A DNA stretch of 64,000 bases, taken from Medicago truncatula (taxonomy: Eukaryota; Streptophyta; Magnoliopsida; Fabales; Fabaceae). Every line of letters starts with the position of its first letter. Position 1 is the first letter of the stretch. The notes beneath the pieces were generated by a model. The model was not told the origin of the DNA. It saw only the letters and a list, made by a program, of their open reading frames with translations, and did not search any database. The translations under genes were made by a program, and so were the position numbers. This document shows, in pieces, positions 1-64,000 of this stretch. The stretch spans positions 37,672,576-37,736,575 of the forward strand of contig NC_053043.1 in the NCBI RefSeq assembly GCF_003473485.1, written 5' to 3'.

Positions 1-627
1 GTTTTTATGAATTAATTTTCATATTATTTGTATCTTTATAATATCGGATGAGTTTTTTTTTTTTTTTTTTTTACCATAGGTTTTAAACTAACACTCATTC
101 AAGAGTTAATACATTAGATGAATTAATTCCAACGTTAAGATTATTTACCTGGAGCCCTGTTTCAAATTTTAAAAAGAGGTCATTTTATAGAATCCATTTT
201 AGACTTATAATATTGACCATCAATCTTCCTTCAAAAAAATAAAAAAATATTGACTATCACCCCTAACTAAAACTCAACCCTTACCCATTTCATTAAAATA
301 TTTTATACTTGTATTGTCCAAATCCACCTCACCTAACAAAAACAGTATATATGTGTGTATCCTTTTTTAGGAATTATTTGTCTGTATCCTTAAAAGACAA
401 ATTAATGAAATAAAAAACAGTGTGATATTCCCTTGAGTGGATCTTTTAATAATTTTAATCTGTCGCACAGCTAGACCTCCAGACATATATGATCATCACT
501 ACATACTAAATGGAATAATTATAGATCTATTAATTTACAAATATTTTTCTTCAATTTGATCCAGTATTAAGTATAGTACTTACGAAAATAATGGCTTAAT
601 TAACTGATATTTTTGTCATCATATAAG
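1..627 (+). other. Intron 1 (3' part) of WRKY-A; no coding sequence
   Basis: This AT-rich stretch ends in an acceptor AG at 626-627. The part from about 300 to 627 resembles, in inverted orientation, the intron 1 sequence of WRKY-B at about 3988-4330; for example, both share a stretch reading tagatctattaat. That supports reading it as the first intron of WRKY-A. The N-terminal exon is not in this stretch; by analogy with WRKY-B, whose intron is 2.6 kb, it should lie left of the window. Confidence 0.7.
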
Positions 628-1377
628 GTCAAGTGCACCAACTTGGGAAAAGACGGCATCAATATTGATCGATGATGGTCATACATGGAGAAAGTACGGA
701 CAAAAAATGTTAACAAATGCCAAATATTTCAGGTACTTATCAATTTCATAATTTCCATCTACATCCACTTGAGAATAAAGATTAGTCAACATCATGCACC
801 ACTTAGATATAATTGTAATATTTTTAATATGAGAAATCAAATCAATCAATAATATTCGAATGAGCAAATCACACTATCAAGTCAATACCGCCAGAATAAC
901 CCAAGTGATTTTTATTTTTTTTATAATTTAAAACCTAATTGGTAATATGTATGCAGGAATTACTATAGGTGCGCTCACATGTACGATCAACATTGTGAAG
1001 CAATCAAACATGTTCAAAGAATTCAAGAGAACCCTCCTTTGTACCGGACTACATATTATGACCATCACACTTGCAAAAGCTCTTACCATTCAGACATAAA
1101 ATTGGAATCCATTTTGTGCTACGATGACTCTTCTATATTACTTAGTTTCGATAACAACATTTCAAGTGAACAAGAATTTCCATTTCGACCGCGACCACCA
1201 TCGCCACAATTGCCACTTCTTGCATCTACAAAAGAGGAACCCAAGGAAGAGATCCACAATGATCGTTTTCCTCGAGACCAATTGCTCCCATCAGAGAACC
1301 TCCAGTTATGCGATTTTGATGTGTATTTCGATTATTTAAGAGATGTTAGTGAGTTATCATCGATCGAATCTTTTTAA
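628..1377 (+). CDS. WRKY-A: group III WRKY transcription factor (5' partial)
   Basis: Sequence-specific DNA-binding regulator (W-box, TTGAC core) acting in the nucleus. Two exons are visible: 628-732 and 957-1377. Exon 628-732 starts in the middle of a Lys codon and encodes a WRKY core, [17 protein letters not shown]. The intron interrupts the Arg codon after KYF, the usual position for this family. The second exon encodes NYYRC, then a C-X7-C-X23-H-X-C zinc finger, which is diagnostic of group III. A Ser/Pro/Glu-rich tail follows. The N-terminal exon lies outside the window, so the start is unknown. Compared with its inverted paralogue WRKY-B the protein stops 11 residues early: GAA has become TAA at 1375-1377, and a second in-frame TAG lies at 1396-1398 before the aligned ancestral stop at 1408-1410. 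The conserved DNA-binding part looks intact. It could be functional or newly decaying. Confidence 0.88.
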
Positions 1378-2457
1378 TTTGATAGTGTTCATCGTTAGTT
1401 TGGATTTTGATTGCTATGAATATGTTTCTACGTGCAAAATTATGCTTGATTTGGCATTGGAGGATAATTGTAATGGGAAATAATCTAGCTAAGATAGAGA
1501 ATAATTTATGGAGATATTTATGAAAAGATAATCTAGTTTGTATTTGTTTACTACCATAAAAAACACTTCAAAATTATTTTCGGAAAAAAAATGCATTTTC
1601 TCATTATCATGTGTGGAATTAATAGTTAGACTTTGAGAAGTTAAGATTTTATTATATGCTCAAGGTGATTCAATGTCTCTAATAATTTTTCTGCAAATAG
1701 ATTAAATGTCATACAAATTTCAGTTGTGATATAAAATATTTGAGTTTCCGTTGATCATTAAATTCTTTTTTTTAAGTAATCTAGTGGTTAGAATTTACTT
1801 TTTAAAGTGAATAACTGAGGTGTCTGGAGTTCGAACCACGAACCCTGCATATAACAATGCATCGCCCCTGCGGCCCTGCCAACTGAGCTATGCTCACGGA
1901 AACATTTATAGATATTGTAAATATTCAAACAGAGTTACACCGATACATGATGTGTGGAGCAAATCAATGACAACAAAAACCAAAAAAATGCAATAATAAT
2001 CTTGAACAAAATTAAACAATATGAATGAGGAATGAAAAGAAGAAAACACACACAATATTTGTCCAATAATGACTTACTTTGAGAAGGGGGGGAGTAAGTT
2101 TACATTAATCAAAAGAGTAAGCTTACACAAAAATTCAAAAAGCAATTACAAGAATTAGTATTCAAACCTAATTTATAAATACTACTAAGAAAATCAAGAA
2201 GTTTCATTCATCAAAATAATCAGAACAACTTGAAATGGAATTTGTAGATGCTTGTTACCAGAAATCGAGCTAGTTTTACAATCACACATATCATTAAAAT
2301 GTACTACTATTTTTATCAATTTATCAACTAACTGAGCAAGACATCATAAGTTAAACGATCAAATAAATCTCCCATTAATTATTTGACATACCTATTATCC
2401 TCCAATGCCAAACTTTGAAAATAAATTTACACTTAGACAGAAACATATCCATAGCCA
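1378..2457. other. Intergenic space between the tails of WRKY-A and WRKY-B
   Basis: This stretch should hold the two 3' untranslated regions of the convergent WRKY genes. Just after the WRKY-A stop, the sequence is still alignable to the inverted paralogue. Apart from a SINE-like repeat at 1771-1901, I see only AT-rich sequence with no supported gene. Confidence 0.6.
1771..1901 (-). repeat. tRNA-derived SINE-like element
   Basis: Read on the minus strand it carries an RNA polymerase III A-box-like TAGCTCAGTTGG (1890-1879) and, about 50 bp downstream, a B-box-like GGTTCGAACTCC (1837-1826). This is the hallmark of a tRNA-derived SINE head. There is no tRNA cloverleaf, so it is not a tRNA gene. 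A related A-box fragment occurs near 16365-16395 in WRKY-C intron 1. Confidence 0.65.
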
Positions 2458-5400
2458 TCAAAATCCTAACTGGTCATAAACATTCTCAAATTCAAATGAT
2501 TCAATCGATGATAGCATAGTGGCACGTCTCAAATAATCAAAATAAACTTCAAAGTTACATGATATGAGGTTATCTGATGAGAACAATTGATTTTGAGAAG
2601 AATAATCATCATGAATCTCTTCCTTAGGATCCTCTTTTGTAGATGCAAGAAATGGCAATGGTGATGGTGGAAACGAGTTTTCTTCTTTAATTGGAATGTT
2701 GTTATCAAAACTAAGTAATATAGAAGAGTCATTTGATGACAAAATGGATTCCAAATTTATATCTGAATGCAAATAACTTTTGCAAGTGTGATGGCCATAA
2801 TATGCAGTCCTATACAATGGAGGGTTCTCTTGAGTTCTTTCAACATGTTTGATTGCTTCACAGTGTTGATCGTTCATGTGTGTACACCTATAGTAGCTCC
2901 TGCATACATATTACCTATTAATTATAAGGTCTGAAGTATAGAAAATACTGTTTAATTTTTAAAAGGTCATGCATATATACCAATATTATGTATCATAGAT
3001 CCATGAATTTTGGGTTTAAGAAGATTGATTTTGTCATTTAAAGAGACTTAGCGGCACAATTTGTTGCATGCTTGTCTTCCACACGTAATTATATATATAG
3101 GGCTGCTAACTTACACCCACCTAAATACTAAGGTGCAAGTTAGCAAGCTACACCCACATAAAATTATTAAGGTGCAAGTTAGCAACCTACACCCACTTGA
3201 TTATTTATACTCATTTTTATAAGTATTATTCAGGTGCAAGTCAGCAACCTTCACTAATTTACACCCACTTTCATCATTCCAAATATTGTTACTTTAAAAG
3301 TTTGTCTTTATTATATGTTTTGTACCTTAAGCATGTCATTGTCTTTTTTGTTTCTTTTTTTAAGGATTTTTTTAAGCTAGTTACAAAATTGCCCTTCTAT
3401 TTAAATTTAATTAGAATATAAACAAAAGGGTGTTTTAGTAAATTATAAGTGGGTGCAGCTTGCTAACTTGCACCTTAGTATTTTTAGGTGGATGTAAGTT
3501 AGCAACCCCATACATATATATATATTATGGGAAATGCTAACATGTGTGGTGCATGAGCAACAGTGAGAAGCCGAGCAACAAACTACTAAGATGGTTTTTT
3601 CCCTTAAAAAAGTAATTTAATATCGTATGATCCATTGAAAAATACTAACATGTACTCTAGGGCCAAGTTAAGGAGTTAAATTTTGTTTTAAAAACTTTTA
3701 ATTCAAATGTTATAGATTGATAGAATTTCTCACATTTAATTTATAAAATATATTAAAATTACAAGAATTGGTACATAATGTTTTTTTTTTCTAAAAAATA
3801 AAATATTATGTACCAATTTTCATAATGTTGACTAATCTTTTTTCTCATGTGAATGTGTAGATGCAAACTGATGAATATATACCTGTAGTATTTCGTATTT
3901 GCGATCTTTTTTTGTCCATACTTTCTCCAAGCATGACCGTCATCCATCAATATTGAGGTCCTTTTTTCCCAAGTTGGTGAAATTGACCTTAAGTAATGAA
4001 GACAATAATATCAATTAATAGGGTTTATTCAATATTTTAAATAACTAAATATAATACATTAATCAATTGACAAAAATATCTATAAACATGTACCAGAAAA
4101 ATATAAATAAACTATAAAACTATTAATAGATCTATAATCATTCCATTAAGTATGTAATGATAATTATGTATGTTTAGATGTCTAGCTGTGTTGCAGATTA
4201 AAAGGATCACATGACATGTTATTTTTTATTCTTAAATTCGTCCTTTAAGGATACAGTACATCTCCTAAAAAAAAAAGGATACAAGACATATATTCCCTAA
4301 CGAAAGAAAACTGACAAGTATACTTTTGTTTTGTTAGGGAGGTGGCAATAAAAGTATAAAAGAATGAAAAGGCTGGAGAATTAATTAGAGCGATGATAAA
4401 TATACAAATTGGCAATATAGAATAATGGTTTGTGTACCCAATCCCACATGAATTATCCAAACTCAAGTTTTTATTTTGTAAAAAAAGGAAAAATATATCA
4501 TTTGAGTTGATCAAGTGATTTTGGCTCGAACCATAGAATGTGCTCCTTTTAAAGTATTAATTTCTTTTAATGTCAATTTGAATGGATTAAATTCATTCAT
4601 AGTTGTTGTACTATTGGTATTTTTTTTTTTTTTTTTAGGGATTGTGCTGCTATGTAACTCTGACTTTAAATGATGTGCTCAAGTGGTGGTCAAATTATAC
4701 CGAGTTTACAAAGAAAATAAAAAAATCGTCCTATCATTTATCTAATTTTTTATTTTATTTTAGCACTTTAATCAAATGCTCGAAAAACATTCATTAGCCT
4801 TCTCCATAAAATAAACACTTGTTCCTCCTAAAATATAGGGTTCTTTCTCATTGTCTTAACTATAATTAGGGTTTATAACTTTTTTTTAGGGGAGGGTTTA
4901 TAACTACAGAATACCTCTAAGGTAGAGCCATGATGAACGGAATACCATGTAATAAATAACCTACTCAGTAAACCCTTAAAACCTAATACCACTATATTTT
5001 GGATCGTATACCGTGATGTGGCTGCTATATTGCGATTGCGGCACTGTCTGCAACGCATTGAGTTGCGATTGTAAATAACAGTGAAGAGTGAAAATCGTCT
5101 TCCTGAAGATTTAAGTAAAAAGAACATATAATAGTATAGGTGGAAAAGTGTTTGAAAGGAAAGTGGTAAATCAAAGAGATGTAGCACTAGTCGTACCCTC
5201 TTCAAGGTTTTCTCATTCGCAGTTTTTTTCCTTCTTCTTAGTAATTCTCTTTCGGACATGACAACTTTTGTGACAAAAATAGATGAAGGGTTATGGACAA
5301 TGGTGATAAGAGCGTTAATTGGTGGTGAAAGTATTGAGTTTGGATGAGCTTAACTCAGTCTTACGTAATTGACTTGTAAGGCGAAATATATTATTCTTTA

Positions 5401-6969
5401 TAAATTAAGCCTTATTTGTAGTTTATTTGTGATTGGAATTTCCTCAATACACGCCCTCCCCCTCAACTTTATTGAAGTCCATCAGAGATTAGAGGGGATC
5501 AACTCACCGTTGAGTTAGACCTTATCCAAATTCTACCCAAAACCGTTTTGATATAACTAATTAGTTAAGTCATCTTACATATCTGACATTTCACCCACTT
5601 ATAGGCGATGTGGGACATGACCGATCACACTTGAAACCAACACTGTCTCCCTAAGTGTGAGTTCTCACATCTTATACCTAATCTGATACCAGGATCAACT
5701 CCTCCACCAAGTTAAATCATAGCTCCAATTCCTTTGTTGAGGAGTTCGAAAGAACATCGGAAGACATAACAGACCAAACTCAAGTACCACAAGAGACGAA
5801 AATGTTATGGCTCACCTCTCTCATATCCAACATTTTACTCATTCATCAGCGATGTGGGACTTAACCACTTATACTTAAAACGCAAGACAAATCACGTTCC
5901 GGATGTCCATACTTGAGCGTTAGGGTGTGTATTAAGAATCCCACACTTTATGAAATAAGGTTTGAACATTTGATTTTAAGTGGCGACAATTCTAACCTTA
6001 CAAGCAAGTTTTATAAGGTGGGTCATGTCCAATCTAAAGGCAAATATAGTATCAGAGTCTATCCATGTAATCTGTTAGATCACATGTTATTTGATTTCAA
6101 CTATCGAACGATTCGGGTCACGCTTCAAATAGCCGACCATAGACATAATAAAAGTGTTTATAAGTAGAGACAATTATCAAATACAAGTCGATTTTGATAG
6201 AATTAATTAGTTTAATACAAATTATATATTTCTAATAAAAAGAGTGTATTTAGAAAGTTAGAAAATGAGTTACTTGTGAAAGGGACACATAAATAGAACA
6301 AAGAAAAAACACAAAATCAAAACTTCTTGTTAAATTTCTAGATTTGAAGAAGAAGAGAATAACACTAATTTAATTTTAGGATGAACAGATCTTCTTTTCC
6401 CTTCAACTATCATTTTTAAGTTTTCCAATGAACAATTAAATAAAATAAGAAAAATTGATTTTTCCCCTCTAAAATCTTAACTGGATGATAGGTGTAAATA
6501 TAAAAACTGATAACAAAAGAAAACATTTGAAACAAGTCAAATATCAAAGAAACTTAGTATAAGACATGGATTATAAATCTTACTTTCTCTTGTTCGACCC
6601 TTTTGGATTTTTGGTGTTGAGAGTCTTGAGTTTCTTGCAAGATCCATCAAAATCCTCCTCAAGCTTGTTGCAATTCGTTGAGAAAGAAAAATCTCTAATA
6701 GTTATAGGAAGAGCCACATCATTGGAGTCTTTGCAGTTATTCAAGAGTAAAAGTGTATTTGTCAATGATTTAAGTACCTCACGCACAAGATCTCCTGCAA
6801 TTAAGGGTAACACTGGTGATGATTTTGAATTTGACCCTTTCACTTCTATATTTGACTTATCATCATAAGTCAGTGCCTCAAGTAATTGATTTGCCATGTC
6901 ACGTCCTCTTATAAGCTCATCTTCCATTGCCTTCTTGTCATTTGTTGGAAGCCAAAGCAGATTCTCCAT
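2458..6969 (-). CDS. WRKY-B: group III WRKY transcription factor, three exons
   Basis: Nuclear DNA-binding regulator of the group III WRKY family. Exons in transcription order are 6969-6584, 3987-3883 and 2899-2458, joining in frame to about 310 residues, a normal length for the group. Exon 1 encodes an N-terminal region ([16 protein letters not shown] near residues 18-33) typical of group III proteins, and ends in a basic NKRK stretch likely to serve in nuclear import. The donor AA|GTAAG and the acceptor AG|GTCA rebuild the Lys codon. Exon 2 encodes [30 protein letters not shown]. Exon 3 completes Arg and encodes SYYRC with C-X7-C-X23-H-X-C and an acidic/Ser-rich tail. Intron 1 is 2.6 kb and holds TRIM-like repeats; intron 2 holds a MITE. 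The link between exon 1 and exon 2 is inferred from phase, strand and family architecture. Confidence 0.85.
3100..3508. mobile_element. MITE with ~45-bp terminal inverted repeats
   Basis: The left end (from GGGCTGCTAACTTACACCCA at 3100) and the right end (3457-3508) are imperfect inverted repeats of about 45 bp. The element lies in intron 2 of WRKY-B, between 2900 and 3882. Inside the left half a unit with core AGGTGCAAGTTAGCAA occurs three times, at about 3131, 3170 and 3232. Both flanks are TA-rich (TATATATA), so the target duplication cannot be fixed. There is no coding capacity. Confidence 0.75.
5440..6170. repeat. TRIM/LTR-like repeat fragments with tRNA-Met primer-site look-alikes
   Basis: Two dispersed-repeat pieces lie here in WRKY-B intron 1. 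On the minus strand near 5690 the motif TGGTATCAGA appears, and on the plus strand near 6044 a TAGTATCAGAG motif. Both resemble the initiator-tRNA-Met primer-binding site of plant LTR elements. The surrounding phrases about a 'gatgtgggac' block recur at about 5610 and 5850. The reading frame at 5913-6167 is judged to be repeat sequence, not a gene. Confidence 0.4.
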
Positions 6970-8394
6970 TTTTTTGGTAGTGTAAATTAATTAACACTTT
7001 GCTATAACTAGGGCAAAAATTGGATATGAGAGGGAAAATGAGGAACATGGCCTTTTATTGAACTTGGTACTTTCCCACTTGGAAATATATAAAAATATAT
7101 AGACAAAAGTTCCTTGATCTAGTTTAATTCATACAAGCCAAACTGGTGCGTGAAGAACACACGTTGTGTGAAAATTTCAATATAAATCAAGGGTAGTGTT
7201 AACTTGTGCCTTAAGGACACATGTTAAGAAATTTAAAAGAAAAAATATTCTTTAAAATATTGTGCATTCAATTCATTCAAAAGTTAAAATTAAATATAAT
7301 GCACACATTCCAATAAACTATTTATATATTTGTTTAATTAACTTGTACTTTAATGACACAAGTTAACATTTTCCATAAAATAATGATTCTTGCTAACAAA
7401 TGCCATAAGGACACTTGTTAAGGATTCACAAATGAAAACAATTGATAAATTTTATATAGAAAAAGTAATTTTTTGATGTTTCGATATGTTGAATGTACAA
7501 ATTTTATGAAAAAATTTCTATTTTAAACTTTTTATTAAGTGATTTAAGAGTATTTGTTAACATTTTTCTAAAATAATTGATGGTTAGTAAGAAATTTCTC
7601 AATCAAAATTTCTCAACACAAATATTATACTATGAAACACAAACCCCTTTAAGATTAGACATGTTACGGTGTCCGACACTCATATGATATTTGTATGACA
7701 TGTGTTAGGAATCACATACAAGTGTCCCAAGAAGATTGTTTTTTATCTATACTTCAACACTCTTTAGAACGGTGTTCAAAATCTGTATGATACTTAAACA
7801 ACATTTGTTGGACAAACTCAAACAAGTGCCCCAATTTTTATTTCTCTCTTTGCTTTGATACATCTTATACTCTCCTTGGCTACATCTCAAACAAATCTAC
7901 AAAGGTCAAGGATGTGTCAAAAGAATTAAATTTGATTACAATATTTATTGTTTTTTCAATAATATATCGATAAATAAAGTTCAAATACTATTGTGTCTTG
8001 TTTTAATATTTTTTTTAATAAAATAAATTACTCAATGTATGTATATATCTTGATTCTCAATTTATACCTTTTATAAATAATATCAAAATTTTATTCAATA
8101 CTATTTGAGAATCAAAGTAAATACATATGTAGCAGTGTCGGTGTCATGTGATTTTTACATTATAAGTGTCGGCGTGTCCATATTATAGTGTCGTCTCAGT
8201 TGTTTATGTTCGAGTATGTGCTTGACTGCTACTATATAATTAAGGATTTAATTTAGGTTAAATTACACCAAATGTCATTTAAGTTATTTAAATAACTTAG
8301 AGTGATTTGATGTATGTGTAAAAATGGTGAACTTCATTTGCATAGAAAAGATGTTTTCACCTTCTTTCATGTGAAAGAGTTCACCATATGAAAG
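6970..8394. other. Upstream region of WRKY-B with dispersed repeats
   Basis: This stretch holds the promoter side of WRKY-B. A palindromic repeat motif of the type GTTAACTTGTGCCTTAAGGA recurs, diverged, at about 7198, 7340 and 7390, suggesting MITE pieces. From about 7660 to 8230 there is a degenerate dispersed repeat with 'gtgtccgacactc'-like and 'gtgtcggtgtc'-like ends in opposite orientation. No gene is supported. Confidence 0.45.
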
Positions 8395-8404
8395 AGATTA
8401 ACAC

Positions 8405-8495
8405 ACTTACTCATAGTGTTGAGTAGGTGTGTTAATCTTTGATTGCTTGATATCTTCGGTACCCTCATGGAGAATTTTCAAAGTGTTCCACGTTG
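8405..8495 (-). pseudogene. Copia-type gag (UBN2-like) fragment
   Basis: On the minus strand a short frame reads WNTLKILHEGTEDIKQSKIN, which resembles the conserved W..L...HEGT.D.KQSK block of UBN2-type gag proteins of plant Ty1/copia elements. It then meets stops. No intact gag, protease, integrase or reverse transcriptase is attached, so this is a relic. Confidence 0.55.
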
Positions 8496-11192
8496 TTTTA
8501 GCTCAAGTGATATTTATGTACGCCTAAGACAAAGATGAGTATGTTCCTCGCCTTCAAACCGTATTGGACTTTCTTAGTATCATCGATTGTTCAATCGGCT
8601 CATGGATACCTCAACATCGGTATTGTGGATACACACAGATACATAACGGGCACAAGTATTATATTTATCTAGTGAAATAAGGATTAATATCATATCATGT
8701 GTATCCATTGATACATGTTGTCATCTCTGATACGAACAACAACAAAAAATGAAAATGTAACCGGTAAAAGTAAGTGTGTCGATCAAAAGTAGGTTGAAAA
8801 ATGTGTTTTGACATTTCCTATTTTAATTGACCGTGAAAAGCTTGGGAAAATAATTAAGCACTATGTTTTTAAAATAGGATTGTAGGAGGGTGAGCTCATT
8901 ATGCTTACATCATGCTGCTGATAACACAATATAACAATTATTTGAAGAAGACACTTATACCCTTTGATTCATGCTACTATGCTAGATTGTATTGAAGCCG
9001 CCCACGTGTTTTATTTATTTACTTAATCTACTTAAGGGTAATTTGGGATATATGTTTATACATCGATACATGCAGGGACAAATCCAGACTATAGTAACTG
9101 ATTCTTAGCTTTTCATTATTAATTATTCTAGATTATACATAGTAATGCCATTCTTATCATTATCATTTGTTGTTCGGTTGGCATAGTTTATATCCAGATG
9201 ACCATACCATTAGTACTAATTACATAAATAACATATTTTGACTACTAAAGTAACGTGGAGTTTGTAGGAGCCAGTTAGTTTCACTAGGCCGTAATCTTTG
9301 ATTTTCGTTGTGTTTGTGTACATTGAAAAACTTTGGTAACACTTGACATACAGAGTTAGTTCTTCGTTGAAAAGTTTCAGTTTTATATTGTCTAGAATTG
9401 TAGATGATGAGGGAGATTTAGACTACATATGTATAGATGTTAGTTCTTCGTTATAAGATGCATCATCATTCGAAAAGTTTGTGTATGATTATTTTTTCTC
9501 TTTGTTTTAGAGTGTTGTAAAATGTATTTAGGTATTTGCTTTGAAGATGGATTGTTGTGTATTTGAAAATAGTGTATGTCTTGTAAATATTTGCATACAT
9601 AATTATTCTGCCGTTGTTATTATACTAACAATTATGATTTATTCTCCGGTTTATTTAATTTTTGGTTAAATATATTTTTGGTCTCTATAAATGTCAACTT
9701 TTCGTTTTAGTTCTTCTAAAAAAATTCTTCAACTTTTAGTTTCTTAAAAAATTTTCATCTTCACTTTTGATCCCTCCTTTAAAGTAAACTCATATGTATA
9801 ATTCTTTTTTTTGAATAAAATTTTGTAGAAAAATTCATAATATTTTAAGCATCTTTCAAAAAAATAGAATTTTTTAACAAAAGATGAATTTAATATGAAT
9901 TTTTATATTTTTGACAGTTTAGAGACATTTTAAAGGGAAAGTTTCTAATTTTGCCTAATATAGATACGTTTCAGATTATAATCTGAAAATCTTCAAAAAA
10001 TGTTCGAATAAATATTGAGAAAATATAGATAGGTTTCTAATTTGAAGATAGGTGAGAGATTCATATTAAATTCATCTTATCTAGTTGATAGCCTAATATT
10101 TGAAGATAATGAAATATAAAAATTTATATTAAATTCACTATTTTAACAACGGGAGATGAATTTTTCACTATCTTTCACTATTTTTATGAATTTTTATATT
10201 TCACTATTTTAACAAAAGATTCTTAAATTCACTAGATAGGTAAGAGATTCATATTAAATTCATATGAATTTTTTATATTTCACTATCCTATCTATATTAG
10301 GCCATAAATCTGAAACTCCCACATTTCACGACTAGTCTAGAGACATCAACTAGATACATTAGATGGTATTACATCATTTCCCATCATAGGTCATACTTGC
10401 ACTAGAGAATATACAGGCTCCGAGACCACCTGAGCAGGAGGCCCTTGAGGTGATTCTTGTCGAGGGATCATAGATGGTGGTAAGGTGGAAATGGGCAGTC
10501 CGGTTTGGCTGAGTCTGGAGGAGATCCTGCATGAAATTTGATGAGGATGATCTATCGCCATAGACGGAGGGATGACCATGCTACCTGTTAGAGATTTTAG
10601 ATTGTATTTTCCGAACTGTATATTTACAGTTTTTGGATAAATCAAAGCAAAGTTTTGTGTTTTTTTTCCTTCTGAATTTGTATATGTTTCAGATTATATA
10701 TTTTGAATACCTTCAAAAAGAAGTTCAAATTATAAAATCCGAACGAGCGTATTTTCAGAATATAGTAGGGTGCGTGAGAAGAGAGTATGATGAGAAAAGA
10801 AATTGTCTTCCAATATAAACTATCATACCACTCTCAGTTGGAAATTTATTATTGAGCTAACATTTTTCAAAAGACTCTTGCTCTACATCTCATTTCTGAC
10901 TCTTGCTCTACATCTCATTTCTGACTCTCTGTCTCTCAAAGACTCTAAACACATTTGAACTAGAAAAAACAGAAACGTTTTTGCTCAAGCGGATATTATA
11001 ACTATCGAAACGAAGCAATAATGAAACAAGAATGAACATACTCATTCCTTTTTCTTTCTTTTTTTTGCTTCCTTTCATTTTTTGGTTTTCCTTTTCCAAA
11101 TTTTTTTAGAAAAAAATAAAATAAAGATTGTTAGGTATTGAACCGATCCAATTTAGCAAAACCATCGAGTCACCGATTTTCGCCGTGTTGCA
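8496..11192. other. Long AT-rich intergenic stretch, no gene seen
   Basis: Mostly anonymous AT-rich sequence. From 9661 to about 9790 lies a common legume MITE-like block (starting GGTTAAATATATTTTTGGTC). From 9990 to 10300 a phrase with core GAGATTCATATTAAATTCAT is repeated several times, diverged. At 10873-10922 a 25-bp unit is repeated twice in perfect tandem. The short frames here show no recognisable domain. Confidence 0.5.
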
Positions 11193-11585
11193 CTAAGGGT
11201 CCGTTTGTTAAGGATTAAAATAAAAGTGATTTCGACATAAAATAATTTAGAGATTATATTTTAGAGATTTTATGAAAAATCAGAATCTATTTTGCGTTTG
11301 TTTACCGTGATAAAAATCACTTTTTTTAAACAAATAATTTAGTTTGTTTTGATTCAGCTATATAAAAGCGAATTTTTTTTTTTTTTTTACAGAATTAGTT
11401 CAATCTTTTAAACCATATTTTCTCCTCTAAAAAAAACCTATTTTTTGAGAAGCTTCTCATTTGAAGCTGTGTTTAGATTCTAATTTTTTTAAAAGGTTGT
11501 AACAAACAGATGCAAAACTCTTAAAAGTGATTATTTTTTAAAATAAATAATTTTTTTTCTTAAAAAAACCCTAACAAACGGGCTC
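11193..11585. mobile_element. MITE with GGGTCCGTTTGTTA-type inverted ends
   Basis: The left end reads AGGGTCCGTTTGTTA and the right end, reverse-complemented, GAGCCCGTTTGTTAGGG, giving short terminal inverted repeats about 390 bp apart. The interior is AT-rich and non-coding. The exact ends and target duplication were not resolved. Confidence 0.55.
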
Positions 11586-11801
11586 AACTCACAACAACTT
11601 TAGAGAACAACGATCAAATAGGTTAACTCGAACCATCCTCCCCACAATTCTCAAATGGCGGGACTGATTTTTTTTTTTCTTTGGGCAACATATATACATT
11701 AAAAACATAAATAATAATAAATAAAAACATAGTAATTATAATGATGATATATTTAATTTTAAAACACTAATTATTTTATTCATAAGAAATAAAAACAAAA
11801 A

Positions 11802-12734
11802 CTACTTTCTCTGCGGAAACCATTTACGCCAATGTAAACTATGACCTCCCGTAACACATAATTTATCTTTTTTATTTCGTACGGGTCGTTGGTTTTGCTC
11901 TTGCTCTTCCTCGTGCTCTTCCTGTTCCATATCCTCGTCAGGAATTTCAACACCATCATTAGTTTCCATAGTGACTTCATTTTGCACTTGTGAAGCTGAG
12001 TTGGTCCAGATTTCATTAACGAAGTCATCGTCATTAAACCATGCTGCTAGACTTTCTATGGTATTAGTTTGTGAATTTGGCCATTGAGGTGCGTAACTTG
12101 TTTGGGGATAGTTTACAATGTGTGGAGGGGTTGGTAGGTTGAACGAGGAGCATTGTGATTGGTCTGGGTAACTGGTTTGTGTGGTGTACTGAGTTGGATT
12201 GAAGTCATCAAATGGATAGTTTGATGTTCGGGAGCTTTCTCCATGATGACTTTGTTGAGAATAGGTTGGATATGGGATTGGGGTATTATGTAGGATTTGG
12301 TTTGTGGGTTGTGGCGGTGATTGGTAAGTTTGGTTGTAGTTGTAGTTGGTGGATGGGTTAAAGCTTTGGTCAAAGTTAGTGGGTGGAGGTGTCATGAATT
12401 TGTTATAGGGTGGAGGTGTATTTGATCATATATTTTCATCTGGCACCGTATAAGTTTCTGGCACTGCAGGATAGTCACGCGACAATCCTACTAAAATTCT
12501 TGCACATGCTTGCCTTGGGTTTGACAATAATACTTCTCTAGAAAGCCATAGATGATCTCCGAAAAATTCCCAATACCATGCAAAATATTGACGATTTGGA
12601 TAAACCTCATGGTTGTACCGAACACCGTGAAATGCTAATTGATGACGTTGGTTCCAGTTTTGGACTTGACGTTGGTTCCACATGACAAGCAACGTCGTTG
12701 AGTCGTGAAACTCTTTGATTAAGGGAACACGCAA
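11802..12734 (-). pseudogene. Plant mobile domain (PMD)-like gene fragment in the MULE
   Basis: One frame runs from 12734 to the stop at 11802, broken only by a TGA at 12428-12426. The N-terminal part contains GRLRVPLI just upstream of the first Met and ..WNQRQ...NRQYFAWYWEFFGDHLWLS, resembling the end of PMD domains found in plant proteins and MULEs. The remainder is a Pro/Gln/Asn/Thr-rich linker, an acidic stretch (EQEEHEEEQEQ) and a basic tail with TGGHSLHWRKW. The N-terminal two thirds of a PMD protein is missing. Family assignment is by pattern recognition; the function in transposition is unknown. Confidence 0.55.
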
Positions 12735-13368
12735 CCTACCTGTTACACCTATAGTTCAATCAACCTACTATAGGCTGGCATGTCTCTTTGCTGATAGGGC
12801 TCAAAAAGCGTTTGCAAGGGTAGGTTCCGGAGATTTGTTTAGTGAATATTGCCAAAATGCGATTAAGGATGACATTGTTAAGTCCAACACCCATCATGTC
12901 GAACAGTTTGACCGAGAAAGGTATACCTTCTCAGTCCATGAGACCGTCAACTACAGGGAGGGAAGGCCAATGGGAACTTTCAAGGTGGACCTACGAGCGG
13001 GGTGGTGTGATTGTGGGAAATTTCAAGCTTTACATTTGCCTTGTTCCCATGTCATAGCCGCGTGTTCTTCATTTCGCCATGACTACACAACCCTTATTCC
13101 AGCTGTGTTAAAAAACGAGAGTGTTTACTCCATCTACAACACAGCCTTCAAAGTAGTCCAAGACAAGAGTTATTGACTCCCATATGACGGTCCCGTGCTT
13201 TGCCATAATCCAAACATGCGAAGACTAAAGAAAGGTCGACCCAATAGTACCCGCATAAGGACTGAAATGGACGAGGAGGTGGTAGAGAGGACTCCGACAC
13301 CGAGACAGTGTGGGTTGTGTCGGCATACCGATCATATTAGAAGAAATTGTCCGAGTATAAATAACTAG
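12715..13368 (+). pseudogene. MULE transposase C-terminal fragment (SWIM + CCHC zinc fingers)
   Basis: The plus-strand frame from 12715 encodes a SWIM-type zinc finger, WCDCGKFQALHLPCSHV (C-X-C ... C-X-H), typical of the C-terminus of MuDR/FAR1-like transposases. It is interrupted by TGA at 13174-13176. Reading through in the same frame gives a basic linker and a CCHC knuckle CGLCRHTDHIRRNC before the stop at 13366-13368. The catalytic DDE domain is absent. The 5' end overlaps the opposite-strand PMD fragment by 20 bp, suggesting that an internal deletion joined the two genes. Confidence 0.8.
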
Positions 13369-13507
13369 TAGTTAATAACTTTATGTATTATGTGTTCAAA
13401 TAAATTAATATGTTTTTATTTATCATTATTATTTGTGTTTTAAATAAACAAATGTTGCCCAAAAAAACAAAAAACGAAAGAAAAAAAAATTCAGTCCCGC
13501 CATTTGA

Positions 13508-15851
13508 AATGGCGGTAATGATTTTTTTTTTTAAAAAAAAACAGCCAGCCAATCAGGATTTGACATGTGTCAAAGCGGCGGTTCATTCCCGCCGTTTCAA
13601 ATGGCGGGAATGGGGAAAAAGACAAAAGAAAAAAAAGTAGATCATTTTGGTGAATAATATTCATAGAGGGTTGGACATGAATTTTTTTTTGATAAAGGGG
13701 TCAGAAAAAAAAAATTCCCAGTTCAACTCGGTCTAATCTGATTTTTAAAACTAAAAAAAAAACTATGTTTGGAACACAAACAATTTCGATTTTGCCCCAC
13801 GAATGCGACCAGCTCACAAGAACTACTAGTGTATAATGAGACAACTAGACAAGTGCAACTAGTGAGGAACTTTGTCTGGCTATCCCTATCCTATGATCCC
13901 TATCTTATCACTTGAATTATTCCAATTGTTAATTCCTGTTTTAAGGTTGGTGACAGTATAATACTTACGTAATATTGGTGACATCACTCAACAGCATATT
14001 CCTTTGCATTTATTGGTCGTGTCTTGCACACGACACCTTGGAGCGTCCAAAAGTTAGTTTTAGCAGTTGCCCGTGTCTTCTAGTTAATTTTATTAGTAAA
14101 CAAAAAAAAAATTCAAGAATTTTAGAGTAAACAATTATTCAATTCTTGTCAAAAAATAAATAAATTCATTTCAAATTTTATTTTTTTGAGCTAAAATTAT
14201 TGGGAGCTGAGGATGGATATAAACCAAAACCCTCCAAGAATTTTAAATATAAACATAAATTATTTAAATCAAATTGATATATTTAGTATAAATTTTAAAT
14301 CAAATAAAAATTCAACAATTTTCTTTATATTTGAGACGAAAGGAAGTATTTTAATCTTTGGATATATTTTGATTAAAATATATCTTAGATGTTGTCACTA
14401 TAATCTTTAAATATGTTCATTTTTTATATATTATAAGATTAGAGGAGTCACATATGGCCACATTCAAATATACAATGTTAATCATACAAATAAAGAGATG
14501 TTTTCTTAATAATAAAATAAAATTTATGTATCATTTTTGCGTAAAGATTATGTGTGTGTCTAAACACTATAGTTTTGGCCTTGTAGATACAATATTTGCT
14601 CCAGCGATGATGTTTCACACTTCAAAGATTAATGTGGTCGGTTTTAGTAAATTTTTAATTGTACAAGCTTATGTACTTGGTGTAAACAATTTTAATTACT
14701 TCTTAACAAGTTTTTTTTAATCGGTTATCATCTACATGCAACTGCAAAACTTAATCTTGTAAGTCTAATAGGAGGATAATGAGTGACAAAGCATTCGAAT
14801 TCATGACTTCTAGTTAAACTGAAATAGATCATTTATCATCTCATCCATGTGCTCTTGGATACAAGTTAATTTTTTTTTTTATAATAGTTAATTAATAAAT
14901 TTTTTGACTGTGGATTTAAAATGCCAAATACTTGGATTACTATTTGCTAATTGCAAGTGATAAAGGTGGCATAGCGCAGTCTCATAAGTCTTAACTACTG
15001 ACAAAAATGTCGAATTTATTAGACCGGACGTCATAACCGGGATTCGAACCCCGATTACCCCACTTTATATGTGTGAGTTTATGATGACTTTGCCGTCTCG
15101 TCTATCTACCAAAAAAAAAAAAAAAGGTGGCATAGGCATTATTTCTAACAGAGGAACGTAAAGTACGAAAAGGAATCATAAACAATGGAGGAGTTCAGTC
15201 TTTTCTCTAAACCCAGCATAAGTTTTTTCTCTCTCGTTCACGTCCAACAGCGATGTCTCTCCTTCAACGTGAATCAAAGGTAATACTAAATACATAGGTA
15301 ATTCATTACATTAGTTTTTGTTATGTTTTGACTGGATCTTAGTTACTATTTTTTTAATGCGTCTTTCTTGTTTTTAAATAAATAATAATACCTGTCAAAA
15401 AATAAAATTATTGTGAATCATCACTTGTATTTTTTAAAATTAAACATAAAAATATTTATTGTCAGTAACCCCCATATTTTAATTTTGTCAAGATGTAGAT
15501 AATATTCATTTTCTAAACTTTCTTCATCCGTATCTACATTTGTTAAAGTTCAGAACTATAAGTTTTTATATCTTGTGAACAAAATAACTAAGGTTTTTTT
15601 TTTTTTTTTTTTTTTGTGAGGGGAAGAACTAAGTTTTTATTAAGGAAGTACTATAATTTTTTTTTTTTTAATCTTGTGGTATTCATTTATCTAGTTGATT
15701 CCTAAACTAGCCCTAATTATTTGGAAATTTTGTCTCTACTTTAGGCAACAATTTTTTATGTTGGTTGTTGGTGAATACCATTTTCAACCAAAAAAACTGA
15801 GTCTCTCCTTCTCTCTACCCCTTTACACCAAGGTTACAAAACTTCATAATA
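13508..15851. other. Upstream region of WRKY-C; no gene
   Basis: Contains the tail of the MULE palindromes (to about 13615), AT-rich sequence, and a SINE-like block at 14950-15112. One TTGACT W-box-like site lies at 15328-15333, within about 520 bp of the WRKY-C start; such a site is expected by chance in this length. Long T runs occur at 15594-15615 and 15658-15669. No supported coding sequence. Confidence 0.5.
14950..15112 (-). repeat. SINE-like repeat with B-box
   Basis: The minus strand carries GGGGTTCGAATCCCGG (about 15053-15038), an RNA polymerase III B-box-like motif, preceded by a GTAGATAGACGAGACGGCAA head. There is no tRNA fold. It is called a SINE-like remnant. Confidence 0.5.
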
Positions 15852-18800
15852 ATGGAGAATCAAGATCCTTCAAATTGTAGAAAGGAAATGGAACAAGAGC
15901 TAATTAGAGGGCGTGACACAGCAAAGCAATTACTTGAAGTAATTAATGTTCATAGAGTGAATATTCATGGAGATTTAGAAGGGTTAATAATACCCTTTGC
16001 TCAAGATCTTGCTAAGAAGGTACTTAGATCATTCACAAATACTATTTTTCTTTTGAACACTAATGATGATGTGTTTAGTGATGAGGAGGTTTTGCCTGTT
16101 ACTATCATAGATTTGTCACCAGCAAATTGCCCAAAAGATGAAGATACAGATAAAGCTTGCAAGAGTTTTAAAACTCAAAGAGGGTGCTACAAAAGAAAGT
16201 AAGATTTACAAGTCATATGTGCATGCCTTCGTAGAAAGTCATGTTTTATAATTATTAATTTTGTTATCATATTAAATAGTATATAACACATATTATGAAA
16301 TATAAAGATGCAAATTTTAGTAATAGAGAAGAACCATGAAAGTTTAAATTAATTTATGCAATGTCCATGTCAACTGAGCTAAGTTCACGAGAACATATAA
16401 AATGGTTTGCATAGGAGTATAAAGATACTTCAAACCTAATACAAAAATAAAAAAGACCACACCTTTGTACCCAAAAAGACACTTATCACACCTCAAAAAT
16501 ATGAGCCAGAGCTAGGACTACCCTTACCAAATGAACATATGTACAACCGAATTGTGTTATTTGAACATCTAAAAAATCAACAATTATTTGATAACATAAA
16601 AATACATCATTTATCATTATTGTTGTGATTATGAAGAGAAACAACCGATTAAAAAATGTTGGAGACCGAAAATGTTGTCAACATAACATTTCTCCTCTAA
16701 ATATGTGTAACGTGTTTCTCCTTTCCAAATTCAACAATAATATTTAGATCATCAAATTTCTCAAACATTCATTCAACACCTCGTTTTATTTCTTTGTCTC
16801 TCATCATGTCACATCATGAATCTATCATATATCACTTAACTCTTTTTTATCTCTTTCTCTCTTAAAATGTATATAGGCCTATTAGGGGTGTCCACCAAAC
16901 TTTATTCTTCCAAAATATCATGTCACTTTAGTAAACGACTATGCTAAACATAGTTGATTTTAATTGTAAGAAAAAGAGAAATTATTATTTTCTTTATCAA
17001 TGGTATGTCAAAGAGAAATTACAAGCATATTTTAATATTTAAAATTGAGGAAGGAAATTATTTCATTTTGAACTCTGTCCCTTGAGGTTACATTATCATG
17101 TTATTCTAACGGCCTAAAAGGACTCTACAAGAGAGTTTGAATAGAGTCATATGAGACTTGTAAATAAATCGCATTATTGTCAACTTTCTATGAAGAATTT
17201 TCCATTGATTCGAGAAAAATCACTTTTTACTATTAAATAGATTGACACAATTTGAATTAACATTATGTCAAATTAAGAAAAGAAAGATAAACTATTGTTC
17301 AATCAATCTTTAATCAATTTGACAGTCTCAAAAACTAATCAATGAAAAAACTTTATTTTTTTAATGGCAAAAAGATCTACATATAAAGAAGAGATACACA
17401 TATAAAAAAGCAACACTAGATAAGAACCTCCATGGGAGAACCACCAATGAACAAAACACCTAAAGGACGAAACTTACGGAGATGGTGAGCCGAGCCTAAT
17501 TCACCAAAGAAAAGCATCACAGAAAACCGGGAATGAGTCCAAGCCCCGCTCAAAAGCATCCAATCATGCCAGCTACACAACGAGACTATCTGACACCTAC
17601 ATAAATTTGGGTCTACCACCCACTCATAATGAGAGTAGGGATAACTAGGGTGCTCGAGAGAACTTGTGCCAAGAGGTGAAATGGATTTTGTCAACCAGTT
17701 TATTAACGTCTACTATCTAACCTGAAAAAACGAGATCATTGCAAGCCTTCGGGATGGACCACACAACCATATATCAGACCAACAAAAAAATCTCGCCTAA
17801 TCTTTTCTCTACCGGCTAAAACCCGATAACCCTCAGTTGAACATACCAGATCCCGTTGAAGAACCACCAACCGACATAACCACATAAAGACTTTATACCA
17901 CACCATAAAAGAAACAACACAAGTGGCAAAAATATGACTAACAAACTCAATGACCTCACCATATAAAGCACATGATGTACCAGCTAGGTCAACAATCACT
18001 CTTCGCCTAAAAATATTTTGGGGAGTATGAACCCAGTCTTGGAAAGTTGTCAAGAAAATCCTGAACCTTAAAAGGCCTCCACCCCTTCTAGACCCTACAG
18101 AGAACGTGGACCTTTACAACCGAGGGGTTTCCTCTCACAAAGCCACCCAAGAGAGTGATTTATATGCATAGTTCATTGAGAACATCCCCTCTAGATTAAG
18201 ACTCTATGACCAAGAATTTTCCTCCTCCAAGAGCGGACACCCCTCCAACACTGCCAATACTTGTGCCACTAAATCATGTTTCCAAAAAACAAGCCTCGCA
18301 TCCACCTCAAATCCCACGCCCACTCATCTTCTTCACACGAACCCATGTTTTCCACCAAGAAAGTTTGTTGGGTTGAAAGATGATAGTGTCTAGAAAACAT
18401 CGTCCTAAAGGAGGTTTGGGCCACCTAAACACTTCCCTAAAGGATGTAGTGATACCAACCACACCCTATATGAACCAATTTGAGGTGGAATTCACATTCT
18501 CACTAAGTAACGAAACCTCCTTCCACCTGGGGGAGGCATATCTTAGAGTACCTCCTCTCCCACCCTAGTGGAAAGCACCTAACTAGAATCGTAACTCACA
18601 CAAAGGATATCCCTCCAATGGCATGTTCCACCTATGAAGAGTCTCAAATGCCATTTCCTAGAAGATTCAGGTTGATTTGATGCAAGTAAATCACTCCTAG
18701 ATCTCCCGTAGACTTAGGCATGCAAACATCCAACCACCAGACCCGAGGGATTTTGTTCGCCCTATTAGGCTGTCCCTATAGGAAACATCTTTGGAGCCTA

Positions 18801-21800
18801 ACAATTTATCATGAAATTCAAAACAATGTCAATCGAAACTAAATTACAAAAATCAAAAGAAATAAGGGTAAAAAGATGACAATGTAATTTATATTGGTTC
18901 AATCACCCATATCCTCTCTAGTGACTTACATCCAACCATAATGAAAAAAAAAAAGAGAGATTTTCTTTCACTAAAATTGAATTTGAATATACAAAATCCT
19001 TATAGAGGAGGAAATATTTCAAGAATACCTTCTTCGATAAAAATTCAATTAATAATCTAAGGATTTGTCGCAATAAAAGAGAAAAGATTCATCACTTTTC
19101 TCTCAAGAACACATTTAGAAAGGATCCCTCACTTTTTTTCTCTCGATAACGCACTAATAAGAAAATTGGAGTGGGAGAAATTTTTTGATCTTGATGATTT
19201 TTAGAATGTGAATGAATTAAAATCCCTAAATGAATGTTATTTATATGATATAGGTTTTATGTAAAAACACAGAAAATATGACAGAGGGTTCGCATGAACT
19301 AATTCTTACTTAAGCATGAATAGATTCATCTAGTTTCAATAAATCTGAGAAGTAATTTCCTTCCACAGCATGAATTGGTTCATGTTTTTTAGATTTATGC
19401 ATGAACAAATTCATTTATTTTATATGAATCGATTCAAAGAAGAGTTGTTTTTTGAGTAGATCATGAATCGATTCATGGTTTTCGTAGCTTGAATTAATTA
19501 TTAGATCACACATAAACTGGTTCAATGTTTTTCATTAATCGACTCTCCAACACTTTAAAATGCAACAAAAACATTTTCAAAATATGCTTAGGATTCTAAG
19601 TGCAACCCTAATATACATTTATCCTTATGGATGATTTTAACCAATTTTAACGGGCATTCAAACTTTTGTGAATCTTGAGAAAATTATATGTATGAACAAA
19701 CCACTAAAGCTATACAATTAAACATTCTAATGCATATGTTTGAAAATCATCAAAACAACATTTAAAGAACACATCCTAAGGAACCTATGAAATCACATAT
19801 TAATCTGTTACCACAAGCCTAACAACTCGTGAACAAAATTTCAAGACTTGAAAAAATATAGAGTAAGAAAATGGTAAAGAGTATAATAGAAAAAAAAATT
19901 AATACTTAATTGATATTGTAAAATGACATATAAAATATGATACATATTTTTTTTTTTAAAAATGACTTATATTAGTGAGATAAATAGATTAATAAATAGT
20001 CTTTACCTCTATCAATATCATAATTAGAGCATCATCAATCAGTGATGATCTAATGAAGTTGGAGGTGAGTGTCATAGGAAGAAATGTCTAATAAAATGGA
20101 TATATACAATTGCATAAAATGCATACTTTTGAGGGTAAAAAAAGACATGTCTTATAAAGTGGAAAAAATTATAAAATCTTGTACTTATTTTGCTATTCGT
20201 AGCACCCAAGCTACCTTACATTGAACTCTACCGACATATGTTTTATCAAAACTCATCTCCCAAAAACATCAAGATGAAGATAATTTAGTATATGAAAAGA
20301 TAATAAGAGAGGATAAAGAAGTGATACAATTTGCTTCTAGGCATAAGGAGTTGGTAATCCGGGTTAAGGAGGGATAACACTATAAAACCACAAAAGAATT
20401 AGCCCAAATTGTAAGTGAGAAATTTTGTTTTGAATGCACACACATAAACACTTGCTTGTTTGGCAAGCTATTTATACAAACATTGGCTACACATTTAGTT
20501 TGTTACAAAAACAGTTACAAAACAGCTAAGTATCCTAACTGAATTAATTAATTCAATAATCCTCCGTAATTCAGATTAGGTCGACCCAAAACACTAGGTT
20601 CATCTCTTTCTTTAATTCCTTACTTAGAATGTCTACCACTTGATTTTCACTTTTGGAGTGCTCCAACCCTAGTCTTCCTTTACTATCTTTCTCTTTCAAG
20701 TAGTGGAAATGTGTGTGTATATCTAACAACTTTTGTTGAATTCTTATTCTCTAAGTGTTTCAGCTCTACAACAAGGGTTGGAACTTAGGACAATTGCTCT
20801 TTAAGCACTTTAAAATTGTTCGCTTTGTTGAAAATAACGAATTTGAGGTGCATAAAGAGCAATTGTTGGAACTTAGAACCACTTCCTCCAAATTTTGCTT
20901 CACTTATTATTGGATCCATCCATATTGATTTGGGATTCATCAATACTATTCACACCCCCATCCTGACATGATTACACTGATAGTCATATAACTTCTGATC
21001 CACTACCCCAACCCACATTCATGCGGACAACAATTAGTTTTGAGAAGCATATTAAGATAAATTTGGGATAAAGGTTGATTAATTGAAATTTATAGAACCA
21101 AAAAACATGATTATAATGTGTATATCACTTTATATAGGGATCCTAATTAAGCTAACTAATTATAACCAAATTTAAACTAATCATAACTAATTTATAACTA
21201 TTTTAAATAATATTTTAACTAATTATAACAAATCTCAAACTATCTCTAACAATTAGCGGTATAGCCTAACATGTAAGAAAGGAAACAAAATGTTTAGGTT
21301 AGGACTAATGAAAGTTTACAATTTTTTTTACCAACGTACTATCTGATCACAATTGTGGAGGGTAATTCATCGAAGTAAAAACCTAAGAGGAACTCATTTA
21401 AAAGTTGACTTCTCCCAACTTGATGTTTTTTCAAGTACATTGTTAAGAGATTAGACCTCTGATCAAATTGTTAAAAATCAATGTATCACTATTTATGTCA
21501 CATCATCTTGTTGGTATGATTACTATATTTAGCTGGAGTGAACATGTGTAAACTTCTCTATTTTTCCTTTTTTTTTTGCAAGTAATTACTGTTCTAGTTA
21601 AATTAAACTATATCCCTTTGATTTTGATTTCCTTTTTGTTTCTAACTTACAATAGTCCTAATTTCCTTTTATAGTTGCTACAGTGCCAACTGAATGATAT
21701 CAAAACTTTTTAGTCTATTAATTTCATTATGTTCCAATTAGCAAACTGACTAGGTTTAGTAAATAGATTTATCATAATCATAAAATCATTGGATTATAGG

Positions 21801-22734
21801 GATGCTAAAACAGGTCCTACCTGCCGGACCAGTTCGTTTAGCCCACCATTTTTGGCAGGTTGAGTCGAAGTATTGGACTCGGCCACCTAACTTGACTCAG
21901 CCCGCCTCTTCCCATTTTTGGACGGGCTTAAACGGGGCATGCCTAAACGGAATGGGTCGGTTCACTTTGTCATCCCTATTGGATTATAACTGTGATGTCA
22001 TGTTATTGATTTCATAAAAACATTTATTAAACTCAGCAGATTATGAGTTAGTTGTACAAAGAAATATGATATTTACTGGTAGAGTATTTCACTTTGATAA
22101 GATCAAAAGCACTTACTTGGGAGAAGGATAGCTCAATTTTGATTGAAGATGGTTATGAATGGAGAAAGTATGGACAAAAGAAGATAATCAATGCAAAATA
22201 CCTCAGGTATATATATTCAATTTCAACTTATAATAACTTACTCAAAATCTCTCTTTTTTTTCCTTCTTCTATGACACTATTTATTCTTGATGAATGATCA
22301 TAATTCAATGTGATTCATATTATAGGAGCTACTACAGATGCAGTTACAAAAGTGATGAAGAATGTGAAGCTATGAAACATGTGCAGAGAATTCAAGAGGA
22401 CCCTCCATTATACAGAACCATATATTATGGCCATCATAGTTGCAAAATCTCTTTATCAAATTCTGAGATCACATTATTGGAACCTAATAATACTTCATCT
22501 ATGTTTCTTAGCTTCAATGACAACCTCCAAATCAAAGAACAATATCCTGCATTTTCATCACCACTTTCTGTACCAACAAAACAAGAGCCTATAGATGCTA
22601 TTAATCCCTATCATAACCAATTAACATCATCAGACTACCCTTTCTCATGTGACTATAAACTTGAATTTGATAATTTCAGGCATGCTACTATGCTATCATC
22701 CACCAAATCTGTTCCATTTCATGATGGTTTTTAG
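15852..22734 (+). CDS. WRKY-C: group III WRKY transcription factor, three exons with a 5.9-kb first intron
   Basis: Nuclear W-box-binding regulator. Exons 15852-16198, 22102-22206 and 22326-22734 join in frame to 286 residues. Exon 1 gives an N-terminal helix-like region (EMEQELIRGRDTAKQLLEV, residues 12-30) and ends RGCYKRK, a signature of group III proteins just before the WRKY domain. The donor AA|GTAAG and acceptor AAG|ATC restore the Lys codon. Exon 2 encodes [29 protein letters not shown] sequence with Glu for the first Asp. Exon 3 encodes SYYRC and C-X7-C-X23-H-X-C, then an acidic Ser/Asn-rich tail ending HDGF. The first intron (16199-22101) is very long because of inserted elements. 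The pairing of exon 1 with the distant exons rests on phase, strand and family architecture. An alternative is that they belong to separate broken copies. Confidence 0.82.
17410..18800 (-). pseudogene. Degenerate LINE remnant (ORF2 3' part) in WRKY-C intron 1
   Basis: Minus-strand translation across frames gives segments typical of the C-terminal third of plant L1-type ORF2. A MPKSTGDLGVIYLHQINLNL block (near 18700-18640) resembles the 'PK..GGLG......N.ALL.KW' region. The segment at 18020-17740 (FRRRVIVDLAGTSCALYGE..EFVSHIFATC...VWYKV) resembles the zf-RVT domain. A C-terminal tail ends near 17416. It has many stops and frameshifts and runs antisense to the host gene. Confidence 0.7.
18801..21787. 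repeat. Intronic repeat-derived sequence with TGAATCGATTCATG-type motifs
   Basis: Within 19290-19560 the phrase 'catgaa(t/c)..attcatg' recurs at least five times, including the near-perfect palindrome ATGAATCGATTCATG near 19464. This motif style is familiar from legume LTR elements, but no LTR ends were resolved. From 20400 to 20900 the sequence also looks LTR-derived. No gene is supported; all lies within WRKY-C intron 1. Confidence 0.4.
21798..21977. mobile_element. 180-bp MITE flanked by a 10-bp direct repeat
   Basis: The GC-richer block begins AGGGATG and ends CATCCCT, a perfect 7-bp inverted end, and is flanked by the direct repeat ATTGGATTAT at 21788-21797 and 21978-21987. The interior contains 'gcccacc', 'cccgcc' and 'gggcttaaacggggc' phrases common in plant dispersed repeats. 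It lies 125 bp upstream of WRKY-C exon 2. The 9-10 bp duplication suggests a Mutator-like origin; hAT cannot be excluded. Confidence 0.75.
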
Positions 22735-23218
22735 TGACCTAAATTAGGTAAGTCTTGTATGGTGATTTAAGGAATATGTCAGTTGTTAAGAAATATGCAA
22801 TTTATTCTCTAAAATTGTCTTTCAATTGCATTTGAATTTTGAATTTGATTATGTAAAAAGTTAATAATGCCTTGTAATTTAAAGATAAATTGTTATGTTT
22901 CATAAAAAAAATATTATTATGGCGTTTGTGTTGGTCTCTGAAATTCAGGAGTATTATTTGCTATCAAAAGGAAAATCTTCCGCTGATTTTTGACCAAAGT
23001 TAGGGATTAGGTGTAGTGATAGTTTCTCTTCTTTTGGCATGTTTCAAGTTTGTAACCAAAGAAATAAGAAAATTTATAGGCAGTATTAGGTCTAAAATTT
23101 TATATAGCTCTGAGTTGATATATATTTACTTCTAATAACTTATATCTACGTAAAATTGAACTCAACATAATATACTACCTCCCGTGAACATTGCTATGTT
23201 GTACTTTGCAATTTGCAG
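22735..23218. other. 3' flank of WRKY-C, no gene
   Basis: AT-rich sequence expected to hold the WRKY-C 3' untranslated region. No domain or element ends were recognised. Confidence 0.5.
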
Positions 23219-23470
23219 GGTTGTGACAGAAGCTGTTTGTGATTACCAATGGTTTGCTCAACTCAAGCTTTATCCTATATCATGGAGACACGCCTCTACC
23301 TCCTCCTATTTTATCGAAGTGTAATGTGGATTGCGCTCTTTTAACTAACAAAGGCTGTTTTGGTCTTTGGAGACGGTATTGTTTTCGTGATAACTTGGGT
23401 TACGGTGCATTTTTCTCTTGTATTTTTCTCTTGTTTGTCATGTGATTGAATGCGGGGTTAGTTGGAGAGT
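23219..23470 (+). pseudogene. LINE RNase H (RVT_3-like) fragment
   Basis: The plus strand encodes a stretch with LSKCNVDCALLTNKGCFGLW followed by FRDNLGYGAFF, closely resembling the start of the plant LINE-type RNase H domain (KCNVDA......G.G...RD..G). It is short, frameshifted relative to the consensus (GLWRRYC where GVGM.I is expected) and has no flanking reverse transcriptase. Confidence 0.6.
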
Positions 23471-23932
23471 TTGGAAGTGTCTAATCATCTTAGCCAAAAA
23501 CCTTAAGATGTTAAGTATACGAGTCATCTAATTTGTATATATTCAACATTTTACACATTCATAAATGATTAATCATTCACACTTGAAACCAATAAAAATA
23601 TTGCTCTTCAAATTAGTCATTCCGATAGTTGTAGACATGAGCTTTGAATTAAGTAATTTTTGAAAGTGACCAATCGGTTGTTAATGTTGTGCTTAATGGT
23701 TGAATGAGTGAGGTTTGCCTAAAAAAAAAAAAATACTATCTATGGTTCTGAGGCGAAAGGGCCTTCGGTGATCTAAAGTTCAGGTGAGAGGTAAATAAAG
23801 TCCAATCAAAAATTATTTCACTCAAGAATCGAATTCGATTCTCCCAAATAATTGTCCTTTGACTGCTTAAGTTCAATTACTTAGGTGTATATCTGAGTTT
23901 ATTATATATAAGAATGAAAAATACTTGGATGA

Positions 23933-24065
23933 CATTAAGTTTTGGTGACATTAGTGTACTTTGAGGAAGGAGAATGATGAAAATAAATTATTTTTGGTGA
24001 GAAAAAAATGATTGGTTAGCAGAAATAAAGTTACCATTATCACCAAAGCTCAGTGTCACCCAAAT
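23933..24065. mobile_element. Small MITE, family shared with 62690-62796
   Basis: The left end, ACTTGGATGACATTAAGTTT, and the right end, reverse-complemented ATTTGGGTGACACTGAGCTT, form ~28-bp imperfect inverted repeats. A second, shorter copy with the same ends lies at 62690-62796. Non-coding. It sits about 340 bp upstream of GGH-1. Confidence 0.7.
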
Positions 24066-24123
24066 AAAATATGCATTGTCATTTATACCCTTACTTTATA
24101 TTCAAAAGAAATGCATACCGTGT

Positions 24124-24190
24124 ACTCCCTCCGATCATATTTATAATAGACATTTGATTCGACAAAAAATAACATATATGATCTAAACTT
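24124..24190 (+). repeat. Stowaway-like MITE end (CTCCCTCCG)
   Basis: CTCCCTCCG preceded by TA at 24122-24123 is the typical left end of a plant Stowaway MITE. A matching right end was not found before the GGH-1 start, so it is truncated or diverged. Confidence 0.4.
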
Positions 24191-24403
24191 TAAACTAAAT
24201 ACATCAAATTTTGTTTACCTAAATATCTCTTATAAAAATGACAATAGGGAATACAAAATGATCATTAACTCAACTCAAAAGAAGGAAAAAATTTAAGTGA
24301 AACCTACGGTTCCTAAAAGGATCATTGACTCAAAATTACATCGGACTAATTTTTATTTCATCGGCGTTGATCCTCTTTTCCATTTCTTCACTTCTCCAAC
24401 ATC

Positions 24404-27400
24404 ATGTCAAACGACGCCGTTTCGTTTCTATTCCTCATCACAATCTTCTTCGGTTGCTTTCTCTCCACTGACTCCTACTCCGAAATCCTTCTCCCAACTC
24501 AACTCCACCGTATCTCATCACCGGTCACTTGTCCCGCGCCGGACCCTAATCTCTACTACCAGCCGGTCATCGGAATTGTCAGCCATCCCGGCGACGGCGC
24601 CTCCGGTCGACTCAGTAATGCTACTGACGCTTCTTACATCGCTGCTTCGTATGTTAAATTCGTTGAAGCTGCCGGTGCTAGAGTTGTTCCCCTCATTTAT
24701 ACCGAGCCAGAGGAGATACTTCTCAAGGTATCACTCTCAATTTACTCTTACCCTCACAAAAATAGTTTGTTAGGATAACGATCAATTTAGTGTGTGATTG
24801 CTTCCAATTTCGGAGAGGTAGCAAAATTACTGCTTTGTATTGAGCACAAAAGATTAATGAAACGGTAACTTGTTAGCAACGTTGCCGGTGTTGGCTTGAG
24901 ACCTTGGAGTGTGCTTCTCCTCAAAGTCTCAGGTTCGATTCTCCCCCCGGTGTCAACTAGTAGATAAATCTGAAATGAGAAGAGGTTTACATTGTGAGGA
25001 TAAAATTTTAAGAAAACAGGTTATATTCTTCAATTAATTTTACTTATAGATGTTCTGGTAAGTCTGTACTGCTTAGTGTTGAACTGCAAAAAGTGGGGAA
25101 GAAAAAACTCTTTTAGATTCTGTGTTGACGTAAACTTTTATTATTTTTATATTTAGAAATGTTTGTGATGATATTGAGTACATTTTTGCACTCACTGCAG
25201 AAGCTCGAATTGGTAAATGGGGTTCTCTTCACTGGTGGATGGGCTAAAGATGGGTTATATTTTGAAACTGTTAGAAGAATATTTAAGGTATCTGTTTATT
25301 ACTGTTAATATTATTACATGCATTTGTCAGAAGCCTCAGTACTCCCCCTCAGTGCAAAGGTTCTTTTTGCACCGGGGGTGTACTGATGCTTCTAGAATAC
25401 AAAATATGAATAGAGGGTGGAAGAGTTATTATCGATGACTTGTAGTGCTTGTAATTTTGGTAGATGTGTTTGTTACAAAGATATCAAGGAATGCATTGTT
25501 AATGTATGGATTACTTTAGAGAAAAATTCTTTTCACATAAGTTGTATTATTTGTTGGTGCAGAAAGTTTTAGAGAAAAATGACGCTGGAGACTACTTCCC
25601 ATTATATGCCACCTGTTTAGGCTTTGAACTTATATCAATGATTATAAGCGAGGTGAGTTCGCCTTCTAGTTAGTCTTGTGTATGAGATACATTTTACCCA
25701 CCATTTTGCTTCTAAGTGGATACAGTTTATATGTCTCATCATGTTGCCACGTGCTGTTAACGTTGCTGTTCATAATTTCGTTTGGATTTCAAATTACCAA
25801 CACAGAGAAAGTAGAAAAATTAGCTATTATACCGAATTGGTATTGTTTATTTATTTTATGCATATGTTGAACAATATTCATGATTTGAAATGTTGAGAAA
25901 AGTTGAAGACTTGTTACAATTTACAGCACATTCCAGTCCTTCTCTTTCTACATTTACAAGTTTGGCTTTTTTTTCTTGATCATAGGACAATAATATTCTT
26001 GAAGAATTTAGTGCAAGAAATCAGGCAAGTAGCCTTCAATTTGTGAAGAATGCCTATATAGAAGGATCTGTATTTCAGAGGTAAACAATCTATGTAAATA
26101 GTATTTTTATGAAGTTGCACTTGGATCTCTCATTCGACATAAAATGAGGTTGGAAGGTGGACTTTAAACTTAAATTGTTGTCTCAATCTTCCCTTCAACA
26201 GATATGCTAAAGAATTGGCCAACTTTTTTTTGTTGATGTTTTCTCTATATCAATTCTGGTGTTTGATTTACCCTTCTTTTGCAACAGATAATCTCCTATC
26301 CACTAAATTCCTTCTAGTTTTCATTTCTTCATTTTGATGAATTTCTTCTTTTGTTTTACTTTAAAAAAAATACAGAGGTCTTATTTTGTTATCTTTATTA
26401 TACCACTATTATCAATGACATAGCATTCATCTAAGAGAGAATTTCTTGTGTTGACATAAACCTAACACACAGCATTAAGACTCAACAATTCATTAGCTTG
26501 AAGATGATTCCTATAAAACATCATATTAGTTAAATACACTTGATTCCTGACATAATCGGTGACAAATGGAATGGCTTTCATTTAGCCATGGATGAAGTAA
26601 GAGATGAAAAAGAAAATGGATGAAAAATATAAGCATATTTAGAGAAAGATAAATAAGAGATACGATAGAAGATTAACAATGTCAGTATACAAGAAATTCT
26701 CTCAATCAAACCTGTAAATTTCATTTAGACATGTTTTTTTTTAAGATTTCATTCAGACCTGTTAAGTCTGTGTTTATACAAAAAAACATGCGGGTTTTTT
26801 TTCTAAAAAAGTTCTATCATTCAAAAGTCTTTAATTTACACATTCTTTAACATTTTTGTCACTGAGTTAATATTCAAGTTATGGACCACTTCTCTTTTCC
26901 TGCAGGTTTCCTCCAGACTTGTTAAAGAAGTTGAGTACAGATTGTCTTATCATGCAAAATCATCGTGTGAGTATACATAGACCTAGTCAATAAATTATTC
27001 TTCAAAATGATAAATTGTCATAAATTGGAGTATTCATCTACTAGATCCATATCGTTGATAATCCATTTGGTTTTATGTTGGGTAGATCAACCATTGAAGT
27101 TATACACTTGGTACGGAGACTAATGGAGAGATATTGGGTATGGAAGGGGTGGAGGCATATGCATGGTTTTTAGTGATTTAGAAAAAGGTGTATGATAGAG
27201 TATCTAGAAAGGTAATGTGAAAGACTATAGAAGAAATGAGTTTATTTGTCTACATTTAGATTGTGTTTGTTGAACATATCCAAAATGGTGCCTCCATATA
27301 TACTTCATGAAAATTATATAATCTTAGTTTAGTTACACTGTCAATGTACAAGGACGATGAGAATGTTATGATGGATTATTGTTATACAAGACAAGATAGA

Positions 27401-28678
27401 CTTGGAAATGCAATCACTAGAGAGAAATTTGGGGCAGCTTTCATTGTGAACAATATGGTAAAGTCTCAACTTAGATGGTTTAGTATACAGATAATAGTGC
27501 AATAGTTAGAGGTATAGGCAGACCAAGGAAAACCATATGCCAAACTATTGAAAGAGATTTAGGGGTAAATAGTCTTATTTTTAAATTTAATACATGACAA
27601 GGTTTTATAGGTAGTTTATGGCATGTCTTATTATTGACTCTATCTTAGTTGAAAAACAAAGTTCAATGAAGTTTATAATATGTACATGTTTGAAATTTAG
27701 TACAATGTTTTTATATCTAATTTTGGTAATGACAGTATGGCATCTCCCCAGCAAAGCTCCTGGGCAATAAAAAATTAGCCAGTTTTTTTGAGATCTTGAC
27801 AACTTGCAATGATGAAGATAACAAGGTATTCAATGTTATGTTCTCATATGAGTTGATATAGTTCGTAAATCAATCTGTTTAATATCATAACCTTTAATGA
27901 GCTTCCTTCATGAATAAAATCTAATACCAATTGTAATTGTTTTAGGTTTATGTTTCCACAGTACGTTCACGTAACTATCCGGTGACTGGCTTCCAATGGC
28001 ATCCAGAGGTGAATAATAGTTTTTCCTGTGCGGATTCTGTGATGGCAGTATTGTTAATTTCAATTCCCAAATACCATTTAATCAAGCTCATAACTACAGT
28101 CGTGGACTACTATTAGTTCATCTTTATTATAGCTATGTAACATCCTTGTTAAATGATGCAATAGAAAAATGCTTTCGAATGGGGCACACCAAGTATTCCA
28201 CACACGGAGGATGCCATTCGGACAACTCAGTATGTAGCAAATTTTTTAGTCAGGTCAGGACCCCAGAATTTGATAGTATCGTCATCTGTTTCTTATTAAA
28301 TTTATGCTTACTGTTTACAGTTATGTGAAGTATTATTGACCATTTATGCTTATCTTTGAAACACACTTACTAGCTGTGAACGATTCAGTTCCATTTTCTA
28401 TGTTTTTCTTCTCATCTTATCAATGGCTAACTTGACATTTTTCTACTTTCACTGATCTGGTTCCAGTGAAGCGAGGAAATCCTCAAAGAGACCTGTAGCT
28501 CAGGAATTGCGAGACAATCTCATTTACAATTACAGACCCACTTATTGTGGGAAGGCAGGGTAAGCCCAAGATTTCTCTGAAACTTCGCCATTTTTATGTT
28601 TTGCATGTGAAGTTGGCTTATGTATATGTTTGTGCTTCTTGTAGGAAAGGATTCGATGAAGTTTATATATTTGAATAA
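24404..28678 (+). CDS. GGH: GGH-1: gamma-glutamyl hydrolase (folylpolyglutamate hydrolase), ten exons
   Basis: Peptidase C26 enzyme that removes gamma-linked glutamates from folylpolyglutamates, known to act in the plant vacuole. Exons: 24404-24727, 25201-25287, 25563-25652, 25986-26080, 26906-26966, 27736-27825, 27946-28008, 28165-28253, 28467-28559, 28645-28678; these total 1026 nt, 341 residues. All introns are GT-AG and the phases agree across the array. Residues 1-25 form a hydrophobic signal peptide. RPVIGI-type start ([17 protein letters not shown]), LFTGGWAK, nucleophile Cys155 in ATCLGFEL, and His268/Glu270 in GFQWHPE are all present. The C-terminus is DEVYIFE. Intron 1 holds a SINE-like repeat and intron 5 an RTE LINE scar. 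No defect was seen. Confidence 0.96.
24870..24965 (+). repeat. SINE-like repeat in GGH-1 intron 1
   Basis: Contains TTGGCTTGAGACCTTGGAG (A-box region) and downstream GGTTCGATTCTCC (B-box like), the arrangement of a tRNA-derived SINE head. Diverged SINE-like pieces also occur in GGH-2 intron 1 near 31760-31850 and 32185-32260. Confidence 0.5.
27030..27570 (+). pseudogene. RTE-type LINE reverse-transcriptase scar in GGH-1 intron 5
   Basis: Plus-strand frames include [20 protein letters not shown] (near 27065-27130), matching the QFGF..GRST.EAI..VR.L block of RTE-clade reverse transcriptases. A C-terminal [15 protein letters not shown] (near 27515-27560) matches the conserved 'GRP.KTW...I..DL' tail. 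The sequence between is eroded by stops and deletions. The same scar lies in intron 5 of GGH-2 (34185-34300 plus 34866-35000) and, shortened, GGH-3 (about 45420-45510). Confidence 0.7.
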
Positions 28679-30060
28679 GTCTAAATGCTGAATATATCAT
28701 TGTGCACGATAATCCGGCATATGATTGTATAATTGTATTGGTGTTGAGTGAGTTTGGACGCACATCAAACCGGAGCTCAAATTTGTTGTTTTCCTGTTGA
28801 GCGTGCATCCGAACACATGAAAACTGGTAAATATTGTATACACAAGTCTGTATCCATTATTTTGTACAATAATTGTTGTATGATAACATTGTACCATATA
28901 GGTTCAGCATTACCCCTTTGTATCCTGTTATTGGCTTAGTTTTTGGCCTCTGTTAATGCATGGCTGAAGATAGCTTGTAGGGGATTAAGCAACTTTTTAA
29001 TAACATGGTGTATTTTTTAGGACTGTTTTAGTGTTGAAGACTATTTTGTAGCATGTGATTATTGTTTTCTATATATGTATGCCAAGGTATAACATTGTAA
29101 ATGAGGGTGTTTTTTTTTTTTGAGGGGTTTGGAGTGGAAGGTGAGAAAGGTGATGTTTGATTTTGGAAAGCATATATGTAAGTGTATTTCGTATTATATA
29201 ATTCGAATGGAGGGCACACGAAAAAGGCGGAGGATGGAAAAAGAAATTCTCTGGAAAAAAAATTAGCCTCAGTGTTTGGTCTAAATAAACAAAGCTCTGG
29301 CCACACATTTTATTACAACTTAAATCAAATAAAACAATGCAAATTAGCAGCATGTCATGCGCGCAAGCCTTGTTCTTTATTCTTGAAACAAATTTTCAAC
29401 TCTTAAAAATTGGGTCTCAGGTGTCTGCTCAAGCTTCACATCAAGTGTGGACTGGAGTTTGATTTCATTTTAGTGCATGAGAGTTTGTTGAATGCTGGTC
29501 ATTTTGTTTCTTAGGCAGGTTGTACATTTTCAATATATGCCTTTTTTTAGGATGATTGCTCAATCCCCTGAACTGCAGCATTTTACGAGAAGGACGATTT
29601 TGTTATTGTATTTTATCAAATAATACTCCAACTGTATTATAACAGATTTGAGCATACATATGAATGCATTGAAACATCGTCTTATTTTAAGTTGTTAGAT
29701 TAAGTGTTTGTTTGGTGTTACGGTGACAAAAATTTATTTTGAATTAATTGATTATGACTAAAAATGAGTTGGTGAATGCATTTGTGTGAAATTAAATTGA
29801 ACTATAAATTTGTATGTAAAAGTCAATTTTAAAATAAAAAACTATAGTTTCTAACTTAAAGTATATTCAAATTCATTTGAACATGTCATGACAAACTCTA
29901 CACTTAATCTTATCCTCTTTAAAATGGAACCAAACAAGAAGCAACATTAACACCTGTCCAATAACACTTTCAAATATATTTTATAACTCTCTAAACTCGA
30001 GTATCACAAGATCCACGAATTTTGATATTTTAATAGAATTGTGATCTTCTGCCGGGGGAT
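28679..30060. other. GGH-1 3' flank, no gene
   Basis: Expected to contain the GGH-1 3' untranslated region. Several short frames occur on both strands but none shows a domain or splice-compatible partner. AT-rich and otherwise anonymous. Confidence 0.5.
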
Positions 30061-30069
30061 GGGAGATTT

Positions 30070-30805
30070 TGTGTGTGTTTGGTTCTGAGGTGTGTAGAAT
30101 TGATTCTGACAGAATTGATTCTGAAAGAATTGATTTTGACAGAATTGATTCTGACAGAATTGATTTATGTTTGGATGCAATAATGCAGAATTGATTAAAC
30201 AGAATGATTGTTGTTTGGATAGTTTTGATCAAAATTACTTTTGAATGTATAATTACCAAAATAGACATAGTTAAATACAAATAAATAGAAATTACTAAAT
30301 TAAGATAATTAAGTGCAATATAGTCCTAAAATATAAGGTATTACAATACTAACATCATGAAAATAAAAATTACAAATAGATAATAGAATTTAAAGTGCAA
30401 TAGAGTATTAAAATATTATTACAAAACTAACATAATGTGTATTATAGTACTAAAATATTGATATAATAATTTAAAGTACAATACTAATTATTTTGCCTGT
30501 GCTCAATAATTTCATTGCGGATTATGTTTCGAACGCGATCCATCTCTGACGACGAAACTACATTTAAAACTTGTGATTGATCCAAGTTAGAAAAATTAAT
30601 GAGGGCAGGGATGGAATTAATAGAATTGAGGGTGTAGAATTGATTCTAGGAAAGTAAGAAGCTAGGAATTGTAGCTTCAACTAGAATTGCTTTTGGAGGA
30701 TAAAAGCTATTTTGAAAAGCCAAACCAAACATGTTAAATATTGCAGAATTGCTTTTGAAATGCTCCAGAATTGATTCTGGCTTTGCAAAAGCCAAACCAA
30801 CAGAG
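30070..30805. mobile_element. Non-autonomous DNA element with AGAATTGATTCTG subterminal repeats
   Basis: The left part has TGTGTTTGGTTCTG and the right end GCCAAACCAACAGA, an inverted pair. Inside, at about 30090-30165, a 15-bp unit (AGAATTGATTCTGAC) is repeated five times in tandem with small changes, and single diverged copies recur near 30635 and 30765. On the minus strand near 30570-30500 a short frame reads MDRVRNIIRNEIIEHRQ, possibly a relic of an element protein. The class is uncertain (hAT or PIF/Harbinger). Confidence 0.55.
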
Positions 30806-30977
30806 GCATTTCTTGTTTTGAAAAAACGAAAATGATTTATCCTATGTACTCCAAAGAGTGAAGTGGGTCCTATGACAGTGATGTTTTAACGTGTTTTTCA
30901 GCTTTTGTAACAAAAAAAAATAAAACGTGCTTTTTAGCTTCTATCATGGAGTCAAAAAAACGACACTGATTAGTTAC

Positions 30978-30984
30978 TATAAAA
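30978..30984 (+). promoter_or_regulatory. Probable TATA box of GGH-2
   Basis: TATAAAA lies 44 bp upstream of the Met at 31028. With transcription starting about 30 bp downstream (near 31010), the upstream in-frame Met at 31004 would fall at or before the transcription start, which favours 31028. Confidence 0.5.
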
Positions 30985-31027
30985 ACAAAACAGTGATGTA
31001 GTAATGAAAATCAATCACTTTTTCAAC

Positions 31028-34000
31028 ATGTCAAACGTAGTTGTTTTGTTTCTCTTCCTTGTCTCAATCTTCCAATGCTTTCACGCCACCAATTCCCACT
31101 CTGGCATCCGCCTCCCGAGTCAACTCCACCGTGATTCATCGTTGGTGAGCTGTCCGGCACCGGACGCTAGTCTTTACTACCGTCCGGTTATTGGAATTGT
31201 CAGTCACCCCGGCGATGGTGCCTCCGGTCGACTCAGTAATGCAACTGGAGCTAACTATATTGCTGCTTCATATGTTAAATTTGTTGAAGCTGGTGGTGCT
31301 AGAGTTGTTCCACTTATATATACTGAGCCATGGGAGATCCTTCGCAAGGTATCAATTAATAAGCTATTTAGTTCATGTTTGGTTTGATATCACATTAGAT
31401 TTGTCAGAGTCACGGTGAGCCTACACTTTGTAGCTTATGCAAAAGCAACATTTTGTATCTTTTGCAAAATCACAGTGGTTGACAAGTTTACTGAGACCAA
31501 ATGTACACTGGTGTAAATTTGGTTCTATTTTAAGTGGAGGTAAAATCATGTTTGGGAGGTTATTGTCTAGAATTGATTATAACGTTAAAGTTGATTTTAG
31601 CATATTTGACTTTACATTCAACTATTTTTCAGTTAAAATCAATTTTGTTTCAAAATTAAATTTTGTCAATGCAGAACCAAACATATAACACTCTCCATTT
31701 TTGTTTCCAAATGTTATTTGGCTGAAGTAGTTTATGAATTTAAGTTAATGACAAATTGTTTCAGAGAACCGAAGTTCAAATCTCGGAATAATCCTTGGTC
31801 TTGGTTAGACTTACATACCTTTCGGTTGAACTCCGGATTACAAGAGCTCCTTCTCCAAAACATGAGAAGGTTATGACAAAAAGTATATATACAAATAATA
31901 AAAAGTTACTAGTGTTATTCTAGTGTATGGAAATCAATATCTTGGTCCCTAACATTTTAACTCTTAAGAGCATGAACTAAAGTGACAGTTTTGTTACTTG
32001 TTATTTTTATATATCTTAGAGATTGAATTGGAGAGAGTAAAACGTTAAGACTAAATCGGTGATATATAAATTCCACAATGAGAATAGGAAGACATACAAA
32101 GATAAAAACTTTGAACTGGTGTGTGTATCTTCTTCAATTTGATTTTACTTATATTCTGTCAAGTTTGTACTACTTGGTAGTGATAAGATGGCTTGGTGGT
32201 CAGAGGGAGGGATATTATATCCCGGATATAGGGGTTGGTCATTCCCCTTACGAACAAAATAACAACTAACATTTGCCGTTCCAAAATAAAAGTATTGGAT
32301 TGCAAAAAACGAAGAAAAAAAAATATTTTTTATTCTCCAATCCATGTTAACCTTAACTGTTATATCTTTTAGTCCTTGAAATGTTTGTGACGATATTGAT
32401 TACATTTTTTCACTGACTGCAGAAACTCGAGTTGGTAAATGGAGTTCTCTTCACTGGTGGATGGGCTAAAGAAGGTTTATATTTTGAAACCGTTAAAAGG
32501 ATATTTAAGGTATTGGTTTATTATTATCATTTTATTCTAACAGTTCCATACTCATATACATGCATCTGTTAGTACCCTGAGTACACCTTAGTGAAAAGAG
32601 TCTTTTTGCTTCTCCGAGGCTTCTAGAATACAGTATATGAATAGAAGGTGGAAAAGTTATTATTGTTGACTTGTATTACTTGTAGCTTTTTGAGATGAGT
32701 TTGTTTTCAAGAAGTCAAGGAATGTTTTGTTGATGAATTGATTTATGCATTTATGAATTTCACATGAGTTGTATTTGTTTGTTGGTGCAGATTGCTTTAG
32801 AGAAAAATGACGCTGGAGACTATTTCCCAGTATATGGTGTCTGCTTAGGTTTCGAACTTATATCAATGATCGTAAGCGAGGTGAGTTAGCTTTCTTATAG
32901 ATTTTATCATGTCTGACGTTCTTTATAAGAAAATTTCCAAAGAGAAAGAGTTTGCAGATAAGTCAGATAAATTTTGCTTCTGGTGGATACAGTTTATATG
33001 ATATCTAATTATGGGATATCGGTTGTGTGCAGTCACAACCCCGCACTCAGCCACATCTGGACCATCCGATCAAAATCTGCATTGGAATTTAGACTGTCCG
33101 ATCAAAGATCATACAGTCCACATGTGGCTTACTGCGTGCAGTCACACTGCATACAATCAAAATCGCTTATTATGTTTCGTTGTGCTGTGGACATTGCTGT
33201 CATAGTTTCATTTGGATTTCAAAATCTTACCATGGAGAAAATAGAAAGATTAGCTATTATGTTGACTTGATATATTTTATGCATATATTGAACACCTTGA
33301 ACAATATTTTATGATTTCAAATGTTGAAAAAAATTGAAGACTTCTGACAAGTTACAGCACATTCCTGTCCTTTTTTCTTCTTCTACATTTACAAGTTTGG
33401 CTGTTTTTCTCTTGATGATAGGACAATGATATTCTTGAAGAATTTAGTGCAAGAAGTCAGGCAAGTAGCCTTCAATTTGTGGAGAATACGAAAATAGAAG
33501 GATCTGTATTTCAAAGGTAATTGTATTTTTCTGAGGTTGCAATTTGATCCCTCAATGGGTTGATTAGTATGGCTGATGTGAGCTATATGTCCTTTTTATC
33601 GCGTGTTGAAATCTACTTGTTGCATTCCCTTCTCAATTGGTTTCCCATGTGTACAACATCAAACACTTCCAAAGTGTAAGAAATTCTATTTTTTCTATTG
33701 GATATCCATATGAACAATCAAATAAAGGCTGAAACTAACTTAGGAAGTGTGTTTTTGTTGTCCTAATTCAAATTATTACTTTTAGCATAAGTGAAAATCT
33801 CAACTAGTTCCTTCCTATAAGACATTATCAGATTTATCAGATTCCTTAGCCTTTACCAGCAACGAAACATGAGAAGATGGTGACAAAAGAAATGGTTTCA
33901 ATCATTCAAAAGTCTTTAAATTAGAGTTCTTCAACATTTTGTAACTGAGTATAGTATGCAAGTTACAAACCACTTCTCTTTTGCTGCAGATTTCCTCCAG

Positions 34001-36049
34001 ATTTATTAAAGAAGCTGAGTACAGATTGTCTTGTCATGCAAAATCATCGTGTGAGTACATATATAGACATAGTCAATTAGTTATTCCATAACATGAAGCT
34101 CTTATTAAGTTTCACAATTTCACATCATCTTAGACCGGATAATTTGGAGTATTAACCTACTAGATCGACATCATTTTGAATCAAATCGGTTTTATGTTGG
34201 GAAGATCAACCGTTTAAGTTACACACTTGCTTTAGTGACCAATGGAGAGATATTGAGGTTAAGACATATGCATGGTTTTCATTGATTTTTTCTTTCATTT
34301 TAGCATCTGTCAGTTTTTAAAATGTCTTGCCTTGATAAGAACCAATAGTCTTCATACTATTACAGTCTCCATTCGAACTACTACTCACAGATTTGGAGTG
34401 ATTTCCCTTATTTCTTGATTCCAAAGTCACGGCTTTAGAAGATGGATAACTCTCGGAGACATTCCCACTTCTATTGGTTCCCGGATTGTTTTTATTCAAC
34501 AACAAATTCATTTCGTCAATTCGCTGGGCATATTCCACCATTTCTACTAATTAACTCACAGGATGTAATTTCAATTAAGCCTTCACAAATCCTTCAAACC
34601 ATTAAGGAAAATTAATTTGAGATATTTTCATCCCCTGAGTGGTCCCACTTATAATTCGAACTGGGCATTACCTTCCTCTACTGAGCCAGTTTTATTTTTA
34701 CTCAACAATAATTCGTAAGGACTTTGAAGCATTGAAGGTTGAAATCTTTGAATAAGGGCCGATTTGAATTCTTCAAATTTCTTTTATTCAATTACAACAT
34801 TATTCTAGAATAGGTTGGCCAGCCCATTGGCCGTATGTGCCTTACAGAAACATTATTAATAGGAGGCCTACGAACAACAATATGGTAAAGTCTCAGATTA
34901 GGTGGTTTGGGGCATGTAAGGAGGGCCATTGACTATATAGATGATAGTGGAGACCAAGGAAAACCATATGTCTAACTGTTAGAGAGGTTTATAGGTAAAT
35001 CAAATGGGCTATTTTGTAACTAAATGCATTAAGGTTTTAAAGCTAGTTTGTGGCATCTCTTCCATTCTCTAGTTACTCGGTTGGTTTTAGGTTTCCAAAG
35101 TTGTCACTTGTCATTATCGACTCTATCTTAGTTCTTGAATTTTAGTATCATGTCTTTACATCTAACTTTGGTCATGACTCGTGACAGTATGGCATATCCC
35201 CAGGAAAGCTCCTGAGCAATCAAAAGTTATCTAGTTTTTTCGAGATCTTGACAATTTGCTCCGATGAAGATGATAAGGTACTCAATGATATGTTCCCTTT
35301 ATGAGGTGAAATGGTTTGTAAATCGATCTTTTTCATATCATAATTTAATGAGCTTCCTTCATGAATATAATCTAATACCAGTTATACTTGTTTTAGGTTT
35401 ATGTTTCCACAGTACGTTCACGTAACTATCCCGTGACTGGCTTCCAATGGCATCCAGAGGTGATTAATAACTTTTCCGGTGATTGCAGTATTGTTAATTT
35501 CGATTCCCAAATCTTATTTAATTAAGATTAGAACTGCAGTCATGCACCACGTTTAGTTCATCTTTATTTCAGCTATGTAACATCCTTGGTTAAATGATGC
35601 TTATAGAAAAATGCCTTCGAATGGGGACCAAAAAGTATTCCACACACGGAGGATGCCATTCGAACGACTCAGTATATTGCAAATTTTTTGGTCAGGTCAG
35701 GACCAAGTATTTTATAATATCTTCATCCATTTATTGAATTATGCTTACTTTTTACAATGGTGAGAAGTATTATTCACCTTTTATGCTCTCGTGCTTATCA
35801 ATGACTAACTTGACGTTTTTCTACTTTCACCGATCCGGCTCCAGTGAAGCGAGGAAATCCTTAAACAGACCAGTTGCTCAAGATGTGTTAGACAATCTCA
35901 TTTACAATTACAGACCCACTTATTGTGGGTATGCAGGGTAAGCTTAAAATTTCTTTACAACTTTCCTATTTTTTTAGTTTTAAGTTGCTTATGCAGATGT
36001 TTATGCTTCTTGCAGGAAAGGATATGATGAAGTTTATATATTTGAATAA
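31028..36049 (+). CDS. GGH: GGH-2: gamma-glutamyl hydrolase, ten exons
   Basis: Same enzyme as GGH-1. Exons: 31028-31348, 32423-32509, 32791-32880, 33422-33516, 33990-34050, 35188-35277, 35397-35459, 35607-35695, 35845-35937, 36016-36049; 1023 nt, 340 residues, every phase as in GGH-1. Start chosen at MSN by alignment with the paralogues and the nearby TATA box; an in-frame Met lies 24 bp upstream. Signal peptide at residues 1-25. Catalytic Cys154 (GVCLGFEL), His267 and Glu269 (GFQWHPE) are present. Differences from its neighbours include IALEK at the start of exon 3 instead of KVLEK, and EWGPKSIPH instead of EWG(T/S)PSIPH close to the active-site strand. Intron 5 carries the RTE scar split by a gypsy gag fragment; intron 3 carries a MITE. 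Confidence 0.95.
33019..33165. mobile_element. MITE-like block in GGH-2 intron 3
   Basis: 'gtgtgcagtcacaacc' near the left and 'gcgtgcagtcacactgc' near the right bracket a GC-richer block containing CCACATCTGG and CCACATGTGG and two 'gtccgatcaaa'-like phrases. The corresponding intron of GGH-1 and GGH-3 lacks it, so it is a lineage-specific insertion. Confidence 0.5.
34301..34865 (-). pseudogene. Ty3/gypsy gag fragment nested in GGH-2 intron 5
   Basis: Minus-strand frames include FKSALIQRFQPSM (near 34760) and MVEYAQRIDEMNLLLNKNN (34541 downward), matching the W..FK.AL..RF and V.YA...E.. blocks of plant gypsy gag, followed by a Ser/Asn-rich linker. Stops and frameshifts break it. It interrupts the RTE LINE scar whose halves lie on either side, so it arrived later. 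Confidence 0.65.
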
Positions 36050-37090
36050 CTCTAAATGATGGAGATATCATTGCACATGCAAAGTTGACGTATGTCTGTC
36101 AAATAATAAGGGAAATGCTAACTAGTGTCTCGGGGCACTAGCATGGCCCTAATAATAATTGTATTGGTGTTGTGCGAACTTGGGACCACGTTAAACCCGA
36201 AATTTGTAGCTTTCTGGTTGAACGTGCATCCATTATTATGCTTCTTGTAGGAAAGGATATGATGAGTATGTACTATGTATCCATTATTATGCACAATAAT
36301 TGTTGTATGGTAACATTGTACCAAAAGATGTGCTGATTATTAGCTCTTTATATCATCAATGCATGGCAGAAGATGACTTGTTGGAAAATAAGTTACTTTT
36401 TTTTAATAAAATGTTGTATTATGCGCAATGAGATTTAAAGCTATTCAAATACATTCTAAATATTACTTTTAAGATGAAATACATCTTTTATATTTAAAAG
36501 ATAAACTTTGGCTATTGAAATAGGCATAACCATTTTTAATTGCGCGATTTTGACTTATTATTATTTCAGAAATTTTGACTAATTCATTGTCTTGACCATC
36601 CAATTTAATGAAGTGACAACTTATTGCTTATTCTCAACCCTTTTTATCATTTTAATTGATCTTTGTATTCCTGAGCATGAATTATTTTAACACCTATTTT
36701 TCAAGTTAGCATTTTGCTTAAAATATTAATCACAAGTTAAGAAGTTTCTTAACATTTCCCTTATCTCTGGAACATTTGTTACGAAACTAAATATAGTAAA
36801 ATTATTTTGAAACATATGTAGTCAACCTTTTAACAAATGCTTCGGTAGCATTAGTTAGCATGATCATTTTTAAAATTAATCAAATTGAATTTTTATATAT
36901 TTTAATACTAGAATATGTGATCTTAAAGAAAGAACTTGTATACGTGATCTTCTACAAGTTGCATTAAAAAAAGATCTTTTATATCTAGTTGCATTAGGTA
37001 GAAACGTATAGGTCTCTTATTTGTTATATAGTATGGTGATTGGTGACTCTCATTAATTTCTTCAATTGTCACACTCTTCACTTCTCCAAC
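36050..37090. other. GGH-2 to GGH-3 intergenic region
   Basis: Contains the GGH-2 3' flank, a MITE-like phrase at 36113-36155 (GGGAAATGCTAACTAGTGTC), related to one at 3529-3545, and AT-rich sequence. A weak TATA-like TATATAG lies at 37025-37031, about 60 bp before the GGH-3 Met at 37091. No other gene. Confidence 0.5.
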
Positions 37091-40000
37091 ATGTCAAGCC
37101 ACTTTGTTTTGTATCTCTTCCTTATCACAATCTTCCATTGCTTTTTCTTCTCTAACTCTCACTTGAAAATTCTTCTCCCAACTCAACTCCGCCGTATCTC
37201 ATCGTCGGTCAATTGTCCTGCACCGGACTCTAGCCTATACTACCAGCCGGTTATCGGAATTCTCAGCCATCCTGGTGATGGTGCCTCTGGTCGCCTCAGT
37301 AATGCTACTGACGCTTCCTACTTGGCTGCCTCATACGTTAAATTTGTGGAGGCTGGTGGTGCTAGAGTTGTTCCACTTATCTATACTGAGCCATGGGAGA
37401 TACTTCTTAAGGTATCCCTCTTACAATAAAACATTTTTTTAAGATGTTTGCTTCCACTTTTATTGATTCTTTGACATGTTTAAATATTACCGAGAGTAAT
37501 TGATTTTGTCTATAAAATTGATTTCACCCCGCACTTTTTATTGCTGACGAAGGAATTTTGATGACTGGACCTTGCCATATGGCACTTAGTTGCCATGTCA
37601 TTAATGATTGAGTACAACGTGACCGCGATATTAAACCTTAAGTTTGTTAATGATTCCATTAAGAAACACCGGACAAATGATTCTCTCCTTGCTGCAAGAA
37701 AACATGATGCAACAGTCTCGTTTTGTCGTGGCTGAACCATTCCATGTCTCATGAAATTGAAACTTCAAAGAAATTGAAAAAAAATCCAATATTTTCCAGT
37801 AACTGATTAAAAATTGTTATTTTTTAATTCTTAGAAATATTTGTGATGATATTGAGTACATTTTTGCACTCACTGCAGAAGCTCGAATTGGTAAATGGAG
37901 TTCTCTTCACTGGTGGAGTGGCTAATGATGGTTTATATTTTGAAATTGTTGGAAGAATATTTAAGGTATCTATTATTACTGTTATAGAGGGTCGAAGTAC
38001 TTCCCATAGTCAAATATACATGCATTTGTTAGATACAAAATACGAATAGAGGGTCGAAGTGTTGTTATCGAAACTTGTAATTATGTTAGATGAGTTTGTT
38101 TCCAATATGTCAAGGAATGCTTTGTTGATGTATTGATTTATGTATTTTTTGATTTTACATAAATTGTATTTGGTTGTTGGTGCAGAAAGTTTTAGAGAAA
38201 AATGATGCTGGAGACTACTTCCCATTATATGCCACCTGCTTAGGCTTTGAACTTATAACAATGATTGTAAGCGAGGTGAGTTCGCTTTCTTATAGTTTTA
38301 TGATTTCTGAGAGGATGCAGCGTATATGATGTCTTATTTTGTTACCTTGTACTGTAAACCTTGTTATTCATAGTTTCTTTTGGATCAAAAATTCACAGCA
38401 TATTATATCGACAAATTACAACAGTTTCCAGTCATTTTTTTGTACGCTTACAAGTTTGGTTGTTCCTTTTCTTGATGATAGGACAACGATATTCTTGAAG
38501 ATTTTGCAGCAGAAAATCAGGCTAGCAGCCTTCAATTTGTGGAGAACGTGAATATAAAAGAATCTGTATTTCAAAGGTAAACAAAACAATCTGTGTATAT
38601 TGTATTGTCTTGGATCCCTCAATGGACATGTTGAGGAATCGGCCAACTTTATTTTGTTGATGTTTTCTCTATATCAAGTATGCTGTTTGATTGATTCTTC
38701 ATGTATTAAGTATGACTCTTGAATTTCCTCCCGAGCTCTGTTAGGTTCTCTTAACATCTAAGTGGTGGCCGATCCCAATCCATGTTGGTCTCAATCCCAG
38801 AACTTCCTGGTTAGCTCATCCTCCATGGGATTCATCTCTAGAGAATCCTAACTAGTCTGTGGAGCTTTTCTTTCCGGCTCAGCTCAACTTGGCACTGTTC
38901 ATAGGAGGTTAGCGAGATAGGGTGAGAATCGAGATCTAACACCTAGATCCAGGAACGACGAAGCTATGGAAGGTTGGAGAAACGTAGATCTGACAAAGGA
39001 TGAAGAAGAAGGATTCGCACTTGAGGAGACAGAGGTCAGCGCTGATGAGGTCTTCAAGAACTCACTAGTTGGTAAGCTCTGGACCACAAACTCATTCAAC
39101 GTCAGAGTGTTTAAGCAGGTCATAGTCCAAGCATGGAGGCTTAAAAATCCGGTTGAAGTACAAGATCTAAATAAGAACTTGTTCTTGTTCCGGTTCTCAT
39201 CGAAGCGGGATGTCGAAAATGTCGTTAAAAATGGTCCCTGGAGCTTCGACAGGAACTTACTGGTGCTTAAAAGAACGTCGGGGGAAGAACAGCCTTCGGA
39301 GATGGCGATGAACACGGCAGAGTTCTGGACTAGAGTTTATGATTTACCGTTGAAGCTTCGGACGGATGCAACAGCGAGAAAATTAGGAGACACGATTGGG
39401 AAGTTTGCTGAAGTGGATACCAAAGACGGAAACCGTATGGGAAAGTTCTTAAGAGTTAAAGCTGAGATTGACCTAATGAAACCTCTCAAACGAGGCACTG
39501 TTATCAAGTTTCAAGGGAAAAGTCTGCGAGTTTTTTTCAAATACGAGAGGTTACCTAATTTCTGCTACACTTGTGGAAGGATTGGTCACCAAATCAAAGA
39601 TTGTGAGAAGGAGGATGGACAAGAAGACGTGGACTATGACGAAATTGAAGAAAAGAACCTCCCTTTTGGCTTATGGTTGAGGGCTTCCCCTTTACCTAGA
39701 AGTACTGGTGAAGTGAAGATGGAACAGAGTTCAGGATCATGCAGTAAGAGTTTATTCACTGAGGGAAGCAACAGTAAAATAACACCGAGAGGAAGTGATC
39801 TGGAAGTGGAAGTGGAACAAACACTGGCTGAGGTACTGGCAGAGGCAACTGGGAAGAGAGCAATAGTAGGAAAGACACAAAGGGAAGTGGAGAGTGTGGC
39901 AGAGTCTTTAGGGAATGTGGCCATTTCTGGAGAGAAACTTCCTCTATTTGACTTGGGGTCCCAAACTAAGACAAAACCAGGCCTAAAAACAGGGAAGAGA

Positions 40001-43000
40001 TGGGCAAGGAAATCGGGTCTAAGGAAATCGAAGAAACAAGAAACAATGGTGATTGAGTTAGGGAAGAGGCAACTTGCTGATGTTCATGTTGTGGAGGCAG
40101 ACCCAATGGAGCTATGCATTGGTGAAAAGAAAAGAAGGAACAAGGGGAGAGGTACTAGTTTACAAAGTGAAAAGGTGGTGTTGGATGACCAACACTGCCT
40201 AGCCCAATGAAAATACTAAGCTGGAACTGCAGGGGGTTGGGGAACCCTCGGGCAGTTCGAGCCTTGTCAAGGCTCATTAGTAGAGAAAATCCCCAAATTG
40301 TCTTCCTTATGGAGACTAGATTAAAGACTTCGGAGCTGACTACTTTGAGAAATAAATGGGAGTACAAAAGTGGCCTGATAGTTGATTGTAGGGGAGTTGG
40401 TAGAGAAAGAGCAGGAGGTGTTGCATTATTCTGGCACGAAAACATAGACATTACCATTAAGTCGTACTCTCTGAACCATATCCATGGTCAATGTCTAGAT
40501 GAAGAAGAAGATGAGAAGTGGGACATCACATGTATCTATGGACATCCGGAGGAACACAACAAAAAGAAGACATGGCTGCTGCTAAATCAATTGTCTTCCC
40601 AAGTTGGAAGGAAATGGATATGCCTTGGCGATTTCAACGATGTTCTTTCGACGGAGGAAAAGATTGGAGGAAATCCCCGGACGCTGCCTCAACTATCTCT
40701 AGGGCGTCAAGCTGTTGCTGATTGTAGCCTAATTGACCTGGGGTTTGATGGCTATAAATTCACGTGGTCAAATGGAAGAGAAGGGATTGACAACATTCAA
40801 TGTCGACTGGACAGAGTGTTTTCAACTGAAAGTTTTACCGACAGATTCAACCCAGTAAAAGTCCTCCACCTCCCTCGGTTCGGTTCTGATCACGCAGCAA
40901 TTCTCACAATCCTAGAGACACCATCTAACAGACCACCCAGGCGTAGAAAGAAAGTGTTTAGATTTGAAGAAAGCTGGACAAGTGAGCAGAAATGTGAAAG
41001 CATAATCAGGTCCTGCTGGGCAAAACCACAACTGTCCTGTTATGAGAAATTTGAATTATTACAAGATATGGGGAAGGAATTCAATGACCATAGTGTGGGT
41101 ACAATCAGGAAGGAGATTAATAAGTTGGAAAAGTGTCTAAATGATGGTAATTTATGGGCAGAAAATGCAGAGGCCATGGGCAGATACAAGATGATGGAAA
41201 AACAACATGAGGAACTCCTTAAATTGGAAGAAACGATGTGGCGACAACGGAGCAGAGCTGTTTGGTTGAAAGATGGGGATAAGAACACAAAATTTTTCCA
41301 CAGCAAAGCTAGCCAAAGGAGGAAGGTTAACGAGATAAAGAAGTTGAAAGACGAAACCGGGAACTGGTGCAAGGGTGAAGAAAATGTTGAAAGACTTTTG
41401 ATCACTTACTTCAATAACCTGTTCACATCTTCTAATCCCACTGCTATAGAAGAAACATGTGAAGTGGTGAAAGGAAAGTTGTCCCATGAACACATAGTTT
41501 GGTGTGAGAAAGAATTTACTGAAGAAGAAGTCCTTGAAGCTATTAACCAAATGCACCCAGTCAAAGCCCCGGGTCCAGATGGCCTCCCTGCATTGTTCTT
41601 CCAAAAGTATTGGCATATTGTGGGGAAGGAAGTGCAACAAATGGTCCTCCAAGTCCTCAACAACAGTATGGAAACTGAAGAGCTTAATAAAACCTTCATT
41701 GTCCTTATCCCTAAAGGAAAGAATCCGAATACTCCAAAGGATTACCGCCCAATTAGCCTTTGCAATGTTGTCATGAAAATCATCACCAAGGTTATAGCCA
41801 ACAGAGTTAAGCAGACTCTCCCGGATGTAATTGATGTGGAGCAGAGCGCTTTCGTCCAAGGCAGGCTCATCACAGACAATGCACTGATAGCAATGGAGTG
41901 TTTCCATTGGCTGAAGAAGAAGAAGAAAGGGAAAAAAGGAGTCATGGCACTTAAGCTGGATATGTCGAAAGCCTATGACAGAATTGAGTGGTCTTTTGTT
42001 GAAAATGTTTTGAAGACTATGGGGTTTCCTACAAGACTGGTGAAGTTAATTATGAGATGCATCACAACGGTTTCATACCAAATTCTCATCAACGGTCAAC
42101 CTAGCTCTCCTTTCACTCCTGAGAGGGGTTTAAGGCAAGGGGATCCACTCTCACCGTATTTGTTTGTTCTTTGTGCAGATGTTCTATCGGGGCTTTTACG
42201 AGACGATGTATCGAAGCAACACATTCATGGTGTGAAAATAGCAAGGACTGCCCCCCAAATATCTCATTTATTCTTCGCAGATGACAGCCTCCTCTTCGCG
42301 AGAGCTAATTCAGAGGAAGCGAGTAAGGTCCTATCCATCCTAGCCAGATACGAGCGTGCCTCGGGACAAGTGGTGAATCTTGACAAATCTGAAGCAACCT
42401 TTAGCCGAAATGTGCCAAGCAATGATGTTAAAATGATCTGTGAAATGATGCGAGTTAAGGCAGTGGAAGCTCAGTCAAGATACTTAGGTCTTCCCGTCCC
42501 CTATGGAAGATCTAAGAAGGTAATATTCACTGGTGTCATGGATAGGGTCTGGAAGAAATTGAAGGGATGGAAAGAGAGATTCTTATCAAGGGCAGGGAAG
42601 GAAACTCTCATCAAATCAGTGGCTCAAGCGATTCCGAATTACATTCTCAGCTGCTACAAGTTACCTGATGGATGCTGTAATGAGATTGACTCCATGTTGG
42701 CAAAGTTTTGGTGGGGATCAAAGGAGGAAGAGAGGAAGATACACTGGCTGAGTTGGGCAAGACTCTCGAAATCCAAAGGAAAGGGAGGTATGGGATTCCG
42801 AGGTTTCTGTGATTTTAACAAAGCTTTGTTAGGGAAGCACTGTTGGAGGCTCTCAAATGGAGATGATTCCCTGCTTGAGAAAGTGCTAAAGAGCAGATAT
42901 TACCCCCGAGGAAATTTCATGCAGGCAAAGGTTGGATACCAACCGAGCTATGGTTGGAGGAGTATACTTGGTGCTCGAGAGGTGGTTGAGAAAGGAGGGA

Positions 43001-46000
43001 GATGGTTAGTCGGTGATGGAAAAAATATAAAAATTTGGAAGGATGCCTGGATGCCCAACCTAGAACTGTTGAGGTCAAAGAGTGATAACTGTATGTTGGG
43101 GGAAGATGCTTTAGTGGAGGAGCTTCTGGATCTAGACACTAGGCAATGGAATAGGTCTCTAATTTACCACAGTTTTAACAGGCAGGAAGCTCTCAAAATT
43201 GTTAGTATCCCTATTTCCCTAAGATTCCCGAAAGACAAGTTGTGCTGGCATTGGGAGAAAGATGGATGCTATTCTGTTCGGTCTGCATACCATCTGATGA
43301 GTAATCATAGAGAAAATCTTCAGCCTGGGCCGTCCTCTCACAGAGACGAAAGATTGTGGAAAGCAATTTGGAAAGCTTCGATTCCAAATAAGATTAAAAA
43401 TTTCATGTGGCGGCTGGCTAAGAATATCCTCCCAACAAGATCCAATCTGCAAAGAAAAGGTATTGCTCTTGACACCTCTTGCCCCTCTTGTCACTCTGAA
43501 ACCGAAACTGCGGAACATTTGTTCATGAATTGCAATATATCCAAACTGGCATTGTTTGCTTCGCCTTTGGGCTCCCATACTCCTTTTAATGTTGCTCTGA
43601 ATTGCTGGTTGTTAGAATGGTTGTCTTGCGCTGATAAGGAAGGTTCACAACTGTTCTGCACTATCCTTTGGAAGATTTGGTCCGCAAGAAACCAAGCTGT
43701 CTTCAACGGGTCCGTTATTGACCCTGTCAACTTAGCTCAAACAGCTGTTCAGTTTCTTCAAGAATTTAATGAAGCCAATGCCAAAGCTAGACCGCAACAA
43801 CCTAGCAGAAGACAGACTGCAGAAGGGCCAACGCCGGATGGCTGCCACCACATGTTTGTGGATGCAGGATGTTTTCCTAATGGGACAACAGGATGGGGAC
43901 TGATTTTGAAGAACAATGAAGGAACCGTTGTTCACAGTGAATGCAAGTTGGATACTGTGGAGGTGGATCCTTGTTTGGCTGAAGCACTTGGGGTGAGATG
44001 GGCTTTAAGTACAGGTGTTAGCTTAGGAATCCGTAGGCTCAAACTCTCTAGTGATGCTCTGAATGTAGTGAATTGTGTCAACAGGTGTGCTATTGTGGCA
44101 GCCATAGATCCTGTCATTAGTGATTGTTGGAATTTAATAGAACAAATCCCATTTGTAATGGTTAATCATGTTAGTAGAGAGCTGAATATTGAAGCTCATA
44201 ATTTAGCCTCTTTGGCAAAGAATCTTGGATCTAGATGCTGGCAGGGAAATGTCCCTCCAAATCTATTCCCTTTTCCTAATTGTAACTTTTCTGTAGGCCA
44301 AGTTCAGGCTCCTTCTACTGTTTAATTTAAAGAAGTTGGAACATCAAAAAAAAAAAAAAAAAAAAAAGTATGCTGTTTGATTTACCCTTTTTTGCAACAG
44401 ATAATGCTTTGTCCATTAAATTCCTTCTACTTTTCATTTCTTCATCTTAAATGAGATCTTTTTTTTCTTGCTTTAAAAGAAACATAACTCTTATCTCCTG
44501 GTCTTCATAATACCACTATTATCAATGATAGTATTCATCTAAGAGAGAATTTATTGTATTTCTTAGAAATCGTGGTTGGGCCTAACACAAACCCACAAAA
44601 CCGGCTTGTGAGGTGGTGGGAATTGCCCTCACTTATAAACACATTGTCAGGCCATCACCTATCCGATGTGTAACTCTTAACACACCCTGTAACGCTCAGG
44701 ACTGGACATCTAAAGCGTGGACATAAATGGCGGGTGGCCCGATAACGGAAACGTGGCCCAATGGATCTTGGAGAGGCTCTAATACCATCTTAGAAATCGT
44801 GGTTGGGCCTAATTAACAGTATTGACATTGACCTAAGGCATAGCATTAAGACCCAACAACCCGTTAGTTGAAATTTTTTTCCTATAAAACATATCGTGTA
44901 ACTTGATTTCTGACTTAGTTGGTGACAAAAGAAATGGTTTTCAATTTAGCGCATGGATGAAGCAAGAGAGAAGAAAAACAAAATAAATGTAAAATATAAG
45001 CATATGTAAAGAAAGATGGCCAAGAAGTAAGACAGAAAAGAGGGAGTACGTTAGACACATAATGAGAAGTTAGAAGATGAACATTGCCTTGCCACTGTAC
45101 AAGAAATTCTCTTAATCAAACCTGTAGATTTCATTCAGACGTGTTAAGTCGGCGTTTACACAACAAACCGTGTGGTTCATGTTCTAAAAGTTCCAATCAT
45201 TCAAAAGTATTTAATTTATACGTTCTTTAACATTTTGTCACTTAGCAAGATATTAACCAGTTCACCTTTCCTGCAGATTTCCTCCAGACTTGTTAAAGAA
45301 GTTGAGTACAGATTGTATTGTCATGCAAAATCATCAAGTGAGTATATATATACACAGTCAATAAGTTATTCCTCAACATGATAAATTGTCATAAGTTAGA
45401 ATATTCATATGCTAGATCCACACAACTGATAATCAATTTGGTTAGAGGTAAAGAGAGACCAAGGAAAACCATATGCCAAAGTGTTGAGAGTGATTCATCG
45501 GTAAATGCCCTATTATTTAACTTAATGCATGACTTGGTTTTGTAGATAGTTCATGGCATCTCTTCCATTCTTCAGTTACATGAACGCTTTATGTTTCCAA
45601 AGTTGTCATTATTGACTCTATCTTAGTTCTTCAAAAACAAAGTTTAATGTTTGAATCTTAGTACTATGTTTTTATATCTAGTTTTTGTCATGACAGTATG
45701 GCATATCCCCAGTAAAACTCCTGGGAAATCAAAAGCTATCGAGTTTTTTCGAGATCTTGACAACTTCCAACGATCAAGATGATAAGGTAAATCAATGAAA
45801 TGTTCCCTTTATGAGGATATATGGTTTGTAAATCGATTTTTTTCATATAATAACCTTTAACTAGCTTCCTTCGTGAATAAAGTCTAATACCTATCGTACT
45901 TGTTTTAGGTTTATGTCTCTACAGTACGTTCACGTAACTATCCCGTGACTGGCTTCCAATGGCATCCTGAGGTGAATATTGATTTTTCACGGGCAGACTC

Positions 46001-46644
46001 TGTGATTGCAGTATTGTTAATTTTCATTTCAAAATCTTATTTAATTAAGCTCAGAACTACAATCATGCACAACTTTTAGTTCATCGTTATTTTAGCTACG
46101 TAACATCCTTGTTAAATGATGCGTACAGAAAAATGCCTTCGAATGGGGCTCACCAAGCATTCCACACACAGAGGATGCCATTCGAACAACTCAGTATGCT
46201 GCAAACTATTTGGTCAGGTCAGGACTCAAGAATTTTATAATATCTTCATCCATTACTTACTAAATTTATGCTTACCATATACAGTGATGAGAAGTATTAT
46301 TGACCTTTTATGCTTTTCTTTGAGACACTATTGCTAGCTATGAATGATCGAATTCCATTTGCTACGTTTTTTTCTTTTACTTATCAATACCTAACTTGAC
46401 ATTTTTCTACTTTCATGGATCCGGTTCCAGTGAAGCGAGGAAGTCCTTAAACAGACCAGTTGCTCAGGAATTGTTAGACAATCTCATATACAATTACAGA
46501 CCCACTTATTGTGGGTATGCAGGGTAAGCCCAAGTTTTCTTTACAACTTTGCCATTTTTAAGTTTTGCAAGTTGTGAAGTTGCTGATGTAGATGTTTATG
46601 CTTTTTGTAGGAAAGGATTCGACGAAGTTTATATATTTGAATAA
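37091..46644 (+). CDS. GGH: GGH-3: gamma-glutamyl hydrolase with a full LINE in intron 4
   Basis: Same enzyme as GGH-1. Exons: 37091-37411, 37879-37965, 38186-38275, 38482-38576, 45277-45337, 45697-45786, 45909-45971, 46129-46217, 46431-46523, 46611-46644; 1023 nt, 340 residues. Signal peptide at the N-terminus. Start set at MSSH by alignment; a further in-frame Met at 37040 lies close to the TATA-like site. Cys154 (ATCLGFEL), His267 and Glu269 are kept. FTGGVAND replaces the FTGGWAK of the paralogues, losing a Trp next to the GG turn, and a few other changes appear in exon 4 (NIKESVFQR). Intron 4 is 6.7 kb because of a sense-oriented LINE; all coding exons and splice sites remain intact, so the gene may still be expressed. 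Confidence 0.93.
38677..38692 (+). repeat. LINE target-site duplication, left copy
   Basis: AGTATGCTGTTTGATT, repeated exactly after the poly-A tail at 44367-44382. In GGH-1 intron 4 the empty site is recognisable by the same context (TATATCAATTCTGGTGTTTGATTTACCC near 26246, diverged). Confidence 0.92.
38966..40210 (+). CDS. LINE ORF1: DUF4283/CCHC RNA-binding protein
   Basis: 414-residue nucleic-acid-binding protein of plant L1-type LINEs, thought to coat the element RNA in the ribonucleoprotein. A DUF4283-like domain covers about residues 28-175 (FRFSSKRDVENVVKNGPWSF at 75-94). A zinc knuckle CYTCGRIGHQIKDC (Cys200, Cys203, His208, Cys213) follows. The rest is a charged, low-complexity C-terminus rich in Lys/Arg/Glu. 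Its TGA stop overlaps the ATG of ORF2 (ATGA). The Met at 38966 opens the long frame and begins an acidic N-terminus usual for the family. Confidence 0.9.
   Translation: MEGWRNVDLTKDEEEGFALEETEVSADEVFKNSLVGKLWTTNSFNVRVFKQVIVQAWRLKNPVEVQDLNKNLFLFRFSSKRDVENVVKNGPWSFDRNLLVLKRTSGEEQPSEMAMNTAEFWTRVYDLPLKLRTDATARKLGDTIGKFAEVDTKDGNRMGKFLRVKAEIDLMKPLKRGTVIKFQGKSLRVFFKYERLPNFCYTCGRIGHQIKDCEKEDGQEDVDYDEIEEKNLPFGLWLRASPLPRSTGEVKMEQSSGSCSKSLFTEGSNSKITPRGSDLEVEVEQTLAEVLAEATGKRAIVGKTQREVESVAESLGNVAISGEKLPLFDLGSQTKTKPGLKTGKRWARKSGLRKSKKQETMVIELGKRQLADVHVVEADPMELCIGEKKRRNKGRGTSLQSEKVVLDDQHCLAQ
40207..44325 (+). CDS. LINE ORF2: endonuclease, reverse transcriptase and RNase H polyprotein
   Basis: 1372-residue enzyme that nicks target DNA and reverse-transcribes the element RNA at the nick. 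Apurinic-type endonuclease at about 1-235, with Asn7 in SWNCRG, Glu36 in METR, Asp142/Asn144 in GDFND and Asp228-His229 in GSDHAAI. Reverse transcriptase at about 495-760, with Asp585 in KLDMSKAYDRIEW, GLRQGDPLSP at 641-650 and FADD at 690-693. A zf-RVT finger with Cys1092, Cys1095, His1104 and Cys1109. A C-terminal RNase H with Asp1219 (FVDAGC), Glu1259 and Asp1283; the fourth position reads AHNLA, as is frequent in plant copies. All catalytic motifs are present, so the protein looks competent. Confidence 0.95.
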   Translation: MKILSWNCRGLGNPRAVRALSRLISRENPQIVFLMETRLKTSELTTLRNKWEYKSGLIVDCRGVGRERAGGVALFWHENIDITIKSYSLNHIHGQCLDEEEDEKWDITCIYGHPEEHNKKKTWLLLNQLSSQVGRKWICLGDFNDVLSTEEKIGGNPRTLPQLSLGRQAVADCSLIDLGFDGYKFTWSNGREGIDNIQCRLDRVFSTESFTDRFNPVKVLHLPRFGSDHAAILTILETPSNRPPRRRKKVFRFEESWTSEQKCESIIRSCWAKPQLSCYEKFELLQDMGKEFNDHSVGTIRKEINKLEKCLNDGNLWAENAEAMGRYKMMEKQHEELLKLEETMWRQRSRAVWLKDGDKNTKFFHSKASQRRKVNEIKKLKDETGNWCKGEENVERLLITYFNNLFTSSNPTAIEETCEVVKGKLSHEHIVWCEKEFTEEEVLEAINQMHPVKAPGPDGLPALFFQKYWHIVGKEVQQMVLQVLNNSMETEELNKTFIVLIPKGKNPNTPKDYRPISLCNVVMKIITKVIANRVKQTLPDVIDVEQSAFVQGRLITDNALIAMECFHWLKKKKKGKKGVMALKLDMSKAYDRIEWSFVENVLKTMGFPTRLVKLIMRCITTVSYQILINGQPSSPFTPERGLRQGDPLSPYLFVLCADVLSGLLRDDVSKQHIHGVKIARTAPQISHLFFADDSLLFARANSEEASKVLSILARYERASGQVVNLDKSEATFSRNVPSNDVKMICEMMRVKAVEAQSRYLGLPVPYGRSKKVIFTGVMDRVWKKLKGWKERFLSRAGKETLIKSVAQAIPNYILSCYKLPDGCCNEIDSMLAKFWWGSKEEERKIHWLSWARLSKSKGKGGMGFRGFCDFNKALLGKHCWRLSNGDDSLLEKVLKSRYYPRGNFMQAKVGYQPSYGWRSILGAREVVEKGGRWLVGDGKNIKIWKDAWMPNLELLRSKSDNCMLGEDALVEELLDLDTRQWNRSLIYHSFNRQEALKIVSIPISLRFPKDKLCWHWEKDGCYSVRSAYHLMSNHRENLQPGPSSHRDERLWKAIWKASIPNKIKNFMWRLAKNILPTRSNLQRKGIALDTSCPSCHSETETAEHLFMNCNISKLALFASPLGSHTPFNVALNCWLLEWLSCADKEGSQLFCTILWKIWSARNQAVFNGSVIDPVNLAQTAVQFLQEFNEANAKARPQQPSRRQTAEGPTPDGCHHMFVDAGCFPNGTTGWGLILKNNEGTVVHSECKLDTVEVDPCLAEALGVRWALSTGVSLGIRRLKLSSDALNVVNCVNRCAIVAAIDPVISDCWNLIEQIPFVMVNHVSRELNIEAHNLASLAKNLGSRCWQGNVPPNLFPFPNCNFSVGQVQAPSTV
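44367..44382 (+). repeat. LINE target-site duplication, right copy
   Basis: Exact copy of the 16-bp sequence at 38677-38692, directly after the poly-A tail. Intron 4 sequence homologous to GGH-1 resumes at once. Confidence 0.92.
44562..44812 (-). mobile_element. TRIM-like insertion flanked by a 24-bp direct repeat, GGH-3 intron 4
   Basis: An identical 24-bp stretch (starting CTTAGAAATCGTGG) occurs at 44562-44585 and 44789-44812. On the minus strand the first-read copy is followed immediately by TGGTATTAGAGCC, close to the tRNA-Met primer site TGGTATCAGAGC. The corresponding place in GGH-1 intron 4 lacks the block. It looks like a short LTR-derived (TRIM-like) unit. Similar phrases occur at 5440-6170. 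Confidence 0.5.
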
Positions 46645-47393
46645 AGTCTAAATTCTGGAGATATCATTGCACATGTCAATTCAGTGTGTGTTTGTATTGT
46701 ATTGGTGGTTGAACGTGTTTGGAGGCGCGTAAAACCTGAGCTCAATTTTTTCGCTTTCCAGTTGAACGTGCATCCGAATGCATGAAAACTGGCAAATGAC
46801 ATTGTCGTATTGATGAGTATGTATGTATCCAATACTATGCACAATAATTGTTGTATGATAACATTGTACCAAAAGATGTACCAAAAAACATGCTATTAAT
46901 AAACAAAAAAAAATCTTATTATTACCCTTTGTATTGTATCTGTTATTACCTGGCCTGTGTGACTTTTCTGCTATTAATAAACCATGACTAAGATATGCTA
47001 TGCTATTAATAATTGTTGATTGGTTTCACCATGGAATAAAAAACATTATTTGACCATTTCCTAGAAAACCACCAATCCTATGGTTGTCTCTAAAGTAAAT
47101 TCCATTTGTTGCTTGCATGTTTTTAACCTATATAACTTTTGATAAGTTTTAATATTAATTTTTCTTTTTATCATTTTTGTTTTGGTTTGAAACGACCTTT
47201 AAAAGACTAGAAGGGGTTGGAATATACTTTGGAACATTGATGGTTTTGGAAGGTTCAGTGAAATGTGTCAAGTGAAAGTGATGTTCTTGAGCTTCATTGT
47301 CTTTCCGTAGGGCGCAAAAAGACAATGATTTCCAATACATAAAGCAACAATGTGGTTACTTCCATTTTCATTTTCACACTTCACTTCTCCAAT
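46645..47393. other. GGH-3 to GGH-4 intergenic region
   Basis: GGH-3 3' flank and the promoter side of GGH-4. It has a TATA-like CTATATAAC at about 47138, some 250 bp upstream of the GGH-4 Met. No other gene was seen. Confidence 0.5.
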
Positions 47394-50129
47394 ATGTTAA
47401 ACTATGCCATTTTGTTTCTCTTCTATATTGCAATATTCCATTGCTTTCTCTTCACCATTAGTTGTCCACCGCCTAATCCGAACCTCTACTACCAGCCGGT
47501 CATTGGAATTCTCAGCCACCCCGGCGATGGCACTTCAGGCCGCCACAGTAATGCTACGGGCGCTTCCTTCATTCACGCCTCTTATGTGAAATTCGTGGAG
47601 GCTGCTGGCGCTAGAGTAGTTCCTCTCATTTACAACGAACCGGAGGAGAAGATTCTCAAGGTATCAGAAAAGGCCAGTAATTGAAAAAACACCTACACAA
47701 TTTTCATAACTTCGCAACAATTTTTATGAATCAAACTTTAGAGTGTGTTTGAATGAGGTAATTGGAAAATTTTAGATAATTTAGAATTCTAGTCAATTCA
47801 AATGATTCAATTAAATTGTCTTTATATCTAAATGTTTTTGTGTGGATGGAATTATAAAAAGTCTCATTGCTAACATTTTTTGTCGATACAACACGAGGCA
47901 CCATCCGTGTTTATTCAATGCCATCCCTGCCTTGCGGCTTCCAACTATTAATCATCTCAACTTCGGCGCTCATATAATTAGTAACTTCTTGATTGATTAT
48001 TCGGGAGGAATATAGCTCTTACATCCATCGAATCTCTAGTATCATCATATAAATTAACATCAGATATAACTGTTGTGAATAAGAGAGGAATAAGAAAAAA
48101 GTAATAGAAAACCAAACACAATTACCAAACTGTGTGTATATACATTGTTGGAAAATCTTTTTGTTGTCAAATAACATTTTCTGTGGCAAAAAATGGAGAA
48201 GATAGCAATCTTTTGCTATATGCAGTAGTAACCTTAACTATTCTTTTTTCACTTACGGTGATTTAGAAATGTTGGTGATGGTATTGAATACATTTTTTCA
48301 CTAATTGCAGAAGCTTGAATTGGTCAATGGAGTTCTCTTGAATTGGAATTTTACATATGAAATTAATATTGCATTTTTTCATGCTGAAAGCCTTACCGAA
48401 AAATGACGCCGGTGACCATTTCCCATTATATGCTATCTGCTTAGGTTTTGAGCTTATATCAGTTATCATAAGCGAGGTGAGTTAGCTTTCTTATTATCGT
48501 TTTCTCATTTATGAGTTTCTTTGTAAACTGTCTTTTCTAAGAAGAGATGTTTCCAGGTGAGTTAGATAAATAGCTCTCATAAGTTCATAACTAACTAGTT
48601 AGTCTTATGTATAAGATGAGTATAAGTATTATCTTCCACTGTCTATGTTGCACCGAAAATTCAAATAGAGATATGTTTGGTGTTTGACATGTGTTAGAGT
48701 CAGATATTGACATGTCGTATAAAATTATTACCGGTATCAATGTATCAATATTTAGGGTCAAAGTTTATTATATCCAATAGAAAGATTATATCGACTAGGA
48801 ACCTTTTTTTTTTTACACAATCGACTAGGAAAAAAAATTATGCATACGTTGAACATTCTGAAAGATATTCATAAATTTTGAGAAAAGTTGACGACTTCTG
48901 AAGCGTACAACACATTAATTCCAATTTCCTTTTTCTTTGGATTGTTTACAAGTTTGGCTATTCTTTTTTATTTATGATAGGACAAAAATATTCTTGAAGA
49001 ATTTAAAGCAAAAAATCAAGCAAGTACTCTTCAATTTGTGGAGAATGCAAGCATAGAAGGAACTGTATTTGAAAGGTAAACAATAATTTTCTGAAGTGTA
49101 GGGGATTCCAGAGAGCACCGGGACGGGAGTAACAATGACATAATCTAATATAGTCTGAGAAGCCTGTGTTTATACAAGAATTTTTCTTCCTCTTCCATGC
49201 AACTTATATTCTGAAACTTTTAATCATTCAAAAGTGTTAAATTTATAGGTTCTTTGTCACTGAATTTAATATGCAAAGTTATTAATCACTTTTTTTCCTG
49301 CAGATTTCCTCCAGAGTTGTTAAAGAAGTTGAGTACAGATTGTCTTGTCATGCAAAATCATGTTGTGAGTAAATATAATCAATAAGTTATTTTTCAATAC
49401 GAGGCTCTTATTGTCACAAATTTGAGTATTTAGATACTAGATCCATATTATTGATAAAAAAAATATATCAATTTGGACCTATCTTAGTTCTTGAAAAACA
49501 AATTTTTATGAAGTTTATCAGATATACATGTTTGAAGTTCGGTTAAATGTTTCGTTATATCTGATTTCATGACAGCAAGGCATATCCCCAATAAAGTTTC
49601 TAGTTTTTTCGAGATCTTAACAACTTGCAACGACGAAGAAGACAAGGTATTCAATGATATGTTATCTTATGAGGTGATATGGTTCATATATTCATCATGT
49701 CACGTATTTATAACACAGTAACGAGCTTGCTTCAAAAATGAAAATCTAATAGCCTTTGTAATTGTTTTAGGTTTATGTTTCCACGGTACGTTCACGAAAC
49801 TATCCAGTGACCGGCTTCCAATGGCATCCAGAGGTGATTAAAAAAGTTCTGTACACAATGTGTGATATTTTCTCTCACGACTAACTTGACGTTTTTCTAC
49901 TTTCACCAATGCGGCTCCAGTGAAGCTAGGAAATCCTTGAACAGACCAGTTGCTCAAGAACTGTATGACAATCTCATTTACAATATAGTCCAACTTTTTA
50001 TGCAAAAGAAGGGTTAGCCCAAGATTTCATAACGACTTTGATATTTGTATGTGAAGTTACTAACTTACTAATGTTGATGTTCATTCTACTTGTAGGATTG
50101 CATATGATGAAATTTATATATTTGTATAA
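47394..50129 (+). pseudogene. GGH-4: gamma-glutamyl hydrolase pseudogene
   Basis: Homologous exon pieces: 47394-47660, about 48311-48345 (start of exon 2 only), 48387-48476 (exon 3), 48981-49075 (exon 4), 49304-49364 (exon 5), 49576-49646 (exon 6), 49771-49833 (exon 7), 49921-50011 (exon 9) and 50096-50129 (exon 10). Defects: exon 1 lacks about 18 codons after the signal peptide; a deletion removed most of exon 2 and all of intron 2, destroying the exon 3 acceptor (TG in place of AG); exon 6 lost 19 nt, which shifts the frame to a stop; exon 8 is absent; exon 9 ends in altered sequence. Catalytic Cys (AICLGFEL) and GFQWHPE remain but cannot be joined in frame. A truncated transcript is possible. 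Confidence 0.92.
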
Positions 50130-52639
50130 ATCTAAATGCTGGAGAAATCTACTGATAAGAGTTTGATTTATATAAGGTTTCAATTAATCAAATCCTTATA
50201 ATATAATTTAAACCCTTAGTTTATATTTGAGATCGTTTAAAATTACAAATAATTATAAAATAATTTAAATGAATGGTAAAAATGAGAAGAAGAAAAAAAT
50301 CCAACTTAAAAGGGTGTATCCCTTTCATATAATTTTTTTTAAGGAACCTTTTATATATTGTTATGGATATAGATATAATTGTTAGCCCAATAATTCTAAA
50401 AATTAATAAAAAAAATAATGAATGAAAGGGAATTTTGATATATTTTAATAGAACATGTGAAGTCAGAAGTGTCATCATCTCATTAGGCATGTATTAGAAA
50501 AGAAGATGATTTGTCATCATCTGATTTTGTTGTAATGTGCTGTTTTTTTTTTTAAGGGTTGTACTTGTAATGTGGTGATTGGCAACCCTCATTTCCACAT
50601 CACTCATTTAAGAAGTTAAATTAATCCATCTAAATTAGCATTAGAGATAATCAAATATAAGAACTTTAGGAGAAGCACACTTCCAAATTTCAAAGTCAAT
50701 ACTGTCAAGTCAAACCTAGTGGGTTAAAAAAAAAAACTATAATGTGTACATAAGAGAGAAAGCTATCACAAAACTTGTCACTAAATAGATGTACATATAT
50801 CATTTTTCTTTTTTTTTCAATTGTTAGCAAGACCTCTATCCTCAAAATTATTGACATTTTAACATATCATCGTAAATTGTTGCCAAATTTCTTTTTTATT
50901 TATAGAATATACGTTAAGCATAAAAACATGTGACAAGGTTCAATTTTTTGCTCAGAAAAAATTAGGTTGACAATGGAGAATCCACCTTATGTCGCCTACG
51001 GATTTTTCAACGAAAATTAGTTAATTTTAGCGGCGTTGAAAACTTCATATTAATATTAGCATGTAGACGGAAACTCCGCGCTTGTCTGTCACGTCTTCTT
51101 ATTGTGCTAACACGTATAAAGATGCACATGTGTGATTCTAGATTAAAAAATTACTTCAAATCAACTCTCCACAATGAGTAAAAGAGAACTTAGAGAAAAG
51201 TTGGAGTTTGTCTCACTAAAAATAATAGCTTATTAATAGAACCAAATTTGAATATTGGTTAAAATAATTCTTGAAAAAAATATTATCAACTAATTTTTAT
51301 TTATCTTACAGACGAATTCTAAAATATAAAGTTTCAATTTCACTGAAAAGTATGACTTTGACTTAAAATGTTAGATGTGGGATAATCAATGAAATCTAGC
51401 ATATGTGTGGTTCAGCAATGTATACGAGTGATGTGAACTCGGAAAAACTAGAGCTCCATTTCTTTATTACATGAAGGTTAAAAAATGCTAACATTTAGAA
51501 TATTGTTTGAACAATTGAACGTAAAACTTTTGCATAAAAAATTATATAACTATTATTACTTTTACAATGTTCTTAGAGAAGTCAATCAACAAATTATTAT
51601 CCATAAACTTGTTTGAAATAAACAAAATCATCTTTACGAGAACTGCCACCCCTACTTTTTCTTTCCATTTTCGTTAGAATTGCATTACAATCATTAAAAG
51701 AATAAAACTACTAGGGTTATAGGAGTCATATTTAATATATTTCTTTATACACCCCGTCCATACAAAAAATTGAACCCCCTACTGGCATGGCCCTAGGCCG
51801 TCGCACCACCGACCTATGCATAGGGTCGGCCCTGTTTATCACATTGCAACTAATCACATTTAGTTAAATATAAAGCCCTTTTTTATATTGTTTGGCACCC
51901 ACTTATTTGGCATCTGCTTATATATGATTTGGCACCCGCTTGTTTAGCATCTGCTTAGATATGATTCATGTAAAACACTAGTGTTGTTAAAATTATAGAT
52001 GAAATTCTTCAACAAAAATAAATTATAGATGAAATTTGAATAGTAATTTAGACATTTAAGTGTCATAAATATTAAATTTAAATGAAAAAAAATTGAATAC
52101 TAGATAAATTATAAATCATACATTATTGATTCTCCTTCATCTATCATATATTAAATATGACTTTTTGAGTCATACAAGTTAAGTGTCAAGAACATCATCA
52201 ACTACATGCACCACACAACCAACATATTAAATATGACTTTTAGAGTCATGTATGTCATGTGATAATGAATATTATAGATTAAAAATACAAAGTGAAGGTA
52301 AATTTAAACTCTTATTATATTTATGTATTATGTATCTATTTTCTAAAAAATAAATTATTTTTTAAATATTATATAAAAATTTATGATGTTTCATTATTTT
52401 AAGACATATTAGAAATTTAATTAATTACCATTTTAAACTTAGACAATGAACATCATCGTCATAGTTAGGTAGAATTATTCTAGTTAAGTCACTTCAAGAA
52501 TTTATTCTAAAAATTTATTATAGTAATCAATTTTAAATTCCAATGATATTGATTATAATATTTTATTATATTGATTAAACTAATTTTATGAATTATTCAT
52601 TTTTAGAATTTATAGTAGAATAGAAAATATAAAAAATAT
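50130..52639. other. AT-rich intergenic region, no gene
   Basis: No coding sequence recognised. Two tandem copies of a 37-bp unit beginning TTTGGCACCC lie at 51891-51964. A phrase with core ATATTAAATATGACTTTT is repeated at about 52146 and 52226. A short GC-rich repeat-like block lies at 51750-51835. Confidence 0.45.
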
Positions 52640-52862
52640 AAAAAAAACAATGATAAGTTTATTGACAGCCACAACCGTAGGTAGAGATCCATAATGTTTT
52701 TAAAATGGTCTCCTTAGAATTACCTACGTTTTGTCTCTAGGTAAAGGTGGAAAACTTGCAGTGACAACCGCTTGGCAATGACATAAGGATTTAGCTACGG
52801 AAATTTGCCCTATAGTGACGGATTTTGGTTGTCACTACAAATCAAATTTCTTGTAGCGATAC
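52640..52862 (-). mobile_element. Possible CACTA-type transposon end
   Basis: Read on the minus strand the block starts CGCTACAAGAAATTTGATTTG and soon contains GTAGTGACAACC. This resembles the CACTACAAGAAA ends and 'cgtcactata' subterminal repeats of plant CACTA elements. The opposite end was not found. Confidence 0.35.
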
Positions 52863-52872
52863 AAAGAAAGCA

Positions 52873-53634
52873 GAGTAAATTACACTTCCCTCCCCTAAGA
52901 GATGCTTGAATTACACTCCCCTCCCCTCCCCTCTTATGTTAAAATATACACTTCCCTTCCTTGAAAAGTAAAATTTATATTCCCCTTCCATTTGAGATGC
53001 TTGAATTGCAACCCCCTCCCTTAATAGTTAAATATGCCCTACACTTTAATCTATTTTAACATAAATAAATATTTTTATGATATATATTAATTTTGAACTA
53101 TCATTTAAGAAAAATAAATTCATTTCTTTATAATTTAAATGTCAATGATAATTAAATTTAAATATTTTGTTATTATTTATAATTTAGAGTATAAAATTCA
53201 CTTTTAAATAATCATACTTTATCAACTTTCATAATTTTTCACATATTTTAATTTTATTTTGGGTTGTTTCATATTTTATAATAGGGTTTAAAAATATATG
53301 TTGATGAAATTCTGAATAAAAAATAGCGAAAAATATGTATTCAAAATTTGATTATATTAAAATGGATCCACAATACTATTTTTCTTCAAATTGTGTTAGA
53401 TTATTATTTTTTCTGCTAGATTATTAAAATAAAATAAAAAATATTGAGGGAGTAAAGTGTAGATTTTAACATAAGAGAGGAGGTGAATGTAATTCAAGCT
53501 TCTCTCAAAGGAGGGGGGTAAAATATTTTCTAATATGTTTTGAAAAAGAGGGGGAGGAAAATGTATATTTTAACATAAGAGGGGAGAGGAGTGTAATTTA
53601 AGCATCTTTGAGGGAAGGGGAGTGTAATTTACTC
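52873..53634. mobile_element. Foldback MITE with ~100-bp inverted ends
   Basis: The left end begins GAGTAAATTACACTTCCCTC and the right end, reverse-complemented, GAGTAAATTACACTCCCCTT. Similarity continues through 'gatgcttgaattacactcc' and 'cctcttatgttaaaatatacac' on both sides for about 100 bp. The interior is AT-rich and non-coding. Target duplication not resolved. Confidence 0.8.
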
Positions 53635-53869
53635 AAGAAAGTATGGGTTGAGCCCGGCGCGTGTCAAGGCTAACTAGATGGTATATCCGTCCATGCATAG
53701 TCATGATGGGTTCTAAATGACTCACCGACGCTATCGAAGATATCCATTTTGAATGCAAATGAATGGTGAAACAATTGGAGGTTTGAACCTTGTCATAAAT
53801 TACATTTATTTTATTTTCTTGTTAGTCTTATGTATGATGAACCAAAAGTAGCAATAAACGTCATAAGAA

Positions 53870-54228
53870 ATGGGGGGTTTGAATTGTGACCCTTTTAAAA
53901 ATTATTCTTGAAAGTTAAGTTTAGATTTATATACTCAATAATGTTCTTGGTGTATGTTAGTTTAACAAGATTAGAGTATATAACAATTAATTGATTTAGA
54001 ACAGAACATTCTGAAGAATGATTATAAGCAGAATGAGAAAAATGATGTTAAGTTAAAAATAAAAGATTATTTTAACAAGGACCAGAATATTCTGGAGAAC
54101 GATTAATATAAGACAGAATGATAAAACAATAATATATATTGATTTTAATCTTTAGTCAATTATTTAAGCAATTGTTTTATCTTGTACCAGAATGTTCTAG
54201 AGATTAATATAAATGAAATAACGTGTGA

Positions 54229-54281
<53 letters not shown>

Positions 54282-55303
54282 ATAACACATGAGAGTTATC
54301 CTTGTTCACCAAACCCGGCTACTTCCAGTCCCCACACCTCGTGTGAGATTATCCACTATAGTTGTCTTGCTAACAGAAACTTCTGACTAGCACTATAAGA
54401 TCTTGATCACACCAGATCAGTCCGTTACACCTGTATTATCAACCTCAGCAGACTTCTACAATTCTTTGCACACTAGCAAAAGAAAGGTTGGAATTTTCTA
54501 TCTCAAAACTAGTAAGCCCAATAGACTTTGAGAAATACAACACACTTTGTATGATGAGATTTGTTTGGATCAAATAAATACTCAATTCTTTGTTTGAGTT
54601 TTACAATAGCAAACTCGAAAGAGAAGATCCAAGAGATATAGTGAGAGAGCTTGGAATTTGCTTTGTTTGCGAAGAGCTTTGTTTGTAGTGATGATTTTCA
54701 CTTAGAGAGATATTAGCTTGCAAAACTCTTACTTATGACCTTCAAAGGCCCTTGTATTTATAGGTGAGGAGTGTCTTGGTGATCAAGTGAGAAAATAGAG
54801 TTGTTGGACGCGTTTTTGATAGTTGTCCAAAGTCTCAATTGATTTCTCTTTTCTTCTTAAAAATAGCCAGAATGTTCTTTCTGATTTTCCTGGCTTTGAA
54901 AGCACTGTTGCTTGCTTGCGCGTGAGAGAACCAGTTGTAATGAGCTGTATAACTTGTTGCCCAATGCTGATGATGTCATGTCCCTTTGCTTTAGTGATGT
55001 CATGCTTAAATAAGCCATGTGATCTTATTCATGAGATATTAATGGGCTTTCTTTTTCAAATGGGCTTAAAGCTTTTCTTATGGCCCAATAGACATTTATT
55101 AAAACATAATCAGTCATGCTTTCTTTCTGTGCAGACTTGTTCACTTTTGATGTATTGTTCTATTTTCATCGTTTTTGCCAGAACGTTCTGAGTTCATTCT
55201 CATGAAACAAATTCTCACAAAACGAATTAGTAGATAACAAGATTAAATAAATATAATATGTTTGTAATCTTTAAAACATCAAATAAGGATTTTGTCTCAA
55301 CAA
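53870..55303 (-). mobile_element. LTR-like block (copia type), minus strand
   Basis: On the minus strand a purine-rich AAAAGGGGGAGA (about 55313-55302) is followed by TTGTTGAGAC, the usual polypurine tract and LTR start of plant copia elements. The block ends near 53870 with GGTCACAATTCAAACCCCCC. A TATA-like CCTATAAATACA lies at 54764-54753. A related block on the plus strand, 59720-60880, shares the same TATA context, the 'ggctacttcca' region and the terminal phrase. There is no coding sequence, so this is probably a solo LTR or a truncated element. Confidence 0.55.
54232..54279 (+). repeat. (GA)n microsatellite
   Basis: About 24 uninterrupted GA dinucleotides inside the LTR-like block. Confidence 0.95.
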
Positions 55304-55320
55304 TCTCCCCCTTTTGGATG

Positions 55321-55562
55321 GGTGCGGTTATGGTGCATAAGGAAATCCTTATGTACCCTGCATAAATCCAGAAATGGTTTTGGAGTACAACTCACAGAAA
55401 CCATTTCCACAGCAAAATGGTTTTGGCATAATTGGGCTGAGATTTATGCAGAGTGCTGGAAACCATTAAATACATCTAATGGTTTTGGAGTACAACTCAC
55501 AAAAACCATTTCTGAATTTATGCAGGGTGCATGAGGATTTCTTATGCACCATAACCGTAGCC
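55321..55562. mobile_element. 242-bp Mutator-like MITE with 9-bp target duplication
   Basis: Ends: GGTGCGGTTATGGTGCATAA on the left and, reverse-complemented, GGCTACGGTTATGGTGCATA on the right. The 9-bp direct repeat TTTTGGATG flanks it at 55312-55320 and 55563-55571. Removing the element restores the polypurine/LTR context CCCCCTTTTGGATGATGACA. Inside, a phrase with core GGTTTTGGAGTACAACTCAC occurs twice (about 55377 and 55483). No coding capacity. Confidence 0.85.
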
Positions 55563-55571
55563 TTTTGGATG

Positions 55572-56200
55572 ATGACAAACATTTAATTTATTTTGATTTT
55601 GATTTTGAGTTTTTTGAAAAATTTGTTAAAAACTCCCCCTCAATTTTAGCAACTAAAATTTTGTGCCATTTTTAGAGTTTTCCAGAATTTGTTTATGAAC
55701 AATTGAGTTTAATAATTTTATCAAAGAACTCCCCTTCAATTAATGCATTCAAGATTTAATATGCAAAATGAGAATATAGAACATAAACAACATAATTCAT
55801 TTAGGTAAAAAGATCATAAAGATCAATACAAGGATTCATATCAAAACATCAGAGAGATTCACCAAAATGCAATGTTCACCTGCACATATACTAGCAGCAG
55901 TTTTGATCCTTGTTCAGACATAATTAAAGCATAAATAGAGAAATAAAAACAGAGTTTTTAAACATCGAAATACTTAATTAAACATGAACAGCAGCATAGT
56001 GATCTATTCTTCCCTAGATCCTAACTGCACTGCAAACTCATTATTAATGTTAATGTTACATTTTATAAATAAAAAAATGTTCAAAACATAACATTCCCAT
56101 TATGGGATCGCTACTAAAGACTCATTTTCTGGCAACAACCTCTTTGCACGGCGGTTTTTGGATAGTAGCTGGACAACCACCACATATAACCTTTCTGCAA
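55572..56200. other. Probable internal remnant of the copia-like element, no gene
   Basis: AT-rich sequence with two ACTCCCC-TCAATT phrases (about 55632 and 55727) following the polypurine tract. No reverse transcriptase or integrase motif was recognised. Confidence 0.35.
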
Positions 56201-56262
56201 TATGTTTGTTTCATCCCCGCCGTCAAGCACCGTGTCTGAAACACACCGTTTCATTAAAATCC

Positions 56263-56265
<3 letters not shown>

Positions 56266-56299
<34 letters not shown>
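56266..56299 (+). repeat. (TAA)n microsatellite
   Basis: About 11 TAA units directly followed by an (AT) run. Confidence 0.95.
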
Positions 56300-56300
<1 letters not shown>

Positions 56301-56339
56301 TATATATATAAGTTACTAGACACACGTGGAAAAAAGAAA

Positions 56340-58090
56340 AAGAAAAGCATAACACTTCCCTCATTCTTTCTTTTCCTCCCGTAGCTCTCTCTGTTCTCAC
56401 TTTTCTTTCCATTTTGCTTCTTCCCTTTCCATAATCAACCAATTCCACACACTAATCAAACACCCATAAGAGAAATTATTCACCAAAGTAAAACAATTTC
56501 ATATTACAAGTTAATTTGGGTTTGATTTTGGAGATTGGGGTTAGGGTTCTGAGAAGAAAAATACCCATTTTGTGAAGGTTGCTCATTGAGACTTTTTAAG
56601 GTATATTTATCAACTTATATTTCAATTAATGCATATTTAGACATGATTAGTGAGTTAGAAATTAATTTGAGAGTAAAGTATAAAAGATTTCAACATATAA
56701 ATATGACATGGACTTTCATTTACTTTGAATGGTTATATATAATTTAAGCAATGTAGGCATATTGCTTCTGCTATTCGTTCCTTGTAGAATAAGCATTTGT
56801 GTCATATTCGGTCTAAAACAAAAGTTGGGAATAAATTAATAAGTTCTGGAAGCCTATATGTTATCAATAATGCGATAACACATATTCAACTTGCATTTCA
56901 TGGTCATCTAGTGCTACTAAAGTTCTGGAATGAGTTTCTAATATATGTGAAAACATTATTAATGCTCAGATACGATGCCGGATGCTTCACATGCTTCTCC
57001 CGGGATGGTTGGAGAGCACGCTTAGTTGATTCATCGTAACTGTGAGTTGGTGACGATCATTATCGCTTATTTTCAATATCGTTATTATTGATATTTTATG
57101 ATTTTATATGTTAAAAGTATCTACAAAAATGGGGAACACACCCTTCGAATATTTTTCTCGTTTTTGACACATTTTTAAAAGTCATTGATATTATTGTGGT
57201 CTCTATTTGGATGTTATCTGTAACTTATAAGCAAAGGATTGCAAATTGGAATTTGATTGTGTACGTTTGACACAAGTTTGATGTTTTACAAAATCATGGT
57301 TTTTAAACCTGTGTTCGAGAAAAATGATTATCATTATGACGACCTAGGTGCACCTAGTATGTGTTTTCAATTAGGTAGAGTTACCCCATTAGATGGAGCC
57401 GCCCCTATGGAAAGGCCGCCATTAGGAGGAGAGGGCTATCAATGAGTGGTAAACTCTCTAATTGAAAATGTTTTACACTTTGTTTTGAGTCGAGAGAAAA
57501 GAGCTATCCGTTAGATGGAGCCGCCCCATGGAAAGGCCACCATTAGGAGGAGAGGGCTATCAACGAGATGGAGCTAGTTCTCGATTCACCCATTTGACTA
57601 TTTTCAATAAAGTTGGATTTTATACTTACTTTTAATTAAATGGAATTTGATTTTATATTCTATTTGGATTTGATTATTTCGATTCCTTTTTCATTATACG
57701 CGATTCTATATTTTCTTTAAGTTGTGGATTTGGGTTCACTTCCTTACAACATTGGAATTTTAATATACTTTTATTTGGTTTGATTAAGTTACGATGTTTT
57801 CCGAATTTTCATGGCACACTCGATTGTGAGTTTATCATATTTTTATACGGGTACTAGCTTTGTAAGTTAAAAATTAGATTTGAGAAAAATAAATAATCGT
57901 GCCCTTGTGTGTTTCCCTTCTAGTCGGTGGTGGTTGTTGTCTCCTCACTAAGTCCTTGTGGCTTACTCTTTCTTTTCTATTTTTTTTCAGATTCCCGAGC
58001 AGCTGAGTAGGAAGCTGCAAGTAGATCCGAAGTCCATCATTTCTATTTTTGGTAGGCCTCCTTGATGGATGGCTCTTTATTTATGTAAAT
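56340..58090 (+). other. Possible untranslated transcript or LTR; no coding sequence recognised
   Basis: 56340-56620 is CT-rich and then GGGTTAGGGTTCTGAGAAG-like, the look of a plant 5' leader, with a donor-like AAG|GTATAT at about 56600 and an acceptor-like TTTTTTCAG at about 57990. No convincing protein domain was found. At 57389-57442 and 57511-57563 a ~54-bp GC-rich unit (core GGAGCCGCCCC, AGGAGAGGGCTATCAA) occurs twice. The sequence near 58360-58395 (GGTCACGATAAGTGTTTTTG, then GGGTCGTGACAG) resembles the ends of some plant gypsy LTRs, so this may be retroelement-derived. Confidence 0.3.
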
Positions 58091-59719
58091 ATTCAGTCAA
58101 TGTATCTGCAGCTATATGGAGTTAGAGTGCCTCATTTTGAGTTGTACAGTTATGTAAAAATTGTCTTTTTGAGCTTCTGGATGATGTGACAGGTTTATGG
58201 ACAGGATTCATATCTTGGTAACGTTAAAAATACAAGGGATACTCTGTCCAAATTTTTGTAAACATTATTTTGATGAAAAAATGGATATCTGTAAATTATT
58301 TATGTCATTTGTCGAGTTTGGTCGTTAGGCTTGCCGGACTAAAATGTACAAGTCTGTGCGCCGGTCACGATAAGTGTTTTTGGGTCGTGACAGTGTCTCC
58401 GCCGTTGATAGCTGTCGTTGCAACAATCTTCCGTCTATAAATTGCGGCTATCCGTCACCGTGGTTACTAACACTACAACCTCTGCGCAAAGATGACAAAA
58501 TGTCACTCCTATGTTTATTTTTGTCTGACTCGACTTCGTAGCACCGTTTTCAATTACTGGAGAGGCAAAATTTTCTCAGTGAATAGTGAGGCGGTGGCAA
58601 CAACAACACAGTATAGCACCCATGATTTCATGGTGAAATATTCAGGGATTAATTTTCTTAGTGGATAGTAAATGAGAAAGAGCGATATCAGACGGTCATT
58701 GTGCGAAAAAATATTTCGCACACTTAAGTATTAGAGTATTACTTTTCCCACCCTATGGAATTCTCGTGCACCCTATTTTTGTCCAAAAATACCCTTGTCC
58801 GGATTATGTTTTCCAAACTGTATTGTTAGTATTTTCCGAATTTTAAAATCCGGAATGATCTTTTTTCATAATTTTTTCATTTTAAGCTTTCAAATTCGTA
58901 AAATAACTGCAAATAGAAATATAAAACAGAAATAAAAAGACAAAAAGATAAAAATAACTCATTTTATTGATATATGAATAATACATTACAATAATGATGA
59001 AACTTTTTAAGCTTATTACATAAGAACCTAAAACTATTTCTAATCTTATTACACAAGAACCTAAAACTATTTATAAGGGGAATGGGGTAAGTTATACCAG
59101 TGGCTCCAGCCACTGGTGGAGAGGAAAGAGGGGGGGAGGAAAGGGTAGAGAGGGGAAGAAGAAAACAATGTTGGCGGAAGCACAGGGGCCTCTAGGGAAA
59201 AAGAGACCATGATGGTCAATATAACACCCAGACAGACCAACCTCACACCCAGACTGGCCCCTTCCCCGTTGACCAATTATATAACCCCTGATGGATTTCC
59301 AAATAGGCCTCTTTCTATGAAAGGCCAACGATAGAAACACATCGTTGTAGAAGGAAGAGGAGAAGAGGAGAAGAGGGTGTGAGAAATTGTGAGAAAATGA
59401 AGCCTATTTATAGGGATGGATGATTAAAAAAGGTGTGAAAGTCATTAATTCAGTCAAAAAAACGTGTAAAAACACGTTATTTGACTTGACCAACCTTTGA
59501 AAACGTTTTCTATGTGGTGCAGACCACCGGCCAAAAGCTTCTGATGCAGTCCGGATTATGTAATTCGGATTACGCATGGATTCCATATTTCGAAAAAATA
59601 TGATCATGGGTAAAACTCTTAGATAATATTCATATATCTCTATTTTAGATTTTAAAGATGAAAAAAAAAATATTTAAATTTTATTTTATAAATGAATTAT
59701 AATATTATTGTATTTAACA
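58091..59719. other. Repeat-like intergenic sequence
   Basis: Contains 'tccggattatg'/'attcggattacg' phrases at 58798 and 59550. A minus-strand frame at 59340-59092 (with GRGQSGCEVGLSGCYIDHHG) has no domain I can name and is followed by stops. No gene is supported. Confidence 0.4.
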
Positions 59720-60885
59720 TCGTTGTGTGAGAAATTTTTAGTTGCAGGAAGATAGTCCCAAATAAAGGATACAATGATTTGTTCTCTAAAGAGTTATTTT
59801 TACTTGCCCAAGCAAAAGAAGACACGTTGGCACATATATACAACAAGTGGTTTTTATCTTTGGTATTGGATGTCTTCAAAACCACTTAAGATCAAATCAA
59901 TCATAAGGAGCCAAGTACAAACAAACTATTACTTTAAACCGTAAATGGACAAGGAAACAAGATGTTAGCAAACAAAGTGGATATTTTATAGAAAGCAACC
60001 ATACACAACGCCACACGTGGATTTGCATGAGAGATGATTGGCTGTAAAGCCTTAAGCTTGGCACACGTGAGAAATTGTAAAGGATGCTAGCTGGCTTTTA
60101 TCTGCACACAATTTGGAACAACAAGAAGCAAACATATTATAAGTAAATATATTGGGAACAAAACAAGATTGGCCTATAAATACACATGGTGTGGGCAAGA
60201 GAAAACCATCGAATTTTTTGAGAAAGCAAGCCATATACACACACAAGCAAAAAATTCACAAAGCTCTCTCTTTTTATTTCCAATGAACTAAAATTGCTCT
60301 TTTGTTTTGAGCTATTTTTAGTAAAGTATTACTAATTTTTATTTGATAATTGATTCAAGTAAGAATTTATTTTTTATTGGATTATAAAAGCTTGTTGATA
60401 ATAAGTTTGTAAAAACAAGGGTAGAATCACTCGGTTGCAAGAAGAGATCAAGAAGATCTAGCAAAGGTGATTGACACTCGTTTATTTTTGGTTGTAAAAG
60501 CAAAGGTAGAATTACTCGTTTGCAGGAAAGATCAGTAGGATCTAGCAAGGGTAAAGGTTACTCATTTGTGAACAAGAAAAAGAAAACAAAAGAGGAGTTG
60601 TGGTTAACGTTATTTAACGCAACTACCTAATGGATAATCTCACACTTGTGTGGGAAGTGGAAGTAGCCGGTGTTTGAAGAACCACGATAATTTGCTTATG
60701 TCATTTCTCTCTACTTATCTACTTTTAATTTATTTATTCGAAATCACACACCTTACAATTATTATTGCTAATATTAATTTACTAACAAACTAATCGTGAT
60801 TTTTAAATAATAAGAAAATTATTATCAGACAATTTTTTAACAGGTCACAATTCAAACCCCCCTTTCTTGTGAAATTATTTTACTT
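59720..60885 (+). mobile_element. LTR-like block (copia type), plus strand
   Basis: TATA-like CCTATAAATACA at 60173-60184, followed by a leader-like region. Further on, 'gataatctcacacttgtgtgg' and 'gaagtagccggtgtttgaagaac' (60633-60682) are the inverted counterpart of 54300-54355. The block ends GGTCACAATTCAAACCCCCC at 60843-60862, the same terminal phrase as the minus-strand block at 53870. No element genes lie to its right, so it is probably a solo or truncated LTR. Its left boundary is approximate. Confidence 0.5.
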
Positions 60886-61394
60886 CAGAAACTACGAGAA
60901 ACTTGGCTCTTTTTGTAGGGTGAGGGTTGGTTCGGATTGTATATTCCAGAAAGCTTCATCATTGGATTCTTTTGTGTGATCCACATTGCACCGACAGTTT
61001 ATGTGGTCCACAACGTCCATATAACTCTATAAATAGGGATCCCTATTTTCATTACAAGTAAACTACAAAAGAAAAAAAAAATCAAGGAATTCTCCAGCTT
61101 TGATCCGAACACCAAGTATAGTAGCTACAATAATTCACTAGTTAGTAGTCTATGTAGCACTGATACTTCATATTAAAGATGTGTATGGTGTCTGGCGTGT
61201 GTTTGTGTTAAATTATAATTAATTAGTGCAGTCGTATCAATGTCAAATATTATTCTATGCATATGTTAAACATTTTGAACGATATTAATGAAATTTTGAT
61301 AAAAAGTTGAAGACTTGTGACAAGTACAACACATTCCAGTTTCTTTTTTCTATCGATTGTTTCCAAGTTTGGCTGTTCTTTTTCTTGATGATAG
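60886..61394. other. Left flank and intron-3-like part of GGH-5
   Basis: From about 61165 the sequence resembles intron 3 of GGH-4 (for example 'atgcatatgttaaacattttgaacgatatt' type wording and 'acaacacattcca'), so the duplicated GGH segment starts in intron 3. Confidence 0.55.
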
Positions 61395-61878
61395 GACAAA
61401 AACATTCTTGAAGAATTAAAGGCAAAAAATCAGGCAAGTACTCTTCAATTTGTGGAGAATGCACATATAGAAGGAACTGTTTTTCAAAGGTATACAATAT
61501 ATGCACATATAGAAGTGACTTATACTATTATCCCTCTCTTCCAATGGCATCCAGTGGCATCCAGAGGTAATTATTAAAAAAATTATGTTCATAATCTGTG
61601 ATTGTAGTATCATAAATTTGCATTCGCAAATATATTCAAATAAGCTCCAATGCAACCGGAAACAGATTCCCCGCAATAAGTTACCATAATAGTTGTTCGA
61701 CAATCCTATTTACCATAATAGTCCCATTTTCAATGCTAAGGCAGGGTAAGCCTAAGATGTGTTTATGATTTTGATATTGGTCTGTCTTGCATGTCATGTT
61801 ACTAACTTGCAAATGTTGTTGATGTTTAATTATTCTACTTGTAGGAAAGCATATGATGAAGTCTATATATTTTTATAA
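61395..61878 (+). pseudogene. GGH-5: gamma-glutamyl hydrolase fragment
   Basis: 61395-61489 is a complete exon 4 (DKNILEELKAKNQASTLQFV...) with AG and GT borders. It is followed by a scrap of exon 7 (QWHP at 61543-61554, then a short local repeat of 'tggcatccag'), a scrap of the exon 9 end (GCAGGGTAAG near 61741) and an exon 10 (61845-61878, KAYDEVYIF.). Exons 5, 6 and 8 and all of exons 1-3 are missing. Exon 4 and exon 10 share residues with GGH-4 (DKN, ASTLQF, AYDE) and not with GGH-1 to -3, so it comes from the GGH-4 lineage. Confidence 0.85.
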
Positions 61879-62274
61879 ATGCTGGAGAAATCAACCGATA
61901 ACAAATTAAATAGAGCATAATCAAGACACAGAAGTTAGTCATTGGAACATATATTTGTTAAAGGATTTGAAATCACAAAGGCCCTGCTGTTTTTGTCAAT
62001 AATTGTTTTGTTATTCATTTGAAAATTTAGCAGCGGGGAATTTTTTTTAAATTTATAAAATTGAGGAGCTATATTTTTAGGTTTAGAAAAAAGAAGCAGA
62101 AATTGTGAATCAACAAAAATAGAGACTTAAAATGTACGTGTGTCTTCATTTTAAGATCTTTTTCTTTTCTTTTCTTTTTCTTTCCTTTTTTTTTTTATCT
62201 TATGAGAAATGTTTTTTAATTTAGATTTTCATACAAATAATATATTTATATGGTTTCCAAATTTTAAATTGCAT
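61879..62274. other. Intergenic AT-rich sequence
   Basis: GGH-5 3' flank, with a 'gctggagaaatc' phrase shared with GGH-4 just after exon 10, and a T/C-rich run at 62157-62198. No gene. Confidence 0.5.
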
Positions 62275-62653
62275 GGGTGTGTTTGTTTCAAGATAAGAAA
62301 TAACATTCCTAATAATATTTTTAGGAATAACATTTCTTTTTTTCTTTTTTTTTTTTTTTGGTCAGGAGGAATAACATTTCTACTCATATGTTTCGTAAAA
62401 ATTTAAATATTTTGGGAATGTATTCAAAGTTATTTAATTAAAAAAATAAAAATGGAAATAAATGTGAGTGGTAGTGGAAAATTTTAACAAATTGAGTTCT
62501 ATTCCCATGGGAATGTTATTTCCATGTAAATAACATTCCGGAAATATAACATTTTTTAGAATACATTCTTAAAACTTAAAACAAACATGAGAATAATGCA
62601 TTTTCAATCTCACATTCCTGATAATCATACTATCAACCTTAAAAACAAACCCT
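62275..62653. mobile_element. MITE-like element with GGGTGTGTTTGTTT-type ends
   Basis: The left end GGGTGTGTTTGTTT and the right end, reverse-complemented AGGGTTTGTTTTTAAGG, form short inverted repeats. 'gaataacatt' phrases recur several times inside in both orientations. Non-coding. Confidence 0.5.
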
Positions 62654-62689
62654 ATATTTTTCTCACTCATCTTGTGTCTATTAGTAAAA

Positions 62690-62796
62690 TATTTGGGTGA
62701 CATTGTTTTGATGACATTAGTGTATTTTGATGAAAGATAATGATTGATTATGAGAGAGATAGATACAATGTCGCCAAAGTTTAATATCATCCAAGT
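62690..62796. mobile_element. Second copy of the 23933-24065 MITE family
   Basis: Left ATTTGGGTGACATTGTTTTG and right, reverse-complemented, ACTTGGATGATATTAAACTT, the same inverted ends as at 23933-24065. Confidence 0.65.
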
Positions 62797-62989
62797 GCAA
62801 CTCGTGCTTGTTATCTCTCCTTAGGAATGATTTCTTTAAAAAAAACTCTCCTCGTGCATGATGTCTACATTTAATAATAATATTTTCTCAATCTAATTTT
62901 ATGTGTCACTTTAGTGTTTTTTTCTCTATGAATTTCACTTCACTTAATAATTCCACTAACTCAATTAATAAAAATGTTTTGGTAAATAA

Positions 62990-63185
62990 TACTCTATATG
63001 GTCACATTTATAAGTAAAAAACAACTTTTTAGATTCATTGAATAACAAATGTATTTGGACTATATATAGATTCAATTAATCATAAATGTATTACTCAAGG
63101 AATATAAAAAGTTATTTTTTGAGGGCTTAGGCCCTCATTTCTATAAAAAAAAAAAAAATTCTTATAAATTTGATCAGATAGAGTA
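62990..63185. mobile_element. Stowaway-like MITE with TA target site
   Basis: Left TACTCTATATGGTCACATTT and right, reverse-complemented, TACTCTATCTGATCAAATTT give ~27-bp inverted repeats with TA at both borders (62990-62991, 63184-63185). A small palindrome, GAGGGCTTAGGCCCTC, lies inside at 63121-63136. Confidence 0.75.
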
Positions 63186-63316
63186 CTAAATTCATCATCA
63201 AAATCAATTTAATTAATAATTTCCTTAAAAATCAGACACAACCATCAAGCAACAATTAAAATGAGATGGATTAGGATATGGTGTTGAGATTGTAAAAAAA
63301 AATATATGGTCTCAAA

Positions 63317-63512
63317 ATATGGTACGAGAAATTGTGTGTCCAAATTGTCCAAACCAATTGAAAAACCGCAAGCCGAATCAACCAAAAATCACAAAAAACT
63401 GCATTTGGTTTGGATGTATTCTGATCACTTTTTTTACTCTACTGCATGGTTTGATTTGGTTTGCGTGTTTTCATTTTACTAACCGAACCAAACCAAATCA
63501 AACCGCAACATA
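63317..63512. repeat. Inverted-repeat block rich in CAAACCAAA / TTTGGTTTG
   Basis: 'ccaaaccaattg...gccgaatcaacc' on the left and 'ttgatttggtttgc...accgaaccaaaccaaatc' on the right can pair. The arrangement is typical of a short MITE. Non-coding. Confidence 0.5.
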
Positions 63513-63920
63513 ATAAAACCACTAATTAAAATATATGTTACCTAGACCAATACTTATAGAAACTCAGTGGAAACTTTTGTAAAATGACATATTTTTTCTC
63601 TTGTTAAGTTTTTCTCTGCTTTTTATTTTAAAAATATATTTATATGCTACTTGAACTTTTAGAGAATGATAAATCTAAGTATTTTACATTTCTTACGTAA
63701 TATAATTAATTTTTGTCCACGTTTTTAACTTGGTTTATGTGGTTTGGTGAAAATGAAAATGTAATGTGGAATGAAATTAGAAACATTGAAACCTTGTCGA
63801 AAATATGTTTTGTTTTACCTTTTTAACTCGATTTTAATGTTGGAAACAAAAAATTGTATTGTTTGAAGAAAACCGCACCAACCGATCCAACTTAAAAAAA
63901 AAATGCGGATATTTCCCCAG

Positions 63921-63930
63921 GTATAAATAG
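63921..63930 (+). promoter_or_regulatory. Probable TATA box of a gene beginning beyond the window
   Basis: GTATAAATAG is followed by an AC/TC-rich leader without a Met codon in a long frame before the window ends. GGCGGGAAA at 63967-63975 matches the E2F consensus read on the minus strand (TTTCCCGCC), which could mark a cell-cycle-regulated gene. Confidence 0.45.
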
Positions 63931-64000
63931 AGTCGTCATCATCATCGTTTATTCCACAATATATTGGGCGGGAAAAGAAAGTGAATGAAAGTATAAGAAA

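Follow-up and report, generated by a model that had tools for sequence, protein, structure and literature searches.

A candidate two-hairpin RNA module at the ORF1/ORF2 junction of an L1-type LINE and its relatives in Medicago truncatula

Within a 64,000-nucleotide stretch of the Medicago truncatula genome (contig NC_053043.1, positions 37,672,576 to 37,736,575; hereafter the window) we identified a LINE of the L1 type, spanning 38693-44367, whose two reading frames meet in a stop-start overlap, AUGA, that is flanked on each side by a predicted RNA hairpin. This junction is probably an RNA module through which ORF2 would be made by coupled termination-reinitiation, a mode of translation so far merely suggested for plant LINEs. 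The overlap itself, the hairpins predicted around it, their recurrence at fixed positions in other LINEs, their covariation and their excess over synonymous recoding are observations; from these we infer that the hairpins act in translation, and in what manner. With slightly less assurance, we favor the broader view that plant L1-type LINEs carry a previously undescribed element, in which one hairpin ending 6-7 nt before AUGA and another beginning at +18 would bracket the post-termination 40S subunit and force the restart at ORF2, and which would have been kept across lineages that are 36-65% like the window LINE in ORF2. Among the papers listed in literature searches on LINEs and their ORF2 translation, none described a plant LINE with a structured AUGA junction, although this does not establish that no such description exists.

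The domain content points to an L1-type plant LINE, with an APE-type endonuclease and a reverse transcriptase (RT) in a single ORF preceded by an ORF1 that combines DUF4283 with a CCHC knuckle, and its RNA would be bicistronic (Table 1). A first-pass annotation of the window had described both ORFs and the poly-A tail as uninterrupted, which proved correct, and the endonuclease, RT, zf-RVT and most RNase H motifs that it listed were also recovered. The endonuclease and RT positions of ORF2 presumed to be catalytic align to those of human L1 ORF2p, the nearest solved relative. The RNase H-like part was detected as RVT_3 (E 2e-13), and inspection revealed the D, E and D positions, with a histidine (EAHNLA) at what we presume to be the fourth acidic site of a D-E-D-D motif. 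Searches of PDB with phmmer using the endonuclease part alone and the RNase H part gave nothing useful. Plant L1s with an RNase H were reportedly described by Smyshlyaev in 2013 (cited in PMC5348765).

Table 1. Features of the LINE, its ORF1/ORF2 junction and its host gene (window coordinates)
Feature	Position	Strand	Remarks
Paralogue A intron 4 stretch (empty site)	26190..26452	+	aligns across insertion point, about 26257-26276
Host gene C (GGH-3), coding part	37091..46644	+	10 exons; intron 4 = 38577-45276
Left target-site duplication	38676..38692	+	15-17 bp; repeat match; empty site in paralogue A
5' UTR	38693..38965	+	273 nt; first ~31 nt matched by no relative, may be junction filler
ORF1	38966..40210	+	414 aa, open; DUF4283, CCHC zinc knuckle (zf-CCHC_4)
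HP1, upstream RNA hairpin	40173..40200	+	12 bp; ends 6 nt before ORF2 AUG
AUGA, ORF2 start over ORF1 stop	40207..40210	+	same letters in 20 relatives
ORF2	40207..44325	+	1372 aa, open; endonuclease, RVT_1, zf-RVT, RNase H-like (RVT_3)
HP2, downstream hairpin	40224..40258	+	14 bp; starts +18 of ORF2; outer 7-bp stem conserved
HP3	40259..40275	+	7 bp; window-like subclade 5-7/7 pairs, distant subclade 2-4/7
3' UTR	44326..44345	+	20 nt
Poly-A tail	44346..44367	+	22 A; last two common to duplication
Right target-site duplication	44366..44382	+	repeat match

Both termini were considered as possible sites of truncation. The element starts at -1514 relative to ORF2, and candidate duplications place the start at -1510, -1486 and -1475 in three of 10 window-like relatives, the other seven having no such candidate or a short doubtful one. 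Judging from these three relatives a 5' truncation is unlikely; the first ~31 nt, which no non-self DNA match in the same genome covers, may be junction filler. The brevity of the 3' UTR raised the suspicion of premature 3' truncation, which we reject because a 3' UTR of 13-20 nt is seen in 15 of 21 elements, the window LINE included, the other six not being safely measurable.

The LINE lies in sense within intron 4 of GGH-3, third in an array of gamma-glutamyl hydrolase genes, and, as had been claimed, leaves exons and splice sites untouched: all introns of the gene are GT/AG and its product of 340 aa, without an inner stop, contains a Peptidase_C26 domain and matches gamma-glutamyl hydrolases in PDB (best E 4.9e-63). 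The intron measures 6,700 bp, whereas that of paralogue A has 825 bp, that of B 473 bp and that of D 228 bp. In paralogue A, whose exons lie at 24404-28678, the empty site is retained uninterrupted, and the flanks in gene C, with one copy of the duplication kept, align to it without a break. The target duplication, AAGTATGCTGTTTGATT, is identical at 17/17 positions; the perfect 16-bp repeat reported earlier holds, with a length of 15-17 bp since its first two A could belong to the poly-A tail. The poly-A tail, together with a duplicated target that was previously empty, indicates insertion via target-primed reverse transcription.

The sequence supports a recent and structurally complete insertion. 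Of the earlier description of the element as young, apparently intact and perhaps a live source, the first two parts stand, mainly on the integrity of the ORFs, together with the perfect duplication and the lack of any disabling lesion. ORF integrity gives 95% upper bounds of 0.16-0.63 My over 12 parameter sets that use assumed rates; the perfect duplication alone permits 6-14 My. The third part is unsupported, as near-identical copies were sought in the element's own 430-Mb genome and none was seen among the best candidates scored, an absence that is strong, though not absolute because these candidates alone were scored. Among the copies scored, the nearest full-length one has 65% ORF2 identity, and the next ORF2 matches reach 79% (aa 422-1368) and 77% (aa 648-1047). 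For the 5' part, the best non-self DNA matches have identities of 73% (1.3 kb) and 79% (452 bp), and a 90% match is limited to 121 bp at the ORF1/ORF2 junction. Other LINE families in the same genome include recent pairs at 99.9% and 98.8%. No relatives were found in IMG/VR, and a single match came from the GTDB contigs, at 21%, in a contig of an Aliarcobacter MAG (L001).

It is possible, if less probable than the translational role of the junction and compatible with it, that this is an ordinary fresh insertion altering GGH-3 expression through intronic heterochromatin. A sense LINE within an intron of a constrained gene fits such an effect, as does the premature polyadenylation from heterochromatic introns that is described, in the accessible part of one study, for ibm2 mutants of rice and Arabidopsis (PMC7145194). 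However, the CpG o/e of 0.43 inside the LINE, as opposed to 0.57-0.64 in its surroundings, more likely reflects the past of the LINE than its present site.

The structure of the ORF1/ORF2 junction had been overlooked in the first-pass annotation. ORF1 remains open up to AUGA and, of 5,619 windows of 35 nt, the two non-overlapping ones with the lowest fold energy lie one on each side of it, with predicted mean pairing probabilities of 0.98 and 0.99. For the best 35-nt fold in the 60 nt to either side, the sum of the two was matched by 0/4,000 synonymous recodings and, among 1,105 positions scanned every 5 nt, was equalled at none away from the junction. HP2 has a predicted energy of -21 kcal/mol. 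Given that ORF1 contains 26 ATG triplets, its own start included, leaky scanning to ORF2 is implausible. The base at -3 of the ORF2 start is a weak C in the window LINE, and across 21 elements it is C in 9 and A or G in 12, so this weak context is not a general feature. Rfam returned no match at gathering score, only a chance-level one of 12.7 bits.

We compared the window LINE with 20 other LINEs of 36-65% ORF2 identity, all of which belong to a single genome and share common descent. The junction aligns gap-free over 126 nt, AUGA is present in 21/21, and the 20 relatives repeat the upstream hairpin at its fixed position, the downstream stem and compensatory changes. Of 280 cells 95.0% are paired, 29 double-change cells are observed against 11.7 in shuffled alignments, and the covariation of 0.334 (shuffled 0.160) was reached in 0/500 shuffles and exceeds that of slid versions (<=0.115); each of two subclades alone gives an agreeing result. 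Two measures did not beat the shuffles in the full set, namely pairs with a double change (6 versus 4.7; 83/500 shuffles) and pair types (354/500; likewise 192/500 in one of the subclade analyses). One relative (L018) has an in-frame TAA immediately before the TGA of AUGA.

A further 40 non-duplicate junctions were collected via the WNCRGLG motif. This motif is located outside HP1 but within the 5' arm of HP2, which biases the sample for HP2 and not for HP1. With a hairpin cut-off chosen after viewing the preceding results, HP1 was present in 26/28 coupled junctions, in which ORF1 runs into AUGA, and in 0/12 uncoupled ones (Fisher p 1.6e-8); the two coupled junctions without it are L064 and L067. 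Pairing holds in 92.6% of cells over 47 distinct coupled rows (shuffled 81.7%, slid <=42.6%), and 84 double-change cells stand against a shuffled mean of 24.9 and maximum of 41 (slid <=19). Pair 71-99, for example, is C-G in 34 rows and U-A in 13, and is broken in none. HP2 is not specific to coupling: its outer stem keeps 7/7 pairs in 12 of the 14 junctions without HP1, 10 of these being among the 12 uncoupled ones. This persistence at uncoupled ORFs, and the conservation of an RNA structure within the element, would suit a role in cis preference, with the hairpins marking the LINE RNA for recognition or packaging by ORF1p or ORF2p, rather than a translation device. We nevertheless consider such a role unlikely, since HP1 tracks the arrangement in which ORF1 enters AUGA, and its distance to AUGA is gap-free in 21/21 elements, a constancy not required of a packaging site.

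It is more doubtful still that the hairpins are a by-product of conserved peptides (VLDDQH, WNCRGLG) or of base composition, devoid of any RNA role. HP2 does overlap the conserved WNCRGLG motif and HP1 codes for an ORF1 C-terminus that is semi-conserved within subclades. However, synonymous recodings seldom attain the observed stability: the upstream fold was matched by <=4/1,000 recodings in 19/21 elements (the exceptions being L018 with 19/1,000 and L029 with 70/1,000), although the downstream fold was matched by 235/1,000 in L028 and 17-70/1,000 in 12 others. Moreover, the HP1 peptide differs between subclades (VLDDQH versus, for example, AEPGHQA) with the hairpin kept in both, and compensatory changes are seen. 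Finally, the reading in which the hairpins stimulate a -1 frameshift that yields an ORF1-ORF2 fusion, to which the -1 frame of ORF2 relative to ORF1 and the strong downstream hairpin might lend themselves, is the least credible, as both frames are jointly open over 40189-40207 only and no XXXYYYZ heptamer starts within 40150-40211.

Under coupled termination-reinitiation, ribosomes would complete ORF1 at the UGA of AUGA; HP2, lying just ahead of the 40S subunit, would block onward scanning, and HP1, either refolded in the wake of the post-termination subunit or in contact with it, would hold this subunit at the AUG. The TURBS of caliciviruses contains a UGGGA motif complementary to 18S rRNA, and as UGGGA is absent from the 100 nt upstream of the junction a TURBS of this type was rejected. 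The calicivirus system also combines an AUGA overlap with an RNA element located upstream, but TURBS spans 40-87 nt in place of a 28-nt hairpin accompanied by a downstream one (PMC5902531, PMC5972666). The silkworm SART1 is likewise a non-LTR element with a stop-start overlap and a stable downstream hairpin of 34 nt, according to one of these sources (PMC5902531); it differs in its UAAUG overlap and host kingdom, whereas the present junction has AUGA, an extra upstream hairpin and a downstream one at +18. Hairpins starting about 12-18 nt downstream are reported to aid weak starts (PMC2001202), and so, in Arabidopsis reporters, are hairpins of 12-20 bp and -19.9 to -34.1 kcal/mol (PMC10499604). 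HP2 resembles these AUG-ds hairpins in lying shortly 3' of a start codon and falls within their range of size and energy; those hairpins, however, affect subunits that scan a leader and meet its upstream AUGs (PMC10499604), whereas the ORF2 start lies within what would be a bicistronic RNA.

A close parallel in overall organization is the poplar Celine family, described as having a DUF4283 ORF1 that overlaps an ORF2 encoding endonuclease and RT, a poly-A tail and target duplications of 10-30 bp (PMC11288735). The window LINE shares these domains, the overlap, the tail and the duplication; Celine differs in being centromeric and in the UTRs of its example, 635 nt (5') and 189 nt (3') against 273 and 20 nt. 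On how ORF2 is translated from one RNA in plant LINEs, the accessible text on Celine gives possibilities only, naming reinitiation and an IRES, and describes no RNA structure at the junction (PMC11288735). The filled intron of GGH-3 and its empty counterpart in paralogue A offer a paralogous pair, in a folate gene, for work on intronic LINEs. The compact covarying module at the junction is a precise and testable candidate cis-element, which would make LINE ORFs easier to annotate and could find use as a device for bicistronic expression in plants.

Judged by its domains, the element is a plant L1-type LINE. ORF1 and ORF2 are both open without interruption, ORF2 contains the endonuclease, RVT_1, zf-RVT and RVT_3 domains (Pfam), the poly-A tail is an unbroken run of 22 A and the target duplication is perfect, all in line with the first-pass annotation. 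ORF1 carries DUF4283 and zf-CCHC_4 domains (Pfam). Residues 3-882 of ORF2 align with human L1 ORF2p (phmmer, E 9.6e-47), with matches at the N, E, D/N, D and SDH positions of the endonuclease and the D and FADD positions of the reverse transcriptase, which we take to be catalytic in both. The first ~31 nt have no relative among the DNA matches to the 5' part and include AAGTATG, which is present in the target duplication too; they are possibly filler, copied at the 5' junction from target sequence. Among the window element and 20 relatives from the same genome (L010-L029), the 3' UTR was measurable in 15 of 21 and spans just 13-20 nt, with TC directly before the poly-A in 14 of these 15.

Features of the LINE and its surroundings, in window coordinates
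Feature	Position
LINE, sense, intron 4 of gene C	38693-44367 (+)
5' stretch, possible filler	38693-38723
ORF1	38966-40210
Lowest 35-nt fold, upstream side	40167-40201
HP1, upstream hairpin	40173-40200
AUGA junction	40207-40210
ORF2	40207-44325
HP2, downstream hairpin, and lowest 35-nt fold, downstream side	40224-40258
3' UTR	44326-44345
Gamma-glutamyl hydrolase paralogue A	24.4-28.7 kb
Paralogue B	31.0-36.0 kb
Paralogue C (LINE host)	37.1-46.6 kb
Paralogue D	47.4-50.1 kb
Paralogue E	61.25-61.9 kb
ORF with SWIM zinc finger	12715-13176

At the junction the ORF2 start lies within the ORF1 stop as AUGA, which is predicted to be mostly unpaired and is placed between the two lowest non-overlapping 35-nt folds of the element (-21.2 downstream and -18.5 upstream; mean -3.9 over 5,619 windows). 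In a coarser scan, the windows over HP2 and HP1 ranked 4 and 5 of 588. Synonymous recodings reached hairpin stability in 4/5,000 cases for HP1 and 2/5,000 for HP2. Since these windows had been picked for their stability, fixed 60-nt stretches on each side were tested: with 35-nt folds 7/4,000 and 0/4,000 recodings matched by side and 0/4,000 for the sum, and with 50-nt folds 29 and 0 of 4,000 by side and 0 for the sum. Under uniform codon choice the matching recodings were 11/5,000 and 14/5,000. In a scan of 1,105 positions at 5-nt steps, no site away from the junction equalled the junction value.

All 20 relatives, further LINEs from this genome with an ORF2 start, have ATGA at this start, and in all except L018 the TGA frame is open for 20 codons upstream. 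L018 has an ORF1-frame TAA immediately before the TGA (TAATGA), and therefore also a UAAUG overlap, as in SART1. In several relatives, such as L013, L014 and L016, ORF1 is disrupted further upstream or frame-shifted. The junctions align gap-free over 126 nt, and structure counts were made separately on all 21 elements, the window-like subclade of 11 and the distant subclade of 10. In the distant subclade one base of HP1 is bulged and the loop mostly has 3 nt; elsewhere the stem is straight and the loop has 4 nt. Because the outermost HP1 pair (17-44) forms in 17/21, HP1 and the AUG are separated by 6 or 7 nt. On a tree built from ORF2 DNA excluding the junction (end branches median 0.33 changes per column), pair states changed 3 times at 17-44 and 4 times each at 20-41 and 21-40 in HP1, and 2 times at 71-99 and 7 times at 74-96 in HP2. 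Across all 21 elements, neither the pairs with double change (reached in 83/500 shuffles) nor the pair types (354/500) exceeded shuffles. Run on 22 sources, a covariance model recovered all 21 junctions with scores of 73-99 bits, and no other hit exceeded 15.6 bits; this shows specificity and not discovery, as 20 of the 21 junctions built the model. The conserved DNA block often begins at the first bases of HP1 (query 1481), with 11 of 28 non-self DNA matches beginning at 1479-1483.

A wider sample was drawn with the WNCRGLG motif, located in the 5' arm of HP2 and outside HP1; it occurs 103 times, and 0 times in the reversed control. Among the 60 of 100 listed places that were examined, 12 were known members of the set; the remaining 48 loci include 8 that duplicate it, leaving 40 non-duplicates, and 44 of the 48 have AUGA where it is expected. 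Junctions were termed coupled if AUGA accompanied 20 or more open codons in the ORF1 frame, and a hairpin needed 9 or more pairs and an energy no higher than -10 kcal/mol; with these cut-offs, chosen after the folds had been viewed, HP1 is present in 26/28 coupled versus 0/12 uncoupled non-duplicates. At 30 codons, coupled junctions with and without the hairpin number 25 and 1 and uncoupled ones 1 and 13; at 60 codons the figures are 18 and 0, and 8 and 14. The uncoupled set may contain some truncated or decayed copies, in which frame and hairpin would be lost together. Ten loci have ATGA at the ORF2 start without HP1 (L044, L047, L052, L061, L063, L064, L067, L068, L070 and L074) and may be decayed; 8 of the 10 have at most 10 open ORF1-frame codons upstream.

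The earlier description of the element as young stands, with ORF integrity as its strongest support. At assumed rates of 7e-9 or 1.5e-8 per site per year, with the indel ratio set at 0.1-0.2, a copy free of selection would acquire its first ORF lesion after a mean of 0.05-0.21 My (95% upper bounds 0.16-0.63 My); taken by itself, the perfect duplication is compatible with 6-14 My. The proposed check for near-identical copies in the same genome (429,922,655 bases, 42 contigs) revealed no daughter or recent parent among those scored. The ORF2 search gave 36 matches, with 34 candidates scored; among these the best non-self matches were 65% and 63% near full length, and 79% (aa 422-1368) and 77% (aa 648-1047) in part. 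The 5'-part DNA gave 29 matches, the best non-self being 73% over 1.3 kb and 79% over 452 bp. Given such low values, the element is alone among the scored copies. Recent LINE movement in this genome is indicated by near-identical pairs of other families: L020/L021 (99.88% over 4,318 bp), L022/L027 (98.8% over 4,824 bp) and L019/L023 (96.7% over 4,236 bp). L021 appears 5'-truncated, with a candidate duplication of 14 bp lying 207 nt upstream of ORF2.

The host, gene C, is third in a tandem array and has 10 exons with GT/AG introns, encoding a 340-aa protein without inner stops that matches Peptidase_C26 and gamma-glutamyl hydrolase structures. Paralogues A and B are likewise open across 10 exons, D lacks a match to exon 8 and is damaged in exons 1 and 2, and E is a fragment. 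The low dN/dS (NG86) of A-C (0.083/0.399) and B-C (0.107/0.373) points to past constraint. Paralogue A retains the empty site, the gene C flanks and one duplication copy aligning unbroken; the introns of B, D and E gave no alignment at the insertion site. The SWIM ORF is probably a Mutator-like transposase remnant.

AUGA and UAAUG overlaps are treated as coupled reinitiation in two reviews, which place a SART1 hairpin 34 nt downstream (PMC5972666, PMC5902531). Other papers describe weak starts aided by a hairpin within a zone of 12-18 nt (PMC2001202) and Arabidopsis mRNAs using hairpins of HP2-like size (PMC10499604). In the window element HP2 starts at +18, the end of HP1 lies 6 nt ahead of the AUG, and the -3 base is C; as A or G is found there in 12/21 elements, the design does not include a weak start context. 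After the long ORF1, a reinitiating 40S subunit would have to stay near the AUG, and HP1 could act behind it or via contact with 18S rRNA or eIF3. The junction matches no Rfam family, and the literature searched, from which key LINE papers were absent, holds no description of it in plants. On comparative support, we interpret it as putative termination-reinitiation, a known mechanism in a new variant form. Since most uncoupled junctions keep HP2, it may have a general role in the choice of start, or be kept for the peptide, and HP1 may provide the coupling.
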